64,000 nucleotides of DNA from the NCBI RefSeq assembly GCF_901827155.1, contig NZ_LR594659.1:2418001-2482000 (forward strand). Reading direction: 5' to 3'. Under the pieces are notes generated by a model that was not told where the DNA came from, ran no database searches, and saw nothing but the letters and a program-made list of their open reading frames with translations. Made by a program: the position numbers and the translations under genes. Shown in pieces: positions 1-64,000 of the stretch (its first letter is position 1; each line of letters begins with the position of its first letter). This DNA comes from Variovorax sp. PBL-H6. GTDB lineage: Bacteria > Pseudomonadota > Gammaproteobacteria > Burkholderiales > Burkholderiaceae_C.

Positions 1-2
1 CC

Positions 3-1064
3 AACGACATGGCGCTGCTGCCCTACACCAGCGGCACCACCGGCCTGCCCAAGGGCTGCATCCACCACCACTCCAGCCTGATGCACAACGCCTACGCCTG
101 CCAGCTGTGGGGCCTGAGCTCATCCGAGACGGTGGTGCTGGCGGTGGTGCCGATGTTCCACATCACCGGCACCGTGAGCGTGCTGCACACCGTCGTCATG
201 AGCGCGGGTACGCTGGTGGTCATGCCTCGCTGGGACCGCGAGGTGGCTGGCCGGCTGATCTCCCGCCGCAAGGTCACGAGCTGGACGAACATCCCCACGA
301 TGGTCATCGACCTGATGGGCAGCCCGAACTTCGCGAGCTTCGACCTCAGCAGCCTGAGCCACATCGGCGGCGGCGGCGCAGCGATGCCACAGGCGGTGGC
401 GCAGCGGCTCTACGAGCAGTATGGGCTCAGGTACGCGGAAGGCTACGGACTCACCGAGACCGCGGCGCCTTCGCACACCAATCCGTTCGACAACCCCAAG
501 CAGCAGTGCCTGGGCATCCCCTTCATGAGCACCGATGCGCGCGTGGTCGACCCCGACACGCTGAAAGAGATGCCGATCGGCGAATCGGGCGAGATCATCA
601 TCCACGGGCCCGAGGTGTTCCAGGGCTACTGGAAGCGGCCCGACGCCACCGAAGCGGCCTTCGTGGAGTTCGAGGGCAAGCGCTTCTTCCGTTCCGGCGA
701 CATGGGCCGCATGGACGAGGACGGCTACTTCTTCATCACTGACCGCCTCAAGCGCATGATCAACGCCAGCGGCTTCAAGGTGTGGCCGGCGGAAGTCGAG
801 CTCCTGATGTTCCGGCACCCTGCCATCCAGGAGGCCTGCGTGATCTCCACCAGGGACGCCTACCGCGGCGAATCGGTCAAGGCGGTGGTGGTGCTGCGCG
901 CCAGCCACAAGAACACCACCGAGCAGGACATCATCGACTGGTGCCGCGAGAACATGGCGGTCTACAAGATCCCGCGGACCGTCCAGTTCGTCGATGTGCT
1001 GCCCAAGAGCGGGAGCGGGAAGGTGATGTGGCGGCTGCTGCAGGAGGCGGAGAACAAGGGCTGA
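3..1064 (+). CDS. Fatty-acyl-CoA synthetase / AMP-dependent ligase, C-terminal part (5' end outside window)
   Basis: Adenylate-forming ligase that activates a carboxylic acid to an acyl-adenylate and then an acyl-CoA. The reading frame is already open at the window edge, so the N-terminus is missing. Seen: the AMP-binding loop YTSGTTGLPKG right at the start, a second core motif YGLTETAAPSH, the hinge-type sequence TDRLKRMINASGFKVWPAEVE, and the C-terminal lysine segment PKSGSGKVMWRLLQ. Order and spacing match long-chain or medium-chain acyl-CoA ligases. Substrate cannot be told from sequence. It ends 28 bp before a convergent gene. Confidence 0.9.
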   Translation, partial: NDMALLPYTSGTTGLPKGCIHHHSSLMHNAYACQLWGLSSSETVVLAVVPMFHITGTVSVLHTVVMSAGTLVVMPRWDREVAGRLISRRKVTSWTNIPTMVIDLMGSPNFASFDLSSLSHIGGGGAAMPQAVAQRLYEQYGLRYAEGYGLTETAAPSHTNPFDNPKQQCLGIPFMSTDARVVDPDTLKEMPIGESGEIIIHGPEVFQGYWKRPDATEAAFVEFEGKRFFRSGDMGRMDEDGYFFITDRLKRMINASGFKVWPAEVELLMFRHPAIQEACVISTRDAYRGESVKAVVVLRASHKNTTEQDIIDWCRENMAVYKIPRTVQFVDVLPKSGSGKVMWRLLQEAENKG

Positions 1065-1092
1065 GCCGCTGAGCCGTCCCCCGGGATGCGAC

Positions 1093-1482
1093 TCAAGCCT
1101 TGAGCCAATCCCTGAGCTGCTTGGTGCGCTGCTCCGTGTGCTCGATCTGGCAGCTGAGCGCGGCAATGTCGCGCACCGTGCCGCCGGCGTTGAGCATGTA
1201 CTTGGCTTTGCAATCGTTGTCGCGGAATTGGATCCAGGCCCTCTGCGCCTGTTGCAGCAGCCTGCGGGCTCCGGCGTAGTCGATGGCGTCGGCCTTGTCG
1301 GTGGGATCGAGCGACTTCAGCAGCGCCTGGTAGGCGGTATTGAGCTCCCTGTCCTTGCGCTCCAGTGCCTGTTGTGCGCACTGGTTGATCTCGGCCGTGT
1401 TGCGGGTCCTGCATGGCTCCTGGGCGAAGACGATGCCGGGCAGCAGGAGCAGGGCGGTGCCTAGGCAGGACAGCTTCTTCAT
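1093..1482 (-). CDS. LprI-like (DUF1311) secreted protein
   Basis: Small exported protein of 129 residues. It begins MKKLSCLGTALLLLPGIVFA, a clear signal peptide, followed by a Cys-containing mature part with NTAEINQCAQQALERKD and a second half rich in Arg, Gln and Leu. This Cys pattern and the W-IQFRDNDC motif are typical of the DUF1311 / lysozyme-inhibitor LprI family. The frame is open further upstream, but ATG at 1482 is chosen because it begins the signal peptide. Family members are periplasmic. Lysozyme inhibition is known only for some, so the function is inferred. Confidence 0.85.
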   Translation of the reverse strand: MKKLSCLGTALLLLPGIVFAQEPCRTRNTAEINQCAQQALERKDRELNTAYQALLKSLDPTDKADAIDYAGARRLLQQAQRAWIQFRDNDCKAKYMLNAGGTVRDIAALSCQIEHTEQRTKQLRDWLKA

Positions 1483-1628
1483 TTGAAACTCCGCGATCGC
1501 TGGGGTCGGAGTTCGTATTCTGCGCCCGCCAGGAGCGGAATTCGACCTTTGCCTTGATCTCCACCGGAATGCCGAAGGGCAGCTCGGCCAGACCGGCTCG
1601 CCCACGAAGGTGTCGCGATGCTTGTGGA

Positions 1629-4139
1629 TCAAATCCCCAGGGGCTTCACCCGGCGGCCGAGTTCCGCCCACGCTTCCTCGCTCATCAGGGCCTTCACTTT
1701 CCCGGGCTCGTGCCTCTCGATATCGACCAGCAGATTGGCAACCATGCGCCGCAGGTCATCCTTCAAGTCTTCCATCTCCAGATTCTTGTGCAATGCCCCT
1801 TTCCTTTTCTGATCGGCCTTGAGAGAGGCAACGAGGAACCCCAACTCAACCTTGTCGTCTTTCTTTGTGCCGATTTCTATCCTTCTCTTCTCTATCTTTG
1901 CCTCTACGGTTTTCAGCTCGTTTTCAAAGAATCCTCTGTCCGACGGAGGCACCACGCTCCACAACATGGCGGCCACATCTGCTACTGCATGGTTGGCAGG
2001 CAATGTCGCATCGAACCTGGATGGAGAAAGATCATGTTGAAGGTTGATGAGCGCATCCGCCATCCCCTTGTACAACTGCACCTTGTCGCCTGTTGATACT
2101 GGCCTATCTGGGTCTTTTGCCCATGCAACGATTCTGTTCGCCAAGTCCATGCTGCTCACGATCGTGGACATGACATTCAAGCGTGCGCCGTCGGACAGCA
2201 AGGGTTTGCCGGCCACGCTGGTATTCAGCATGCGTGCCAGGGTCCTCTGAAGCCTGCCATTCAGTGCAGGCAAGTCGATCCCATCTCCCACTCCACCTCG
2301 CTTGTCCGCAGCGGCGGCATCGACGGCTTTGACCGAGAGCACCGCAAAGATCCCGTCCGATTCATTGAAAGTCGGATCCAGGCATGGGAACAGAAGCACC
2401 CTCCAGCCAGGTTTCCACTCGCCCAGGTCCTGGATGCACTCATTCAGTAAACTTTGCTTTTCATGGAATTCAAGCCTCATCAATCTCTTGGACAGGCTAG
2501 CCCATCGTTGGTCAGCCTGAATACGCAGGTGACGGGCCTTTACCGCGGCGGGACCGATCGATTGAAACAGAAGGGTCGTGCGAAGATCCACACGATGCGC
2601 AAGTGTCTTGAATAGCAAGACGACTGCGTCATCGCGGAGTTCGCTTTGCGACAAGTAGTCGTCCACGGCTTGGGCGACCAGACATTCACCGAGTTTCGTC
2701 CTCAGAATCAGATTCAGCTCAGCGGAATGACCGGCATCACAGAGCGTCGGCAGTGCATCGCATATTTGACTTCGCGCATCACCACGGTCGGGGAACCCAA
2801 GCCCTTCAAGCACTCCCCGAATGAGCGCGCCCGGCCCCGAACCCAACAGCGAAAGTATGGCCTCGGCCTTTCGGGTCGATGACGGCTTGCCGGTCATGGC
2901 GAGCACGACGGCCATCTCCCGCGCCACTGAAGCCTGTTGCTCCGCAGCTTCTGCGTCCCTGAATTCGACCTTCCGTTCACGAACGTGGATTCCAACCTCC
3001 TTGAGACCTAAGCTGACGGCCACGAACAGTTTCCCGGATGCCTCGGCACAGAAGGGCTCGTTTGGCGAGTTGTGAATCAAATTTGCGGCTTTCTTCAGAT
3101 CCCCGGCTCTTAGGGCAGCCTTGAAGTCAATCTCGTCCAGCAGGGACGGCAGTCCCGGTTGAGGAGCGAAGCTTTCGTTGAGGTTGTGCAAAGCTTCCTT
3201 CTGCATCTCCGCAACGCCCGCGACGCCACGTCGTAGTACAGCTGAAATGCTATTGAGCAGTTCCGGGGTCAACGCTGGAATTCGAACTCGGGATTGGAGC
3301 TCCTCCAGCTTGCTACTGAGGGCTGGATCAGGAACCCTCTTCGGGTCCAGGGCGAGCCAGAGGATGGATTTCATCACTGCTGCTCGTGGCATATCGCTAA
3401 CCTCGAGATCGTCGGCAATCGACTGCAGAGAAACGAGTTCGGTCAGGCACGAATCCGTGTCCAGCTTTCGGATTTGCACCAGTGTCAGGTTGACAGCGTC
3501 GACGAGGACAAGGTCTTCCAAGCCCCGGAGCATGTTGGTGGTGAGCGGTGGAAACAGTGCCACCGAGTGCTCTCTCGCCAACGGTGAGCAATGCGGCAGC
3601 AGTCTGAAGAACTGGGCAAGTTCCTGGGGCTGGCGAGTCAACGCGGCGCGGGCCGCCGCACGCAGTGCCACATCCATGGCTTCGCGGACTTTCGTATCAT
3701 CGCTGGCCGTCAGCTTCTTGACGTGATCCGGCTTGCACAGTTCCAGCAGGTCGAGCCGCACCGATGGCTTGCACATGCGTATCAACGTGGATGCCGCCTC
3801 GAGGTGGTCCGCTTCCAACAGGATCGCGAGGGCCTCGGCCACAGACTTGAGCGCTTTCTCGCCCAGCCTCGACACCGCGACAATGTTGCCGTTGTCTAGA
3901 AAGTCCAGGCCCTCGAGCAGTTCCAGATGCCTGCGCATCTCATCCCATTCGCTACCGCATTCTTGAATGCACAGGGTCTGAGGTTGGCGTCGTCTTCCAC
4001 CGACCTGATTCCGATTGATTTCCAGTGGCCGAATTGGCTTTGGTGAGCCAGGTCCTGGCTGCTTGGCCTGGGATGGTGGCGTCGAGCCGCCTTTCGTCAG
4101 TTTGTGAAGAGAATGCTTGACTGCGGAATAGAGATGCAT
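1629..4139 (-). CDS. Unrecognised large helical protein (836 aa)
   Basis: I do not recognise this gene. It encodes 836 residues without a signal peptide or membrane segments. Residues about 10-55 are low complexity, rich in Ser, Pro, Gln, Lys and Arg. The rest is Leu/Ala/Glu-rich and looks almost entirely alpha-helical, with repeated short amphipathic helices like those of ARM, HEAT or TPR-like solenoids, but no repeat was regular enough to name. The last 100 residues are highly charged (EAKIEKRRIEIGTKKDDK) and may form a coiled coil. Base composition looks clearly less GC-rich than the neighbours, suggesting acquisition by transfer. The disordered N-terminus followed by helical repeats resembles some secreted effectors, but I found no matching promoter box or secretion genes. 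Confidence 0.6.
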   Translation of the reverse strand: MHLYSAVKHSLHKLTKGGSTPPSQAKQPGPGSPKPIRPLEINRNQVGGRRRQPQTLCIQECGSEWDEMRRHLELLEGLDFLDNGNIVAVSRLGEKALKSVAEALAILLEADHLEAASTLIRMCKPSVRLDLLELCKPDHVKKLTASDDTKVREAMDVALRAAARAALTRQPQELAQFFRLLPHCSPLAREHSVALFPPLTTNMLRGLEDLVLVDAVNLTLVQIRKLDTDSCLTELVSLQSIADDLEVSDMPRAAVMKSILWLALDPKRVPDPALSSKLEELQSRVRIPALTPELLNSISAVLRRGVAGVAEMQKEALHNLNESFAPQPGLPSLLDEIDFKAALRAGDLKKAANLIHNSPNEPFCAEASGKLFVAVSLGLKEVGIHVRERKVEFRDAEAAEQQASVAREMAVVLAMTGKPSSTRKAEAILSLLGSGPGALIRGVLEGLGFPDRGDARSQICDALPTLCDAGHSAELNLILRTKLGECLVAQAVDDYLSQSELRDDAVVLLFKTLAHRVDLRTTLLFQSIGPAAVKARHLRIQADQRWASLSKRLMRLEFHEKQSLLNECIQDLGEWKPGWRVLLFPCLDPTFNESDGIFAVLSVKAVDAAAADKRGGVGDGIDLPALNGRLQRTLARMLNTSVAGKPLLSDGARLNVMSTIVSSMDLANRIVAWAKDPDRPVSTGDKVQLYKGMADALINLQHDLSPSRFDATLPANHAVADVAAMLWSVVPPSDRGFFENELKTVEAKIEKRRIEIGTKKDDKVELGFLVASLKADQKRKGALHKNLEMEDLKDDLRRMVANLLVDIERHEPGKVKALMSEEAWAELGRRVKPLGI

Positions 4140-4487
4140 GGTGCGAGCGCCTGCTTACCCGGCCGAGATGAGATGTGAGACAGGCGCATCGCGTTCAAGG
4201 TACGCGATCCGGAATGCGCCGGACTGAACGCATTCCGACTCCCGCGTTCAGCCGTCATCGTGGCGTTAGTTCTGTATGACTTTTCAGTGACTGTCCCATC
4301 GCTTTGGTTCCGCGCCAGGCAACGAGCCCTGTTGATTCCGAGTCGAAAGGGGATTGTTCATTCAGTCTCGGCGCGCAAGCTCGCTTTGCGCGAACAATGC
4401 GCGACACTCGTCAGCCACTGCGGCTTTGCGCGCGCCGGGCATGCGCTTCGAAGATGCCGAGCGACTGGAGCTTGCGTTCGGTCTGTG
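4140..4487. other. Intergenic stretch without a supported gene
   Basis: About 350 bp between the 836-residue gene and the GNAT remnant. It holds a perfect inverted repeat (4211-4236). On the minus strand, a GTG at 4491 overlaps the stop of the GNAT remnant in GTGA fashion and opens a 26-codon frame (starting with residues TQTERKLQSL after the start) that ends quickly. This could be the beginning of a lost downstream gene. The long plus-strand open frame that crosses here is only the complement of the genes at 4.7-6.4 kb. Confidence 0.5.
4211..4236. repeat. Perfect 8-bp inverted repeat upstream of the 836-aa gene
   Basis: GGAATGCG at 4211-4218 and CGCATTCC at 4229-4236, separated by 10 bases. 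It lies about 70 bp upstream of the start of the minus-strand gene at 4139. Position and symmetry would fit an operator or a short transcript hairpin. No T-run follows, so a simple terminator is unlikely. Confidence 0.5.
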
Positions 4488-4622
4488 TCACGTGTCTTGG
4501 ATGAGGCGGCGTCCAAGGCTGATGACATCGTCCTGCGTGTAGCCGAGCCTGCGGTAGAAGGCGACGACCTCGGCGTTGGACGAGCGCACGAGGAGGTTGA
4601 TCTTGGGGCAGCGAATCCTTAT
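4488..4622 (-). pseudogene. C-terminal remnant of a GNAT acetyltransferase
   Basis: The minus strand reads CPKINLLVRSSNAEVVAFYR, then RLGYTQDDVISLGRRLIQDT and a stop at 4488. This is the characteristic last third of YpeA-like GNAT N-acetyltransferases: the (G/C)CPKINL strand, the acetyl-CoA-site N..V..FY..LGY motif and the terminal SLGRRL segment. Nothing upstream in this frame continues the GNAT fold, and the VOC gene begins 65 bp further up. About two thirds of the gene is therefore missing. The protein would be non-functional. Confidence 0.75.
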
Positions 4623-4688
4623 CACGGAAAGGGCGAGCCGGGAAGCGTGCGGGTGTCGCCGGGGGTGACCGCGCGGAAGCGCAGCCGT

Positions 4689-5099
4689 TCAGATGGCGCC
4701 AGGCGGACCCTTGAGCTCGACCACGTTGCCCTCCGGATCCTTGAGGTAGATCGAAGGGCCGCTGCCTTCCGCGCCGTAGCGGTCTTCGGTCGGTCCGGCC
4801 TGCACGCCATGCGCCGAGAGGTGACTGCGTATCGACGCTTCATCGAAGGGATCGACGCGAAGGCAGAAGTGATCGAGGTTGCGGCCTTCCCGGCCGGGCG
4901 GCGCCCCACCGGCACGGCCCAACTCGCCATCGACGGGCACGAGATCCACGATCGAGCGCCCGGCGCGCAGCTGGATCAGGCCGATGGCCTCCTGCCGGCG
5001 CTCGACCGTGCAGCCGAGCACGTCGCAGTAGAAGCGGAGCATGGCGTCGAGGTCGACGACGCGCAGAACGATGTGGTCGATGTCGCGGATGTGGATCAT
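4689..5099 (-). CDS. VOC family (glyoxalase/dioxygenase-fold) protein
   Basis: 136-residue single-domain vicinal-oxygen-chelate protein. Seen: IDHIVLRVVDLDAMLRFYCD at the start (first metal-ligand His and the classic FY pattern), LDHFCLRV in the middle (second His), and IYLKDPEGNVVELKG at the end (Glu ligand). This internal two-fold layout is diagnostic of the superfamily. Members include glyoxalase I-like enzymes, fosfomycin/bleomycin resistance proteins and extradiol dioxygenases. The specific reaction cannot be assigned. It lies 9 bp downstream of ndh on the same strand and is probably cotranscribed with it. Confidence 0.85.
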   Translation of the reverse strand: MIHIRDIDHIVLRVVDLDAMLRFYCDVLGCTVERRQEAIGLIQLRAGRSIVDLVPVDGELGRAGGAPPGREGRNLDHFCLRVDPFDEASIRSHLSAHGVQAGPTEDRYGAEGSGPSIYLKDPEGNVVELKGPPGAI

Positions 5100-5108
5100 G
5101 GCGCGGTC

Positions 5109-6452
5109 TCAGGCCTCGCCCTTGCCCTGCACCTCGGCCACCACCCGCGCATGGCGCTGGAAGCTCCAGTAGGCGCTGGCCCAATCCATCAGCACCACGA
5201 TGCGGTTGCGAAAGCCGATCAGGAAATACGCATGCGCGAACAACCAGAACAGCCACGCCAGGCGGCCCGAAAAGCGCAGCGTGCCCAGCGGCGTGCCCAG
5301 GTCGACCACGGCCGAGTTACGCCCGATGGTCGCGAGGTTGCCGTAGTCGCGATAGCGGAAGGGGACGGTTTCCTTCCCGGCGATGCGGCGCAGGATGTTC
5401 GTCGCAGCGGCGCGCCCCGCCTGCTTGGCGCCGGGAGAGACGCCGGGCACCGGCACGGGCTCCTTGCCGGGCCGGTGGCTCATGGCGGCCGCCAGGTCGC
5501 CCACCACGCTGATCTCGGGATGGCCGGGCAGGCTGAGGTCGGGCAGCACCTTCACGCGGCCGGCGCGGTCGCATTCGGCGCCCGTGGCCTCGGCCAGCAG
5601 GCGGCCGAGCGGCGAGGCGGCCACGCCGGCGGCCCAGATCACGCAATGGCAGGCGATGCGATGGGTGCCGGTACCCGCGCCGCCATCGCTGAAGGGCGAC
5701 TCCACCTCCAGTCCATCGCGCAAGACAGCCGTCACGCGGGCATTGAGGCGCACCTGCACGCCGAGCTTCTGCAACTGCTCGAGCGCGCGCTGGCTCAGGA
5801 CCTCGGGCATTGCCTGCAGCACGCGCGGGCCGCCCTCGATCAGCAGCACCTCGGCCGTGCGCGGATCGATGTGGCGGAACTCGCCACTGAGCGTGTGGCG
5901 CGCAATCTCGGCCAGCGTGCCGGCCATCTCGACGCCGGTGGGTCCGGCGCCGATCACCGCGAAAGTGAGTAGCGCGCGCCGGCGCGCCGGGTCGGTTTCG
6001 ACTTCGGCCGCCTCGAAGCTCATCAGGATGCGGCGCCGGATCTCGAAGGCATCGGCGAGGGTCTTGAGGCCGGGGGCCATGCGAGACCAGTCGTCATGGC
6101 CGAAGTAGCTGTGCGTCGCGCCAGCGGCCACGATCAGGTAGTCATAGGGCAGGCGAGAGCCATCGGCCAGATGCACCACGCGTTCGCCGGGATCGATGCG
6201 CGTCGCCTCCCCGAGCAGGGTGGTGATGTTGGGCTGGTGGCGGAACAGCAGCCGAACCGGCGCAGCGATGGAGGGCGCGGCCAGGCCGGCGGTTGCAACC
6301 TGGTAGAGCAGGGGCTGGAAGAGGTGGTGGTTGGTCTTGTCGACGATGGTGATGTCGACGGCCGCCTGTTGCAGCTTGCGCGCTGCCTCGAGCCCGCCGA
6401 AGCCGCAGCCGATGATCACGATCCGGGGGCGGGTGGAGGAGGGCGTGCTCAT
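5109..6452 (-). CDS. ndh: Type II NADH dehydrogenase (FAD-dependent, non-proton-pumping)
   Basis: 447-residue flavoprotein that oxidises NADH and passes electrons to quinone at the inner membrane without pumping protons. Seen: FAD-binding IIGCGFGGLEAARKLQ near the N-terminus, FQPLLYQVATAGLAAPSIAAP (typical of NDH-2), a second dinucleotide motif FAVIGAGPTGVEMAGTLAE for NADH, ISVVGDLAA for the FAD ribityl contact, and C-terminal hydrophobic and aromatic segments (WLFWLFAHAYFLIGFRNR) that dock to the membrane. Length fits the family. It is divergent from egtB across about 160 bp. Confidence 0.92.
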   Translation of the reverse strand: MSTPSSTRPRIVIIGCGFGGLEAARKLQQAAVDITIVDKTNHHLFQPLLYQVATAGLAAPSIAAPVRLLFRHQPNITTLLGEATRIDPGERVVHLADGSRLPYDYLIVAAGATHSYFGHDDWSRMAPGLKTLADAFEIRRRILMSFEAAEVETDPARRRALLTFAVIGAGPTGVEMAGTLAEIARHTLSGEFRHIDPRTAEVLLIEGGPRVLQAMPEVLSQRALEQLQKLGVQVRLNARVTAVLRDGLEVESPFSDGGAGTGTHRIACHCVIWAAGVAASPLGRLLAEATGAECDRAGRVKVLPDLSLPGHPEISVVGDLAAAMSHRPGKEPVPVPGVSPGAKQAGRAAATNILRRIAGKETVPFRYRDYGNLATIGRNSAVVDLGTPLGTLRFSGRLAWLFWLFAHAYFLIGFRNRIVVLMDWASAYWSFQRHARVVAEVQGKGEA

Positions 6453-6614
6453 CGCCGGATGATACGCAGGCGCGGTGCAGGCCCGGGCGTCTTGTGCCAG
6501 AGTGTCGGGTGCGACTGGGGCGTGCGCCGGGGCGGGGCGCGCGCCGCGCGTTCTTGTCCTACGGCGCCGCCCTGCATCGTTGAGCTAAAACCTTCCTCCA
6601 ACAATGGAGACCCC

Positions 6615-7868
6615 ATGAACCTCACCCGGCCGGCCAAGCCCGCGGCGGACGACCTGCGCGATCGGTTCCAGGCGGTGCGTGCGCACAGCCTTGCGCTGGC
6701 AGCCCCGCTCTCGGCCGAAGACCAGTGCATCCAGTCGATGCCCGACGCCAGTCCGACCAAGTGGCACCTGGCGCACACCACCTGGTTCTTCGAGACCGTG
6801 CTGCTGCAGCCGCACGCCGAGGGCTATCGCGTGTTCGATGTGGCCTTCGCCTATCTGTTCAATTCCTATTACGAGGCACTGGGGCCGCGACATCCGCGCC
6901 CCCACCGCGGGCTGCTGACGCGGCCTTCGCTCGACCAGGTGCACGCCTATAGGCGCCATGTGGACGAGGGGGTGCACGCGTTGCTCTTGCGTAGCGAAGG
7001 CGCTCCCAACTGGGACGCGATCGTGGCGATCATCGAGTTGGGCCTGAATCACGAGCAGCAGCACCAGGAGTTGATCCTGACGGACATCCTGCATGCACTG
7101 TCGTGCAATCCTTTGCTGCCCGCCTACCGTGCGGTGCCCGTGCCGGCGCTGCGGCTGGCTTCGGTGGCACCGGCGATGCGCTGGCTCTCGCGGCCTGGCG
7201 GCACGATCGAGGTCGGCCATGCCGACGGTGGCTTCTGCTTCGACAACGAGACCCCGCGTCACGCGGCCTTGCTGCAGCCCTATGCGATTGCGGACCGGCT
7301 GGTGAACTGCGGCGAATACGCGCAGTTCATCGCCGATGGCGGTTACCAGCGGCCCGAGCTGTGGCTCTCCGACGGCTGGGCGGCGGTGCAGGCGCAGGGC
7401 TGGCGCCACCCAGCGTACTGGCTCGCTGCCGATGATCCGCGCCTGGCCCACCCTGGCACGACCGCGGGGTGGCAGGTCTTCGGCCTGCAGGGCGTGCGGC
7501 CGATGGAGCCCGAGGCGCCGGTCTCCCAGCTGAGCTTCTACGAGGCTGCGGCCTATGCCGAGTGGGCCGGCGCGCGCCTGCCCACCGAGTTCGAGTGGGA
7601 GGCCGCGCACGACGCCCCTGGCATTTCTCAGATGAGCGGCCATGTCTGGCAATGGACGCGCTCGTCGTACGACCCTTACCCGGGCTTTCGCCCGCTGTCG
7701 GGCGTGGCGGCCGAATACAACGGCAAGTTCATGGTCGGTCAACTGGTGCTGCGCGGGGGCAGCGTCGCCACGCCCGAGGGCCATTCGCGGCCCAGCTACC
7801 GCAACTTCTTTCCGCCGGCGGCCCGCTGGCAGTTCTCGGGGCTACGGCTCGCGAAGGATCTTCGATGA
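6615..7868 (+). CDS. egtB: Ergothioneine biosynthesis sulfoxide synthase EgtB
   Basis: 417-residue iron-dependent enzyme joining hercynine to a thiol donor (gamma-Glu-Cys or Cys) with O2 in ergothioneine synthesis. N-terminal DinB-like helical domain with iron ligands in HLAHTTWFFE (His51/54 region) and the H-x3-H-x-E motif in NHEQQHQE (His146, His150, Glu152). C-terminal formylglycine-generating-enzyme fold with SGHVWQWTRSSYDPYPGF and VLRGGS...PSYRNFFPP. The start ATG at 6615 follows GGAGACC. The frame is open upstream, but earlier codons are not family-like. The stop overlaps the egtD start (ATGA). The selenium paralogue SenA was considered, but its partner SenB is absent. Confidence 0.92.
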   Translation: MNLTRPAKPAADDLRDRFQAVRAHSLALAAPLSAEDQCIQSMPDASPTKWHLAHTTWFFETVLLQPHAEGYRVFDVAFAYLFNSYYEALGPRHPRPHRGLLTRPSLDQVHAYRRHVDEGVHALLLRSEGAPNWDAIVAIIELGLNHEQQHQELILTDILHALSCNPLLPAYRAVPVPALRLASVAPAMRWLSRPGGTIEVGHADGGFCFDNETPRHAALLQPYAIADRLVNCGEYAQFIADGGYQRPELWLSDGWAAVQAQGWRHPAYWLAADDPRLAHPGTTAGWQVFGLQGVRPMEPEAPVSQLSFYEAAAYAEWAGARLPTEFEWEAAHDAPGISQMSGHVWQWTRSSYDPYPGFRPLSGVAAEYNGKFMVGQLVLRGGSVATPEGHSRPSYRNFFPPAARWQFSGLRLAKDLR

Positions 7869-8851
7869 GTATTCCTGCCATCAGCCTGCATGCATTCCGC
7901 AGCGCACAGCGTGCTGCGCCGCTCTCCGACTTCGGCCGCGAGCTGTTCGAGGGCCTGAGCCGCAGCCCGCGCGGCATCTCGCCCAAGTTCTTCTACGACG
8001 CGGCGGGCTCGCAGCTCTTCGACCGCATCTGCGAGCTGCCCGAGTACTACCCGACGCGCACCGAGATGCGCATCCTCACCGAACGCGCGCCCGAGATCGC
8101 CGCCCAGATCGGGCCGCATGCCGAGGTCATCGAGTTCGGCGCGGGCTCGCTCACCAAGGTGCGCCTGCTCCTCGATGCGCTGCACACGCCGCGGCGCTAC
8201 GTGCCGATCGACATCTCGGGCGAGCACCTCGAGGCAGCCGCCCAGCGCCTGCGCACCGACTACCCGCAGCTCGGGGTGCAGCCCGTCGTCGCCGACTACA
8301 CCATGCCGCTGGTGCTGCCGGCACGAGGCGAGGGCATGGGCCAGCGCGTGGGCTTTTTTCCCGGCTCGACGCTCGGCAACTTCAGTCCCGAGGAGGCGCT
8401 CGCCTTCCTGCAGCTCGCACAGCGCCTGCTGCGCGGCGGCGGCCTGCTGCTGGGGGTGGACCTGGTCAAGGACCCGGCGCGGCTGCACGCCGCGTACAAC
8501 GACGCCCAAGGCGTGACGGCGGCCTTCAACCTCAACCTCCTGCGCCGCGCCAACCGCGAGCTCGGCACCGACTTCGATCCCGAAGGCTTCTCGCACGCGG
8601 CCTTCTACAACGCGCCGCTGCGCCGCATCGAGATGCACCTGGTGAGCCGCCGCGCGCAAGCGGTCACGCTCGATGGCCAGCGCTTCAACTTCGAGGAGGG
8701 CGAGACCATCCACACCGAGAACTCGTACAAGTTCACCGTCGATGGCCTGCAGGCGCTGGCGGTAAAGGCCGGGCTCAGGCCGGCCGCGGTGTGGACCGAT
8801 CCCGAGCGGCTTTTCAGCGTGCACTGGCTGCAGTCGCCCGCGGCACAATAG
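7865..8851 (+). CDS. egtD: L-histidine N-alpha-methyltransferase EgtD
   Basis: 328 residues. Trimethylates the alpha-amino group of histidine with SAM to give hercynine, the substrate of EgtB. Seen: GISPKFFYDAAGSQLFDRIC and LPEYYPTRTE, both hallmarks of the EgtD / DUF2260 family; the SAM loop VIEFGAGSLTKVRLLLDAL (about residues 88-105); FFPGSTLGNFSPEEAL; and C-terminal FEEGETIHTENSYKFT, which shapes the histidine pocket. The start overlaps the egtB stop by four bases, so the two are translationally coupled. The order B then D is common in proteobacteria, which often lack egtA, egtC and egtE. Confidence 0.95.
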   Translation: MSIPAISLHAFRSAQRAAPLSDFGRELFEGLSRSPRGISPKFFYDAAGSQLFDRICELPEYYPTRTEMRILTERAPEIAAQIGPHAEVIEFGAGSLTKVRLLLDALHTPRRYVPIDISGEHLEAAAQRLRTDYPQLGVQPVVADYTMPLVLPARGEGMGQRVGFFPGSTLGNFSPEEALAFLQLAQRLLRGGGLLLGVDLVKDPARLHAAYNDAQGVTAAFNLNLLRRANRELGTDFDPEGFSHAAFYNAPLRRIEMHLVSRRAQAVTLDGQRFNFEEGETIHTENSYKFTVDGLQALAVKAGLRPAAVWTDPERLFSVHWLQSPAAQ

Positions 8852-8887
8852 CTCCGTCCCGCCCTCGGCGGGGGTTTGGAGATCTGG

Positions 8888-9169
8888 ATGAAAGCAACCT
8901 GGAACGGCGTCACCATCGCCGAGAGCGACGACACCGTGCTCGTCGAAGGCAACCACTATTTCCCCGCGAGCGCGCTCAATCGCGACTACGTCAGCTTCAG
9001 CAATCACAAGAGCACCTGCCCCTGGAAGGGCACGGCCAGCTACTACTCGCTGCTCGTCAACGGCGAGCTCAACACCGATGCCGTCTGGTACTACGCCGAC
9101 CCCAAGCCCGAGGCCGAGATGGTGCGCGACCGCGTCGCCTTCTGGAAGGGCGTGAAGGTGAGTGAGTGA
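8888..9169 (+). CDS. DUF427 domain protein
   Basis: 93 residues and a complete DUF427 domain. Seen: MKATWNGVTIAESDDTVLVE, NHYFPASALNRDYV, STCPWKGTASYYSL with the conserved CPWKG core, and AVWYYADPKPEAEMVRDRVAFWKG. The domain is small and beta-rich; its biochemical role is unknown to me. A TTG twelve bases upstream is in frame, but ATG at 8888 with GGAG 7-10 bases before it is the better start. It starts 36 bp after egtD and its stop overlaps the next start (GTGA), so it sits in the ergothioneine operon. That link is a context inference. Confidence 0.88.
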   Translation: MKATWNGVTIAESDDTVLVEGNHYFPASALNRDYVSFSNHKSTCPWKGTASYYSLLVNGELNTDAVWYYADPKPEAEMVRDRVAFWKGVKVSE

Positions 9170-9909
9170 GCTCGGGGTTGTTCGACCCGCCGTTCACTCC
9201 CGTAGACCGCCTCGTCCCTGCGCTGCGACAGGACGGCTACGTCGTGCTGAGCCCGCAAGGCGTGGCCGAGTGGCTGGGGTGCCCGCTGGCCCAGCTCGAG
9301 CCGCTGCACGCCGACTGGAACCATCTCCCGCTGGACGAATACCTGAAGGACGGCGGCCGCTACCGCACCCGTCGCCACGCCTGCTTCATGGTCGAGAACG
9401 CGATGATCGAGCAGGTGCCTCATCGTGCACACTGGCAGCCGGTCGAGTACAACGCGCTGCATGGCGGCATGCAGCGCTGGTTCGCGCCCATGGAGGCCGG
9501 CACGCTGGTGCAGCCCGCCTGGCAGGCGCTCATCAAGAGCCTGGCCGAGGTGGCGAACGGGCTGCGCGGCACGCAGCGCTGGTACGTCGAAGCGCACCAG
9601 TTCCGCATCGACACCGCCGAGGGTATCGGCCGGCCCACGCCCGAGGGTGCGCACCGCGACGGTGTCGACCTGGTCGCCGTGGCGCTGGTCGGGCGCCACA
9701 ACATCAAGGGCGGCGAGACGCGCGTGTTCGAGGCTGCGGGCCGTCGCGGCGAGCGCTTCACCATGACGGAGCCGTGGACCCTGATGGTGATCGACGATGC
9801 GCGCGTGATCCATGAATCGACGCCCATCCAGCCCGTGGTGGAGACGCAGCCCGGCTGGCGCGACACGCTGGTCGTGACCTGCCGCGCCGGTTCGTTCCAG
9901 GGCAATTGA
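9166..9909 (+). CDS. 2-oxoglutarate/Fe(II) dioxygenase family protein (BsmA-like)
   Basis: 247 residues, starting with GTG at 9166 that overlaps the DUF427 stop. Resembles the pfam10014 2OG-Fe dioxygenase family: ADWNHLPLDEYLKDGGRYRT and RRHACFMVEN early, EAHQFRID, then PEGAHRDGVDLVAVALVGRH carrying the H-x-D iron ligands, IKGGETRVFE, a distal His in IDDARVIHESTPI, and an Arg in GWRDTLVVTCRAG for 2-oxoglutarate. Some family members hydroxylate free amino acids. With egtB and egtD upstream, a histidine- or hercynine-type substrate is possible but unproven. Confidence 0.82.
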   Translation: MSSGLFDPPFTPVDRLVPALRQDGYVVLSPQGVAEWLGCPLAQLEPLHADWNHLPLDEYLKDGGRYRTRRHACFMVENAMIEQVPHRAHWQPVEYNALHGGMQRWFAPMEAGTLVQPAWQALIKSLAEVANGLRGTQRWYVEAHQFRIDTAEGIGRPTPEGAHRDGVDLVAVALVGRHNIKGGETRVFEAAGRRGERFTMTEPWTLMVIDDARVIHESTPIQPVVETQPGWRDTLVVTCRAGSFQGN

Positions 9910-10017
9910 GCATCACCCCGCCCGGCCGTAGAAGTCCTACAGCCCCGCCCCCTCCCTGGATGTACATTCGAGGCCCGGTTCGGCTGAGAGCCATCACGTG
10001 AACAAACGAGGTTTGCC

Positions 10018-10455
10018 ATGTTCAATCACATCCTGGTTCCGATCGACGGCTCCGAAACATCGATGCTCGCGGTGAGCAAGGCCAGCGGCCTCGCTTTGGC
10101 CTTCGGCAGCCGCATCACCCTCATCCACGTGGTGGACAACTATCCCTTCATCGGCGTCGGTGCGGACTACGCACTGGGCCAGAACGAATACCTTGCGGCC
10201 GCCACGAGCAGCGCCAACGCAGCGCTCGCGCGCGGCGTGGCTGCGCTCGCCGCCGAAGGCCTGCACAGCGACCAGCGCGTGATTGACGGCCATGTGGTGC
10301 ACGAAGGCATCGTCGACACCGCCGAGGCGATCGGGGCGGACCTGATCGTGATGGGCTCGCACGGGCGCTCGGGCATCGAGAAGCTGCTGCTGGGCAGCGT
10401 CACTCAGCGTGTGCTGCAGGATGCCAAGGTGCCGGTGCTCGTGGTCAAGGGCTAG
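10018..10455 (+). CDS. Universal stress protein (UspA family)
   Basis: 145-residue single Usp domain. Begins MFNHILVPIDGSETSMLAVS and ends with the ATP-binding signature MGSHGRSGIEKLLLGSVTQR, i.e. the G-x2-G-x9-G(S/T) pattern. Such proteins are cytoplasmic ATP-binding dimers induced by stress. Its stop overlaps the stop of the convergent gene at 10452 by four bases. Start ATG follows AACGAGGTTTGCC. No specific regulator site was seen. Confidence 0.92.
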   Translation: MFNHILVPIDGSETSMLAVSKASGLALAFGSRITLIHVVDNYPFIGVGADYALGQNEYLAAATSSANAALARGVAALAAEGLHSDQRVIDGHVVHEGIVDTAEAIGADLIVMGSHGRSGIEKLLLGSVTQRVLQDAKVPVLVVKG

Positions 10456-11003
10456 TCGGTGGGACCCTTGTGTCTTGTGCATGAGTCGACAGACTCGGAG
10501 GAAAGGATGAGCGCCGCGCGGTAGGCTCCGCGCCCCGCCGCCTTCGCGTCGTTCACGAGTTTCTTGTGCCTGCTCATCCGCTCCGCCGGTGAGCAGAGAT
10601 GTGGCTCGTCAAGAAGTGAACGGCTGAGTTCCAGCAGTTGAGTCGACGAGCTCATGCAAAAGTGGATGGCGGCACGCTCGGGATGCGCCTCATAGACCTT
10701 CTCCTCTGCGTGCAGTGCATCTTCCTGACCGCCGGGCGAGAGTGCCGCCAGATCAGTTGGGCTGAAGTATGGGACCGCATCGCCCCCGGCGGCGATGTAC
10801 GCTCTTGCCTTCTCGACGGCTACGTGCGCCGCCTGAAGCAAGGCCCTCTCCGTGCTGGCTCTGTCCGTTGTTCGCCGTTGCAACGCGTTGTTCCTTTCGT
10901 TTGAAGATGTGGCTTCCCCAGATGAGTCTTCCGATCGGGGTACTGCCTTGGATGCACATGAATCTCGCTCTCTCGATGTCCCGAGCGCTTCACCTCTGTT
11001 CAT
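10452..11003 (-). CDS. Unrecognised protein coupled to the EAL gene
   Basis: About 183 residues, not recognised. The frame is open to 11129, but ATG at 11003 is chosen because GGGAGAGGG lies directly before it and it starts inside the last codons of the upstream EAL gene, a translational-coupling arrangement. The N-terminal third is charged and Ser-rich (RERDSCASKAVPRSEDSSGE). The middle is helical (LLQAAHVAVEKARAYIAAGG). The C-terminal half has LLELSRSLLDEPHLCSPAER. No signal peptide or membrane helix. Partnership with the c-di-GMP phosphodiesterase is inferred only from the overlap. Confidence 0.6.
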   Translation of the reverse strand: MNRGEALGTSRERDSCASKAVPRSEDSSGEATSSNERNNALQRRTTDRASTERALLQAAHVAVEKARAYIAAGGDAVPYFSPTDLAALSPGGQEDALHAEEKVYEAHPERAAIHFCMSSSTQLLELSRSLLDEPHLCSPAERMSRHKKLVNDAKAAGRGAYRAALILSSESVDSCTRHKGPTD

Positions 11004-11832
11004 CCCTCTCCCACTGGACCAGCGGCAGTGCTCCCATGGTGGGCCTTGCGAAGTAATAGCCTTGGAACAAGTCAATGCCAAGTTCTCGCAGCACATGGAC
11101 TTCCTCAGGCGTCTCGACGCCTTCGGCAATCACCTTGATGTCGAGCTCACCGCAGGTTGCGACAAGCCCCTTCACGATGGTCCGTCGGACACGGTCGATG
11201 TGAATGTTGCGCACCAGATGCATGTCGATCTTGACAACGTCAGGTTGGAAGCCCGCTAAAAGTTCGAGCCCGGCAAACCCGGCGCCAAAGTCGTCGATGG
11301 CGGAGGTGAGCCCATATTCGCCATAGCTCCGGAAAGTCGATCCCAAACGAGGAAGATCCTCGATACGCTCGGTTTCCGTGATTTCAAACATCAATCGATG
11401 ACACGGAAAATTGCATCGACGGGCCGTCGCTATGGCGCTCCGCAAGCATTCCTCATTGCAGACATCGCTCGGCGACACGTTGAGACTGAGCGTCGACTGC
11501 ATTCCCAGTTTCGCAGCCTGCTCGATCGCTCTGGCGCGACACGCCTGGTCAAAATCGAAGCGTCTTTGCGGATCAACCCGCGCGAGCACCTCCGCAGCTC
11601 CTTCGCCATTCATCCCACGCACCAGCGCCTCATGCGCAAAGATCTCCCGGCGTGCCACGTTCACGATGGGTTGGAAAGCCACCTTGAAATCAGTGGGCGC
11701 GGATGAAGCCCTTACCTTCGCGTTCATCACAGGTCTGAAGTCCGGCCGGTTCGCTTCAATGCGATCGCGGTGCCGCTGATGGCGCGGGTCATCCCGGTTG
11801 AAAAGGCCGGGATGTGGCTTTTCGTCTGCCAT
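10990..11832 (-). CDS. EAL-domain cyclic-di-GMP phosphodiesterase
   Basis: About 280 residues with one EAL domain and a short charged N-terminal extension; no GGDEF, PAS or membrane segment. It would hydrolyse c-di-GMP to pGpG in the cytoplasm. Active-site motifs are intact: HEALVRG (the EAL signature), SLNVSPSD, FEITETE, AIDDFGAGF, VVKIDMHL, VIAEGVET and FQGYYFARP. Start is uncertain. ATG at 11832 (MADEKPHPG) gives a plausible N-terminus, and ATG at 11727 is an alternative. The gene runs away from the TetR gene across a low-GC region. Confidence 0.85.
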   Translation of the reverse strand: MADEKPHPGLFNRDDPRHQRHRDRIEANRPDFRPVMNAKVRASSAPTDFKVAFQPIVNVARREIFAHEALVRGMNGEGAAEVLARVDPQRRFDFDQACRARAIEQAAKLGMQSTLSLNVSPSDVCNEECLRSAIATARRCNFPCHRLMFEITETERIEDLPRLGSTFRSYGEYGLTSAIDDFGAGFAGLELLAGFQPDVVKIDMHLVRNIHIDRVRRTIVKGLVATCGELDIKVIAEGVETPEEVHVLRELGIDLFQGYYFARPTMGALPLVQWERDEQR

Positions 11833-12080
11833 GCAATCGATCCGGCCCGGCTCGCAGGCGAGGCTCGCCTCCGCAAGCCATCCAGCACATCGGCCACCGG
11901 CAAGGGGATAAGTCGAGGTACAAGGATGCTTTCTCCGCTGGCCTCTGGTGATGGCCATTGGGAGAGATCTCTTGTGGCACAGTTATGAACTAAGTGGTAC
12001 ACAACTACTTGAAAAAATAACAGCCTTGCTGATCTATTCCGGTATGAGAAGTCTGCCGACCCATCGGAAGACGCATTGTA

Positions 12081-12092
12081 GACCGACCGGTC
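12081..12092. promoter_or_regulatory. Palindromic operator, probably for the adjacent TetR regulator
   Basis: GACCG-AC-CGGTC is a perfect 5-bp inverted repeat with a 2-bp spacer, preceded by TA. It sits 37 bp before the TetR start, in an AT-richer divergent promoter region. Sites of this TAGACCG...CGGTC type are familiar for NemR/AcrR-like TetR regulators that repress themselves. Autoregulation is inferred. Confidence 0.65.
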
Positions 12093-12128
12093 CTTATCTG
12101 GCCAGTTTTGCTCGAGCACTTAAGCACC

Positions 12129-12713
12129 ATGGCACGTCCGCGCGAATTTGATGAAGACGAGGTTTTGCAAGCGGCCCTTCGGCTGTTCTGGGAGAAGAGC
12201 TTCGAGGGCACTTCGCTGAGTGACCTGATGGAGGCGACTGGGCTGACGAAATCAAGCCTGTACAAGGCCTTCGGCAGCAAGGAGGCGCTCTTCTGGCGCG
12301 TCGTTGAAAGGTACCAGCGTGACTTTCTGGATTTTCGGCATGAAGCACTTGCAGAGCCAACGCCGCGTCGCATCGCCGAGCGGCTGCTCGACGGAATCAC
12401 TGAGCTGCACAGCAGCGGGGTGAATCCCGTGGGCTGCCTCGAACTCAACACTGCGCTCGCCGGTTCCACGGACGCCGAGGCAATCAGGCAGGAACTCGTA
12501 CGCGGCCGCGAGCGCTTCAGGCTACGGCTACGCGACCGATTTGAAGAGACGACGGCAATGGCGCCGCTGCCACCAGGCATGACCAGCGACGATGCGGCCT
12601 CGCTCATCATCTCGCTCATCCAGGGCCTGGCCGTCCAGGCGAAAGCCGGCGTCTCGCGGGAGACTGCCCGCCGGGTTGTGCATGCCGCACTGCTGTCTTG
12701 GCCGAAATCCTGA
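12129..12713 (+). CDS. TetR/AcrR family transcriptional regulator
   Basis: 194 residues. N-terminal HTH: ARPREFDEDEVLQAALRLFW, then FEGTSLSDLMEATGLTKSSL and YKAFGSKEALFWRVVERY, the classic TetR DNA-binding fold. The C-terminal ligand domain contains NPVGCLELNTALAG, as in NemR-like / TetR_C_11 members that sense electrophiles through a Cys. A TTG seven codons upstream is in frame, but ATG at 12129 gives the canonical MARPREFD start. The natural target is probably the oxidoreductase next to it, which is now a deletion derivative. Confidence 0.9.
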   Translation: MARPREFDEDEVLQAALRLFWEKSFEGTSLSDLMEATGLTKSSLYKAFGSKEALFWRVVERYQRDFLDFRHEALAEPTPRRIAERLLDGITELHSSGVNPVGCLELNTALAGSTDAEAIRQELVRGRERFRLRLRDRFEETTAMAPLPPGMTSDDAASLIISLIQGLAVQAKAGVSRETARRVVHAALLSWPKS

Positions 12714-12804
12714 CAACACCGCAGGATTCCGCCCTCATCCGGGCCGGTAGGGAGATGGGGACAAGCCATTGGGGCGATCAGAAGCGCTCGCATTGCCCGA
12801 GTCC

Positions 12805-13365
12805 TCACGGACGAACGCGAATGACCGTCTTCCCTGCGCGCCGCTCGGTCGAGTGGAAGGCGGCGACGGCATTGTCGAGGGGCGCCACGGTCCCGATGTT
12901 CGTCCGCAGTCGTCCGTCCCGCACCCGCTGGACGATCTCACTCAATTGGGCACGATCGGACTCGACAACGAAGTCGATCGCCAGGCCAGCAACGGGCCGC
13001 GCCTCAGCCGGCCCGACGATGGATACCAGCGTTCCTCCGGGTCGAATCAGGCGCGCGGACCTCTTCTGGATGTCGCCGCCGATGACGTCGAACACCAGAT
13101 CGACTCGGCCGACGTCTTCCAGCCTGTCGCTGTCGAGATCGACAAGCTCCTGCGCGCCAAAGTCGAGCACTTTCTGACGGTCGGCGGCACGTCCGGTGCC
13201 GATGACGCGGGCGCCGGCCCATCGTGCGAGTTGCGCCACCATCGACCCGACTGCGCCGGCGATCTGCACGACGACGTCGTTTATCGCTGCTGCAGGCTCG
13301 GGCCGCTCGGAAAGCTCCATCCTGGCCATTCCCGCCGCCTGATTCGTTACCACAATTGCTTTCAG
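12805..13365 (-). pseudogene. NADP-dependent Zn-type alcohol dehydrogenase / quinone reductase with internal deletion
   Basis: The frame keeps the first strands of an MDR oxidoreductase (KAIVVTNQAAGMARMELSER, then NDVVVQI) and jumps directly into the Rossmann part (AGAVGSMVAQLARWAGARVI ... FDVIGGDIQKRSARLIRPGG) and the C-terminus (AGKTVIRVRP). The catalytic/substrate domain of about 120-130 residues is missing at the junction near 13258-13265. The codon where the family usually has its ATG (before KAIVV) is CTG at 13365; translation could only start at the GTG four codons on. The remnant is in frame but cannot be a working enzyme. Confidence 0.78.
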
Positions 13366-13379
13366 CCCGGGTGTCCGGG

Positions 13380-14072
13380 CTATGCCTGGATGGGCTGCGC
13401 CAACCGGAACGTGCGCGCGAGCGCGTCAACGCCGGTGACGCTGAGTGTCGGCTGCTGGCCCATCTCCTCGAAGGTGCCCGAGCTGCGGTTCACCCAGCAC
13501 GTGGGATAGCCGAAGTAGGCAGCGCCGGTGACGTCCCAGGCATTGGACGAGACGAAGAGAATGGCTGAGCGATGCAGATCGAGCTTGCGCTCCGCCAGCT
13601 CGTAGACCCGGTGGCTGGGCTTGAAGATCTGAACATCCTCGACGCTGATCAGATGCGCGAACTCGTCCAGCAGTCCCGAGTGCCGCACGACCGAATCGAT
13701 CGAACGAATGGACCCGTTTGAAAGGATCGCCAGTGGCAGCCCGCGTGCACGCAACTCACGCAGTGCCGTGGGCACCTCCGGAAACGGCGAGAGCCTGAGG
13801 TAAGCCTCGCACAGCGCCGACCGTCTCTCGCCGTTGAGCTCGAGGCCGAGACATCGGCAGGCGTAGACCAAGCTGTCCTCGGTGGCCTTTTCGAAGTTGG
13901 CGTACTGGCCCATCAGGCTGCGCAGCCACGTGTACTCGAGCTGCTTCTGCCGCCAAAGCACGCTGATCTCGCGTCCAAGCTTCGGATAGAAGGTTTCGCA
14001 CAGGGTCGCGACGGAGTGCACGTCAAAAAGCGTCCCGTACAGGTCGAAGACGATGGCACGGATGTCTTTCAT
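13380..14072 (-). CDS. (S)-2-haloacid dehalogenase, HAD type II
   Basis: 230 residues. Hydrolyses L-2-haloacids (for example chloroacetate or L-2-chloropropionate) to the D-2-hydroxy acid and halide. Measured from this ATG, every catalytic position I know from the L-DEX enzyme is present at the same number: Asp10 and Thr14 ([10 protein letters not shown]), Arg41, Ser118 (LSNGS), Lys151, Tyr157, Ser175, Asn177 and Asp180 (VSSNAWD). That argues for real dehalogenase activity rather than a generic phosphatase. It lies 44 bp downstream of the symporter gene on the same strand and probably belongs to the sigma-54-dependent operon starting at 16032. Confidence 0.92.
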
Positions 14073-14116
14073 GGGAAATTCCTTTGTGTTGAGAGTGCGA
14101 GAGGATGCTTGGCAGC

Positions 14117-15649
14117 TCAATCGTTGCCGACGCCGTATCCAGTCTGGGCGCGGAAGAAGACCTCGCCGAAGTGCGATTCGCCGGCGCTGTCGCGGCCCGC
14201 CAGCAAGGCACAGACGATGGCGCCGAAGAAGCCGATCGGAACGCTGACGAGCGTGGGATTCAAGATGGGGAACAGCGCATGCTCCTTCATGAAGGCCGGC
14301 CCTATGAAGGCCAGCACCAGCGAAGAAGTGAGGCCCGCCGCCACGCCGCCGATCACACCTGCGGTATTGAATCGCCGCCAGAAGAGCGACAGCACGATGA
14401 TGGGGAAATTGGCTGACGCGGCGACGGCGATCGCCAGGATCACGAGCACCCCGACATTGAAGCCTTGTGCGAGCAGGCCGAGCCCCACCGCCAAGGCTCC
14501 TACAGCGAAGGTGGACGCCTTGGCAATGCGTACCTGCTCGCGCTCGGACACTTGGCCGCGCCGGATGACATTCACGTAGAGGTCGTGCGCTACCGCGCCC
14601 GAGGTCGCCAGTGTGAGTCCCGCGACGACCGCAAGGATGGTGGCGAAGGCGACGGCACACACCACCGCGAGGAAGACCTGCCCGACGACGGATCCGGCCC
14701 CACCCCCCAGGTATTGCGCCAGCAGCGGCAGGGCAAGATTGCCGCCCTTGTCCGCTGCGCGTATTGCATCCTGACCCACGAAACTTGCAGCCGCGAACCC
14801 GATCAGCGTGGTCACGAGAAAGAAGCTGCCGGCCAGGAACATGAGCCAGATCACCGACTTGCGCGCCGATGTCGCGTCTGGCACGGTGAAGAACCGCGTC
14901 ATGATGTGCGGCAGGCCTGCCACGCCCAGCATGAACGAGAGCACCAGCGAGAGCGGATCGAGCGGATGCTTGAGGTAGCCACCCGCCTGCAGCATCTGGT
15001 TGCCGTAGCTCGCCTCGACCATCGAGAACAGCACGAGCGGGTTGAAACCGACCCGCGCCAGCAGCATCAGCACCAGCACGGCGGCCGCCGACAGGAGCAG
15101 TACTGCCTTGATGATCTGCACCCAGGTGGTGGCGATCATGCCTCCGAAGAGAACGTAGACCATCATGCCGATACCGACAACGACCACGGCCGACTCGTAC
15201 GAGAGGCCGAGCATCAGTTTCATCAAGGCGCCCGCGCCCGCCATCTGGGGCACCATGTAGGCGAGATTGACGACGATCGTTCCGACCACGGCCGCCAGTC
15301 GCGCCTGCGGCGTCTGCATGCGATACGCGATCACGTCGCCAAGGGTGAAGCGTCCGGTGTTGCGCATCGGCTCGGCGACCAGCATGAGGATCACCAGGAA
15401 GCCCGCGAGCGCCGCCACCGCATACAGCGATCCATCCATGCCGTAGAGCGAGACCAGCCCTGAAAAGCCCAGAAAGGCTGCCGCGCTCATCCAGTCGCCC
15501 GCCAACGCGAAGCCGTTCTGCCGTGCAGTGAGGTTTCCGCCGGCCGCGTAGAACTCGCTTGTGGTGTGGGTCCGCTTCGCGGCCCAGAAGGTGATGAGGA
15601 GCGTGAGCGCGAGGATCGCAACGAAGATCCCCAGGGTGAGCAATCTCAT
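14117..15649 (-). CDS. Sodium:solute symporter, ActP-like (acetate / haloacetate uptake)
   Basis: 510 residues with about 13 predicted membrane helices, of the SSS family. Seen: [20 protein letters not shown] and [16 protein letters not shown], the signature start of ActP acetate permeases; [13 protein letters not shown]; and [20 protein letters not shown]. Its ATG overlaps the stop of the DUF485 gene (ATGA), the usual YjcH-ActP pairing. Acetate-type permeases also carry chloroacetate, and the dehalogenase gene follows immediately, so haloacid import is a reasonable inference. A long in-frame extension upstream of 15649 is the complement of other sequence and is not used. Confidence 0.9.
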
Positions 15650-16032
15650 CTCGGCCTCCGGGCTTCGAAATCCGCGATGGCGAGGCGCGCCTGGGCGTCG
15701 AAGCAGCGATTGGCGGTGTGCACATAGATCAGCGCAACCGCCCAGCACAGCAGATAGGTCAGCAGCACCAGCAGATAGCCGACATTGAACGCACCGGTCA
15801 CCTTCTGCCCCATGAAGTCCTTGGCGAATCCCGCCAACAAGGTCATCACGACGATGAAGGTGAAGCTGACGGCGAGCAAGGGCGTGATGCAGCGGCGCTT
15901 CAAGGCCAGCAGCTGCGCGAAGGGTCGTGACTCCATGGCCTCGCGCCAGCGCCGGTGCTCGTCTTGGGCGCGCGGGGTTGGCGCGAGCGTGCTCGTGGGG
16001 CTCGAGAGCGGTGCAGTGAGTGGGGTGCCCAT
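15646..16032 (-). CDS. DUF485 membrane protein (YjcH-like)
   Basis: 128 residues with two hydrophobic helices: [20 protein letters not shown] and [20 protein letters not shown]. The end of the second ([18 protein letters not shown]) is typical of DUF485. In many proteobacteria this small inner-membrane protein is encoded just upstream of ActP, and it is presumed to assist it. Start ATG at 16032 follows a GGAG-type site on the minus strand. It is the first gene of the operon, about 38 bp from the proposed sigma-54 promoter element. Confidence 0.88.
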
Positions 16033-16070
16033 GAAGTCTCCTTGAGGTCCGTTGAATGGCGGACGGGAAA

Positions 16071-16086
16071 TGCAATGGACATGCCG
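16071..16086 (-). promoter_or_regulatory. Sigma-54 (-24/-12) promoter for the DUF485-symporter-dehalogenase operon
   Basis: Read on the minus strand: CGGCATG-TCCA-TTGCA. The GG and GC doublets are 12 positions apart, exactly as in TGGCACG-N4-TTGCA. It points toward the DUF485 gene, whose start is 38 bp away. A sigma-54 activator gene is divergent on the other side, which makes a chance match unlikely. Confidence 0.75.
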
Positions 16087-16351
16087 GCCCCGCTAGGGGT
16101 TTACCCGTCGAGCGGCTGCGCTCCAAGGGCCCGCCGAGGCTCCAAAAGACGCAGAAACGGCCCCGATGGGGGCTTGCGCAGTAGACCGAATGGCGTCTTA
16201 CCGCATGGATGAACCAGAAATGCATCGGCCGAGTCGACACAGGTTCACGCTGGGGCGAAGCGGCGACACGCCTCACGACACAGGCGGTACCGATCCCGAT
16301 CCAGAAACGACTCGGCACACCTATGCTTGCAGAACTCTACGGGAATCCAGC
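16087..16351. other. Divergent control region between symporter operon and sigma-54 activator
   Basis: About 265 bp with no supported gene. It should contain the upstream activator sites for the sigma-54 promoter and the activator's own promoter. An imperfect inverted pair GTAGAC...GTCTTAC lies around 16183-16203 and is the only candidate activator site I could see; support is weak. Confidence 0.45.
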
Positions 16352-17755
16352 ATGAGCAAGCAGCAACGCGACATCGCGCAAGAGCTCCAGCAAGTTCGGC
16401 AAACCTGTCGCGACTTCGAGGACATCCTGCGCAACTCCTTCGACGGGATCTTCGTCGCAGACGGCGACGGCATGACGCTCTTCGTCAACGAGGGGTGCGA
16501 GCGAAACTATGGCGTGAAGGCCTCGCAGCTGATCGGCCAGCATGTTTCCGAATTCGAAAGAAAAGGCTGGATACGGCCGGTGATCGCCGGCAAGGTCGCG
16601 CAGTCGAAGCGGCGTATCAGCACGACGCAGCAGACGCATGAGGGCAAGACCATCATGGTGACCGGCATCCCGCTGCTGGACGAGCAGGGTCGGGTGCGGC
16701 GCGTCATCATCAATTCACGGGACATGACCGAGCTTGTCAACCTCCAGCAGGTCCTCGCTCAAGCCAAGGAGAACCTGCAGCGGGTCGACAGCGAGATCGC
16801 CGCATTGCGGAATCAGGCACTCAAGTTCGACGGCGTGGTGCTGCAGAGCCCCGCCATGCAACGCCTGGCGGAACTGGCGGTGCGCGTCGCCAAGGTGAAT
16901 TCCACGGTGCTGCTGACGGGAGAGTCGGGAGTCGGCAAAGAGGTCGTGACGCGCCTGATCCACACCGAGAGCCCGCGCGCGAAAGGCCCGTTCATCAAGA
17001 TCAACTGCGGGGCGCTGCCGCGCGAGCTGCTGGAGACGGAGCTGTTCGGCTACGAGCCGGGCGCGTTCACCGGCGCACAGCGTCAGGGCAAGCACGGGCT
17101 GATCGAACTGGCCGCGGAGGGAACGCTGTTCCTCGACGAGATCGGCGAGATGGCCCCGGACCTTCAGGTCAAGTTGCTCACGGTGCTGCAGGATCGTGTC
17201 GTGACTCGCGTGGGCGGCACGCGCGCGCTGCCGGTCGACGTGCGGGTGATTGCCGCGACCAACCGCGATCTCAAGGAGATGGTGGCGCAGCGAAGCTTCC
17301 GCAGCGACCTGTACTACCGGCTCAATGTGGTGCCGATCCATGTTCCGCCGCTGGCGGAACGACGCGAGGACATCCTTCCACTCATCCATCATTTCTCCGC
17401 CGAGTTCTGCAGGCAGTACGCCTTGGAGCGCCGAATCTCCGAGCGGGTGCTGCGCCGACTTCACGACTACCGATGGCCGGGCAATGTGCGCGAACTCCGG
17501 AATGTCGTCGAGCGCCTGGTGGTGACAAGCCCGCAGCCCTTGATCGGGCTGCAGGACCTCGACGGCGTGCTGTCGGCGGACGCCGAGGGCATCTCGGGCC
17601 GCGGCTCGCTGCGTGAACAGCTCGAGCGTTTCGAATCCGGCCTGCTCGAAGAGGCGATGCGCGCGCATGGCAGCACGCGCGGCGTGGCCAAGGCGTTGGG
17701 AATCAGTCAGTCGAGCGTCGTGCGCAAGCTCAGGATCCCTCGCAGTGCCGCCTGA
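16352..17755 (+). CDS. PAS-AAA-Fis sigma-54-dependent transcriptional activator
   Basis: 467 residues. N-terminal PAS sensor (about 20-130: FDGIFVADGDGMTLFVNEGC, then VTGIPLLDEQGRVRRVIINS), a short coiled linker, AAA+ domain with Walker A GESGVGKE (190-197), the sigma-54 contact loop GAFTGA (237-242), Walker B LFLDEIGE, and R-finger region SDLYYRLNVVPIHVP. C-terminal Fis-type HTH: RGVAKALGISQSSVVRKLR. All residues for activation are intact. Divergent from the operon carrying the sigma-54 promoter, so it is most likely that operon's activator, perhaps sensing a haloacid through the PAS domain. This parallels sigma-54-dependent DehR regulation of pseudomonad dehalogenases. Confidence 0.92.
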   Translation: MSKQQRDIAQELQQVRQTCRDFEDILRNSFDGIFVADGDGMTLFVNEGCERNYGVKASQLIGQHVSEFERKGWIRPVIAGKVAQSKRRISTTQQTHEGKTIMVTGIPLLDEQGRVRRVIINSRDMTELVNLQQVLAQAKENLQRVDSEIAALRNQALKFDGVVLQSPAMQRLAELAVRVAKVNSTVLLTGESGVGKEVVTRLIHTESPRAKGPFIKINCGALPRELLETELFGYEPGAFTGAQRQGKHGLIELAAEGTLFLDEIGEMAPDLQVKLLTVLQDRVVTRVGGTRALPVDVRVIAATNRDLKEMVAQRSFRSDLYYRLNVVPIHVPPLAERREDILPLIHHFSAEFCRQYALERRISERVLRRLHDYRWPGNVRELRNVVERLVVTSPQPLIGLQDLDGVLSADAEGISGRGSLREQLERFESGLLEEAMRAHGSTRGVAKALGISQSSVVRKLRIPRSAA

Positions 17756-17770
17756 GACGAACCTGCGCCG

Positions 17771-17836
17771 TTCCCCTCGCTCAAGCGCAAGCACCGAGCT
17801 CCCTTGCGCACGCAAGGCATGGTTCTGGCGAGGGGA
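17771..17836. terminator. Nested inverted repeats between convergent genes
   Basis: Outer arms TCCCCTCGC (17772-17780) and GCGAGGGGA (17828-17836) are perfect complements. Between them lies a second perfect hairpin CCTTGCG-CA-CGCAAGG (17802-17817). The structure sits between the 3' ends of the sigma-54 activator and the convergent pseudouridine synthase gene, so a bidirectional stop signal is the simplest reading. No T-run is evident. Confidence 0.55.
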
Positions 17837-17906
17837 GGCATCGAGCCCTCGTTCCTGATCGCCGCAAGGAACGGCGCCGGTCAGCAGTGCGCGAGCGACC
17901 CCATCC

Positions 17907-18563
17907 CTACGAACTGACCATTCCCGCGAAAGGCGGCGGACTCTCGAAGCGCAGCACCCGGCCATCGGCCGGATGGGCAAATTCGAGTTCACTCGCATGC
18001 AGCAGCAGCCGCTCCGCGCGCCGCTGCACGTCCTCGCTGCCATAGAGGGTGTCGCCGAGGATCGGATGGCCGATCGACAGCAGGTGCACGCGCAGCTGGT
18101 GGCTGCGGCCGGTCAGCGGCTCCAGCCAAAGGTGGCTCGCATCGCGATCGGGCAGGAGGCGCTTCACACGCCAGCGTGTCAGGCTGGGCTTGCCGTCCCG
18201 TGCATCGATCTTCTGCATCGGGCGATTGGGCCAGTCGGCCATGAGCGGCGCGTCGATCAGCGACCACTCCTGCGACAGCGGCATCGGCCCGTCGACAATC
18301 GCCTCGTAGCGCTTGCGCACACGGCGTCGGGCAAAGGCATCGCCGAGCGCGCGCTGCATCGCGGGACTTCGCGCCATGAGCACCAGCCCGCTCGTGGCCA
18401 TGTCGAGGCGGTGCACCACCAGTGCGTCGGGCCAGCGCGCCTGTGCGCGGGCGCTGAGGCAGTCCTGCTTGTCGTCGCCGCGGCCGGGCACGCACAGGAG
18501 ACCGGCGGGCTTGTCGAGCACCAGCAGGTGGGCATCTTCGTGGATCACGGCGAGCGAGCACAT
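17907..18563 (-). CDS. RluA-family pseudouridine synthase
   Basis: 218 residues. Converts uridine to pseudouridine in rRNA or tRNA. Seen: VIHEDAHLLVLDKPAGLLCV, the catalytic motif HRLDMATSGL with Asp54, RKRYEAIVDG, and LTGRSHQLRVHL followed by GHPILGDTLYG. No S4 domain, so it resembles the short RluA form that acts on 23S rRNA U746 and tRNA U32; the exact target is not provable here. The start is ATG at 18563; the divergent MFS gene begins at 18611. Confidence 0.9.
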   Translation of the reverse strand: MCSLAVIHEDAHLLVLDKPAGLLCVPGRGDDKQDCLSARAQARWPDALVVHRLDMATSGLVLMARSPAMQRALGDAFARRRVRKRYEAIVDGPMPLSQEWSLIDAPLMADWPNRPMQKIDARDGKPSLTRWRVKRLLPDRDASHLWLEPLTGRSHQLRVHLLSIGHPILGDTLYGSEDVQRRAERLLLHASELEFAHPADGRVLRFESPPPFAGMVSS

Positions 18564-18610
18564 GGCCGGGCGAGTCTATGAGCCTTTGGGCCTCGGCTAT
18601 CCTCGACGCG

Positions 18611-19852
18611 ATGTCCATTTCCGCTGCCGTCGTGCCGACATTCACCGATCTCACGCGCGAGCGGCCCTTCATGCGGATGTGGACCGCGCGGCTCTTCGGC
18701 ACCGCGGGCAGCCAGATGCTGCTGGTCGCGATCGGCTGGCACATGTACGAGCTGACCGGCAGCGCCTGGGACCTCGGGCTGGTGGGGCTCTACCAGTTCG
18801 TGCCGGCCTTGCTGCTGGCGCTCCTGGCGGGGCACGTGGTCGACCGCCGTCATCGAGGCCGCATCGTCGCCGCGTGCTTCGCGGTGCAGGGGTTGGTGGC
18901 ACTCGTGCTGCTGCTTGCCGTTCAGGGCCGCCACGACTCGCGTGCGCTGCTGCTCGGGCTGTCGCTGGTGCTGGGCGCGGTACGCGCCTTCCAGATGCCG
19001 GCGCAGCAGGCCTTGACGCCGCTGCTCGTGCCGCCGCTGATGCTGCCGCGGGCCATGGCCTTCAGCTCGGCGGGCATGCAGGGCGCGGTCATCGGCGGCC
19101 CGGCTCTGGGCGGCCTGCTGTTCGCAGCTGGCACCGGCGTGGTCTATGGTGCCGGCCTGCTCTTCTTCGCGGTGGGCAGCCTGCTGGTGATGCAGGTGCG
19201 CTACGACCATGCGCCGCCGCCGCGCGAGCCGGTGTCGCTTTCGACCGTGCTGGCGGGCGTGGACTTCATCTGGCACCGGAAGCCGGTGCTCGGCGCAGTC
19301 TCGCTCGACCTGTTCGCGGTGCTGCTCGGCGGCGCGGTGGCGCTGCTGCCGATCTTCGCCAAGGACATCCTGCACACGGGGCCGTGGGGACTGGGGCTGT
19401 TGCGCAGCGCGCCCGCGGTGGGCGCGCTCGCGGCGTCGATCCTGCTCACGCGGCAGCCCATCGAGCGCCGCGTAGGGCGCGCGCTGTTGATCGCCGTGGC
19501 CGCATTCGGCGTCTGCATGATCGTGTTCGGGCTGTCGCGCAGCTTCTTCGTGTCGCTGCTCGCGCTGGCCGTGTCGGGCGCAGCCGACATGGTCAACGTC
19601 GTGATCCGGCAGACGCTGGTGCAGCTGGAGACGCCGGATGCGATGCGCGGTCGGGTGAGCGCCGTCAATTCGATCTTCATCGGCGCCAGCAACCAGCTGG
19701 GCGAGTTCGAATCTGGTGCCACGGCGGCACTGCTGGGGCCGGTGGGCTCGGTGGTGCTGGGCGGCGTCGGCACCGTGCTGGTGGCGGTGGCCTGGTTCCG
19801 GCTGTTTCCGTCACTGGCGTCGCGCGACCGGCTGGTGAAGCCCGTGGACTAG
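18611..19852 (+). CDS. MFS transporter, EntS-like exporter
   Basis: 413 residues with 12 predicted membrane helices. Seen: FMRMWTARLFGTAGSQMLLV and GWHMYELTGSAWDLGLVGLY in helix 1-2, the loop motif GHVVDRRHRGRIV, RAFQMPAQQALTPLLVPP, and the late motif QLETPDAMRGRVSAVNSIFI. This set is typical of the EntS / MFS_3 exporter subfamily. Upstream in-frame codons exist, but ATG at 18611 gives the usual N-terminus. Substrate unknown. Its stop overlaps the convergent ferredoxin stop by four bases. Confidence 0.87.
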   Translation: MSISAAVVPTFTDLTRERPFMRMWTARLFGTAGSQMLLVAIGWHMYELTGSAWDLGLVGLYQFVPALLLALLAGHVVDRRHRGRIVAACFAVQGLVALVLLLAVQGRHDSRALLLGLSLVLGAVRAFQMPAQQALTPLLVPPLMLPRAMAFSSAGMQGAVIGGPALGGLLFAAGTGVVYGAGLLFFAVGSLLVMQVRYDHAPPPREPVSLSTVLAGVDFIWHRKPVLGAVSLDLFAVLLGGAVALLPIFAKDILHTGPWGLGLLRSAPAVGALAASILLTRQPIERRVGRALLIAVAAFGVCMIVFGLSRSFFVSLLALAVSGAADMVNVVIRQTLVQLETPDAMRGRVSAVNSIFIGASNQLGEFESGATAALLGPVGSVVLGGVGTVLVAVAWFRLFPSLASRDRLVKPVD

Positions 19853-20151
19853 AAATGCGAGAAGGCCAGAGGAGCGTCCACGGTCACGTCGCCCAACGGC
19901 TCCGCCACGCAGGGCAGGATCCAGCCCTCGGCCTTCTCTTCCCGGCTGAGGCCGGGCCATTCGACGCGGTAGCGCACGTCGCCGTCGAGCAGCCTGCAGA
20001 TGCAGGTGCGGCAGGTGCCATTGCGGCAGGAGCTGGGCAGCTCGATGCCGGCAGCCTCGGCGGATTGCAGCAGCGTGCGACCGGCTTCCGTGTCGAAGCT
20101 GAAGCCACCGGGCTCGATCCGCGCCGTGGCGTGCGGCGCGCCCGTGCTCAT
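19849..20151 (-). CDS. [2Fe-2S] ferredoxin
   Basis: 100 residues, plant-type ferredoxin fold. Cluster ligands: SSCRNGTCRTCICRLLDGDV (C-x4-C-x2-C) and the distal Cys in GWILPCVAEP. It would serve as a small soluble electron carrier. The start ATG at 20151 overlaps the stop of the small upstream gene (ATGA), so the two are cotranscribed. No reductase partner is adjacent. Confidence 0.9.
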   Translation of the reverse strand: MSTGAPHATARIEPGGFSFDTEAGRTLLQSAEAAGIELPSSCRNGTCRTCICRLLDGDVRYRVEWPGLSREEKAEGWILPCVAEPLGDVTVDAPLAFSHF

Positions 20152-20297
20152 TCCTTGTTCTTCACCTTTCCGCGCGGAATCACGGCCGTCGTGATCGTGC
20201 GGACCGGCTCGAAGCCGGCGGGCGGCGCCTTCGGCGGCGACGTGTCCTTCTTCGGCTTCCTGCTTTCCTTGTTGCTGCGTTGCTGACCCTTGGGCAT
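20148..20297 (-). CDS. Small basic protein of unknown function (49 aa)
   Basis: Begins MPKGQQRSNKESRKPKKD and ends AVIPRGKVKNKE; strongly basic and probably disordered. A clear CTGGAGGAACAC ribosome site precedes ATG at 20297, and the stop overlaps the ferredoxin start. The longer frame up to 20381 lacks support. Short proteins beginning MPKGQQRSNKE are, from memory, widespread in Burkholderiales. Function unknown. Confidence 0.7.
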   Translation of the reverse strand: MPKGQQRSNKESRKPKKDTSPPKAPPAGFEPVRTITTAVIPRGKVKNKE

Positions 20298-20379
20298 GTG
20301 TTCCTCCAGTGATTGGGGGTCGAGTTTAGCGACGCGGCGACAATAGAAGCCCCTACCGATCGTTTCCCCGCATTCATTC

Positions 20380-20898
20380 ATGCCTGACTACGAAATCCGC
20401 CCCGCCACGCTGCGCGATGCCAAAGCCATCGCCGAAGTCCACGTTGCCTCCGCCCGTGCCGCCTATGCCGGGATCCTGCCCGAAGACCAGTTGCGCGCCC
20501 TTGCACCCTCCACGCGCGAGGCCAAGTGGCGCGAAGCCATCGAGTTCAGCGAGCCGCAGGTGCACGTGGCCGTGCTGGGCGACGAGGTTGCAGGCTTCGT
20601 CGGCTTCGACCGTTCGCGCGATCCCAAGACACCCTCGAGCACCGGCGAGATCTGGGCGCTCTACGTCAAGCCCGAGCACTGGGGCAAGGGCGTGGGCGTG
20701 GCCCTTTGGGATGCCGCGCGCGACGGCCTCGAGGAAGAGGGTTGCACGCTGGTCACGGTGTGGGTGCCGCTGCGCAACGACCGCGCGCTGCGCTTCTACG
20801 AGCTGGCCGGCTTCAAGCGCGAGATGAAGACTGCCAAGACGACTTCTTTGGGCGACACCAAGATCGAGGAGATCCGCCTCAAGCGAAACGTCGTCTGA
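20380..20898 (+). CDS. GNAT family N-acetyltransferase
   Basis: 172 residues with a full GNAT fold: YEIRPATLRDAKAIAEVHVA at the start, EIWALYVKPEHWGKGVGVAL as the acetyl-CoA-binding V/I-x-P-x-(W/Y)-(Q/W)-G-x-G motif, and VWVPLRNDRALRFYELAGFK near the end. Transfers an acetyl group to an amine of unknown identity. Stands alone, 33 bp before the DUF808 gene on the same strand. Confidence 0.9.
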   Translation: MPDYEIRPATLRDAKAIAEVHVASARAAYAGILPEDQLRALAPSTREAKWREAIEFSEPQVHVAVLGDEVAGFVGFDRSRDPKTPSSTGEIWALYVKPEHWGKGVGVALWDAARDGLEEEGCTLVTVWVPLRNDRALRFYELAGFKREMKTAKTTSLGDTKIEEIRLKRNVV

Positions 20899-20931
20899 TC
20901 TCACCGTCTGATCCCCGGGAACATCTCCTTC

Positions 20932-21855
20932 ATGGCCTCCAGTCTTCTGCTCCTGCTCGACGACATTGCCACCGTTCTCGACGACGTTTCCGTTCTCACC
21001 AAGGTTGCCGCCAAGAAGACCGCGGGCGTGCTGGGCGACGACCTGGCGCTGAACGCGCAGCAGGTGTCGGGCGTGAAGGCCGATCGCGAGCTGCCGGTGG
21101 TATGGGCAGTGTGCAAGGGCTCCTTCGTCAACAAGGCGATCCTGGTGCCCGCGGCGCTGCTCATCGGCACCTGGCTGCCCTGGCTCGTGACGCCGCTGCT
21201 GATGATCGGCGGCGCCTTCCTGTGTTTCGAGGGGTGCGAGAAACTGGCGCACAAGTTCCTGCACAAGGACGAGCACGACGCCGACCTCTTGCGCCATGAG
21301 CAGGCGCTGGCCGATCCGACCGTCGACGTCGTCGCGATCGAGAAGGGCAAGATCAAGGGCGCGGTGCGCACCGACTTCATCCTGTCCGCAGAGATCATCG
21401 CCATCACCCTGGGTACGGTGCAGGGCCAGACCTTCACCACGCAGCTGACGGTGCTGGTCGGCATCGCGCTGATCATGACCATCGGCGTCTATGGCCTGGT
21501 GGCCGGCATCGTGAAGCTCGACGACGCGGGGCTCTACCTGAGCCGCCGCGAAGGCGGCGCCTCGCAGGCGCTGGGCCGCGGCATCCTGGCGGCGGCGCCC
21601 TGGCTCATGAAGGCGCTTTCCGTCGCCGGCACTGCCGCCATGTTCCTGGTGGGCGGCGGCATCCTGGTGCACGGGGTGCCGGCGCTCGGCCACGCGGTCG
21701 AGGCCTGGGCGGTGGGCGCCGGCGCCGTGGCGGGTGGCCTGGGCTCGATGGGCGTCAGCGCGGGCGTCGGCATCGTGGCCGGTGCCATCGTGCTGGCGGC
21801 GGTCGAGCTTGCGAAGAAGGCTTTCGGCAAGAAGGCGGTCGGCAAGAACGCTTAG
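20932..21855 (+). CDS. DUF808 inner-membrane protein (YedI-like)
   Basis: 307 residues. Signature start [20 protein letters not shown] followed by [20 protein letters not shown]; this is the whole-family hallmark. Several hydrophobic segments follow ([60 protein letters not shown] and a Gly/Ala-rich last helix). Inner-membrane location is expected. Function is not established in any homologue I know. Confidence 0.9.
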
Positions 21856-21879
21856 TGCGAGGCCGGACCACCCGCCAAG

Positions 21880-22929
21880 CTAACCCAGCTCCGCCACCCG
21901 CCGCGCCAGCGCCTCGATGGCGGCGTCGGAGAGATCGTCGGCCGTCACGGTCTGCCGCTCGGCCCACCGCTCGAAATGGCTGGCCTGCGAGCGCCGGTAG
22001 GCCGGGTCGTAGTGCAGCGTGGTCAGCTCGGCGAACAGCGCTGGGAGCTCGCCCGCGGCCGCCCACTGCTGCCAGCGGCCGATCACGGCCTTGCCGTGCA
22101 GTTCCTTCAGCAGTCCGAGCTGGCGTGACAGCGCCTCGGGATCGTCGCCGAGGTAGGCGTAGTCGCGCAGCAGGTAAGCCAGGCGGACCTCGGGCGCGGC
22201 CACGATCTCGATGCAGCGGCTCGCCCGCATGTGCTTGACCAAGGGGAGCGGAACATCGAGGCGGCCGATGCGCCGGCTCTCACCTTCCAAGTAGAGCGGC
22301 TGCCCGGGATCGATCCGTTCCAGCAGCTCGGCGATGCGGGTTTCCAAAGCCGTCTGCGACGGTTGCGGGGTGCCGGGCAGGGCGCCCAGCAGCGAGCCCT
22401 TGTGCGCGGCCAAGCCCTCGAGGTCGAGCACCTGCCGCCCCTGGCGCGCCATCGCCTGCAGCACGCGCGTCTTGGCGCTGCCGGTGGCGCCGCACAGCAC
22501 GCGCAGGTCGAGCTGCGGGCAGAGCGTGTCCAACTGGGTGATCACGTGGCGCCGCCAGCTCTTGTAGCCGCCGGCGAGCTGTTGCGCGTCCCAGCCCACC
22601 AGGCGCAGCCAGGTCACCATCGAGCCGCTTCGCAGGCCGCCGCGCCAGCAATAGACCAGGGGCTTCCAGTCGGCCGGCCGGTCCGAGAAGCGCTCCCTCA
22701 GGTGGCGCGCGAGGTTCGCCGCCACCATCGCGCCTCCGACGCGGCGTGCCTCGAAGGCGCCCTGTTGCTTGTAGAGCGTGCCGACGATGCGGCGTTCCTC
22801 GTTGTCGAGCACCGGGCAGTTGATGGCGCCGGGAATGTGGTCGATGGCGTACTCGCTCGGTGAACGCGCGTCGATCAGCGTGTCGAAGCGACCCCGATCG
22901 TCTACACGCACGGGTGCGGGTCCGCGCAT
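21880..22929 (-). CDS. mnmH: tRNA 2-selenouridine synthase
   Basis: 349 residues. Replaces sulfur by selenium in 2-thiouridine of some tRNAs through a geranylated intermediate. Rhodanese domain first (IDARSPSEYAIDHIPGAINC, catalytic Cys94 in VYCWRGGLRSGSM), then a P-loop domain with CGATGSAKT (about 146-154) and IYLEGESRRIG-like LYLEGESRRIG. The start ATG overlaps the stop of the upstream membrane protein (TGATG). The P-loop has Ala where most members have Gly before the Lys. SelD, which supplies selenophosphate, is not in this window. Confidence 0.92.
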   Translation of the reverse strand: MRGPAPVRVDDRGRFDTLIDARSPSEYAIDHIPGAINCPVLDNEERRIVGTLYKQQGAFEARRVGGAMVAANLARHLRERFSDRPADWKPLVYCWRGGLRSGSMVTWLRLVGWDAQQLAGGYKSWRRHVITQLDTLCPQLDLRVLCGATGSAKTRVLQAMARQGRQVLDLEGLAAHKGSLLGALPGTPQPSQTALETRIAELLERIDPGQPLYLEGESRRIGRLDVPLPLVKHMRASRCIEIVAAPEVRLAYLLRDYAYLGDDPEALSRQLGLLKELHGKAVIGRWQQWAAAGELPALFAELTTLHYDPAYRRSQASHFERWAERQTVTADDLSDAAIEALARRVAELG

Positions 22930-23147
22930 CAGCGAGCCTTGCTCCTGGCGCGCTGGACCAGGTCCACTACCACGAGCGCGATGCCGAGCACCAGCGCGAA
23001 CCAGCCCACCAACTGGGCGCCGACGAGCATGTCGTGCCATCGAGGCGATGTCAGGAAATGGGGCGCGATCAGGACGGCCGCGCCGATGAGGATGCACATG
23101 AGGCCGCGCTCGAACATGCGCGGCGCTCTGGAGGATCTGGAGGCCAT
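22929..23147 (-). CDS. Small two-helix membrane protein
   Basis: About 72 residues from ATG at 23147; an in-frame codon at 23195 is less likely. Two hydrophobic segments: MCILIGAAVLIAPHFLT and LVGWFALVLGIALVVVDLVQ, flanked by basic residues. Not recognised as a named family. Its stop and the mnmH start share a base (TGATG), so it heads that transcript. No function inferred. Confidence 0.65.
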   Translation of the reverse strand: MASRSSRAPRMFERGLMCILIGAAVLIAPHFLTSPRWHDMLVGAQLVGWFALVLGIALVVVDLVQRARSKAR

Positions 23148-23222
23148 GCCCGAGTTTACGAGCGTCCGCTGGCACACCCGACCGAACCGCGCCATTGGGG
23201 CATCGCCTCGGTTTCGTGAACT

Positions 23223-23277
23223 AGTTCCTTAGAAAATGTAAACCTAAGAACTACATTCTTAAGTATTCAATGTAATA
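23223..23277 (+). promoter_or_regulatory. Low-GC leader with inverted repeats before the autotransporter gene
   Basis: A strikingly AT-rich patch in GC-rich surroundings. AGTTCCTTAG (23223-23232) pairs with CTAAGAACT (23244-23252) with one bulge, and TACATT (23252-23257) pairs with AATGTA (23269-23274). TAATAC at 23273 may be a -10 element. A regulated promoter is likely; exact elements are uncertain. Confidence 0.45.
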
Positions 23278-23289
23278 CGAAAGAACTCT

Positions 23290-26118
23290 ATGAATCGCGT
23301 TTTCCAGGTGGTCTGGAACCCGAACCTGGGGCTGTGGTCGGTGGCTTCCGAACTGGCCCGAGGGCTGGGCAAATCCACCACGCAGGCATCGGCTGTTGCG
23401 GTGGTACTGCTGAGCATTGCCGGCACTGCGGCCGCCGATTGCGCTGGTCCCAGCGGCGGCGCCATCGCCTGCACCGCCGGCACACCCCAGACCTTCGTCG
23501 TGATCGGCGGCTACGACGCCACGCCCGGCGGCACGGTGGACGTGCAGCCCGGCGCCGTGATCAGCACCACCGACCTGCCCGCCATCAGCATGGGCGACAA
23601 CGGAACCATCCGGGTGCAACGCGGCGCGACGGTCGAGAACAACGCCGCGCCCGGCGCGACCGGCCATTACGGCACGGGCGCCAACACCATCGAATTCCGC
23701 GCCGGCACCACGCTCACGATCGAGGAGGGCGCCAGGGTGCTCTCCAACGGCACCGCACATGATGCGGAAGCGATCAACGCGCATGGCAGCGGCAACCTCA
23801 TCGTCAATCACGGCGAGGTGCGCTCGCAGGCCGGCGGCGCGGCCATCTGGCTCGAGCCCTCGGGCGGTTCGAACACGGTGGTCAACGGCGCGACCGGCGT
23901 CATCGAGTACAAGGGCGCGGCGGGCGACAACATCCTCGGCGTGTCCGGCAGCATGGCCGTCGATTTCACGAACCAGGGCCGGCTGATCGGCTCGCTGAAC
24001 TTCGCCGGCGGCGACGATGCGCTGCATGTGCACACCGGCTCCTCGATCACCGGCGGCATCGATGGCGGCAGCGGCAACAACCTGCTGACGCTCGATGGCA
24101 CGGGCACCGACACCTTCGCGCACGCTTTCTCGAACTTCCAGACCTTGGTGAAGCGCGACGCGGGCACCTGGACTTTCAGCAATGCGCTGCCGGGTTCGGG
24201 CATCACCAGCACGCGCGTGGCCGCGGGCACGCTGATCCTGGGCGCCGACGCCAGCAGCTACACCGGCAGCATGACGGTGGATGCAGGCGGCACGCTGCAG
24301 ACACCGGCCGAGTTTGCGCCGCTTGCGATCACCGACAACGGCGTGGTGCGCTTCGCCCAGCCGACCGATGCCGCCTACGCCGGCCTGGTGTCCGGCAGCG
24401 GCGGCATCGAGAAGACGGGCGCGGGGCAGCTGGTCCTCTCCGGCACCAATGCCTACAGCGGCGCGACCACGGTGGTGGCCGGGACGCTGAAGGCCGGCGC
24501 TGCGGGCATCTTCAGCGCCGACTCCGCGCACACCGTGGCGGCAGGCGCCACGCTCGACACCGGCGGCTTCGACCAGCGCGTGGCCGCGCTGCACAACGCC
24601 GGCACGGTGAGCCTGCTGAGCGCCAGCGCCGGCAGCACGCTCACTGTCACCGGCGCCTACGTGGGGCAGGGCGGCACGCTGAACCTGGGCATGGTGCTCG
24701 GCGGCAGCAACAGCCTGAGCGATCGCCTGGTGCTCAGCGGCTCCGGCGCCAGCGCCAGCGGGCACACGACGCTGCGCATTACCAATCTCGGCGGCCTGGG
24801 CGCGCTGACGACGGGCAACGGCATCGAGGTGGTGAGCGCGCGCAACGGCGCCACCACCACCGCCCAGACGACGCGGGACGCCTTCACCCTTGCCAACGGC
24901 CATGTGGACGCCGGTGCCTACGAGTACCGGCTCCACGCCGCCGATGCGCAGGGCGCGGGCGAGAACTGGTACCTGCGTTCCACGACAAGCGTGCAGCCGC
25001 CGGGCACACCGAGCGCGCCAGTGACGCCCGTCGCACCCGTCACGCCTGCAGAGTCCGCCGGCCCCGCGGCCCCTGCCGACGGGGCGGAACCTGCCAATCC
25101 CGCGGGCCCGTCCGACCCTCTCATCACCGTCAAACTGCCATTGGTTCTCGCGGAGGTGCCGACCTACCGCGCCGAAGTGCCGCTGTTCGCCGCGCTGCCG
25201 GCGCAGTTGCGCCAGGCCGATGTCGCGATGCTCGGCAACCTGCATCGCCGCATCGGCGACGAGGATGCGGCCGCGGCGGGCAGCGACCCCGCGCCGCGCC
25301 GCTCGTGGGCGCGAGCGGTCTACGGCGATCTGAACATTCGCCAGGACGGGATCGCCGCGGCGCAAAGCCGGGGCCATGTGAGCGGCCTGCAGGCAGGCAC
25401 CGACCTGCTGGCTACCGGCAACTGGCGTGCCGGCGTCTATGCGGGCTTCCTGGACGGCGGCGCCGACGTGAGCGGCAATGCGCGCGGGACCTTCGGGCGG
25501 GTCGGCTCCAACGACCTGCGCTCGCGCTATCTCGGCGCCTACGCCACCTGGATGGATGGCAGCGGGCTCTATGCCGACGCCGTGGTCCAGGGCGGCAGCC
25601 ATCGCTATACCGTGCGGCCCGACGGCAACGCCAGTGTGGCCGGCAAGGGCGACAGCTTCACGGCCTCGATCGAAACCGGCAAAGCGTTTGCGCTGACGGA
25701 ACGCTGGACCCTCGAGCCGCAGGCGCAACTGATCTACCAGCGGGCGCACTTCGACGCCGTGCCCATCGCCGGCGCCATCGTGCGCCAGGATGCCGATGCC
25801 GGCTGGATCGGGCGCCTGGGCGTGCGCATCAAGGGCGATTTCGCCACCGGCGCAGGCCGGCTCCAGCCCTATGCGCGGCTGAACCTGTACCGCGCGAACG
25901 CAGGCGCCGACGTCGCCGAATTCGTCGGCCCGGCGGGCTCGACCCGCTTCGCCACGGCCAGCGGCTACAGCGCGGCCGAGCTGGCGGGTGGCTTCACGCT
26001 GGCGCTGACGCCCGCTGCCAGTCTCTACGGCGAGCTGGGGCGCGTCTTCGCTGTCGGCGGCGATGCCAGGAACAAGTCCCCGGTGCAGGGCTCGGTCGGC
26101 GTGAAGCTGCGCTGGTAG
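23290..26118 (+). CDS. Classical (type Va) autotransporter with ESPR-type signal
   Basis: 942 residues. Extended signal region MNRVFQVVWNPNLGLWSVAS, the ESPR form used by large autotransporters, then a hydrophobic core ending IAGTAAA. The passenger is a beta-helix rich in Gly, Asn and Thr, with autotransporter-associated repeats (SGSGGIEKTGAGQLVLSGTN, AYSGATTVVAGTLKAG). A Pro-rich linker (about residues 575-615) precedes the C-terminal beta-barrel, beginning near SWARAVYGDLNIRQDG and ending VGVKLRW with the terminal aromatic residue needed for outer-membrane insertion. Ligand or adhesion role is unknown. Confidence 0.9.
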   Translation: MNRVFQVVWNPNLGLWSVASELARGLGKSTTQASAVAVVLLSIAGTAAADCAGPSGGAIACTAGTPQTFVVIGGYDATPGGTVDVQPGAVISTTDLPAISMGDNGTIRVQRGATVENNAAPGATGHYGTGANTIEFRAGTTLTIEEGARVLSNGTAHDAEAINAHGSGNLIVNHGEVRSQAGGAAIWLEPSGGSNTVVNGATGVIEYKGAAGDNILGVSGSMAVDFTNQGRLIGSLNFAGGDDALHVHTGSSITGGIDGGSGNNLLTLDGTGTDTFAHAFSNFQTLVKRDAGTWTFSNALPGSGITSTRVAAGTLILGADASSYTGSMTVDAGGTLQTPAEFAPLAITDNGVVRFAQPTDAAYAGLVSGSGGIEKTGAGQLVLSGTNAYSGATTVVAGTLKAGAAGIFSADSAHTVAAGATLDTGGFDQRVAALHNAGTVSLLSASAGSTLTVTGAYVGQGGTLNLGMVLGGSNSLSDRLVLSGSGASASGHTTLRITNLGGLGALTTGNGIEVVSARNGATTTAQTTRDAFTLANGHVDAGAYEYRLHAADAQGAGENWYLRSTTSVQPPGTPSAPVTPVAPVTPAESAGPAAPADGAEPANPAGPSDPLITVKLPLVLAEVPTYRAEVPLFAALPAQLRQADVAMLGNLHRRIGDEDAAAAGSDPAPRRSWARAVYGDLNIRQDGIAAAQSRGHVSGLQAGTDLLATGNWRAGVYAGFLDGGADVSGNARGTFGRVGSNDLRSRYLGAYATWMDGSGLYADAVVQGGSHRYTVRPDGNASVAGKGDSFTASIETGKAFALTERWTLEPQAQLIYQRAHFDAVPIAGAIVRQDADAGWIGRLGVRIKGDFATGAGRLQPYARLNLYRANAGADVAEFVGPAGSTRFATASGYSAAELAGGFTLALTPAASLYGELGRVFAVGGDARNKSPVQGSVGVKLRW

Positions 26119-26209
26119 GCGGTGCCAGCCGCTCGTCTTCGGTTCCAATAAGGGCTTTCGCACCCGCCGGACGGCGGGCCGCCCCCAAGCCACCGCAGAT
26201 CTCGAGACC

Positions 26210-26608
26210 ATGGGACTTCTCCGCCATTGCCTTCCCGCCGTCCTGTGGCTCGCCGCCGCCACGGCCGGTGCCCAGCAGCCGCCGCAGTCCGTCGAGCGCT
26301 TCCCGGCCGCCGCCATGAGCTTCCTCGGCGGCGAGCTGCCGGCGATGGAGGCGGCCATCGCGGCGCGGGACCGCGACTATTTCGAGGAGGCGATGTCCCG
26401 CATGCTGGATTTCTCCAGCAGCTGGGGCTTCAAGTCGCAGGACAACCCGGCCCTGAGCCGCTTTCCGATGTGCACCGAGGCGGTGTCGGATTTCCTGGTG
26501 GTCGGCATGTGCCGCATCATGACCACCGCCGACGCCTGCGAACCCGCGCTGGCTTCGCGCTTCGACACCAACCTGCGCAAGTGCCGCGAACTCGCGTCGG
26601 GGCAGTGA
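26210..26608 (+). CDS. Small secreted protein of unknown function
   Basis: 132 residues. N-terminus LRHCLPAVLWLAAATAGAQQ is a signal peptide with an AGA-type cleavage site. The mature part is helical and has four Cys (MCTEAVSDFLVVGMC, DACEPAL, RKCREL) that could form two disulfides in the periplasm. Not recognised. It sits between two surface-protein genes, convergent with the trimeric autotransporter; a chaperone or accessory role is possible, but nothing in the sequence proves it. Confidence 0.7.
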   Translation: MGLLRHCLPAVLWLAAATAGAQQPPQSVERFPAAAMSFLGGELPAMEAAIAARDRDYFEEAMSRMLDFSSSWGFKSQDNPALSRFPMCTEAVSDFLVVGMCRIMTTADACEPALASRFDTNLRKCRELASGQ

Positions 26609-26855
26609 GAGGCGCAGGGCTGCAGTTCAGTCGTTGAAGCGGAAGGAAAATCCCGCACGCACCACGGCATCGTTGCCGGTCGTGCCCACCCCCACGCTGA
26701 AGCGCGTACGTGCATCGGATGCCACGTGGACCACGCCGAGCGCGATGGCGCCATAGCCACGATAGCCGCCGATGCCGGCAAAGCCCGCCGTCTCGCCTGG
26801 CTTGAGGTCGGGCACGCCCTCTGCGAGGGCTGCGGTCATGGCCACACCGCGGTAG

Positions 26856-26987
26856 GCATTGGCGGCCACCGCCTGCAGTTCGCGCTGTGCATTGGCGGCC
26901 ACTGCCTGCAGATCGCGTTGGTTGTTGGCGGCCATCGTCTGTAGATCGCGTTGGGTGTTGGCGACCATCGTCTGCAGGTCCCGGTTC
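26856..26987 (-). repeat. Four tandem 33-bp units encoding the adhesin stalk
   Basis: Units start at 26856, 26889, 26922 and 26955, exactly 33 bp apart. Each encodes an 11-residue unit such as RDLQTMVANTQ or RDLQAVAANAQ. An 11-residue period fits a right-handed trimeric coiled coil. The units differ by a few bases, so the number could change by recombination. Confidence 0.85.
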
Positions 26988-27106
26988 GCATTGTTGGACA
27001 CCGATTGCAACTGGTCCATGTTCACCGCGTCGGTTCCGGCCGTGCCCGGTGCGAGATTGGTGATTTGTCGCTCTCCGCCCGACCGTCCGACGGAGACCGT
27101 ATTGGC

Positions 27107-28669
27107 ACGCGCCGCCAGCGACGAATCGCCCAGTGCGACGCTGTTGGGCGCCAGCGCCGTAGCGTTGGCGCCGTAGGCGGCGGCATTCGGCGATGCGACC
27201 TGCGCGTTGGCGCCGACGGCGATGGCGCCGGGGGCCCCGGACGCGATGCGCGACTGGGCGCCGATCGCGATGGCTGCCGGCGCCGACTCGGCGACGGCCG
27301 CGTGGAAGCCGACCGCCACGGCGCCCGGCGAGGCAACCTCCGCGCGGGTGCCGCCTACGAATGCGCCGTCGGCCGTGGCCCGCGCCTGATAGCCGATCAC
27401 CGTGTCGAGCGCACGCGCCTGGCTGCCGGCACCGATGGCGGTGCTGCCCGCTCCGAGCGCGGAAGCGGCATGACCCATGGCCGCGGAATCCGTGGCTGCC
27501 GCGTTGCTGGCCGCGCCCATGGCCGTGGAGCGCAAGCCGGTCGCCAACGCGGAAGCGCCGGCTGCGGTACTGTCGTCCTGCACAGCCTGCGAGCCCGTGC
27601 CCACGGCGCTCGCCTGGTTGCCCGACGCGAGCGCGTCGGCGCCATAGGCGCTCGCTTGCGCGCCGATGGCCTGCGAACTGCGGCCCGTTGCGGTTGTCCG
27701 CGTCATGCTGGCCAGGCTGCCCTGGCCCGACGCAGTGGCCCCGTCGCCCGATGCACGCGCGCCTTGTCCGGTAGCTGATGCGTCGTCGCCGTCCGCCAGG
27801 CTCGACTGGCCGGTCGCGGTCGCATTCGTGCCTGTGGCTCGGGCGCCTTGGCCGTTGGCCGTGGCGCCCACCGCCGTAGCGCGGCTGCTCTGGCCGGTTG
27901 CGGTTGCGCCGGCAGCCGTGGCGTAAGCACTCTGTCCGGTGGCCGTCGTGTTGACGTCCGACGCAACGCTCGCCTGGCCGCTGGCAGTCGCGTTCAGCGC
28001 GCTCGCCCGGCTGCCCTGACCGGTCGCGGTTGCATTCGTGTCCGTGGCCTGGGCGTTCTGGCCGGCAGCGGTTGAATTCTGCGCGGTTGCCTGGCTGGCT
28101 TGGCCCGCGGCGGTCGCAGCGGTCCCCGTTGCAGAGGCCCCCTGTCCGCTGGCCGAGGCGTCCTGCGCAGTCGCGCGGCTGCCTTGGCCCAAGGCAGTGG
28201 CACGAACCGCGGTGGCTTGTGCATCCTGGCCCCCGGCCGTGGCGTTCTCCCCGGCGGCACGGCTGCCCCCGCCGATTGCGGTGGTGCCGGTGGCGATGGC
28301 TTGGGCTCCCTGACCCGTAGCGGTCGCGCCCTGCGCAGTCGCGCGGCTGGCCTGGCCGACGGCCGTTGCACCGGTGGCCGTGGCGCGTGCGTCCTGGCCC
28401 GTGGCGGTGGTGTCGTCAGCGGTCGCGCGGCTGCCTTGGCCTACGGTGGTCGAGCGGGTGCCTGTGGCCTGCGCATCCTGGCCCAGTGCGGTGGCATCGG
28501 CCTGGGTCGCGCTGGCGCCGGCGCCAACGGCTGTTGCGCGGGCAGCGGTTGCCTGGCTTCCCGCTCCGACCGCGGTCGTGTCGCTTCCGGTTGCCTGCGC
28601 ATCGGTCCCCAGGACCGTGGAAGTCCCCGTGCTGGCGATGCTGCCATTGCCGATGGCAATTGCGTCCGG
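27107..28669 (-). repeat. YadA-type head repeats (about 37 x 42 bp)
   Basis: Degenerate 42-bp units, each coding a 14-residue left-handed parallel beta-roll turn. Typical turns read ATATGQGSRATAQG or ATAVGAGASATQAD, with the conserved x-A-x-G-x-x-A-x-A pattern. Central units have Thr-Ala-x-Gly-Gln and are more alike than the edge units, which suggests expansion by unequal exchange. Confidence 0.85.
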
Positions 28670-29577
28670 GTCAGCCGTCTGCGCCGCCCGGCCATTGCTG
28701 TCGCCAAGGCCGGAGACCGCGCCGCCGCCCAGCGTGATGCCGGGCGCATAGGTCTGCCCATCGGCGTTGCCGAGGCGAAGCGCGCCGCCCATGGCCGAGA
28801 CGCCTTGCGAGGCCTCGAGCGAATTGACTGACGCGGCTCCCGTCACATCGACCCGACCGGCCACGGCAAGGTTGTTGTTGAAGATGGAGTCGCCAGACAC
28901 GTTGGCGCCGCCCGCCTGGACCGTGACGTACCCGTGAAGGCCTGTTCGCAGTTGGGGAGCCCGCGGGCCTCTTCGTCGAGATCGGTCAGCTCCTTGTTGC
29001 TGACCTGGCCCGCGATGGCGACGCCGAGGCCTGCGAGATTGGCGCCCGCCGCGGCGGCCTGGGCCACGATGCCCGGGATTTCAGCAGCGATGATGATTGC
29101 CCCGGCGGCTTCCACAGCCAGACCGGCGATATCGGCGATCGCCGCCGCCGATTGGGTGGCCAACAGACCTGCATTCAGATCATTGACCGTTCGCTGGACC
29201 TGGATGGCCCGGTCATCCAGCTGCTGTGCGCAGCTGGCTTGGCCGAGGCCCACTTGGGTCGTGCTTGTCGTGACATCGGGAGGCGTTGGGGGCCCCGCCT
29301 TCGGCCCCGCGGAAATCTGCGTTTGTGCGTGCGCCGTGCCGAGGCCCAGACAGGCAGTCAAGCCAAGCAGCATTGCCAGAGATCGAAGCTGTCCGGGCCG
29401 CGCCAGGCCCTTCTGTTGCGTCCAAGCACTATTAACCATTTGTTTGACAACCAAAAGTCCGCAATGGTGCGGAACCATCGAGGCGACGCGGCCTCGTTGT
29501 CACAATTGATCAGGCTCCGCAGTCCACCTGGAAGGCCAGTCCGGTGCAGGAGGCGCAGACGTGGCTGGGTGGCGCTG

Positions 29578-30972
29578 CTATGCGCGTGCGGTCCTCGAAG
29601 CGGTTTCGGGATCGGGCCGGTGGGCATCAGCGTCGTCGATGTCGCGCCCCGTGAAGTCCTTGAGCCACAGCAAGCCCAGCAGCGACACCAGCGTCATGCC
29701 GAGCAGGTACCACGCCGGTGCCAGCTTGTTGCCGCTCGCGCCCACCAGCCAGGTGCTGACAAAGGGCGAGAAGCCGCCGAAGAGTGCCACGCCCACGCTG
29801 TAGACCAGCGACATGCCGCTGGCGCGCACATGCTTGGGGAACATCTCCGGGAGCATCGTGATGGTGGGCACGGTCTGCACCACCAGCGCGGTGCTCAGCA
29901 GCCCGACCACGATGAACAGCACGGCCGGCGTGGGCGAGGCATTGAGCCACCAGAAAGCGGGGTAGATCATGAGCGCCATGGCGACGCGGCCCCAGACGAT
30001 CAGCGGCTTGCGCCCGACGCGATCGGAAGCGACGCCCACCAGCGGCGCCAGCACGAAGGACAGCAGGCCCGTGAGCACCGCGCCGAGCAGCGCCACCGTG
30101 GGCGGCAGGCCCAGCTCGCGCACCGCATAGGTCGGCATGTAGAAGGTCACCACATAGGCCGCGGCAGTGCCCCCGAGCACGCTGAGGATGGCGGCCAGCA
30201 CGGTGCGCCCGTGTTCGCTGCACACCTCGGCGATGCTGCTGCGCCGTTCGGTTGCGGCCGGCGTTCCCGCGGTCTCCAGCGATTCGTCGAGATGGCGGCG
30301 GATGTACATGCCCACCGGTGCGATCAGCATCCCGATGAAGAAAGGTACGCGCCAGCCCCACGCTTCCATCCCCTGAGGGCCCAGCGACGCGGTCAGGCCG
30401 CCGGCCACTGCCGCGCCGAGCAGGATGCCCAGTCCCTGGCTCGCGAACTGCCAGCTTGCCATGTAGCCGCGATTGGCGGGCGTCGCATGCTCGACCAGCA
30501 GCGTGGTGGAAGCGCCGACCTCGCCGCCCGCGGAGAACCCCTGGAGCAGCCGCGCCAGCACGATCAGGATCGGCGCCGCGACGCCGATCTGCGCATAGGT
30601 GGGTGCGAAGGCGATCATGGCGCAGCCCAGTGCCATCAGGAAGATGGTGAGCGTCATGGCCTTCTTGCGGCCCGCGCGGTCGGCGTAGGCGCCGATCACG
30701 ATGCCGCCCAGTGGCCTCATGATGAAGCCGACACCGAAGCTGCCCACCGTGAGCAGGAGCTGGCCGTAGCTGTTGAAGGTGGGGAAGAAGAGCTTGCCGA
30801 TTACCAGGGCCAGGAAGCCGTAGATGGTGAAGTCGAAGAACTCGAGGCCGTTGCCGATGGTGGTGGCGACGATGGTCTTGCGCCGGCTCATTGGCGTCGC
30901 TTCGCCTGTCGCTCCGGTGCGATGAGCCTTCGGAGCGGCCGTGAGGCTCGTGGGCGAATGTTGCTGGGTCAT
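29578..30972 (-). CDS. MFS transporter of the metabolite:H+ symporter (MHS) family
   Basis: 464 residues with 12 predicted membrane helices. Seen: TTIGNGLEFFDFTIYGFLAL in helix 1, RPLGGIVIGAYADRAGRKKA as the MHS loop motif, ARLLQGFSAGGEVGASTTLL, and MLPEMFPKHVRASGMSLVYS. This matches ShiA, ProP or citrate-type symporters. Substrate unknown, probably an organic acid or compatible solute. The first about 29 residues are unlike other MHS proteins, and their DNA (30885-30949) is a copy of the dispersed repeat seen at 40.6 and 54.7 kb. MSRRKT at residue 28 may be the ancestral start. Confidence 0.9.
   Translation of the reverse strand: MTQQHSPTSLTAAPKAHRTGATGEATPMSRRKTIVATTIGNGLEFFDFTIYGFLALVIGKLFFPTFNSYGQLLLTVGSFGVGFIMRPLGGIVIGAYADRAGRKKAMTLTIFLMALGCAMIAFAPTYAQIGVAAPILIVLARLLQGFSAGGEVGASTTLLVEHATPANRGYMASWQFASQGLGILLGAAVAGGLTASLGPQGMEAWGWRVPFFIGMLIAPVGMYIRRHLDESLETAGTPAATERRSSIAEVCSEHGRTVLAAILSVLGGTAAAYVVTFYMPTYAVRELGLPPTVALLGAVLTGLLSFVLAPLVGVASDRVGRKPLIVWGRVAMALMIYPAFWWLNASPTPAVLFIVVGLLSTALVVQTVPTITMLPEMFPKHVRASGMSLVYSVGVALFGGFSPFVSTWLVGASGNKLAPAWYLLGMTLVSLLGLLWLKDFTGRDIDDADAHRPDPETASRTARA
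30885..30949. repeat. Dispersed 60-bp repeat, diverged copy at the start of the MHS transporter gene
   Basis: Aligned by eye to the tandem copies at 40608, about 55 of 70 positions agree, including the ends GGCTCA and CTTCGGAGCGGCCGTG. On the coding strand it gives TAAPKAHRTGATGEATPMSR, parallel to TAAPKANSTEAEGEGTPVSR read from the 40.6-kb copies. It therefore supplies residues about 8-29 of the transporter. Confidence 0.7.
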
Positions 30973-31110
30973 CTGGGCTCCTCTTGTTGTGATGGCGGCG
31001 GTGCCGACACCTCGAGGATATCGGCAACTGTTGACATTCACGAAGCCGAGCCGCCTCCAGGCTGTCGATGCGGCACACTTCCGCCATCCACGCAACAAAC
31101 TCTTCCGCCC

Positions 31111-31779
31111 ATGTCCCTCGCCCCCATCGAGATCGAAACCGCTCCCAACCCGAATGCCACCGTGCTCCTGATGCATGGGCTGGGCGCCGACGGCAATGAT
31201 TTCGTGCCCATCGCCAGCGAGCTCGACCTCTCGGCTGTCGGCCCGGTGCGTTTCGTGTTCCCCAACGCGCCGGTGATCCCGGTCACCATCAACGGCGGCT
31301 ACCGCATGCCGGCCTGGTACGACATCGCCGCGCCCGACCTGGTCAAGCGGGAGGACGAGGCCGGCCTGCGCCGGTCGCAGGCTGCGATCGAGGCGCTGAT
31401 CGCCAACGAGAAGCAGCGCGGGATCCCGGCCGGGCGCATCGTGGTCGCCGGCTTCTCCCAGGGCTGCGCGATGGCGCTGATGACCGGACTGCGGCATGCC
31501 GAGCGGCTGGCCGGCATCGTCGGGCTCTCGGGTTACCTGCCGCTGGCCGCGACCACCGCTGCCGAGCGCCACGCGGCCAACCATGACGTACCGATCTTCC
31601 TCGGCCACGGCACCCGCGACGGCGTGGTGCAGATCGAGCGTGCCCGCGCATCGCGCGATGCGCTCGCGGCGCTGGGCCATGCCGTCGAATGGCACGAGTA
31701 CCCGATGGAGCACTCGGTGTGCATGGAGGAGGTTGCCGACCTCAATCGCTTCTTGCTGCGCGTCCTCGCCACGACCTGA
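31111..31779 (+). CDS. Carboxylesterase / acyl-protein thioesterase-like hydrolase
   Basis: 222 residues, alpha/beta hydrolase of the phospholipase/carboxylesterase group. Seen: VLLMHGLGADGNDFVPIASE (oxyanion loop), the nucleophile elbow VVAGFSQGCAMAL, FLGHGTRDGVVQ for the acid, and EYPMEHSVCMEE with the catalytic His. Cytoplasmic; hydrolyses carboxyl esters or thioesters of unknown identity. ATG at 31111 is chosen over a much longer open frame because the latter is the complement of the MHS gene. Confidence 0.92.
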   Translation: MSLAPIEIETAPNPNATVLLMHGLGADGNDFVPIASELDLSAVGPVRFVFPNAPVIPVTINGGYRMPAWYDIAAPDLVKREDEAGLRRSQAAIEALIANEKQRGIPAGRIVVAGFSQGCAMALMTGLRHAERLAGIVGLSGYLPLAATTAAERHAANHDVPIFLGHGTRDGVVQIERARASRDALAALGHAVEWHEYPMEHSVCMEEVADLNRFLLRVLATT

Positions 31780-31893
31780 CATCGGGATCGGCGCTATAGC
31801 AGAAAGGGCGTTGGCGCTTTAAATACGGGTGTCAGCAGGCTGTCCGCGGCCGTGCTACCTTCCGGCCCACAACGATTCACCGGTCATGACGAC

Positions 31894-33471
31894 ATGAGCA
31901 AACTACCGGAGCGCCTGGGAGCGCTCGCACCAGCGCGCCTGAAGGGAGTCCGCCGAGGGATCGAGAAGGAGAGCCTGCGCGCGCAGCCCGACGGCAAGCT
32001 GGCGGCGACGCCACATCCCGCCGCCCTCGGGTCGGCGCTGACCCACCCGCACATCACGACCGATTTCAGCGAGTCGCAGCTGGAGTTGATCACTGGCGTG
32101 CACGCCGACGTCGAGACCTGCCTGGCCGAACTCGCGGAGGTCCACCAGTTCACCTATCGCGCGCTCGCGGAGGCCGGCGACGAGCGGCTGTGGGTGTCGA
32201 GCATGCCCTGCGGCCTGCCGCCGGACGAGACCATCCCGATCGGGCGCTACGGGTCCTCGAACGTGGGCCGCGCCAAGAGCGTCTATCGCATGGGCCTGAG
32301 CCACCGCTACGGGCGGCGCATGCAGACCATCTCCGGCATCCACTACAACTGGTCGATGCCCGACGTCTCGAGCGCGGAGTACTTCGCGCTGATCCGCAAC
32401 TTCCGCCGCCATGCCTTCCTGCTGCTGTACCTGTTCGGTGCCTCGCCGGCCCTGTGCTCGAGCTTCGTGGCAGGGCGCGCGCACGAGCTGAAGCCGCTGG
32501 GCGAGGGCGCCGTGCACATGCCTTACGGCACTTCGCTGCGCATGGGGCGGCTCGGCTACCAGAGCGAGGCCCAGGCTTCGCTGGCGGTGAGCTACAACAG
32601 CCTCGATGGCTATGCCGCCTCGCTGCAGGACGCGCTGACCCGGCCCTGGCCGGCCTACGAGGCGATCGGCATCCAGAACCTGGGCGGCGAGTACAACCAG
32701 CTCGCCACCAGCCTGCTGCAGATCGAGAACGAGTTCTACGGCACGATCCGCCCCAAGCGCGTGATCTTCCCCGGCGAGCGGCCGCTGCATGCGCTGCGCG
32801 AGCGCGGCGTCGAATACGTCGAGGTGCGGCTGATGGACCTCGATCCCTTCGAGCCCCTGGGCATCAATGCCTCGACCATGCGCTTCCTGGACGTCTTCCT
32901 GCTGCACTGCCTCCTGGCCGACAGCCCGCCCGATACGCGCGAGGAGATCGCCGAACTGGCGCAGAACCAGCATCTCACGGCCGCGTGCGGACGCGAGCCG
33001 GGGCTGCAGCTGCTGCGCGGGGGCCGCGAGGTGGCGCTGACCGACTGGGGCGCCGAACTGCTGGAGGGCTGCGTCCCCATTGCCGCCGCGCTGGACGCGG
33101 CCCATGGCGGCGGCCACCATGCCGAGGCGGTGCGCGCCGCCCAGAAGGCGCTGGCCGAGCCGGCCTTGCTGCCTTCGGCGCGCGTGCTCGAGGCGATGGC
33201 GCGCTCGCACGGCAATTCCTTCATCGACTTCGTGCGCGCCCGTTCCGAAGAGACGCGCGCCGCGCTGCTGGCACTGCCTTTCAGCCCCGAGCAGCAGGCG
33301 CGCTTCGAGCGCGCGACGCAGGAATCCATCGAGGCACAGAAGCAGATCGAGGCGGCCGACACCATGCCCTTCGAGATCTACCGCGAGCAGTACGTCTCGC
33401 CCGCGCGCCTCGGCTTCAAGAAGCACTGGATCGACTCGCCCCAGATCGTCACCCAGCCGGCTGCGCTATGA
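31894..33471 (+). CDS. gshA: Glutamate-cysteine ligase
   Basis: 525 residues, first step of glutathione synthesis (Glu + Cys + ATP to gamma-glutamylcysteine). Seen: GVRRGIEKESLRAQPDGKLA and HITTDFSESQLELITGVHAD, both diagnostic of the proteobacterial GshA type; LWVSSMPCGLP; SGIHYNWSMPD; and EYVEVRLMDLDPFEPLGI. Length matches E. coli GshA. ATG at 31894 (MSKLPERLG) is preferred over an in-frame codon 42 bp upstream. Its stop overlaps the convergent ornithine cyclodeaminase stop by six bases. Gamma-Glu-Cys is also a thiol donor for some EgtB enzymes. Confidence 0.93.
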   Translation: MSKLPERLGALAPARLKGVRRGIEKESLRAQPDGKLAATPHPAALGSALTHPHITTDFSESQLELITGVHADVETCLAELAEVHQFTYRALAEAGDERLWVSSMPCGLPPDETIPIGRYGSSNVGRAKSVYRMGLSHRYGRRMQTISGIHYNWSMPDVSSAEYFALIRNFRRHAFLLLYLFGASPALCSSFVAGRAHELKPLGEGAVHMPYGTSLRMGRLGYQSEAQASLAVSYNSLDGYAASLQDALTRPWPAYEAIGIQNLGGEYNQLATSLLQIENEFYGTIRPKRVIFPGERPLHALRERGVEYVEVRLMDLDPFEPLGINASTMRFLDVFLLHCLLADSPPDTREEIAELAQNQHLTAACGREPGLQLLRGGREVALTDWGAELLEGCVPIAAALDAAHGGGHHAEAVRAAQKALAEPALLPSARVLEAMARSHGNSFIDFVRARSEETRAALLALPFSPEQQARFERATQESIEAQKQIEAADTMPFEIYREQYVSPARLGFKKHWIDSPQIVTQPAAL

Positions 33472-34488
33472 GGCGATGAGGCGGAACAGGTCCTTGGGGT
33501 CGCCGTCCGGCGGCGCAAGGGCGATGTCCTGTCCCACGCCATGCTCCAGCGCAAGCCGGTGGACCAGGCGCAGCGCGGAGTAGTCTTCCAGCGCGAAGCC
33601 TACCGAGTCGAAGACCGTCACCTGCCCGTCGTGCTGCCGTCCAGGCTCGGCGCCTGCGAGCACCCGCCAGAGCTCGACCACCGGAAAGTCGGCCGGCAAC
33701 TGCTGAATCTCGCCTTCGATGCGCGTCTGCGGCGCGTATTCGACGAAGACCCGCGCGGCCTTCAGCACATCGACGTGCAACTCGGTCTTGCCGGGGCAGT
33801 CGCCGCCGACCGCGTTGATGTGCATGCCCGGCTCGATCATGCCGGCCGTGAGGAGGGTCGCGCGCGCCTTGCGTGCCGTCAGCGTGCTCACGACGTGCGC
33901 GCCGCGGACCGCCTCGGCGATGCCGGCCGCGCGCTGCACGCGCAGGTCCGGATACGCCGCCAGGTTGCGTACCAGCTTGTCGGTCGCGGCCGGATCGAGG
34001 TCGTAGACCCTCACCTCGTCTACACCGAGCAGCGCATGGAAGGCCAGGGCCTGGAACTCGGCCTGGGCGCCGTTGCCGATCAGCGCCATGCTGCGTACGC
34101 CCGGCCGGGCGACCGCCTGCGCCGCGAGCGCCGACATGGCCGCGGTGCGCAGCGCGGTGGTGAGCGTGAGCTCGGCGAGCAGCAGCGGAAAGCCGGTCTC
34201 CACCTCGGCAAGTACGCCGAACGCCATCACCGTGGGCAGGCCACGGCCCGTATTGGCAGGATGGCCGTTGACGTACTTGAAGGCATAGTGCCGCGCGTCG
34301 GATACCGGCATCAGCTCGATCACGCCCAGCGCCGAATGGCTGGCGAGGCGGGCCGACTTGTCGAACTCGGGCCAGCGCAGGAAATCCTCGCGCAGGGTCT
34401 GCGCCAGTGTCGCGAGGAAGCGAGGCGCTCCCATCGCCCTGACGAGGGCTGACAAGGCGTGGATGTCGACGAAGCGTGTGGTTGCCAT
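33466..34488 (-). CDS. Ornithine cyclodeaminase
   Basis: 340 residues, mu-crystallin family. Converts L-ornithine to L-proline and ammonia with bound NAD+. Seen: HYAFKYVNGHPANTGRGLPT (substrate Lys and Arg region), SMALIGNGAQAEFQALAFHA (NAD loop), HVVSTLTARKA, HINAVGGDCPGKTELHVDVL with the catalytic Asp, and DSVGFALEDYSALRLVH. The Asn-Gly start of the NAD loop and the overall length match true OCDs rather than alanine dehydrogenase-like relatives. It runs opposite to the receiver protein across about 140 bp. Confidence 0.9.
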   Translation of the reverse strand: MATTRFVDIHALSALVRAMGAPRFLATLAQTLREDFLRWPEFDKSARLASHSALGVIELMPVSDARHYAFKYVNGHPANTGRGLPTVMAFGVLAEVETGFPLLLAELTLTTALRTAAMSALAAQAVARPGVRSMALIGNGAQAEFQALAFHALLGVDEVRVYDLDPAATDKLVRNLAAYPDLRVQRAAGIAEAVRGAHVVSTLTARKARATLLTAGMIEPGMHINAVGGDCPGKTELHVDVLKAARVFVEYAPQTRIEGEIQQLPADFPVVELWRVLAGAEPGRQHDGQVTVFDSVGFALEDYSALRLVHRLALEHGVGQDIALAPPDGDPKDLFRLIAS

Positions 34489-34629
34489 GTTTGAAAGAAA
34501 CTTGAGTATTAGTGGGGTAGGCGCTCACCTACCCGCGTTGAACCCGATGACTCACCAAGCTGTCGTTGTCGCGCCCGATCATGGACAAAGACAAAGATCC
34601 CAACAACCGTTTCGTTTCCCGAAGCCACC

Positions 34630-35007
34630 ATGACGTTCAAAACCTACCTGGTCGAAGACAACCCCGTGATCCGGGAGAACCTCGTAGGCTTCCTGGAGGA
34701 CATCGCGGATGCCACCGTCGTGGCCCATGCCGCGGGAGAACGAGAGGCAGTCGACTGGCTGGACCACCATCGCGACGGCTGGGACATGGCCATCGTCGAC
34801 CTGTTCCTGCAGGAAGGCAACGGGCTGGGCGTGGTCGATGCCGTTCGCCGGCGTGGCGCGCACCAGAAAGTGGTGGTGCTGAGCAACTACGCCACGCCGG
34901 ACATGCGCGCCCGGTCGAAGGCGCTCGGCGCCGATGCCTTCTTCGACAAGTCGGCCGAGATCGAACTGCTGCTCGACTACTGCGAGAAGCTGAGCCACCG
35001 GAACTGA
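34630..35007 (+). CDS. Stand-alone receiver-domain response regulator
   Basis: 125 residues, a single REC domain with no output domain. Seen: YLVEDNPVIRENL with the acidic pair, the phosphorylation site in MAIVDLFLQEGNG (Asp54), and the switch residues VVVLSNYAT and DAFFDKSAE with the conserved Lys. CheY-like proteins act by protein contact. No kinase lies next to it, so its partner is unknown. Confidence 0.9.
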   Translation: MTFKTYLVEDNPVIRENLVGFLEDIADATVVAHAAGEREAVDWLDHHRDGWDMAIVDLFLQEGNGLGVVDAVRRRGAHQKVVVLSNYATPDMRARSKALGADAFFDKSAEIELLLDYCEKLSHRN

Positions 35008-35100
35008 GCGGCAGCGCCGCGGCACCGGTCGCTGCAGACGGGCTTGACCTCGGGGGTGCTTCACCCCTTGAATCGGGGGAAAACCAAGGAGCCCCCATCC

Positions 35101-36030
35101 GTGTCTGCCGCCCCCAATCCGCTCTCCGATGGTGTCGCCTTCGTGCGCGGCGCCTATGTCCCGATCGCCGAGGCCGCGATCCCCATCACCGATTGGGGCT
35201 TCCTGCGCTCCGATGCCACCTACGACGTGGTCACCGTGTGGGATGGCGCCTTCTTCCGTCTCGACGCGCACCTGGAGCGGTTCATGCGCAGTTGCGAGCG
35301 CTTTCGCCTCGACCCGGGCCTCACGCCGGCGCAGATCACCGAAGTGCTGTCCGAGTGCGTGCGGCGCAGCGGCCTGGGCGATTCCTATGTGGAAATGATC
35401 GTCACGCGCGGACAGCCGCCCTGGGGCTCGCGCGACCCGCGCCAGGCGGTGAACCGCTTCTATGCCTTCGCGGTGCCCTTTGTCTGGATCGCCAACGAGG
35501 CGCAGCGCGAGCGCGGCCTGCATCTGAAGGTGAGCGCAGTCCAACGCATCCCCGCCGGCTCAGTCGACCCGACCGCCAAGAACTACCACTGGAACGACCT
35601 CACCATGGGCCTGCTCGGCGCGCTCGACGCCGGTGCCGACACGGTGGTGCTGAGCGATGCCCAGGGCAACGTGGTCGAAGGGCCGGGTTTCAACATCTTC
35701 TGCGTGAAGAACGGGGCGCTCGTCACGCCGAAGGAAGGTGTGCTCGAAGGCATCTCGCGCCGCACCGTGATCGAGATTGCCCGCGGACTCGATCTGCCGC
35801 TCGAACTGCGCGCCTTGCCGGCCGAGGAACTTCGCGGCGCCGACGAGGCCTTTCTCACGAGCTCGGGCGGCGGCCTGCTGCCGGTCACGCGCGTGGACGA
35901 CCGGGTGCTCGGCACGGGCCGGCCGGGGCCGCTTACCCAGCGCCTGCTTGCCGTCTACTGGGACTTGCATCGCGATCCGGCCTACAGCCAGCCCATCGAC
36001 TTTTCCCGAACAGGGGCCGCAGCCAGCTGA
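35101..36030 (+). CDS. Class IV aminotransferase (BCAT / D-amino-acid transaminase-like)
   Basis: 309 residues, fold-type IV PLP enzyme. Seen: AAIPITDWGFLRSDATYDVV at the start, DPTAKNYHWNDLTMGL with the PLP Lys160, VLSDAQGNVVEGPGFNIFCV with the cofactor Glu, and FLTSSGGGLLPVTRVD for the phosphate cup. The start GTG at 35101 has AAGGAG at a good distance; a TTG 57 bp upstream is in frame but less convincing. Substrate could be branched-chain or D-amino acids, or 4-amino-4-deoxychorismate. Its last 98 bp overlap the convergent acyltransferase gene. Confidence 0.87.
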   Translation: MSAAPNPLSDGVAFVRGAYVPIAEAAIPITDWGFLRSDATYDVVTVWDGAFFRLDAHLERFMRSCERFRLDPGLTPAQITEVLSECVRRSGLGDSYVEMIVTRGQPPWGSRDPRQAVNRFYAFAVPFVWIANEAQRERGLHLKVSAVQRIPAGSVDPTAKNYHWNDLTMGLLGALDAGADTVVLSDAQGNVVEGPGFNIFCVKNGALVTPKEGVLEGISRRTVIEIARGLDLPLELRALPAEELRGADEAFLTSSGGGLLPVTRVDDRVLGTGRPGPLTQRLLAVYWDLHRDPAYSQPIDFSRTGAAAS

Positions 36031-37120
36031 TTCGGCGGATCAGGCCATCGGTCAGGAGCCAGCAGCCTCCGATGGTGAAAGCGAGCAGCAGCAGCGGTTC
36101 GAGCACCGGCCCCAGCCGCCAGGGCGCCAGCAGCACGGCGCCCGCCACGATCAAGGTCTGGTGCAGCATGTACCAGGGATAGACCGACTCGTTGGCCCTG
36201 TACAGCCAGGGCCAGGGGCGGTCGAGATGACGGCGGGCGAAGCCCAGGATGGCGGCGATCGCGGTCCACAGGTAGAAGGCCCGGAGCCCGCGCAGCAGCC
36301 AGGCCTCTCCGCCGGCTGCACGGAGCGCCAGGTAGGCAGTGACGAAGCCCAGCGCCAGCGCCAGCGCCCAAGCGCGCAGGCGTTCGAGTTCCCGCCACAG
36401 GCCGTCATCGATGCCCATCCAGTAGCCGTACAGGAAGACCGTGAAGTAGAGCGGGTGCAGGTAGCCGTCGTGGATCAGGTCGTGGGTGGCCGGGAAGCGC
36501 GGCGCCAGTACCAGCGCGTAGAGCAGCAGCGGCAGCGCGGGCAGCACCAGCAGGCGCCAGCGCCGCAGCCCGGTGAAGACGGCGCGCAACCGGTGCCCGG
36601 CGTCCGAGTCCAGCAGCGGCTGCAGCAGCGCGACCGCGGCGGTGTAGACGAAGAGGTAGGGCAGGTACCACAGGTGGTTCCAGGTCATGCCGAAATCCGA
36701 GCCCGCGAAGGCGCCCTTCGGCCACGGCCCCATCTTCAGGTATCGCAGCATGAAGTCGCTGAACCCCGGCGCGACCAAGCCGCGCGCCAGCGCCTCGGCG
36801 TAGGCCTGGTACGGGACCACCACCGTCATGCCGAAGACCAGCGGCAGCAGGAGGCGCAAGGCACGTTGGCGGATCAGGGCCAGCGGGCCCCTGCCGCGGA
36901 GCAGGAAACCCAGCGCCACGCCGGAGACCAGGAACACCAGGTCCATGCGCCAGATGTTGACCACCTGCATCGGCGTCTGCAGCCACGCCGCGGCGTGCGG
37001 ACTCTTCAGGTGCCAGGGCCAGTCGGCGACGTAGTACATGCCCACGTGGTAGAGGATCAGCAGGCCGAAGGCCAGTGCGCGCAGCGCGTCGATGTCGTGG
37101 CGGCGGGTTTCGGGGGTCAC
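35933..37120 (-). CDS. Acyltransferase 3 family membrane protein (OpgC-like)
   Basis: 395 residues with about ten membrane helices. Seen: RRHDIDALRALAFGLLILYH (start of acyltransferase 3 proteins), HLWYLPYLFVYTAAVALLQP, ANESVYPWYMLHQTLIVAGA and a C-terminal basic tail. Such proteins move acyl groups onto extracytoplasmic glycans; OpgC succinylates periplasmic glucans. GTG at 37120 with GGAG before it fits the conserved N-terminus; the open frame upstream is not family-like. The 3' end runs 98 bp into the convergent aminotransferase gene. Confidence 0.85.
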   Translation of the reverse strand: MTPETRRHDIDALRALAFGLLILYHVGMYYVADWPWHLKSPHAAAWLQTPMQVVNIWRMDLVFLVSGVALGFLLRGRGPLALIRQRALRLLLPLVFGMTVVVPYQAYAEALARGLVAPGFSDFMLRYLKMGPWPKGAFAGSDFGMTWNHLWYLPYLFVYTAAVALLQPLLDSDAGHRLRAVFTGLRRWRLLVLPALPLLLYALVLAPRFPATHDLIHDGYLHPLYFTVFLYGYWMGIDDGLWRELERLRAWALALALGFVTAYLALRAAGGEAWLLRGLRAFYLWTAIAAILGFARRHLDRPWPWLYRANESVYPWYMLHQTLIVAGAVLLAPWRLGPVLEPLLLLAFTIGGCWLLTDGLIRRISWLRPLFGKSRWAGCRPDRDASPSRRQAGAG

Positions 37121-37260
37121 GGCGGCTCCAGGTGTTCGAAGAGAGCCATGCTCGGCGCGGCTCGTGCCTGATGGGGCGCCGAAGTGACGATCCGCCGGGC
37201 TCTTGGGACGAACGGCGGCCCGCAGGGACGAATCCGGCCCGGATTCAGGAGAATGCCGCC

Positions 37261-38151
37261 ATGCCCGAGATCCCCGGCCAGACCCCGAAGAACCTGTTCG
37301 AGCGCTACCAGCCCTACCGCCGGCGAGCCGAAGTCGCCTTCTGGGTGCTGTTGATGGCATTGCAAGCCGCCTTCAACTGCGTGGTCGCGGTGATCGACGC
37401 CGATCGCGCCGGACGGGCGCTTCCGACCTGGCAGCCGGTGACCTGGGAGTTGTCCAGCCACCTGGTGCTGCTGGCGCTGGTGCCGGCCGTCGTCGCCTTC
37501 GAGCGCCGCTTTCCGCTCGGCTTCGCCGGCTTCGCCCGCAATCTGCCGTGGCACCTGGCGGGCAGCGTGGTCTTCAGCCTGCTGCACGTGGCAGGCATGG
37601 TGGCCTTGCGCAAGGTCGCCTATGCCTCGTCCGGTGGGCGTTACGACTTCGGCGGGGCCGAGCAGTGGGTGTACGAATACCTGAAGGACGTGCGCGTCTA
37701 CGCGCTGTTCCTGATCGCGATCCTGAGCTACCGCCTGTTCATGCTGCGGCTGCAGGGCGAAGCGCGCGTGCTCGATCCGCCGGAGGAACCCGCCGGCACG
37801 GCGCCGCCTGCGCCGGAGCAGCCGACTGCGGCGCGGCCGGAGCGCTTCCTGGTGCGCAAGCTGCGGCGCGAATTCCTGATCGCGGCCAGCGACATCGACT
37901 GGCTGCAGGCCCAGGGCAACTACGTCGGCCTGCGCGTCAAAGGGCACGACTACCTGCTGCGCGCCACGCTGACCGACTTCCTGGCCCAGCTCGACCCCTC
38001 GCGCTATGCGCGCGTGCACCGCAGCTACGCCGCCAACCTGGACCGCGTGGCCGAGATCGAGCCGCTGGAAGGCGGCGATGCACGCCTGCTGATGCAGGAT
38101 GGCACGCGCATCCCCTGCAGCCGTCGGTATCGCGACGCGCTGCGCGCCTGA
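37261..38151 (+). CDS. Membrane-anchored LytTR-type transcriptional regulator
   Basis: 296 residues. The N-terminal half has about four membrane helices (VAFWVLLMALQAAFNCVVAV, HLVLLALVPAVVAFERRF, HLAGSVVFSLLHVAGMVALR, VYALFLIAILSYRLFMLRLQ). A Pro/Ala linker follows, and the C-terminal LytTR DNA-binding domain has IDWLQAQGNYVGLRVKGHDY, FARVHRSY-like YARVHRSYAANLDRV and GTRIPCSRRYRDALR. No receiver domain, so it may respond directly to a membrane signal. It is divergent from the acyltransferase gene, with 140 bp between them. Confidence 0.87.
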   Translation: MPEIPGQTPKNLFERYQPYRRRAEVAFWVLLMALQAAFNCVVAVIDADRAGRALPTWQPVTWELSSHLVLLALVPAVVAFERRFPLGFAGFARNLPWHLAGSVVFSLLHVAGMVALRKVAYASSGGRYDFGGAEQWVYEYLKDVRVYALFLIAILSYRLFMLRLQGEARVLDPPEEPAGTAPPAPEQPTAARPERFLVRKLRREFLIAASDIDWLQAQGNYVGLRVKGHDYLLRATLTDFLAQLDPSRYARVHRSYAANLDRVAEIEPLEGGDARLLMQDGTRIPCSRRYRDALRA

Positions 38152-38216
38152 GCCGCACGGCCAGGCACCGGTGACAATCCTGCCTTCCCCGACGCCCGAG
38201 CAAGAAAGAAGTCCCG

Positions 38217-39170
38217 ATGGCCATCCAGTGGTTCCCCGGCCACATGCACCTGACCCGGAAGGCCATTGCCGAACGCATTGCCGAGATCGACGTCGTCATC
38301 GAACTGCTCGATGCGCGACTGCCCGGTTCCAGCGCCAACCCGATGCTTGCCGAGCTGACCGGCCACAAGCCGGGTCTCAAGGTGCTCAACAAGCAGGACC
38401 TGGCCGATCCCGAGCGCACCGCATCATGGCTGGCCCACTACAACGCGCAGCCGGCCACGCGCGCCATCGGCCTCGATGCCAGCCAGACGGCACCCGCGCG
38501 CCGTCTCGTCGACGCCTGCCGCGAACTGGCGCCACAGCGCGGCGGCATGGCCAAGCCGATGCGGGTGCTGATCTGCGGCATTCCCAACGTGGGCAAGTCC
38601 ACGCTGATCAACACGCTCGTCGGCACCCGCAAGGCCAAGACCGGCGACGAGGCCGGTGTCACCAAGCTGGAGCAGCGCATCGTGCTGGCCGACGGTTTCT
38701 ACCTCTGGGACACGCCCGGCATGCTGTGGCCGCGCATCATCGTGGCGCAGAGCGGCTACAACCTCGCCGCCAGCGGCGCGATCGGCCGCAATGCCTTCGA
38801 CGAGGAGCTGGTGGCATTGGAGCTGCTGGGCTACCTCAAACGGCACTACGCCGGGCTGCTCGAGGCGCGCTTCAGGCTGGATGCGGTCGCCGGGCTTGGC
38901 GACGACGAACTGCTCGAGGCCATCGGCCGCCAGCGCGGCGCACTGCTGGGCGGTGGCCGTGTCAACCTCCAGAAGGCGGCCGAGATCGTGATGAACGAGT
39001 TTCGCAGCGGCAGCCTGGGGCGCATCACGCTGGAGACGCCCGGGGAGTTCGTGCAATGGCTGGCCGCGGGGCAGTTGCTGGATGCGCAGCGGCAGGCGAA
39101 GAAGGAGGCACGGGGGCGAAAGAAGAACGCGCTGCCGAGCCGCGAAGACGCGCCGCCCGGCGATGCCTAA
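38217..39170 (+). CDS. ylqF: Ribosome biogenesis GTPase YlqF (RbgA)
   Basis: 317 residues. Circularly permuted GTPase that helps assemble the 50S subunit. Permuted order is visible: MAIQWFPGHMHLTRKAIAER first, G4 NKQD (58-61), then G1 GIPNVGKS (121-128) and G3 DTPG (165-168). C-terminal helical domain with GALLGGGRVNLQKAAEIVMN and FRSGSLGRITLETP. Start ATG at 38217 follows AAAGAAGTCCCG. The last four bases overlap the convergent sigma-factor remnant. Confidence 0.92.
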   Translation: MAIQWFPGHMHLTRKAIAERIAEIDVVIELLDARLPGSSANPMLAELTGHKPGLKVLNKQDLADPERTASWLAHYNAQPATRAIGLDASQTAPARRLVDACRELAPQRGGMAKPMRVLICGIPNVGKSTLINTLVGTRKAKTGDEAGVTKLEQRIVLADGFYLWDTPGMLWPRIIVAQSGYNLAASGAIGRNAFDEELVALELLGYLKRHYAGLLEARFRLDAVAGLGDDELLEAIGRQRGALLGGGRVNLQKAAEIVMNEFRSGSLGRITLETPGEFVQWLAAGQLLDAQRQAKKEARGRKKNALPSREDAPPGDA

Positions 39171-39706
39171 GCCGGCGTGAACCGGGCTTCCTGCGCGATG
39201 TAGGGCACATAGCGGAAGTCCCGGATTCCGACCACGCGATCCTCCCGCCAGACCAGCTCGACGAAGTAGCCGGGTTGCTCGGCCCCAGGTGCCTGATACA
39301 CCCCCAGCACCTCGCGCCCATCGAGCCAGCCCGGCACCAGGTGCCAGCCCACAATGCCTGCGTAGTTGGTGAAGTAGAGCGCCACATCGCGCCGCCCGGC
39401 CGCCTTGCGCCGCGAGACCAGGTCCAGCCGCACATCGTCTGCCAGCATGGCGCGCACGCCGTCCCAGTCAGGGGCATTGAACAGCTGCGCATAGCGCAGC
39501 AGCGCCGGCTGAACAGCGCGTGCCGGCGCGGGCGGCGCGCTGGTTTCGGAGAGCTGGCGCAGCAACGTGCGGCCTCGGTGCAGTGCCGCCTTCACCGCCG
39601 GCAGGCTGAGCTCGAGCTCGCTCGCGATCTCTTCCAGCGAATGGTCCAGCACGTCCTTCAGGATCACGCAGCCGCGCTGGGCCGGCGCCTCATGTGGATC
39701 TGGCAA
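39167..39706 (-). pseudogene. ECF sigma factor (SigJ-like) missing its N-terminal half
   Basis: What remains is sigma region 4 (RGCVILKDVLDHSLEEIASE, LELSLPAVKAALHRGRTLLR) followed by a SnoaL-like C-terminal domain (LFNAPDWDGVRAMLADDVRL, GWHLVPGWLDGREVLGVYQA), the layout of SigJ-type ECF sigma factors. Region 2, which binds core polymerase and the -10 element, is absent. Only a TTG is available as start, and an in-frame stop lies 15 bp upstream. The break coincides with the first codons of the Fic remnant on the other strand, near 39690. Confidence 0.82.
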
Positions 39707-40233
39707 GCCGCCGATTGGCCCTCACCTTGAGTTTGATGCGCGGGAACTGCAGCCCGCACTAACCGCCGCGCGCGTGGCCCAAGGGCGCATGCTGGGCATG
39801 GCAAGTGGACTGCAATTGGTCGATCTTGGCGAACTGCAACTCACGGGATGGGCATTGGAAGCCGTCGCCACAGCCCAGATCGAGGGCGAGATGCTGCAGA
39901 TCAACTCCGTGCGCGCGTCGGCCGCGCGTCTGCCTCGCCACTCTGGACCAGATGGAAACGGCAGCGGGCAAAAACGCCTTCTGGCTTGGGCTCCAGGTCG
40001 CTCATCCTGATCTGACACCCAGTCAGCGCAAGGTGCTGAACAAGCATCTTCGATGCCCAGCCCGAGGGTTTCGCGGGCGGCATGAGCACCGAGAAGTACA
40101 GGGCAATCACGGGCGTTCCCGTGCGACCGCTTATCGGGAGCTCACGCAGCTTTCCGACGCCAGCCTGCTGGAGCGAAGCGGAGAGGGACGTCGCGCGCCT
40201 GATGCGCTCGTGCCGCGAGACACAAGCCGCATC
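39692..40233 (+). pseudogene. Fic family protein, heavily decayed
   Basis: The start WIWQAADWP is followed by one extra base near 39721 and then, in another frame, HLEFDARELQPALTAARVAQ, GRMLGMASGLQLVDLGELQL and AVATAQIEGEMLQINSVRAS. This is the DUF4172 N-terminal domain with the inhibitory-type helix of Fic proteins. Near 39930 it jumps, with further frame changes, to the C-terminus: HPDLTPSQRKVLNKHL, then SRATAYRELTQLSDASLLER. The catalytic Fic core with HPF-GNGR has been deleted. No product is expected. Confidence 0.8.
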
Positions 40234-40319
40234 TGAGGCGGTACCGGGAAACTCCGGGCCACGAGGTCATCCCGCCGGGTCAAGATGCGCACCAAGAACA
40301 ATTTTTGGGTGGAGCCGCC

Positions 40320-40607
40320 ATGCACTACGTCCTCGCACGCATTACCGTCAAACCCGAGGTCACGGAGCTCGCGAAATGCCTCCTTCTCGACCTAGTCGCC
40401 AAGTCGCGGCAGGACGCGGGCTGCATGGCCTACGAGCTTTTCCAGCAGACCCAGGCGCCCCACGTGTTCCAGACCATCGAGCAATGGAAGGACAGGGCCG
40501 ATGCCGAGGCGCACATGAAGACGCTGCATGTCGGCGCTGCGCTCGCCGCGGCGGGCCCGCTGCTCGCGGGCGTGCCCGAGATCGTCGCGTACAGCCGGCT
40601 CGCCTAG
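40320..40607 (+). CDS. Antibiotic biosynthesis monooxygenase (ABM) domain protein
   Basis: 95 residues, one dimeric ferredoxin-like ABM domain, as in YgiN-type quinol monooxygenases. Seen: MHYVLARITVKPEVTELAK, SRQDAGCMAYELFQQTQAPH with the conserved G-C/N-x-x-Y-E motif, and FQTIEQWKDRADAEAHMKTL. Start ATG at 40320 follows GGAGCCGCC. It stands between decayed genes and the tandem repeat but is itself intact. Substrate unknown. Confidence 0.85.
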   Translation: MHYVLARITVKPEVTELAKCLLLDLVAKSRQDAGCMAYELFQQTQAPHVFQTIEQWKDRADAEAHMKTLHVGAALAAAGPLLAGVPEIVAYSRLA

Positions 40608-40736
40608 CGGCTCACTGGAGTACCTTCGCCTTCGGCTTCGGTGCTGTTCGACTTCGGAGCGGCCGTGCGGCTCACTGGAGTACCTTCGCCTTCGGCTTCG
40701 GTGCTATTCGCCTTCGGAGCGGCCGTGCGGCTCATG
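40608..40736. repeat. Tandem pair of a dispersed 60-bp repeat
   Basis: Two head-to-tail units at 40608-40667 and 40668-40727 with only two differences, followed by a partial third start (CGGCTCATG). The shared core is ACCTTCGCCTTCGGCTTCGG and each unit ends CTTCGGAGCGGCCGTG. It begins directly after the stop of the ABM gene. Read on the minus strand the pair gives two copies of a peptide with core STEAEGEGTPVSR, in an open frame. Related copies lie at 54656 and 30885. Confidence 0.85.
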
Positions 40737-40782
40737 CGCGGCGCCTCCGCGCACGACGGCAAGGCCTTGTGGTGCTGGTGAG

Positions 40783-41580
40783 CTATCGAGGCATGTCCTG
40801 CGCTGCCACGAAGTGGTTGCGCAGGCAACCCAGACCGCTGATCCCGACCTCGACCACGTCGCCGGCCTTCAACTTGGGCGACTTGCCGTCGGTGCCCATC
40901 CAGATCACGTCGCCCGGGTAGAGCGTGAGGTAGCGCGACATGCGGCTGATGAAGGCGCGGATGCCGAACAGCATGTCGGCCGTCCGGAAATGGGTCCGTA
41001 CCTCGCCGTTGAGCCGTACGGTGGTCTCGGCCGCATCGAGGTCGAACTCGGTCTCGATCCACGGCCCCATCGGCTTGAAGGTGTCCGTGTTCTTGGAGCG
41101 CCAGAAGGTGCGGTCCGATGCCTGCCACAGCCGCTCGCTGACGTCGTTGCCGATGGTGTAGCCCAGCACGCACGAGAGTGCATCGGCTTCGCTCAGGTGC
41201 CTGGCCTGCTTGCCGATGACCACGACCAGTTCGCCTTCGTACTCGACCTGCTGCGCGTCCGACGGAATGACGACGGCCTCGCCATGTGCGACGAGCGCGT
41301 TGACTGCACGGTAGCCGATGTCGGCCTGCTTGGGCTCCGCGATTCGTTCGCCGGTCTGCTCGGCGTACTCGCGGATGTGCTTGACGTAGTTGAGCCCGGC
41401 CGCATAGAAGGTCCTCGGGATCAGCGGGACTTCGAGCTTCACATCGGCCAGCGCGTGCACCGCACCGGTCGGCTCGTGGGCGCCGAAAGGATTTCCGCGG
41501 ACTGCGCGGATGCAGTCGTCGGACTCGAGGATCCCATAGGCGCTGTCCGCGCCAGGGACAGAGAAATTGACCCACTTCAT
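40783..41580 (-). CDS. Fumarylacetoacetate hydrolase (FAH) family protein
   Basis: 265 residues, FAH fold used by hydrolases and decarboxylases in aromatic catabolism. Seen: YAAGLNYVKHIREYAEQTGE, metal ligands in VEYEGELVVVIGKQARHLSE (E-x-E) with a distal Asp, GYTIGNDVSERLWQ, TFWRSKNTDTFKPMGPWIET, and YPGDVIWMGTDGKSP. The start ATG is at 41580; the open frame further upstream overlaps the LysR remnant. It lies 14 bp after the stop of the Bug-protein tail, so the two were probably one operon before the deletion. Confidence 0.88.
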   Translation of the reverse strand: MKWVNFSVPGADSAYGILESDDCIRAVRGNPFGAHEPTGAVHALADVKLEVPLIPRTFYAAGLNYVKHIREYAEQTGERIAEPKQADIGYRAVNALVAHGEAVVIPSDAQQVEYEGELVVVIGKQARHLSEADALSCVLGYTIGNDVSERLWQASDRTFWRSKNTDTFKPMGPWIETEFDLDAAETTVRLNGEVRTHFRTADMLFGIRAFISRMSRYLTLYPGDVIWMGTDGKSPKLKAGDVVEVGISGLGCLRNHFVAAQDMPR

Positions 41581-41594
41581 TCGTCGCTCCCGGT

Positions 41595-41715
41595 CTATTC
41601 GGCCTTGATGTTGGCGCTGCGGATCAATTGCGCCCAGCGCGCGCGATCCTGCCCCAGCCACTCCCGGTACTCGGCGGGGCCGAGGTGTTTCAGTTCGGCG
41701 CCCAGCGACTTGAAC
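41595..41715 (-). pseudogene. C-terminal tail of a Bug (TctC-type) solute-binding protein
   Basis: The minus strand ends FKSLGAELKHLGPAEYREWL then GQDRARWAQLIRSANIKAE and a stop. This is the standard C-terminus of tripartite tricarboxylate transporter binding proteins, which are very numerous in Comamonadaceae. Upstream of about 41715 the frame is replaced by the complement of a LysR gene, so some 280 residues are missing. Confidence 0.8.
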
Positions 41716-42339
41716 CTGCATCGGTATCCGGACATCGAGGTCACGGTGGTCCACGATGACGGGCGCTCCGACCTCGTCACCGAGGCGCTCGATCTCTCGA
41801 TCCGGATCGCGCCCTCGCTCGAGGACGCGAGCTACGTCGCCCAGTCGCTCATGAAGTCGCCGCAGGTGGTGGTGGCCTCGCAGGCGTATCTGAAGCGGCA
41901 TGGCCGGCCCGCGACGCCCGCTGACCTGGCGCGCCACAACTGCCTGGTGCACATCGTGAAGTCAAGCGCCGGCGTCTGGAAGTTCGCCGGCGACCCGCCG
42001 CAGGAGGTGCGCGTTCGCGGTACGGTGCGCTCCAACCTGGGCGATGCCATCAAGCAGGCCGCGCTGCTCGGTACCGGCATCTCGCTCCATCCCTACTACA
42101 TGGTGTCCGAGGAACTGCGCGCCGGCACGCTCGAGGCGCTGCTGCCCGGCTCGGTCCCCGAGGAACTCGACATCTACGTCGTGTTCTCGACCCGGCGCAA
42201 CATGCCGACGCGCGTGCGGCATCTGCTGGAATTCCTCAAGGAGTGGTCGCGCGATCCACCCGACTGGGCCTTGCCCGCCGCGCCCGGCGCGACGCGTCGG
42301 GGGGCTTCGCGGACGCGGCCTGCGTCCAGTCCGCCTTGA
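41713..42339 (+). pseudogene. C-terminal half of a LysR-type regulator
   Basis: From about 41713 the plus strand reads HRYPDIEVTVVHDDGRSDLV, then LDLSIRIAPSLEDASYVAQS, QVVVASQAYLKRHGRPATPA, NLGDAIKQAALLGTGISLHP and IYVVFSTRRNMPTRVRHLLE. This is the effector-binding domain of LysR regulators from its second strand to the end. The HTH and linker are missing, and the sequence upstream is the Bug-protein tail on the other strand. A single deletion joined the two genes. Confidence 0.82.
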
Positions 42340-42416
42340 GCCCGGGCCGGCAAATCATCGGACTCCGAACTCCTGCGCGCTCGAGCCCCACCCGCTCGAG
42401 GGCATTCAGCCGCCTG

Positions 42417-43664
42417 CTAGTCCTCGAAGGCGCGCGCCAGAATCGCCGCGAAGGTGTTTTTCGCATGAGCCAGCGCGGCGTCCTGCTGGAGCGCGATGGC
42501 ATGCAGCGCCGCGATTCGCTGTGCGAAGGCCTCCTGCAGGTGCGCCGCCGGCACCATCACACGCAGCGTGCGCAGCCGCTCCTTGGAAATGTTGGGCATC
42601 GAGGCGGCGGTCCCGCTCGCCAGCAGCTTCAGCCCCCTTCGCATGGCCGGCGCCCGCAGCAGCGCCCACAAATAGAGCGGATGCATGCCGGCGTCCGGAC
42701 GCAGGCGCAGCCGGAAGATCAGATCAGGCAGCAGGATCCGGCCCCGGGTCTCCCACACATAGGCCGGCGTGCCCACCAGGTCCAGCGTGTTCTTGCGGCT
42801 GATCAGCAGGTCGCCGGTGCGCACCTCGTTGCGCGGGTCCGGCTGCTCGGTCTCGGGCAGCGTCTTGTGGTCGGACTCGTCGTAGAGCGCGTTCTTCAGC
42901 GCGCTCAGCCGCAGCACGCCCCATTCGTTGCCGGTCTTGTGCCGATCATGGCAGCGCGGGCTCTTGCCGCTGTCGATGCCCTCGAGCAGCTCGCCCAGCT
43001 TCACCAGCGGCCATGCCTTCGGATTGCTCTGCGGGTCGCCGAACATGTCGGCCAGGAGGGCCGGCACCATCAGCTCGGTCAGCGCGCGCGCCCGGCGCCG
43101 CAGGCGCACCATGCTGTCGGCGCAGCCGAGCAGGTCGACCAGGCGGCGCTGCCAGGCCAGTTCGGGCACCCGGATGGCAGCGGCTGCCATGTACGCGGTC
43201 GGCACGCGCTGCTGGCCGGCGGTTCCGGTGAGGCTGCGCCTCGCCGCGTTGCGGAAGCGCTGCTGGCGCAGGAAGAAGTAGATCCATTCGGGCAGCACCG
43301 CCTCGCGGGCGCGCAGCACGTGAAACTCGGTCGAGCCGAAACCGCGGCCACCGGCCAGGTCGCGAGCAAGGGCGACCTTGCCGTTTTCCATGCACGGCGT
43401 GATCTTCGCGAAGAGAACGTCGCCGTCGGCAAAAGGGGTATAGCCCCTCCTCACCTCGCCGAAGGGCCGCACCAAGCGCTGGGCGATGGTGGCGCTGAAC
43501 TCGTCCACCGCGGCCATCGGCACGAAAGCGACCTCGCTGTGCTCCTGCAGGCCGTGGTCCTTCGGCAGCCTGGGATTGATCTCGCAGACCTCGCCCAGCG
43601 TGGCGAGGCGGGCGGGTGGTCTGGTCGAATCACGTTGGCCTTTGGCCAGCCCTGCAATGCTCAT
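42417..43664 (-). CDS. hsdS: Type I restriction-modification specificity subunit
   Basis: 415 residues, two target-recognition domains. First half: RLATLGEVCEINPRLPK, FVPMAAVDEFSATIAQRLVR, FADGDVLFAKITPCMENGK. Second half repeats the pattern: WPLVKLGELLEGIDSGKSPR and VRTGDLLISRKNTLDLVGTP. Each is followed by a conserved helix (QRRLVDLLGCADSMVRLRRR; LQEAFAQRIAALHAIALQQD) that spaces the two half-sites. It would direct HsdM to a bipartite sequence. It starts 38 bp after hsdM. Confidence 0.92.
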   Translation of the reverse strand: MSIAGLAKGQRDSTRPPARLATLGEVCEINPRLPKDHGLQEHSEVAFVPMAAVDEFSATIAQRLVRPFGEVRRGYTPFADGDVLFAKITPCMENGKVALARDLAGGRGFGSTEFHVLRAREAVLPEWIYFFLRQQRFRNAARRSLTGTAGQQRVPTAYMAAAAIRVPELAWQRRLVDLLGCADSMVRLRRRARALTELMVPALLADMFGDPQSNPKAWPLVKLGELLEGIDSGKSPRCHDRHKTGNEWGVLRLSALKNALYDESDHKTLPETEQPDPRNEVRTGDLLISRKNTLDLVGTPAYVWETRGRILLPDLIFRLRLRPDAGMHPLYLWALLRAPAMRRGLKLLASGTAASMPNISKERLRTLRVMVPAAHLQEAFAQRIAALHAIALQQDAALAHAKNTFAAILARAFED

Positions 43665-43702
43665 CGAATAACTTCCCTGGTCTTGTTTCTGATCTTGTCA
43701 TT

Positions 43703-45370
43703 TCACGGATCCAGCTCCGAGAGCAACGCGCGCAGCATCTCGATCTCTTTCTCGATCTCGGCTTCGATGGCGGCGAGTTCGTCGAGGAGCTCGCGCGGGT
43801 CCTGGTGTTCGATCTGCGAGGGGCTCATCGGCCGGTAGCGGCTGGCCGAGAGGCCGAAGTCGTTCGCGCGCAGCGCCTCTGCATCGGCGAACCACCATTT
43901 CTCGTGCCATTCGGCGGCGGGGTCGCGCGCCTGCCAGCGCGCCCATGCCGCCTCGCGTCCGATGAAGGCCTGCGCGAGCGCGGGCAGGTCGTCGGACTCG
44001 ATGGGCGTGTCGTGGTTGGCGTCGAGCCGGTAGCCGTCGTCCTCGGCATGCAGGAACATCACGCGTTGCGTGCGGCCGCCCCGGCGGAAGAAGAGCACCG
44101 AGGTCTTCACGCCCGAATAGGGCTGGAACACGCCTCCCGGCAGGCTCATCACCGCCTCGACGCAATGCTGCTCGATCAATTGGCTGCGCAGCTCGCGGTG
44201 CGCGATCGTGGAACCGAAGAGCACGCCCTCGGGCACCACCACCGCGGCCCGGCCGTCGGGGCGCAGGCTGTCGAGCATGTACTTGAGGAACAGCAACTCG
44301 GTCGCGCTGCTGCTGCCGAGCTTCACCTCGTCGACGATGCGGTCCTTGTCGATGCGGCCGGAGAAGGGCGGATTCGCGAGCACGACGTGGAAGCCTTCGC
44401 CGGGCATGCCCAGCCGCGTCTTGACCTTTTCATCGAGCAGTGTCGTCAGCACATTGCGCTGCAGGATGCGTACATGGGCCAGGCCGCGCAGCGTGAGGTT
44501 CATGGTCGCCAGCCGCACCATCTTCGGGTCGACGTCGTTGCCGAAAAAGCTGCCGCGCTGCAGCGTGGCAAGCTGTGCATCCGAGAGCAGGTCGCCCATG
44601 CCCCGACGGTGAGTCTTGCCCTCGAGCTCGGCTTCCACGATGCTGTCTGGAGAAGAGTTGGCCAGCCGCATGTGGTTGTAGGCCGCCACCAGGAAGCCGG
44701 CGGTGCCCGCGGCCGGGTCGTAGACGGTCTCGCCCACCTTCGGATCGATCATCTCGACGATGGCGCGGATCACGTGGCGCGGCGTGCGGAACTGGCCCAG
44801 CTCGCCGGCCTGCTTCATCTGGCGCAGCACGTGCTCGAACAAGTCGCCCTTGGTGTCCGCATCGGCCTGGTCCAGGCGCAGGTCGCTGACCAGGCGCACG
44901 ACTTGCGTCAGCACCGTCGGCTCGTCGATGCCCAGGCGCGCGCCGCGCATGAAGTCATGGGCGGAGGCCTCGCCGATCTCGGCGAAGAAGGGAAAGACCT
45001 CGTCGCGCACGAAGCGCACCAGCGCCTCGCCCGACAGCGCCTGCGACCACCACGACCAGCGAAAGCGGCTGCGCGGAACGCAGGTCTGGCCGGAGTGCAG
45101 GATGGTCACCGACTGCATTGCATCGGGCGCGCCCGGCACATGCGCGTTGGCCGGGTTGCGCAGCTCCCATTCGCCGTCGAACAGGCTGCGGAAGGGAACG
45201 TCGAGCACCTCCGCGCGCGCCTTCGCGTCGGCGTCGAGGCCCTGGACCAGGTAGAAGAAGAACAGGAAGCAGAGCTGTTCGGTGTTGCCGACGGGATCCG
45301 GATAGCCGCCGCCAAAGAGGTAGTCGCGAATCTGGTCGATCGACCGTCGCATGTCGGCAGTCAGGGGCAT
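43703..45370 (-). CDS. hsdM: Type I restriction-modification DNA methyltransferase subunit
   Basis: 555 residues, N6-adenine methyltransferase. N-terminal helical HsdM domain (RRSIDQIRDYLFGGGYPD, FFFYLVQGLDADAKARAE), then GQFRTPRHVIRAIVEMIDP, SAM motif DPAAGTAGFL (218-227), the catalytic NPPF (333-336), and C-terminal coiled coil EIEKEIEMLRALLSEL. All key motifs are intact. With HsdS it should methylate DNA. No hsdR lies on either side: upstream is a divergent aspartoacylase gene, downstream only remnants. Confidence 0.92.
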   Translation of the reverse strand: MPLTADMRRSIDQIRDYLFGGGYPDPVGNTEQLCFLFFFYLVQGLDADAKARAEVLDVPFRSLFDGEWELRNPANAHVPGAPDAMQSVTILHSGQTCVPRSRFRWSWWSQALSGEALVRFVRDEVFPFFAEIGEASAHDFMRGARLGIDEPTVLTQVVRLVSDLRLDQADADTKGDLFEHVLRQMKQAGELGQFRTPRHVIRAIVEMIDPKVGETVYDPAAGTAGFLVAAYNHMRLANSSPDSIVEAELEGKTHRRGMGDLLSDAQLATLQRGSFFGNDVDPKMVRLATMNLTLRGLAHVRILQRNVLTTLLDEKVKTRLGMPGEGFHVVLANPPFSGRIDKDRIVDEVKLGSSSATELLFLKYMLDSLRPDGRAAVVVPEGVLFGSTIAHRELRSQLIEQHCVEAVMSLPGGVFQPYSGVKTSVLFFRRGGRTQRVMFLHAEDDGYRLDANHDTPIESDDLPALAQAFIGREAAWARWQARDPAAEWHEKWWFADAEALRANDFGLSASRYRPMSPSQIEHQDPRELLDELAAIEAEIEKEIEMLRALLSELDP

Positions 45371-45498
45371 GGGGGAAGGGGGCTCGAAAACATTTTGTTG
45401 TGGGCGCGAGTCTACGAGGCAAATGGGAGGCGGCCGCAGCCCGTTGCTGGAGCAAACTAAAGGACTCCTATCACCACAGGCCGCAGCGCCACTCTGCC

Positions 45499-46437
45499 AT
45501 GACAGCGATCCTCCCGCGCCTCGAAGTCGTCCAGCGCGATCTCTCCGCCTACCGCCAGGGCAACATCGGCGTCGACTACGTCCACCGCTTCGAGTCCGGG
45601 AAGCCGGGCCCGCATGTGCTGATCAACGCGTTGACCCATGGCAACGAGATCTGCGGGATGGTGGCCGCCACGCGTCTGCTCGACAGCGGCGTGCGCCCGA
45701 GGATCGGCACGCTCACGGTGAGCTTCGCCCACGTGGAGGCGTACAACACCTTCGACGCGGAGAAGCCGTTCGAGAACCGGCAACTGGTGCACAACCTCAA
45801 CCGCGTCTGGTCCGACGAATGGCTGGAGGGCCCGGAGGACAGCCCCGAGTTGCGCAGGGCCCGCGCTCTGCGGCCGGTGGTGGCCGCGGCCGACCATATC
45901 CTCGATTTGCATTCCACCAGCCAGGACGTGGTGCCCTTCTGGGTCTACCCCGCTTTCGCGCGCAACGCGGCAGTGGCGCTGGCGATCGGCCGGCCCTCGG
46001 TGCACCTGGTGATGCCCCAGGGCCTCGGGTCGGGCACGCCGCTGATTCAGCATGGCCGCCACGGCGAGGACGACGGCCCTGCCGGCGCGGCGCTGGTTGC
46101 CGAGTGCGGACAGCATTTCCTGCAGGCGACGGCGGACCTCGCGGTGGCGGTGACTTTCGATTTCCTGGCTCATTTCGGCCTGATCGAACGCGAGGCCGAG
46201 GCGCCGGCGCGCGAGCCGCAGCGGCGCTTCGAGCTGCTGGAGACGCGCATGGTCAAGACGCCGGAATTCCGCTTCGTGCGGCCGCTCGTCGGCTTCGAGG
46301 TGTTTGCGAAGGACGAGCTGGTCGCCACAGATGGCGAAGAGGAAATCCGGGCCCCTTGCGACCATTGCACGGTGCTGATGCCGGCGCGGGTGCCGATCGT
46401 GGGGCGGGAGGGGGTTTACCTGACGCGGCCGGTGTAG
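45499..46437 (+). CDS. Succinylglutamate desuccinylase / aspartoacylase family protein
   Basis: 312 residues, zinc carboxypeptidase-like fold. Seen: VLINALTHGNEICGMVAATR with the zinc ligands His47 and Glu50, HNLNRVWSDEWLEG with substrate-binding Asn and Arg, DHILDLHSTSQDVVPFWVYP with the third ligand His138, and a C-terminal beta domain. Family members hydrolyse N-acyl amino acids such as N-acetylaspartate or N-succinylglutamate. No arginine-catabolism genes are adjacent, so the substrate stays open. Confidence 0.88.
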   Translation: MTAILPRLEVVQRDLSAYRQGNIGVDYVHRFESGKPGPHVLINALTHGNEICGMVAATRLLDSGVRPRIGTLTVSFAHVEAYNTFDAEKPFENRQLVHNLNRVWSDEWLEGPEDSPELRRARALRPVVAAADHILDLHSTSQDVVPFWVYPAFARNAAVALAIGRPSVHLVMPQGLGSGTPLIQHGRHGEDDGPAGAALVAECGQHFLQATADLAVAVTFDFLAHFGLIEREAEAPAREPQRRFELLETRMVKTPEFRFVRPLVGFEVFAKDELVATDGEEEIRAPCDHCTVLMPARVPIVGREGVYLTRPV

Positions 46438-46444
46438 CCGCCTC

Positions 46445-48244
46445 TTATTTTCCCCAGCTGTCCTTCATTCCGGCCGCGCGGTTGAACACCAGCCCGCCTG
46501 CTGCGCCGTGCCGGCTGTCGGGCACGAAGTACCCGTGCCGCTCGAATTGGAATGCCTGGCCGGCCGTGGTCCTGGCGAGCGCCGGTTCGACATAGGCTTG
46601 CGCCACCACCAGGCTGTTCGGGTTCAATTCGTCCTTCACTTCGCCGGCACCGGGTTGCGCTGCCGCGAACAGGCGCTCGTACAGCCTCACCTCGGCCGGC
46701 ACGGCATCGGCCGCGGCCACCCAGGTGATGTTGCCCTTGACCTTGATCGCGTCCGCGCCGGGCGTGCCGCTCTTGGTGTCGGGCACCAGCGTCGCCTGCA
46801 CCTCGACCAGCTTGCCTTCGGCATCGCGCGTGCCGCCCGTGCATTCGATGACGTGGCCGTACTTGAGGCGCACCTTGTTGCCGGGGAAGAGCCGGAAGAA
46901 GCCCTTCGGCTGCACGTCCTCGTAGTCGGTGCGCTCGATCCAGACCTCGCGGCCCAGCTTGAAGCTGCGCTTGCCCATGTCGGGATGGTGCGGGTGCACG
47001 GGCGCGGTGCATTCGTCGAGGAAGCCGGCCCCCATCAGCTCGTCCCAGTTGGTGATGACCAGCCGGACCGGGTCGAGCACGGCCATCGCGCGCGGTGCCA
47101 CGGGGTCGAGCGTGTCGCGCAGGGCCGCCTCGAGGCTGGCGTAGTCGATCCAGCCGCCCGACTTGGTGACGCCAGAGCGTTCGCAGAAGAGCTTCAGTGC
47201 TTCCGGCGTGTAGCCGCGTCGGCGCAGGCCGGCCAGGGTGGGCATGCGGGGGTCGTCCCAGCCGTCCACGTGGCCTTCCTCGACCAGTTGGCGCAGGCGG
47301 CGCTTGCTCGTGATCACGTGGGTGACGTTGAGGCGTGCGAACTCGTACTGGCGCGGATGCGGCGAGGCGATGAGACCGCCCTCGGCCAGGCGATCCAGCA
47401 GCCAGTCGTAGAACGGGCGCTGGTCCTCGAACTCCAGCGTGCAGATGCTGTGGGTGATCTGCTCCAGCGCGTCCTCGATGGGATGGGCAAAGGTGTACAT
47501 CGGGTAGATGCACCACTTGTCGCCGGTGTTGTGGTGGGTCGCACGGCGAATGCGGTAGAGCGCTGGGTCCCGCATGTTGATGTTGGGACTGGCCATGTCG
47601 ATCTTCGCGCGCAGCACGGCGGCGCCGTCGGGCAGTTGGCCGTCGCGCATGGCGCGGAAGCGCGCGAGGTTCTCGTCGGCCGTGCGGTTGCGGTAGGGGC
47701 TGTCGGTGCCGGGCGTGTTGAAGTCGCCGCGGGTCGCGCGGATCTGCTCGGCGCTCTGTTCGTCGACGTAGGCCAGGCTGGCGCCGATAAGGTGCTCGGC
47801 CGCGCGGTACATGAAGTCGAAGTAGTTGCTGGCGAAGTAGACGTGCTCGCTGGGCTGGCCGGGCCGGGCCGGATCGTCGGCGAGGCTGCAGTCGTAGCCC
47901 AGCCATTTCACCGCGTCGCGGATGGCGTCGACGTATTCCTGCTCCTCTTTCTCGGGATTGGTGTCGTCATAGCGCAGGTGGCATACGCCGCCGTATTCGC
48001 GGGCGAGCTCGAAGTTGAGCCAGATGCTCTTGGCATGGCCGATGTGCAGGTAGCCGTTGGGCTCCGGAGGGAAACGCAGGCGCACGCGGGCCGGGTCCTG
48101 CATGCCCTGGGCATGGTGCGCGGCGTCACCTGGGGAGCCGCCCCAGCAGCGGCCGGCGTAGTGGCCCTGCTGGAGGTCGTTTTCAATGACGTGGCGCAGG
48201 AAATTGCTGGGTTTCGCGGGGTCGTGGTCGGCAGCGGAAGTCAT
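46445..48244 (-). CDS. glnS: Glutaminyl-tRNA synthetase
   Basis: 599 residues, class I aminoacyl-tRNA synthetase charging tRNA-Gln. Seen: FPPEPNGYLHIGHAKSIWLN with the HIGH motif (67-70), CHLRYDDTNPEKEEQEYVDA, the KMSKS equivalent VITSKRRLRQLVEEG, and C-terminal anticodon-binding beta-barrels ending FNRAAGMKDSWGK. The N-terminal segment with CWGGSPGDAAHHAQGMQDPA is normal for betaproteobacteria. Start ATG at 48244. It is convergent with the aspartoacylase-like gene, with seven bases between them. Confidence 0.96.
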   Translation of the reverse strand: MTSAADHDPAKPSNFLRHVIENDLQQGHYAGRCWGGSPGDAAHHAQGMQDPARVRLRFPPEPNGYLHIGHAKSIWLNFELAREYGGVCHLRYDDTNPEKEEQEYVDAIRDAVKWLGYDCSLADDPARPGQPSEHVYFASNYFDFMYRAAEHLIGASLAYVDEQSAEQIRATRGDFNTPGTDSPYRNRTADENLARFRAMRDGQLPDGAAVLRAKIDMASPNINMRDPALYRIRRATHHNTGDKWCIYPMYTFAHPIEDALEQITHSICTLEFEDQRPFYDWLLDRLAEGGLIASPHPRQYEFARLNVTHVITSKRRLRQLVEEGHVDGWDDPRMPTLAGLRRRGYTPEALKLFCERSGVTKSGGWIDYASLEAALRDTLDPVAPRAMAVLDPVRLVITNWDELMGAGFLDECTAPVHPHHPDMGKRSFKLGREVWIERTDYEDVQPKGFFRLFPGNKVRLKYGHVIECTGGTRDAEGKLVEVQATLVPDTKSGTPGADAIKVKGNITWVAAADAVPAEVRLYERLFAAAQPGAGEVKDELNPNSLVVAQAYVEPALARTTAGQAFQFERHGYFVPDSRHGAAGGLVFNRAAGMKDSWGK

Positions 48245-48380
48245 CTCTTCATTCTAGGTGCCGCTTCTTCGGGGTTACTTTTGGAAACGTTCTTCACGGG
48301 GCAGTGTGAACCGCGTTGACATTTCCTGCGTTCAATACAGGCATGGACGCACGGCGTCCCCCCTAACAAGGAGTCCCACC

Positions 48381-48722
48381 ATGAGTCTCACCCGTTCCAC
48401 TTTCTTCAAATGGGCTGCCGTCGGCGCCGTCGCAGCCGGCGCGCTGTTCACCGCCGCTTCGGCCAATGCCCGCGGCGACGTGAGCTGGTCGGTCGGTATC
48501 AGCGCTCCGGGCGTCGCGGTCGGCGTGGCGGCTCCCCCCGCGTACTACGCGCCACCGCCTGTGTACTACCGCCCGGCTGCTCCGGTGTACTACGCCCCGC
48601 CGCCGCCGGTCTACTACCGTCCGGCCCCGGTGTATTACGGCCCGCCGCCGGTGTACTACGGCCCGCCGCGGGGCTACTATCGCGGGCATGGCCACGGACG
48701 CGGCCACGGCCACTGGCGTTGA
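48381..48722 (+). CDS. Small secreted Tyr/Pro-repeat protein
   Basis: 113 residues. Signal peptide RSTFFKWAAVGAVAAGALFT ending ASANA, then a short beta-like part (DVSWSVGISAPGVAVGVAAP). Next come about seven copies of a (A/P)-P-x-x-Y-Y motif such as YYAPPPVYYRPAAPVYY, and a Gly/His/Arg tail. Similar proteins are common in Burkholderiales as envelope proteins of unknown function. A good AAGGAG site precedes ATG at 48381. A terminator follows 37 bp after the stop. Confidence 0.82.
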   Translation: MSLTRSTFFKWAAVGAVAAGALFTAASANARGDVSWSVGISAPGVAVGVAAPPAYYAPPPVYYRPAAPVYYAPPPPVYYRPAPVYYGPPPVYYGPPRGYYRGHGHGRGHGHWR

Positions 48723-48759
48723 TCGCCGGCAGCCACGATTGCCTGCTGTCACATGAAAG

Positions 48760-48784
48760 AACCGGCCCTCGCGGCCGGTTTTTT
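48760..48784. terminator. Intrinsic terminator, probably bidirectional
   Basis: AACCGGCC (48760-48767), loop CTCGC, GGCCGGTT (48773-48780), then TTTT. Eight perfect base pairs and a T-run serve the plus-strand repeat-protein gene. An A-rich stretch on the left (GAAAGAA) gives a weaker T-run for the convergent response-regulator gene. Confidence 0.88.
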
Positions 48785-48804
48785 CATGGGGCTCGACGGA
48801 GAGC

Positions 48805-49653
48805 TCACATGGCCTTGAAGAGGTGGGCATAAAGCCGGCTGACCGGAATTTTCTCGGGTCGGCCACGCAAGGCAAGGTGCAGTTTGCCGGCCTCGTCCCG
48901 GTGCACCGATTCGATCGCGTCGCTGCGCACCACCATCGCCCGATGCACCTGCCAGAACACGCCCGCGTCGAGCTGCGGCAGCAACTGCTTGAGCGGGGTG
49001 CGGATCAGGTACTCGCGCGAAGCGGTGAGCACGCGCACGTACTTGTCGGCGGCCTCGAAGTACTGCACCTCTTCGACGGGCACCATGCGCACGGTGCTGC
49101 CTGCAGTGCCCGCTTCGCTGGCCGCGATCAGCTTGAGCGGCGCTGAGCCGCCCGCCACCCCCGGAAGGGTGGCCGCGCTACCTGCCGCCGCCAGCAGTTG
49201 GCGCCACTGCGACAGCGTGCCCGCCAGCGCATCTTCGGCGCTGGACGGGGAGCCATTGCGCTGTGGTGGCTCCAGGTTCTGGCGCAGCCGCGCGACGGTG
49301 CGCCGGAGCCGCTCCGGCTGCACCGGCTTCAGCACATAGTCGATGGCCTGCGTATCGAAGGCCCGGGCGGCATATTCATCGTAGGCGGTCACGAAGACCA
49401 GCTGCGGCATCGGCGCCTCGTCGGCGGGCCAGGCGTCGGCCAGCTCCGCTGCGGCGGCCAGGCCGTCCTGCCCCGGCATGCGGATGTCCAAGAACAGCAC
49501 CTGGGGCAGAAGTCGCAACGCCTCGCGCACCGCGCTGTGGCCATCGGCCACGGTGGCGAGCACGTCGAGCTCGGGCCAGGTGGCGGCCAGCTCGGCGCGC
49601 AGGGCCTGCGCCAGCAGGGGTTCGTCTTCGGCGATGAGGGCGGTGGTCTTCAT
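48805..49653 (-). CDS. LytTR-family response regulator
   Basis: 282 residues. Receiver domain: TALIAEDEPLLAQALRAELA with the acidic pair, phospho-site Asp in VLFLDIRMPGQDGL, VFVTAYDEYAARAFDTQAID and YVLKPVQPERL with the switch Lys. LytTR DNA-binding domain at the end: VQYFEAADKYVRVLTASREY, FWQVHRAMVVRSDAIESV and KIPVSRLYAHLF. AlgR/LytR type. It overlaps the histidine kinase gene upstream by four bases, so the two form a pair. Confidence 0.93.
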   Translation of the reverse strand: MKTTALIAEDEPLLAQALRAELAATWPELDVLATVADGHSAVREALRLLPQVLFLDIRMPGQDGLAAAAELADAWPADEAPMPQLVFVTAYDEYAARAFDTQAIDYVLKPVQPERLRRTVARLRQNLEPPQRNGSPSSAEDALAGTLSQWRQLLAAAGSAATLPGVAGGSAPLKLIAASEAGTAGSTVRMVPVEEVQYFEAADKYVRVLTASREYLIRTPLKQLLPQLDAGVFWQVHRAMVVRSDAIESVHRDEAGKLHLALRGRPEKIPVSRLYAHLFKAM

Positions 49654-50717
49654 GCGGGCAACGGGAGGATGATGGTGGCGCAGGTGCCGCCGGCCGGATG
49701 CGGTGTCAGCTGCAGGGCGCTTTCCGCCCCGTAAACCGTGGCGAGGCGTTCTCGCACCTGCGACAGGCCGAAGCCGCCGTCGGGGGCAGGCGGCCTGGTG
49801 CTTTCCGAGATCCCTACGCCGGTGTCGCGCACCTCGATCACCAGCCGCCGGCCTTCGCGCCGCGCGCCGATGGTGATCTCGCCGCCCTCGACCTTCGGCT
49901 CCAGTCCGTGGCGGATCGCATTCTCCACCAGCGGCTGCAGCAGCAGTGGCGGCACCGGCACCTCGCGCAGATCGTCAGGCAGCTCGAGCCGGCAGGCGAG
50001 CCGCGGGCCCATGCGCACGGACATCAGCTCCAGGTAGTCGCCGAGGCGCTGGAACTCGGCCGCCAGCGGATGCGCAAGCGCGCGAGAGCCGCTGAGCGTC
50101 ACGCGCAGGTAGCTGTTGAGGCGGTCGAGCATGGCCACGGCGCGCGGCGGATCGGTGGCGATCAGCACGCGCAGGTTGGCCAGCGTGTTGAAAAGCATGT
50201 GCGGCTCGAGCTGGGTTTCCAGCAGCTTGAGGCGCGCATCCGCGGCGTCGCGCTGGGCCAGCGCGATCTCGCCCTCGAGGAACTTGCTCTTGCCGCGGCT
50301 GTAGTAGAAGTAGCAGATGACCACGCCGGCCGCCACCGTGATCAGCGCCGTGGAGGCGAGCTTGTCGCGCGAGAGGCTCAGGAATTCCAGCAGGGGCTTG
50401 CCGGTCCAGGCGTCTCCGATCGCATTGCCGCCCAGGAAGCCGGCCACGATGCCGGCAACGACCAGCGCCACGCCGCGCCAGCCGTGCGGCCAGGGCGTGG
50501 CATCGCGGCCGGCGAGCAGCAGCCGGCCGACGTCGACGACCAGCCAGCTGATGAGCCCGATCGAGAGCGAATAGACGAACTGCGGCGCCCAGCCGCCACG
50601 GCCCGAGATCGACAGCGCGACCGCGATGACGCAGCAGAAGCCCGCGGTCGAGATGCCGTGCCGCAGCACGTGCCGGAGATTCTCCGGCGAGAAGTTGCGT
50701 GCCAGCGTCTCGCTCAC
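49650..50717 (-). CDS. LytS-like membrane histidine kinase
   Basis: 355 residues. About four membrane helices in the first 150 residues, then the His_kinase domain with LLETQLEPHMLFNTLANLRV (phospho-acceptor His in EPHMLFN) and LPPLLLQPLVENAIRHGLEP-like VPPLLLQPLVENAIRHGLEP, plus the ATPase part VIEVRDTGVGI and GGFGLSQVRERL. The start GTG at 50717 overlaps the stop of the 2TM gene (GTGA). It is the cognate kinase of the LytTR regulator. Signal unknown. Confidence 0.92.
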   Translation of the reverse strand: MSETLARNFSPENLRHVLRHGISTAGFCCVIAVALSISGRGGWAPQFVYSLSIGLISWLVVDVGRLLLAGRDATPWPHGWRGVALVVAGIVAGFLGGNAIGDAWTGKPLLEFLSLSRDKLASTALITVAAGVVICYFYYSRGKSKFLEGEIALAQRDAADARLKLLETQLEPHMLFNTLANLRVLIATDPPRAVAMLDRLNSYLRVTLSGSRALAHPLAAEFQRLGDYLELMSVRMGPRLACRLELPDDLREVPVPPLLLQPLVENAIRHGLEPKVEGGEITIGARREGRRLVIEVRDTGVGISESTRPPAPDGGFGLSQVRERLATVYGAESALQLTPHPAGGTCATIILPLPA

Positions 50718-51007
50718 CCGCGGTCTCCGTCGCGCAGCGCCTTGCGCTCCCGTTCGAGCAGCCGATCGTAGAAATTGCCGCCCGGCGCCACGAAGAACAC
50801 CACGGCGCCGTGAATCAGCAGCCCCAGGCCCCAGCCGAGCAAGGGGTACATGGCCCAGTTCTGCCCGCGCGAGCTGGCCAGGATCACGAGGAACAGGTTG
50901 ACCAGCACGTAGACGGTGGCATGGATGTACCAGCCCATCTTGGCGCCGGCGCGGCGGCGGGCGAGGCGATCGAGGCGGTCCGTGGAGGGATGAAGGTCGT
51001 CGGTCAT
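50714..51007 (-). CDS. 2TM domain protein
   Basis: 97 residues. Basic N-terminus (LDRLARRRAGAKMGWYIHAT), then two hydrophobic helices: VYVLVNLFLVILASS and LGWGLGLLIHGAVVFFV, and a charged tail RLLERERKALRDGD. This is the pfam 2TM layout, often encoded beside LytS/LytTR genes. Its overlap with the kinase gene suggests a signalling or accessory role at the membrane (inference). Confidence 0.85.
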   Translation of the reverse strand: MTDDLHPSTDRLDRLARRRAGAKMGWYIHATVYVLVNLFLVILASSRGQNWAMYPLLGWGLGLLIHGAVVFFVAPGGNFYDRLLERERKALRDGDRG

Positions 51008-51082
51008 GTGGGTCTCCAATGGAACAGGGATTCTTGCGGAAGAAGAGGGCGAACGGACGGAAAGAAGGCGCACTCGTATCGG

Positions 51083-51610
51083 TCAGGCGCCGGCCACGGG
51101 CAGGGCGCCGCGGTCCTCGCGAATCGCCAGCTTCCACAGGCGCAGCGCCCGTGCGGCGAAGATGCCGCTGAAGGCGCCGTACAGGGTGCCGATGCCCAGC
51201 GCGAAGCCGGTATGGTGCGCCACCTCCGGATGCATCGCCAGCAGCACGCCCACCGCGTACTTGGTGAAGAAGATGCCCATCATCAGCGCCAGCGGCGCGG
51301 CAGTGCCGGGCAGGTGGAAGGTGCGGGTCGCCGCGTCGTACCGCGTGGCGGCGGGCAGCGGCCAGCGCTGCACGGTCAGCAGCAGCACGGTGACTGCGCC
51401 GGCCCATCCCAGCAGGGCGACGGGCGAATCGCCGAAGGCCGAGAGCATCCCGTAGAAGGACAGCCCGACCATTGCGACGGGCAGCAGCGTCACCCGGACC
51501 AGGCTCACGCTGCTGGCGAAGAGTTGCTTGAGGCCCAGCCACACGAGCAGGGCGAAGAGCAGGAACACCCAGCGGGGCGTGTGGGAAAGGATCTGGGTCA
51601 GCATCATCAT
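51083..51610 (-). CDS. DUF6622-type integral membrane protein
   Basis: 175 residues with five or six hydrophobic helices. Start MLTQILSHTPRWVFLLFALL, followed by VWLGLKQLFASSVSLVRVTL, both typical of this Burkholderiales membrane family. The centre has ATRYDAATRTFHLPGTAAPL, a beta-like loop. First gene of the operon leading to the LytS/LytTR pair. Function unknown. Confidence 0.78.
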   Translation of the reverse strand: MMMLTQILSHTPRWVFLLFALLVWLGLKQLFASSVSLVRVTLLPVAMVGLSFYGMLSAFGDSPVALLGWAGAVTVLLLTVQRWPLPAATRYDAATRTFHLPGTAAPLALMMGIFFTKYAVGVLLAMHPEVAHHTGFALGIGTLYGAFSGIFAARALRLWKLAIREDRGALPVAGA

Positions 51611-51842
51611 GGTGTTTTCTCCTTGAAGGGTTATGGAAGCGTCGATGGGGTGGACTGTGCCGGCCGCCCCGCGCGCCTTCCATGCCCTTGCGACGAACTG
51701 CAGCGGACCGGCGCGAGTTGCAATCCGATGTCGCCGGACGCACTGCGCAACGCCGGCTTTACCGTGGCTTTACGGTTGGTAGGAACTGGGCGCTACGATT
51801 CGACGCTCCACTAAGGGCTGCTTGCGAACCGCCCCGTTGCCG

Positions 51843-53126
51843 ATGCCTTCTCCCATCCCAGAGCCCCCTGCCACCGCCCCCCTCGCCGAACCGCCTGCGC
51901 CGCGGCCGCCTTCGCGACGAAGGCGCTGGCTGGGCAGCCTGGTCGCGCTGCTGCTCGTGGTGGTCCTCGGTGGGGTGGCCTGGTACCTGATCAAGCGCTC
52001 GGGCGAGCCGGCTGCCGGCCGTGGCAGCTTCGGGGCGCCGGGCTCGACCGTCGGCCATGCGGTCGCGCGCCGGGCCGAACTGCCGGTGACCATCGATGCG
52101 CTCGGGACCGTGACGCCGCTGGCGACCATCACCCTGAAGCCGCAGGTCGGGGGCGTGCTCACCGAGGTGCTCTTCACCGAGGGCCAGTCGGTCACCAAGG
52201 GCCAGTTGCTGGCCCGCATCGATCCGCGGCCCTACGAGCAGGCGCTGATGCAGGCCCAGGGCACGCGCGTGCGCGACGAGGCGCAGCTGGAGGCCGCGCG
52301 CGTGACGCTGGCGCGCTACCGCACGCTGCTGACGCAGGATTCCATCGCGCGCCAGGATGTCGACACCCAGGCCGCGCTGGTCAAGCAGCTCGAAGGCACG
52401 GTGACCACCGATCGCGCCTCGGAGGCCGCGGCCAGGCTCAACGTCGAATACACGCGCATCACGGCGCCGGTGGCCGGGCGCATCGGCCTGCGCACGGTCG
52501 ATCCCGGCAACACGGTGACGGCGAACGCGAGCACCGGGATCGCGGTGATCACGCAGATGAACCCCATCGACGTGCAGTTCGCCGTGCCGCAGGACCGCCT
52601 GCCGGACATCCAGGCGCAGCTCGCCAAGGGCTTGGCGCTGCCGGTCAAGGCGATGGACCGCACGCGCAGCACCACGCTGGACACCGGCACTTTCTCCACG
52701 CTGGACAACGTCGTGGACACCAGCACCGGCACCGTCAAGGGGAAGGCCCGCTTCGGCAATGCCCAGACGACGCTGTTTCCCAACCAGTTCGTCAATGTGC
52801 AGATGACCCTGCGCACGATCGACGCGGTCGTGGTGCCGGTGACCGCGGTGCGCACGGGACCGACGGGGAGCTATGTCTACGTGATCAACGAGGACCGCAC
52901 CGTCTCCATGCGGACGGTCAAGCGGGGCGAGTCGACCGTCGAGCTGGCGGCGATCAGCGAGGGCTTGGCGGCCGGCGAGAAGGTGGTGACCGAAGGCGGC
53001 GACCGCCTGAAGGAGGGCGCGCAGGTGGTGCTGCAAGGGGACAAGCCGGCAGCTGGTCCACGCCCGGGCGCCTCCGGTCCGCGGGGCGCGCGCGGCGAGG
53101 GACGGCGCCGGGCGCCGCCGCAGTGA
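51843..53126 (+). CDS. mdtA: RND efflux periplasmic adaptor (MdtA-like)
   Basis: 427 residues. One N-terminal membrane helix ([20 protein letters not shown]), then the hairpin adaptor: [20 protein letters not shown] and [20 protein letters not shown] (lipoyl domain), a helical hairpin, [20 protein letters not shown], and a beta-barrel domain. A Gly/Pro/Arg-rich tail ends the protein. It bridges the inner-membrane pump and the outer-membrane channel. ATG at 51843 is preferred to an earlier TTG. First gene of the mdtABC-nodT operon, divergent from the DUF6622 gene. Confidence 0.92.
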
Positions 53127-53136
53127 GAGGGTGCTG

Positions 53137-56100
53137 ATGAGCCCGTCGCGCCCCTTCATTGAGCGGCCGGTGGCGACCGGCCTGCTGATGCTCGCCATCG
53201 TGCTCGCGGGCCTCGTGGGCTTCCGCTTCCTGCCCTTGGCCGCTCTGCCGCAGGTGGACTACCCGACCATCCAGGTGCAGACCCTTTACCCCGGCGCCAG
53301 CCCCGAGGTGATGAGCCGCACCGTCACTGCACCGCTGGAGCGCCAGTTCGGGCAAATGGCGGGGCTGGACCGCATGAGCTCGGTGAGCTCGAACGGCGTG
53401 TCCATCGTCACCCTGCAGTTCGCGCTCGACCAGACGCTCGACGTGGCCGAGCAGCAGGTGCAGGCCGCGATCAACGCCGGCGGTTCGCTGCTGCCGGCCG
53501 ACCTGCCGGCGCCGCCGGTCTATGCCAAGGTCAATCCGGCGGACGCGCCCATCCTGACGCTCGCCGTGAGCTCCAGCACCATGCCGCTGACCGAGGTGCA
53601 GAACCTCGTCAACACCCGCCTCGCGCAGAAGATCAGCCAGGTGGCCGGCGTGGGCCTGGTCTCGCTGTCGGGCGGGCAGCGCCCGGCGGTGCGCATCCAG
53701 GCCGACACCAATGCGCTGGCCTCGGTGGGCATCGGGCTGGACACGCTGCGCACCGCCATTGCCGCGGCCAATGCCAACAGCGCCAAGGGCAGCTTCGACG
53801 GGCCGCAGCGCGCCTACACCATCAACGCCAACGACCAGCTGGTCGCCGCGGCCGACTACAAGAACCTGATCGTCGCCTGGAAAAATGGCGCGCCGGTGCG
53901 CATGAGCGATGTCGCTCGCGTGGTCGATGGCGCCGAAAACACGCAACTCGGTGCCTGGGCGGCCGCGCGCGCGGAATCGAAGGACAAGCAGGACGCGGCC
54001 GCCACCCCGGACGCCGGGATCTACCCCGCGATCATCCTCAACGTGCAGCGCCAGCCCGGCGCCAACGTGATCGGCACCGTCGACGCCATCAGGAAGCAAC
54101 TGCCCGAGCTCGAGGCTGCGCTGCCCGGCGCGCTCAAGGTCGAGGTGCTGAGCGACCGCACCACCGGCATCCGCGCCTCGGTCCATCACGTGCAGCTCGA
54201 GCTCGCCTTGGCCGTGGTGCTGGTCGTGCTGGTGATCTTCCTGTTCCTGCACAGCGTGCGGGCCACGGTCATCGCCAGCATCGCGGTGCCGATCTCGCTG
54301 ATCGGCACGCTGGGCCTCATGTACCTGCTGGGCTACAGCCTCAACAACCTGAGCCTGATGGCGCTGACCATCGCCACCGGCTTCGTGGTGGACGACGCCA
54401 TCGTCATGATCGAGAACATCGCGCGCTACCTGGAGGAGGGCGAGCCGCCGTTTGCGGCCGCGCTCAAGGGCGCGACGCAGATCGGCTTCACCATCATCTC
54501 GCTGACGGTGTCGCTGGTCGCGGTCCTCATTCCGCTGCTCTTCATGGGCGACGTGGTGGGTCGGCTGTTCCGCGAGTTCGCGGTCACGCTGGCGATCACC
54601 ATCCTGATCTCGGCCGTGGTCTCGCTCACGCTCGTGCCGATGATGTCGGCGCGCTGGCTCACTGGATTACCTTCGCCTTCGGCTTCGGTTTTCGCCTCGG
54701 GAGCGGCCCAGCGGCTCAAGCCGCAGGCCGAGGAGGGCGGCCGCTTCGGTGCGCGCGTGCAGCACTTCTTCGAGCGCGTGATCGCACGCTACGACACCTG
54801 GCTGCAATGGGTGCTGCGCCACCAGCCGCTGACGCTCGTGGTGGCGGCGCTGACATTGGCGTTGACGGTGCTGCTCTACATCGCCATTCCGAAGGGCCTG
54901 TTCCCCACGCAGGACACCGGGCAGCTGCAGGCGCGCATCGAGGCGGCGCAGGATGTGTCCTATGCGCGCATGGCCGAGTTGCAGAAGGCCGCGGCCGCGG
55001 CCATCCTGGCCGATCCCGATGTGCGCAGCCTCAGCTCGGTGGTGGGTGTGGATGCAGCCAACAACACGGCGCTCAACACCGGGCGCATGCTGATCAACCT
55101 GCGCTCGGCCCGCGACGACCAGGCGGCCGTGATGCAGCGCCTGCGCGAGCGCGTGAACACGATGGCTGGCGTGACGCTCTATCTGCAGCCCACGCAAGAC
55201 CTGACGATCGACGCCGAGACCGGCCCGACCGAGTTCCGCGTTGCACTCGAAGGCGTGGACACCACGGTCGTGAATGGTTGGGCGAAGAAGCTGGTCGAGC
55301 GGCTGCGCGACACGCCGCAGGTCCGCAACGCGACCACCGACGCGGGTGCGCAGGGCCTGGCCGCTTACGTCGACATCGACCGCAACACCGCCTCGCGGCT
55401 GTCGGTCACGGCCAGCTCGGTCGACGATGCGCTCTACAGCGCCTTTGGCCAGCGCATCGTCTCGACCATCTTCACCGAGACCAACCAGTACCGCGTGATC
55501 CTGGAGGCGCAGCGCGAGGGGCTCGCGTCACCGCAGGGGCTGGGCAACCTGCAGCTGCGCACCGGCGCCGGCACGCCGACGCCGCTGGCCTCGCTGGCCA
55601 CCGTGCGCGAGCAGCTCGCGCCGCTGTCGATCACGCGCGTGGCGCAGTACCCGGCCGCGACGGTGGGCTTCGACACCGCGCCGGGGGTCGCGCTGGGCAA
55701 GTCGGTCTCGGCGATCCGCGAGGCAGCCAAGGAGATCGGCTTGCCGGCGAGCGTGCGGCTGAACTTCCTGGGCGCGGCAGGCGCCTACGAGAGGTCGCTC
55801 ACCAACCAGCTCTGGTTGATTCTTGCCGCGGTGGTGTGCGTGTACATCGTGCTGGGTGTGCTCTACGAGAGCTACATCCATCCGCTGACCATCTTGTCGA
55901 CGCTGCCCTCCGCCGGCGTGGGCGCGCTGCTGGCGCTGATGGTGACGGGCAACGACCTGGGGGTGATCGGCATCATCGGCATCATCCTGCTGATCGGCAT
56001 CGTGAAGAAGAACGCGATCATGATGATCGACTTCGCGATCGACGCCGAGCGGCACGAAGGGAAGTCACCACGGGAGGCGATCCACCAGGCGGCGCTGCTG

Positions 56101-56328
56101 CGCTTCCGGCCGATTCTGATGACGACGCTGGCTGCGCTGTTTGCGGCGCTGCCGTTGATGTTGGGGTGGGGCGAGGGGGCGGAGTTGCGGCGGCCGCTGG
56201 GCCTGGCGATCTTTGGTGGCCTGGTCGTGAGCCAGGTGCTGACCTTGTTCACGACGCCGGTGATCTATCTGGCGTTTGATCGGATGGGGCGCAGGTTCGG
56301 GGGGAAGCGTGACGCTGCGCACGGCTGA
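53137..56328 (+). CDS. mdtB: RND multidrug efflux permease, MdtB-like
   Basis: 1063 residues, HAE1-type proton-driven pump with 12 membrane helices. Seen: [60 protein letters not shown] with the proton-relay Asp pair in helix 4, [20 protein letters not shown], and [18 protein letters not shown]. MdtB and MdtC form a mixed trimer. Between helices 6 and 7, residues about 507-527 ([20 protein letters not shown]) are encoded by a copy of the dispersed 60-bp repeat, in frame. ATG at 53137 is chosen; GTG at 53131 is also in frame. Confidence 0.93.
54656..54718. repeat. Dispersed 60-bp repeat, in-frame copy inside mdtB
   Basis: GGCTCACTGGATTACCTTCG and the following CCTTCGGCTTCGG match the tandem copies at 40608 almost base for base. 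The copy ends GGGAGCGGCCCAGCGGCTCA. It does not break the frame. On the minus strand it also gives the [13 protein letters not shown] peptide, the same relation as in the 40.6-kb copies. Confidence 0.82.
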
Positions 56329-56343
56329 GGTGTTGCTCTCGTT

Positions 56344-56364
56344 CCCTCTCCCGCTTGGAGAGGG
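56344..56364. repeat. Intergenic hairpin CCCTCTCC / GGAGAGGG between mdtB and mdtC
   Basis: Perfect 8-bp stem (56344-56351 and 56357-56364) with a 5-base loop, followed by CTGGGG. A related half, ACCCTCACCCTCTCCCAGGG, lies near 56477-56496. Such CCCTCTCCC...GGAGAGGG palindromes are common intergenic repeats in GC-rich proteobacteria. They could shape mRNA decay between the two pump genes, which are separated by an unusually long 202 bp. Confidence 0.7.
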
Positions 56365-56530
56365 CTGGGGCAGCTTGCCTTCGATTTGCACGGCTACTTC
56401 GGTTGGTGCGTTGCGCTGGTTCCGAGGCTGGAGCCAGCCTCAAACCAACAGCAACGTACGACATCGACAGGACGCGTACCCTCACCCTCTCCCAGGGCGA
56501 CAGGGAGCAGGACCGCGAAGAGAGCCATAG

Positions 56531-59500
56531 ATGAACCTCTCCCGTCCCTTCGTCGAACGCCCCATCGCGACAGTCCTCCTGACCATCGGCATCGCCCTGG
56601 CCGGCATCGTTGCCTTCTTCGTCCTGCCGGTCTCGCCGCTGCCCCAGGTCGACTACCCCACCATCTCGGTCCAGGCGAGCCTGGCCGGCGCCAGCCCCGA
56701 CACCATGGCCTCGAGCGTGGCCACGCCGCTGGAGCGCAGGCTGGGCATCATTCCCGGCGTCAACGAGCTGACCTCGACCAGCTCCAACGGCTCGGCGCGC
56801 ATCTCGCTGCAGTTCGACCTCAGCCGCAACATCGACAGCGCCGCGCGCGAGGTGCAGGCCGCCATCAACGCGGCGCGTGCAGACTTGCCGGCCACGCTGC
56901 GCAGCAATCCCACCTACCGAAAGCGCAACCCGGCCTCGGCGCCGGTCATGATCCTCGCGCTCACCTCCAGGACGCGCACGCCCGGCCAGATCTACGAGGC
57001 GGTGTCCAACATCGTGAGCCAGCGCCTGTCGCAGGTCGAGGGCGTGGGCGAGGTCGAGATCGGCGGTGGCTCGCTTCCGGCGGTGCGTGTAGAGCTGGAG
57101 CCCTTTTCGCTCAACCGCATGGGCATCAGTACGGAGGACGTGCGCGCCGCGATCCAGGCCAACAACGCGAACCGGCCCAAGGGCGCGATCGAGAGCGGCG
57201 ATCGCCGGCTGCAGATCTACACCCCCGCGCCGGGCCGCCGCGCCGCCGACTACCGCGATCTGGTCATAGCCTGGCGCAACAACGCCGCCGTGCGCCTCGG
57301 CGATGTGGCGCGCGTCATCGACAGCGTCGAGAACACCCGCACGCTGGGCCTGTTCAACGGCGAGCCGGCGGTGGTGATACTGGTCACGCAGGAGCCAGGC
57401 GCCAACATCATCGACACCGTGGACGGCATCCGCGACCTGATGCCCGAGCTGCGCGCGCAACTGCCGCAGGACATCGATATCCAGATCGCCTCGGACCGCA
57501 CCAATTCCATCCGCGCGTCGCTGCGCGAGATCGAGACCACGCTGATGATCTCGATCGTGCTGGTGGTGCTGGTCGTAGGCCTGTTCCTGCGCAAGGCGCG
57601 CGCCACCATCATCCCGGCGGTGGCGACGGTGGTCTCGCTGCTGGGCACTTTCGGCGTGATGCACCTGCTGGGCTTCAGCCTCAACAACCTGAGCCTGATG
57701 GCGCTCACGGTGGCCACCGGCTTCGTGGTGGACGACGCCATCGTGGTGCTGGAGAACACCGCGCGCCATGTCGAGGCCGGCATGAAGCGCATGGAGGCGG
57801 CGCTGCGCGGCGCGCGCGAGGTGGGCTTCACCGTGCTGTCGATCAGCCTTTCGCTGGTGGCGGTGTTCATCCCGCTGCTGTTCATGGGCGGGCAGGTGGG
57901 GCGGCTGTTTCGCGAGTTCGCCGTCACGCTATCTGCGTCGGTGCTGATCTCGCTGGTGATCTCGCTGACCACCACGCCCATGCTGTGCGCCATGCTGCTG
58001 CGCAGCGAAGCGGAGGAGCCCAGAAAGAAGCGCGGGCGCCTTCTGAGCTGGCTGGGCAGAGGCTTCGAGCGCGCCTGGAACTGGACCTTGCGCACCTACG
58101 CCCAAAGCCTGGACTGGGCGCTGGCCAGCAAGGGCGTGGTGATGGTGGTGCTGCTGGCAGTGATCGGCCTCAACGTCTACCTCTTCAACGCCATTCCCAA
58201 GGGCTACTTTCCGCAGCAGGACGACGGCCAGCTCAACGCCGGCATCCGGGCCGACCAGAGCATTTCTTCGGCGGCGGTTGCCGACAAGCTGCGCCAGGCG
58301 GTGGACATCATTCGCAAGGACCCGGCAGTCGCGACCGTGGTCGGCTTCTCCGGCGGAGGCCGCGCGGGCGGAGGCTTCATGTTCGTCAACCTGAAGCCGC
58401 TGGGGCAGCGCACCGAGAAGACGCAAGCGGTCATCGACCGCCTGCGCCCGCAGCTGAGCCAGCTCGCCGGCCTGCGCGTGTTCCTGTTTCCGGTGCAGGA
58501 CCTGCGCATGGGCGGGCGCTCCAGCAACTCCAGCTACCAGTACACGCTCAAGAGCGACAACCTGCAGGACCTGCGCAAGTGGACCGGCAGGCTCGCCGAA
58601 CGGCTGCGCCAGGAGACCGCGCTCACGGACATCGACAGCGACGACGCCGCCAATGGCGTCGAGACCTTCGTCGAAGTGGACCGCGATGCCGCGGCGCGGC
58701 TGGGCGTGACCTCGAGCGCGGTCGACAGTGCCCTCTACAACGCCTACGGGCAGCGCTCGGTTGCCACCATCTACGACGAGCTCAACCAGTATTCGGTGAT
58801 CATGGAGTGGGCGCCGCGTTTCCAGCGCGCGCCTATCGCGCTGAAGGACCTCTACGTGCCCTCGACGCTCAATGCCGTCACCAGCGCGAGCGGCGCGACC
58901 AGCGTCAGCACGCTGCAGGCCAGGACCGACGCGGCGACCGGCACCTCGACCGTCACTTCGGCCAACCCGGCTTCGCGCACCTCGTCCGCCGGCCAGCAGA
59001 TCGCGACCAGCACCACGCCGATGGTGCCGCTCGCGGCCTTCGCCAAGCTCAGCGAGCGCGCCGTGCCGAGCTCCATCGACCACCAGGACACCGAGCTCGC
59101 GAGCACCGTCTCGTTCAGCCTGGCCGAGGGCGTGAGCCTGGCGGATGCGAAGCGCATCGTGTCCCAGGCCGAGGCCGACATCGCGATGCCGGTCAACGTG
59201 CGCGGCAGCTTTCAAGGGACGGCATTGGCGGCGCAGCAATCCCAGGCGCAGCAGCTGTTCCTGATCTTCGCGGCGCTGGTGGTGATCTACATCGTGCTGG
59301 GCGTGCTGTATGAAAGCCTGGTGCATCCGATCACCGTGCTGACCACGCTGCCCTCGGCGGGCGTGGGCGCGGTGCTGGCGCTGCTGCTGTTCCGAATGGA
59401 GTTCTCGATCATCGCCCTGATCGGCGTGTTCCTGCTGATCGGCATCGTCAAGAAGAACGCGATCCTGATCATCGACTTCGCGCTCGAGGCGGAGCGCGCC

Positions 59501-59839
59501 GGCGGGCTGAATGCGGTGGAGGCCGTGCGCGAGGCCTGCCTGCTGCGCTTCCGCCCGATCCTGATGACGACGCTGGCCGCGGCGCTGGGTGCCCTGCCGC
59601 TGGCGGTCGGTTTCGGCGAAGGTGCCGAGCTGCGCCAGCCGCTGGGCGTGGCCATCATCGGCGGCCTGATCGCGAGCCAGCTGCTGACGCTGCTGACCAC
59701 GCCGGTGGTCTACGTGCTGCTCGACAAGCTGCGCCGCCGGCCTGCCAACGAGAAGTACCTGAGCCGCGCGGCGACCGACCCTTCGCTGGTGCCCGGTGCC
59801 TCCCTTCCCTCTTCTCCCTCTGGCAGAGGAGCCGGCTGA
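56531..59839 (+). CDS. mdtC: RND multidrug efflux permease, MdtC-like
   Basis: 1102 residues, second HAE1 pump subunit. Seen: [60 protein letters not shown] with the proton-relay Asp pair, [20 protein letters not shown], and [21 protein letters not shown] Ser/Thr/Ala-rich insertion (about residues 783-815: SASGATSVSTLQARTDAATG and onward) lies in the second periplasmic domain and is longer than usual. The last residues, SLPSSPSGRGAG, come from a palindromic intergenic repeat (CCTCTGGCAGAGG at 59817-59829) that has been read into the gene. Confidence 0.92.
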   Translation: MNLSRPFVERPIATVLLTIGIALAGIVAFFVLPVSPLPQVDYPTISVQASLAGASPDTMASSVATPLERRLGIIPGVNELTSTSSNGSARISLQFDLSRNIDSAAREVQAAINAARADLPATLRSNPTYRKRNPASAPVMILALTSRTRTPGQIYEAVSNIVSQRLSQVEGVGEVEIGGGSLPAVRVELEPFSLNRMGISTEDVRAAIQANNANRPKGAIESGDRRLQIYTPAPGRRAADYRDLVIAWRNNAAVRLGDVARVIDSVENTRTLGLFNGEPAVVILVTQEPGANIIDTVDGIRDLMPELRAQLPQDIDIQIASDRTNSIRASLREIETTLMISIVLVVLVVGLFLRKARATIIPAVATVVSLLGTFGVMHLLGFSLNNLSLMALTVATGFVVDDAIVVLENTARHVEAGMKRMEAALRGAREVGFTVLSISLSLVAVFIPLLFMGGQVGRLFREFAVTLSASVLISLVISLTTTPMLCAMLLRSEAEEPRKKRGRLLSWLGRGFERAWNWTLRTYAQSLDWALASKGVVMVVLLAVIGLNVYLFNAIPKGYFPQQDDGQLNAGIRADQSISSAAVADKLRQAVDIIRKDPAVATVVGFSGGGRAGGGFMFVNLKPLGQRTEKTQAVIDRLRPQLSQLAGLRVFLFPVQDLRMGGRSSNSSYQYTLKSDNLQDLRKWTGRLAERLRQETALTDIDSDDAANGVETFVEVDRDAAARLGVTSSAVDSALYNAYGQRSVATIYDELNQYSVIMEWAPRFQRAPIALKDLYVPSTLNAVTSASGATSVSTLQARTDAATGTSTVTSANPASRTSSAGQQIATSTTPMVPLAAFAKLSERAVPSSIDHQDTELASTVSFSLAEGVSLADAKRIVSQAEADIAMPVNVRGSFQGTALAAQQSQAQQLFLIFAALVVIYIVLGVLYESLVHPITVLTTLPSAGVGAVLALLLFRMEFSIIALIGVFLLIGIVKKNAILIIDFALEAERAGGLNAVEAVREACLLRFRPILMTTLAAALGALPLAVGFGEGAELRQPLGVAIIGGLIASQLLTLLTTPVVYVLLDKLRRRPANEKYLSRAATDPSLVPGASLPSSPSGRGAG

Positions 59840-59871
59840 GGACAGCGGCGGTTGATGCAACCACAACGAAC

Positions 59872-61356
59872 ATGAACGCCCCGAACGCAACTCTTTACCG
59901 GCCCCGGCCCCGGCCCCGGCCGCTGCGCTGCGCTGCCGCGGTCTCGATGGCTCTCGCGCTCAGCGCCTGCGCCATCGGCCCGACCTACGAGCAGCCTTCC
60001 ACCGCCTTGCCCGCGTCCTGGAAGGAAGCCCCCGCCGCTACAGGCTGGCTCCCCGCCGCTCCCGCCGATGCCCTGGACCGCGGCGAATGGTGGAAGCTCT
60101 TCGGCGACCCGGTGCTCGACAAGCTGGCCGCCCGCGTGCAAGTGTCCAACCAGAACATCGCCGCTGCCGTGGCCAACTACACGCAGGCCCAGGCGGTGGT
60201 GCGCGAGCAGCGCGCCGCGCTGTTCCCCTCGCTCTCCGCCGGCGGCAGTGCGAACCGCTCCGGCGCTCGCAACAGCTCGCCCAGTACCACCACCAGCGCG
60301 TCGCTGCGGGCTGACTGGGCGCCCGATGTCTGGGGCCGCCTGCGCCAGGCAGTGAGTGGCGCACAGGCCAGCGCAGAGGCCAGCGAGGCCGACCTGGCCT
60401 CTGCGCGCCTGTCGGCGATCGGCGAGCTCGCAAGCAACTACTTCTCGCTGCGCGAGGCCGATGCCGAGCTGCGGCTGCTGGAGGTCACGCTGGAGGGCTA
60501 CCAGCGCAGCCTGGAGATCGCGCGCAACCGCTACAACGCCGGCATCGCGGCCCAGACCGACGTGCTGCAGGCGCAGACGCTTTACGTCAACACGCAGGCC
60601 GAGCGCGTGGCACTGAAGCGCAGCCGCGACACGCTGGAGCACGCGATCGCCGTGCTGGTCGGCGCCGCGCCCGCCGAGTTCAGCTTGGTCGCGGCCGACT
60701 GGACGCCCACGGTGCCCGGCATTCCCACGGGCGTGCCATCGACGCTGCTGCAGCGCCGGCCCGACATCGCCGCCTCCGAGCGCGCGGTGGCGGCGGCCAA
60801 CGCGCAGATCGGCATCGCGCGCGCGGCCTACTTTCCGAGCTTCAGCCTGAGTGGTGCGCTCAGCAGCAATGCGAGCCGGGTGGGCGATCTGTTCAGCGCC
60901 TCGAACACGTTGTGGTCGCTGGGGCTGTCGGTGGCGCAGACCGTGTTCGACGCCGGCGCGATCGGCGCCCAGGTCGACCAGGCGAAGGCGGCGCACGAGG
61001 CAGCGGTTGCACGCTATCGCCAGACCGTGCTCATCGCCTTCCAGGACGTCGAGGACCAGCTCACCGCGGGCGCGAGCCTTGCGCAGCAGGAAGGCCTGCG
61101 GCGCGAGGCCTCGGCGGCGGCGGATCGCAGCGAGCAGCAGTTCCTCAATCGCTACCGACAGGGGCAGGTGAGCTATACCGAGGTGGTGACGGCGCAGGTC
61201 TCGGCGCTCAATGCGCGGCGCGCGGTGCTGCAGTTGCAGGTGAGCCGTCAGAGCGCGGCAGTGGGATTGATCCAGGCGTTGGGAGGGGGCTGGCAGGGTC
61301 TCGTCCGCAGCAGCGACAAGGGCGACTGCTGCTCCGGAACGATGACCCCGCGATGA
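59872..61356 (+). CDS. Outer-membrane efflux channel lipoprotein, NodT family
   Basis: 494 residues, TolC-like channel for the MdtABC pump. The N-terminus has an (RP)n run from a CCCCGG repeat, then signal LRCAAAVSMALALSACAIGP with the lipobox LSAC. Seen: YEQPSTALPASW, DRGEWWKLFGDPVLDKL, NYTQAQAVVREQRAALFPSL, and the second repeat LLQRRPDIAASERAVAAANA, QIGIARAAYFPSFSLSGALS, the typical OEP duplication. It follows mdtC by 32 bp. The terminal segment DKGDCCSGTMTPR is atypical, with two adjacent Cys. Confidence 0.9.
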   Translation: MNAPNATLYRPRPRPRPLRCAAAVSMALALSACAIGPTYEQPSTALPASWKEAPAATGWLPAAPADALDRGEWWKLFGDPVLDKLAARVQVSNQNIAAAVANYTQAQAVVREQRAALFPSLSAGGSANRSGARNSSPSTTTSASLRADWAPDVWGRLRQAVSGAQASAEASEADLASARLSAIGELASNYFSLREADAELRLLEVTLEGYQRSLEIARNRYNAGIAAQTDVLQAQTLYVNTQAERVALKRSRDTLEHAIAVLVGAAPAEFSLVAADWTPTVPGIPTGVPSTLLQRRPDIAASERAVAAANAQIGIARAAYFPSFSLSGALSSNASRVGDLFSASNTLWSLGLSVAQTVFDAGAIGAQVDQAKAAHEAAVARYRQTVLIAFQDVEDQLTAGASLAQQEGLRREASAAADRSEQQFLNRYRQGQVSYTEVVTAQVSALNARRAVLQLQVSRQSAAVGLIQALGGGWQGLVRSSDKGDCCSGTMTPR

Positions 61357-61436
61357 AGGCGCTGGTGGACCGCGCTCAACGCCGAGACGAAAGAGGGCTT
61401 CGCCATCCGTCGTCCAAAGGCATCTTAGAATTCTCG

Positions 61437-62093
61437 ATGATCCGTATCGCCCTGATTCACGCGCTCGCCCATTCGGTGCCACCCATCAACGCCGCCTTCG
61501 AGCGCGACTGGCCCGAGGCGCTGAGGATGAACCTGCTCGACGACAGCCTCTCCGCCGACCTGGCGCGCGAAGGGCGAGGGCTGGACACGGGGATGCACGA
61601 GCGCTTCCAGCGGCTGGCGCAGTATGCGGTCGACACCGGCGCGCAGGGAATTCTGTTCACCTGCTCTGCGTTCGGGCCGTGCATCGAGGCGGTGGCGCAG
61701 CGGTATGCAGGGATCCCGGTGCTCAAGCCCAACGAGGCGATGATCGCGGAGGCGGCGGCCGGGGCTGCAACTGGCAAGCTCGGGCTGATTGCCACCTTCA
61801 GGCCGACGCTCGAATCCATGCCGCCGGAATTCCCGGCCGGCGTCCACCTCGCTCTCGCGCTGGCCGAAGGTGCGCTCGATGCGCTCAATGCGGGCGACAC
61901 CCACACGCACGACGAACGCATCGCGGCGCAAGCCCGTACGCTGCGTGATCAGGGCTGCACTCGCATCGCGCTTGCCCAGTTCAGCATGGCGCGTGCCCGC
62001 GCAGCTTGCGAGGCGGCCTCGGGCCTGCCGGTGCTGACCACGGTCGACAGCGCGGTCAGGGCGCTGCGCACGCGCCTGGCAACGCACGCATAG
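61437..62093 (+). CDS. Aspartate/glutamate racemase family protein
   Basis: 218 residues. Begins MIRIALIHALAHSVPPINAA; the first active-site loop is GILFTCSAFGPCIEAVAQRY with a catalytic Cys, followed by VLKPNEAMIAEAAAGAATGK and LGLIATFRPTLESMP. The second family Cys, expected near RIALAQFSMARARAACEAA, is replaced (QFS), although a Cys occurs seven residues on. Members with only one active Cys include decarboxylases (arylmalonate type). The reaction is therefore uncertain. Confidence 0.82.
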   Translation: MIRIALIHALAHSVPPINAAFERDWPEALRMNLLDDSLSADLAREGRGLDTGMHERFQRLAQYAVDTGAQGILFTCSAFGPCIEAVAQRYAGIPVLKPNEAMIAEAAAGAATGKLGLIATFRPTLESMPPEFPAGVHLALALAEGALDALNAGDTHTHDERIAAQARTLRDQGCTRIALAQFSMARARAACEAASGLPVLTTVDSAVRALRTRLATHA

Positions 62094-62288
62094 CGGTCTT
62101 CGCGCTTCGCCGTCTTCGCGCGCCGGTGCTCCGAGGGGCCGACCGGGCGCGAATGAATTCTCGCTTTTTGTCGCATTTGCCTGATCGCGCAGGCGAGCAT
62201 TTCTAGCATTCGACCGTCGCCGATCTTCGGGTCTTACGAGCAGCGGTCTGAGCCTCCGGCGTGTGCGTGGGAGACGATGGCCTCTGCC

Positions 62289-62349
62289 GGGCGGTAACGC
62301 CCGCCCTGTACGTCTTTGTACGCGGGTCCCTGAAACACCCAGGAGCCCG
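62289..62349 (+). promoter_or_regulatory. Structured mRNA leader covering the ribosome binding site
   Basis: First hairpin GGGCG-GTAA-CGCCC (62289-62302), a perfect 5-bp stem with a GNRA-type loop. Second hairpin: 62323-62332 (CGGGTCCCTG) pairs with 62340-62349 (CAGGAGCCCG) with one mismatch and one G-U, around a 7-base loop. Its 3' arm contains AGGAG, the ribosome site for ATG 62351. Between them GTAC-N6-GTAC could form a small stem. No known riboswitch class was recognised. Confidence 0.55.
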
Positions 62350-62350
62350 T

Positions 62351-64000
62351 ATGAACAAAACACATCGCAGCCTTTGGAACCCCGCGCTGGGTGCCTGGGT
62401 GGCTGCTCCCGAGAACGCGCGTGCGCGAGGCAAGCGCGGCGCTTCGCGCATCGGGAGGGCTGGCGCACTGATGGCCGCCCTGTGCTGCGTCGTCATGCCT
62501 GAAGCCCAGGCGTGTACGGCAGCCAGCACGGCCCAACTGGCTGCCTGTATCGCGGGCAACGATACGGTCATCGATCTCTCGGCATCCATCATCCTGGACG
62601 CGCAGTTGCCGGTGATTGGGCGAAGCGTGACGATCAACGGCAACGGGCACAGCCTCGATGGCGCGGGGCAGTTCCGGGGCTTCTTCATCGGCGCGGGAAC
62701 CACCACGGTCGATCGCTTGACGATGCAGCACTTGCTGGCGCAGGGCGGTCAGGGCGGAACGGAATCCTTTCCAGGCGGTGGCGGCATGGGCGCTGGTGGT
62801 GCGGTGTTCGTGGCCGGTGGGGCGGGGGCCAACCTGAACGACGTGGTCGTCATCGACAACCGTGCCGCGGGTGGCAATGGCGGGAGCAGGGTGTTCAACG
62901 GAGGCGGCAGAGCCGGCGGCGGTGGAATGGGCGGCGATGGCAGCAGCGGCACTCCCGACTATGGCGCAGGTGGCGGCGACGGTGGCGGTGGCTTGTTCGA
63001 CCCCGGGCTGCCGAGTCCGATCGGGGGCAGCATCGGCGGCAAAGGCGGCGGCCCCGCGGGCGGCACCGGCACCGGCGTCAATGGCAACAACGGCGGTTTG
63101 TACAGTGGCGGCGCAGGGGGCGGGCGCGACGAGGCTTCCGGCGGAAATGGCGGGCTCGGCGGCGGCGGCGGTGGCAGCGGCGCTGGCGGCAATTTCAGCG
63201 ATGGAGGCAACGGAGGGTTCGGTGGTGGCGGCGGTGGCGGCTACAGCCGGGCAGGACGCGGCGGCTTCGGCGGTGGAGGGGGCGGCGGCAACGGTCTTGA
63301 CGCGGCGGTCGGGGGCTTCGGCGGTGGCAATGGGGGCATCGGCACGTTCGGCATCGCGGGCGGAGGCGGTGCGGGCATGGGCGGCGCCATCTTCGTCATG
63401 GATGGCGGCTCGCTCACCTTGGGCGGCAATACCGAGGTGCGCGGCAACGGCGTCTCTGCCGGCGAGAGCGGCGGCGGTGTTGCGCAAGCCGGCTCGGCCT
63501 TCGGCGCCGGCATCTTCATGCAGGGCGCGGGCAGCACGATGGCCTTTGTGCCCGCTGCCGGCAACACGCAGACCGTGACCGACACGATCGCCGACCAGAA
63601 CGGCTCCGGCGGCACCGGCACCATCGGCCTCGACAAGCGCGGCGCCGGACGGCTGGTCCTGTCGGGCGCCAATACCTACAGCGGCGGCACCAGCGTCAAT
63701 GGAGGCGCACTGTCGATCTCCGCGGACCAGAATCTCGGCCAGGCTTCGTCCGTGCTGACCCTCGACGGTGGCACGCTGCAGAACACCGCAGCCTTCACAA
63801 CGGCGCGCGCCATCAACCTGGGAGTCGCCGGCGGCAGCTTCCAGACCGATGCCGACCTGAGAGCCACCGGCGTCGTGGCAGGAACTGGTGGCTTGATCAA
63901 GACCGGTCAGGGCACGCTGACGCTCGCCGGCACCAACACCTACAGCGGCGGCACCACGATTTCCGGCGGCGAACTGTCGGTGGCGTCCGATGCGAATCTC
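62351..64000 (+). CDS. Glycine-rich autotransporter with ESPR signal (3' end outside window)
   Basis: 550 codons up to the window edge with no stop. Signal: MNKTHRSLWNPALGAWVAAP (ESPR), then a hydrophobic core AGALMAALCCVVMPEAQA. A short pectin-lyase-like part (NDTVIDLSASIILDAQLPVI, SVTINGNGHSLDGAGQFRGF) leads into a very Gly-rich stretch (about residues 130-345, runs of five or six Gly). Then come autotransporter beta-helix repeats: LDKRGAGRLVLSGANTYSGG and LIKTGQGTLTLAGTNTYSGG. A beta-barrel is expected downstream of the window. The role is surface display or adhesion (inferred). Confidence 0.88.
   Translation, partial: MNKTHRSLWNPALGAWVAAPENARARGKRGASRIGRAGALMAALCCVVMPEAQACTAASTAQLAACIAGNDTVIDLSASIILDAQLPVIGRSVTINGNGHSLDGAGQFRGFFIGAGTTTVDRLTMQHLLAQGGQGGTESFPGGGGMGAGGAVFVAGGAGANLNDVVVIDNRAAGGNGGSRVFNGGGRAGGGGMGGDGSSGTPDYGAGGGDGGGGLFDPGLPSPIGGSIGGKGGGPAGGTGTGVNGNNGGLYSGGAGGGRDEASGGNGGLGGGGGGSGAGGNFSDGGNGGFGGGGGGGYSRAGRGGFGGGGGGGNGLDAAVGGFGGGNGGIGTFGIAGGGGAGMGGAIFVMDGGSLTLGGNTEVRGNGVSAGESGGGVAQAGSAFGAGIFMQGAGSTMAFVPAAGNTQTVTDTIADQNGSGGTGTIGLDKRGAGRLVLSGANTYSGGTSVNGGALSISADQNLGQASSVLTLDGGTLQNTAAFTTARAINLGVAGGSFQTDADLRATGVVAGTGGLIKTGQGTLTLAGTNTYSGGTTISGGELSVASDANL

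Follow-up and report, generated by a model that had tools for sequence, protein, structure and literature searches.

Among the described systems closest to the repeat analyzed here are the mycobacterial interspersed repetitive units (MIRUs), reportedly the work of Supply et al. in 1997. In a 2025 review (PMC12548453), MIRUs are presented as repeats with start codons as their insertion sites, where they couple genes by a 4-nt overlap. The Betaproteobacterial repeat element (BRE), described in Bordetella by Hot et al. in 2011, is given in that paper (PMC3110155) as a repeat of 75-91 bp with unknown function, and two BRE repeats are placed there next to lexA in B. pertussis. REPs, as listed in PMC2817692, are extragenic palindromes with GTAG- or GTGG-type ends, which alternate in orientation in BIMEs.

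Here, we analyzed a repeat array at 40.6 kb in a 64,000-nt stretch of Variovorax sp. PBL-H6 DNA (the window). We consider the repeat, with a probability of about 80%, to be a non-autonomous mobile element of the Burkholderiales that inserts just 3′ of the tetranucleotide NTGA and carries an NTGA of its own at its 3′ end. A literature search on the element itself returned nothing, but led to BRE (PMC3110155) and to MIRUs (PMC12548453). The view in the initial annotation that no named element has this unit is correct only in part: a relative, BRE, was named in 2011, and the architecture is MIRU-like.

Results

A 60-nt unit dispersed through the genome

On its coding strand, the repeat unit extends from NTGA to NTGA, with ∼56 nt between them; measured from NTG to NTG, units are mostly 56-68 nt long. 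The young version in the window's genome has 60 nt and reads ATG AGC CGC ACG GCC GCT CCG AAG GCG AAT AGC ACC GCA GCC GAA GGC GAA GGT ACT CCA (G/A)TG A. The initial annotation had described two 60-bp units directly after the stop of the ABM gene, related copies near 30885 and 54656, and a minus-strand frame that is open in every copy. The tandem and both outlying copies were recovered (Table 1), and all four window units keep this frame open, two of them containing ...NSTEAEGEGTPVSR. The unit length of 60 bp was likewise right, but the natural borders run from NTGA to NTGA on the minus strand.

The family is indeed dispersed, as had been proposed. Its 21-bp core, with up to three mismatches, occurs at 49 places in the genome, versus six for a reversed control pattern, and at three places in the window, versus 0.01 expected by chance; the 30.89-kb copy lies outside these three and was picked up by a second pattern. 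A sequence-only profile built from 18 units (R1) identified 82 units at E ≤ 0.01 across the chromosome, and these merge into 67 sites of one to three units, either single or in 60-bp tandems. A second profile that includes the hairpin (R2) likewise identified 82 units at this threshold. The repeat is real and genome-wide, and its numbers are those neither of a family with few further copies nor of a single recent duplication.

Table 1. Features of the repeat and its neighboring genes in the window
Feature	Positions	Strand	Details
Unit 1	40676-40735	-	60 nt, begins ATGAGCCGCACGG; R1 match C1:2458672-2458735, E 1.5e-21
Unit 2 and closing GTGA	40612-40675	-	unit 40675-40616 (60 nt), GTGA 40615-40612; R1 match C1:2458612-2458671, E 4.9e-18
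Free 43-codon ORF from both units	40604-40735	-	ends at a TAG overlapping the ABM stop of the other strand
ABM-domain gene	40305-40607	+	Pfam PF03992; converges on the array
Fumarylacetoacetate-hydrolase (FAH) family gene	40783-41697	-	Pfam PF01557 on 40786-41697; ORF 40783-41952; same strand as the array and upstream of it
57-bp copy	54659-54715	-	3′ of TTGA (54719-54716); in frame and antisense inside the AcrB-family gene
AcrB/AcrD/AcrF-family gene with 19-codon insertion	53164-56325	+	Pfam PF00873, 985.6 bits
Diverged copy	30888-30951	-	R2 match C1:2448888-2448951, E 3.8e-7; read in frame (...TPMSRRKTIV...)

The 40.6-kb array is a displaced and atypical copy, lying between the converging FAH and ABM genes, and its 43-codon ORF has no downstream gene in its frame. 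The array is absent from the same-genus genome G223; in G005 and G014, its place is taken by a single shortened unit and ∼1 kb of extra sequence that, by eye, resembles an oxidoreductase gene. Rfam returned no match at E ≤ 1 in window positions 40400-40900, and nothing above threshold in 13 loci, where the one sub-threshold match was to an IRES (E 0.037). The 30.89-kb copy is located at the start of a gene that is transporter-like by eye.

The window also contains other repeats. Nine copies of a 50-nt repeat, spaced at 84, 126, or 168 nt (multiples of 42), occupy positions 27705-28594, perhaps within a gene for a repetitive surface protein; at 26848-27012, a 33-bp repeat occurs five times head to tail, with 70-85% identity to the first copy; and a 78-nt repeat, autotransporter passenger-like by eye, occurs in two distant places (24392-24469, and 63615-63692 with 63879-63956). 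On the minus strand at 42417-45370, a gene pair resembles, by eye, the specificity and modification subunits of a type I restriction-modification system.

Distribution across genomes

Profile R1 matched at least 35 of 37 genomes of the genus and at least 59 of 150 in the family (own genome included in both), as well as, weakly, at least one of 24 genomes of other families. With R2, at least 28 of 43 genomes in genus g225 were matched and, under strict filters, at least 14 of 300 in the order, spread over six families. Since few candidates were scored per genome in searches over more than 40 genomes (86 for the genus and other families, 35 for the family, 17 for the order, and 121 for g225), these counts are lower bounds. 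Among the matches listed for a pattern of the first 31 nt in named genomes were Bordetella, Achromobacter, Rhodoferax, Methylibium, Piscinibacter, Rhizobacter, Ramlibacter, Rubrivivax, Ideonella, and Aquabacterium. A plasmid search gave matches in two Variovorax records, and a phage search gave no match to the element.

Position at gene stop/start junctions

At 49 of the 67 own sites, and in 38 of 45 units from other genomes (34 of 39 without six at repeated junctions), the frame of the upstream gene is closed by the TGA of the first NTGA. By comparison, 45 of 230 element-free co-directional junctions in the own loci show such an overlap (Fisher p 1e-15 for the own sites and 1e-16 for the other genomes), a control that depends on a crude gene caller, whose codon-usage score was derived from the fetched loci. 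Of the 45 units, 28 are from genomes of the same genus and 17 from other genera of the family; they were extracted from 47 loci, two of which (L083 and L092) gave no unit and were dropped. On the downstream side, a coding frame starts at the last NTG at 42 of the 67 own sites and in 35 of the 45 other units, the gene being reached either in frame, through an extension of ∼20 residues, or via a mini-ORF with a 4-nt overlap. Insertion usually breaks neither neighboring gene.

An independent annotation agrees with this arrangement. In plasmid 4 of Variovorax sp. SRS16 (locus L475), PhnJ ends at position 1204 and PhnK starts at 1201, so that the two overlap by 4 nt with the PhnK start inside the element; a second Variovorax plasmid is listed with a match under the same phn gene names. 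The impression that the peptide is familiar from the N-termini of predicted Variovorax proteins is borne out by this annotated phnK, which begins in a copy. At 18 of the 67 own sites, among them the 40.6-kb array and the copy lying antisense within the AcrB-type gene, the upstream frame does not end at the first NTGA, so start/stop overlaps are not the sole landing places. Part of the junction bias may reflect selection after insertion.

A covarying hairpin in older versions

The first hairpin of the unit, with NTGA at its foot, reaches at least 6 bp in 17 of the 45 other-genome units, compared with a mean of 2.2 and a maximum of 8 units in 200 shuffles. A second hairpin was extracted in 44 of these 45 units, before a Shine-Dalgarno-like GGAGG or GAAGG, and its arms vary (GCGC/GCGC, GCCC/GGGC, GTGC/GCAC, GCCT/AGGC, GCC/GGC, and GGC/GCC). 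Its cells are paired in 155 of 158 cases, and none of 2000 shuffles did as well, in a count that leaves out one of the 45 units and in which the first G-C pair is forced by the extraction pattern. Own single units pair less well, with 84 of 92 cells paired in the 28 units extracted out of 56, a value that 13 of 2000 shuffles reach.

In 19 units chosen by hand from the 45, each with an 11-nt hairpin 2 and with outer ACC/GGU pairs over the Shine-Dalgarno-like sequence, 93.4% of cells are paired. The covariation in these units is 0.250, a value that 0 of 500 shuffles attain (0.115 in shuffles), and slid versions give 0.069 at most. Two of five covariation measures were no better than shuffles, namely, both-sided pair changes (3, reached by 91 of 500) and further pair types (5, reached by 478 of 500). 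Older versions of the element carry a covarying hairpin over the Shine-Dalgarno-like sequence. The consensus that RNAalifold derived from a MAFFT alignment of 33 of the 45 units was weak (-3.89, covariation 0.21), owing to the variable length of hairpin 2. Dinucleotide shuffles fold as well as whole units do. A REP-type palindrome had been considered as well and was dropped, since the young unit alone folds no better than shuffles.

Empty sites, insertion direction, and tandem growth

Syntenic comparison with two same-genus genomes, G223 and G005, covered 21 of the 67 own sites in 27 comparisons. Fifteen sites are filled in the relatives compared, some by decayed copies, and six are empty in at least one relative. 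Four of the empty sites are clean, with unaltered flanks and borders that are ambiguous by ∼6-10 nt of shared sequence: 1045638 and 1159149 in G223, 2532923 in G005, and the 54.66-kb copy in both. This window copy is a precise insertion of 57 bp: the site reads TTGAGCCAGCG in the empty G005 and TTGAGCCGCTGG...CCAGTGAGCCAGCG in the window, with the phase ambiguous over the shared TGAGCC. The insertion adds 19 residues, read from the other strand, to the AcrB-family protein; the copy, although present as claimed initially, is antisense within a gene rather than intergenic. The hisI-hisE junction, matched in 60 of 61 genomes, lacks the element in 27 of the 30 loci read; of the filled loci, G000 has two 60-nt units, G005 has one, and G223 has one 62-nt unit.

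The direction of insertion can be read from sites with a known empty counterpart and a left NTGA unlike the right one. At all three such sites (1159149, 2472659, and hisE, the last compared with G014, the nearest empty locus), the left NTGA is that of the empty site, suggesting that the target stays on the left and that the element brings the right one. The form ATGA accounts for the left NTGA in 48 of 56 arrays and for the right one in 15 of 41 (p 1e-6). Together, these comparisons suggest that the element inserts 3′ of a target NTGA and carries the right NTGA with it. Tandem growth is seen at site 1316802: G000 and G223 have an old unit only, and in G005 a young one stands at the NTGA of this old unit. 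In loci of five genomes of the genus (L066, L067, L068, L070, and L073), an old copy precedes the same gene, seemingly at the same junction, and the ATGAG start reads CCGAG in L068 and L073; this common junction is a candidate for a long-kept site.

The element is presumably moved by an enzyme. One possibility, to which we give limited credence, is that the repeat is REP-like and owes its mobility to the only RAYT (REP-associated tyrosine transposase) of the cell, through single-strand hairpin transposition into NTGA. The target kept on the left, the right motif supplied by the element, and the target contained in the hairpin foot all fit this explanation. Moreover, exactly one Y1_Tnp gene is present in 8 of 10 carriers, and the best match of the own gene is NCBIfam REP_Tyr_transpos (71.9 bits, below the cut-off of 80). 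However, no Y1_Tnp gene was found in G440, with at least 21 R2 matches, or in G080, with at least 10; within ∼1.5 kb of the eight Y1_Tnp genes, just one element copy, in G223, matches strongly, three other nearby matches being weak (E 0.03-0.24); and the element has no GTAG-type foot. The RAYT-like gene is only a candidate mobiliser. This single gene (L414, C1:1335236-1335562) has close relatives in G005 and G223, seemingly in the same place.

Somewhat less probable is recombination or gene conversion between TGAGCC microhomologies without any transposase. It would account for the TGAGCC at both borders of the 54.66-kb insertion, and slippage could also expand tandem copies. Conversion needs flanking homology, though, so that 67 dispersed sites, together with the unaltered flanks at clean empty sites, are hard for it to explain. 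It is highly improbable that no gain took place and that the repeats are old intercistronic elements which selection has maintained and relatives have lost. In favor of this are the 15 sites, of the 21 compared, that are filled in the relatives, if occasionally by a decayed copy; against it are the 27 of 30 hisE loci without the element and an AcrB-type gene without gap or scar in two relatives.

Reading frame without peptide constraint

The 45 other-genome units comprise 27 mini-ORFs with a TGA overlapping the next NTG, 16 open in-frame fusions, and two that are neither (22, 15, and 2 at distinct junctions), and the corresponding frame-length bias is significant (p 3e-5). Among the 67 own arrays are 22 open fusions, 16 mini-ORFs, four in neither frame, and three with an internal stop; a right NTGA within 9 nt is missing from 14, and a left NTGA from eight. 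For the 59 own arrays with a left NTGA, the length leaves a remainder of 0 on division by three in 37, of 2 in 17, and of 1 in 5.

The element peptide predicted at the start of fused downstream proteins is MSRTAAPKANSTAAEGEGTP. In the 31 clean 60-nt units (of 82), changed codons number 33 synonymous, 85 non-synonymous, and 0 stop, as compared with 45, 123, and 3 among the possible single changes, and changes are spread alike over the codon positions (37/44/47). The peptide shows no codon-level constraint, and selection on it is not the reason why the frame is open. Ten proteins were scanned from the 26 in-frame reading frames listed; the fusions include PRA-PH (hisE, phosphoribosyl-ATP diphosphatase), UbiX-family, amidase, DsbC-like, PqiA, MFS, cytochrome c, and Fer2 oxidoreductase proteins, as well as ABC parts (including a branched-chain amino acid ABC ATPase). 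It is accordingly very unlikely that the repeat is an N-terminal tag, targeting, or solubility module spread for its usefulness: the frame is open in 43 of the 45 other-genome units and many proteins begin with the peptide, but the substitutions follow the ratio of possible changes, the 27 mini-ORFs elsewhere are fused to nothing, and the ten scanned proteins share no common theme.

Discussion

The proposed NTGA-targeting mobile repeat would spread by the following route. NTGA is the common 4-nt operon overlap, in which a stop TGA is joined with the next start NTG, so that insertion there would spare the upstream stop and give the downstream gene a new start. Element length, mostly a multiple of three (giving an N-terminal extension) or two more (giving a mini-ORF to the next NTGA), would keep the downstream gene within reach of ribosomes. 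With its closing NTGA, the element would offer a fresh target, which would explain growth in 60-bp tandems. In older versions, the second hairpin covers the Shine-Dalgarno-like sequence that precedes the last NTGA; ribosomes translating the mini-ORF would open this hairpin and so couple the two genes. Within this scheme, the location, the empty sites, the frame bias, the covariation, and the lack of peptide constraint are direct observations, and insertion 3′ of the target, coupling through the hairpin, and movement by an enzyme are inferred.

A more specific picture, which we put forward tentatively and hold to be doubtful as a whole, is that of a mobile translational-coupling cassette: a transposable hairpin that targets NTGA overlaps and brings a hidden ribosome-binding site opened by its mini-ORF, with an in-frame version in one lineage through which dozens of proteins have acquired new N-termini, with the cell's single RAYT acting in trans to move it, and with BRE as a sister version for another site.

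As regards significance, insertion at start/stop overlaps, known from mycobacteria, is also used by a repeat in many Burkholderiales, and the orphan BRE repeat gains a context. Further, odd predicted Variovorax N-termini are explained, and annotation should treat such N-termini as passengers. Together with their matched empty sites, the copies also offer numerous natural experiments in translational coupling.

With BRE, the element shares the tandem and dispersed arrangement, the GC-richness, and the occurrence in Burkholderiales. In the lexA locus (L402) of G579, a B. pertussis-like genome with 236 matches to the IS481 primer, we found two 82-bp tandem units. The first shows 23 of 24 identities with an element unit in L066 (best score 43, versus a mean of 22.9, an sd of 3.1, and a maximum of 37 in 300 shuffles), the second scores 38, equal to the shuffled maximum of 38, and the young window type scores only 23; by eye, the 3′ end also resembles GCGCAGCGCGG(A/G)GG. 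In contrast to the mostly 56-68 nt of the element, BRE units have 75-91 bp in the original description and an extra hairpin. At lexA, they also have TTTTGCC/GGCAAAA arms beside a T-run, where the element has ATGAGCC arms, and no NTGA ends. As the element has neither the unit length nor the middle hairpin of BRE, it is a relative and not BRE itself; from these alignments, BRE is most likely a relation with an extra hairpin and another site. The BRE-like units in the lexA locus (L402:872-1031) abut a T-run after a GC-rich stem, as if BRE targeted terminators.

With MIRUs, the likeness is one of architecture. The position at start codons with the upstream stop kept is shared, as is, in part of the family, the mini-ORF with a 4-nt overlap, and by this analogy the element appears to work as MIRUs do. 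It differs in belonging to another phylum and in adding an in-frame fused version and a covarying hairpin. REP/RAYT and IS200/IS605 systems resemble it as short non-autonomous hairpin DNA, and, as here, no clear target duplication is known for IS200/IS605 elements; unlike REPs, the element units read have no GTAG-type foot and lie at gene starts. Rickettsia palindromic elements also insert in frame into coding genes, but they are found within genes rather than at their starts, are palindromic, and are not known to have NTGA ends. New here are the rule of insertion, the version fused in frame, the hairpin, and the connection of BRE-like repeats with start/stop sites.
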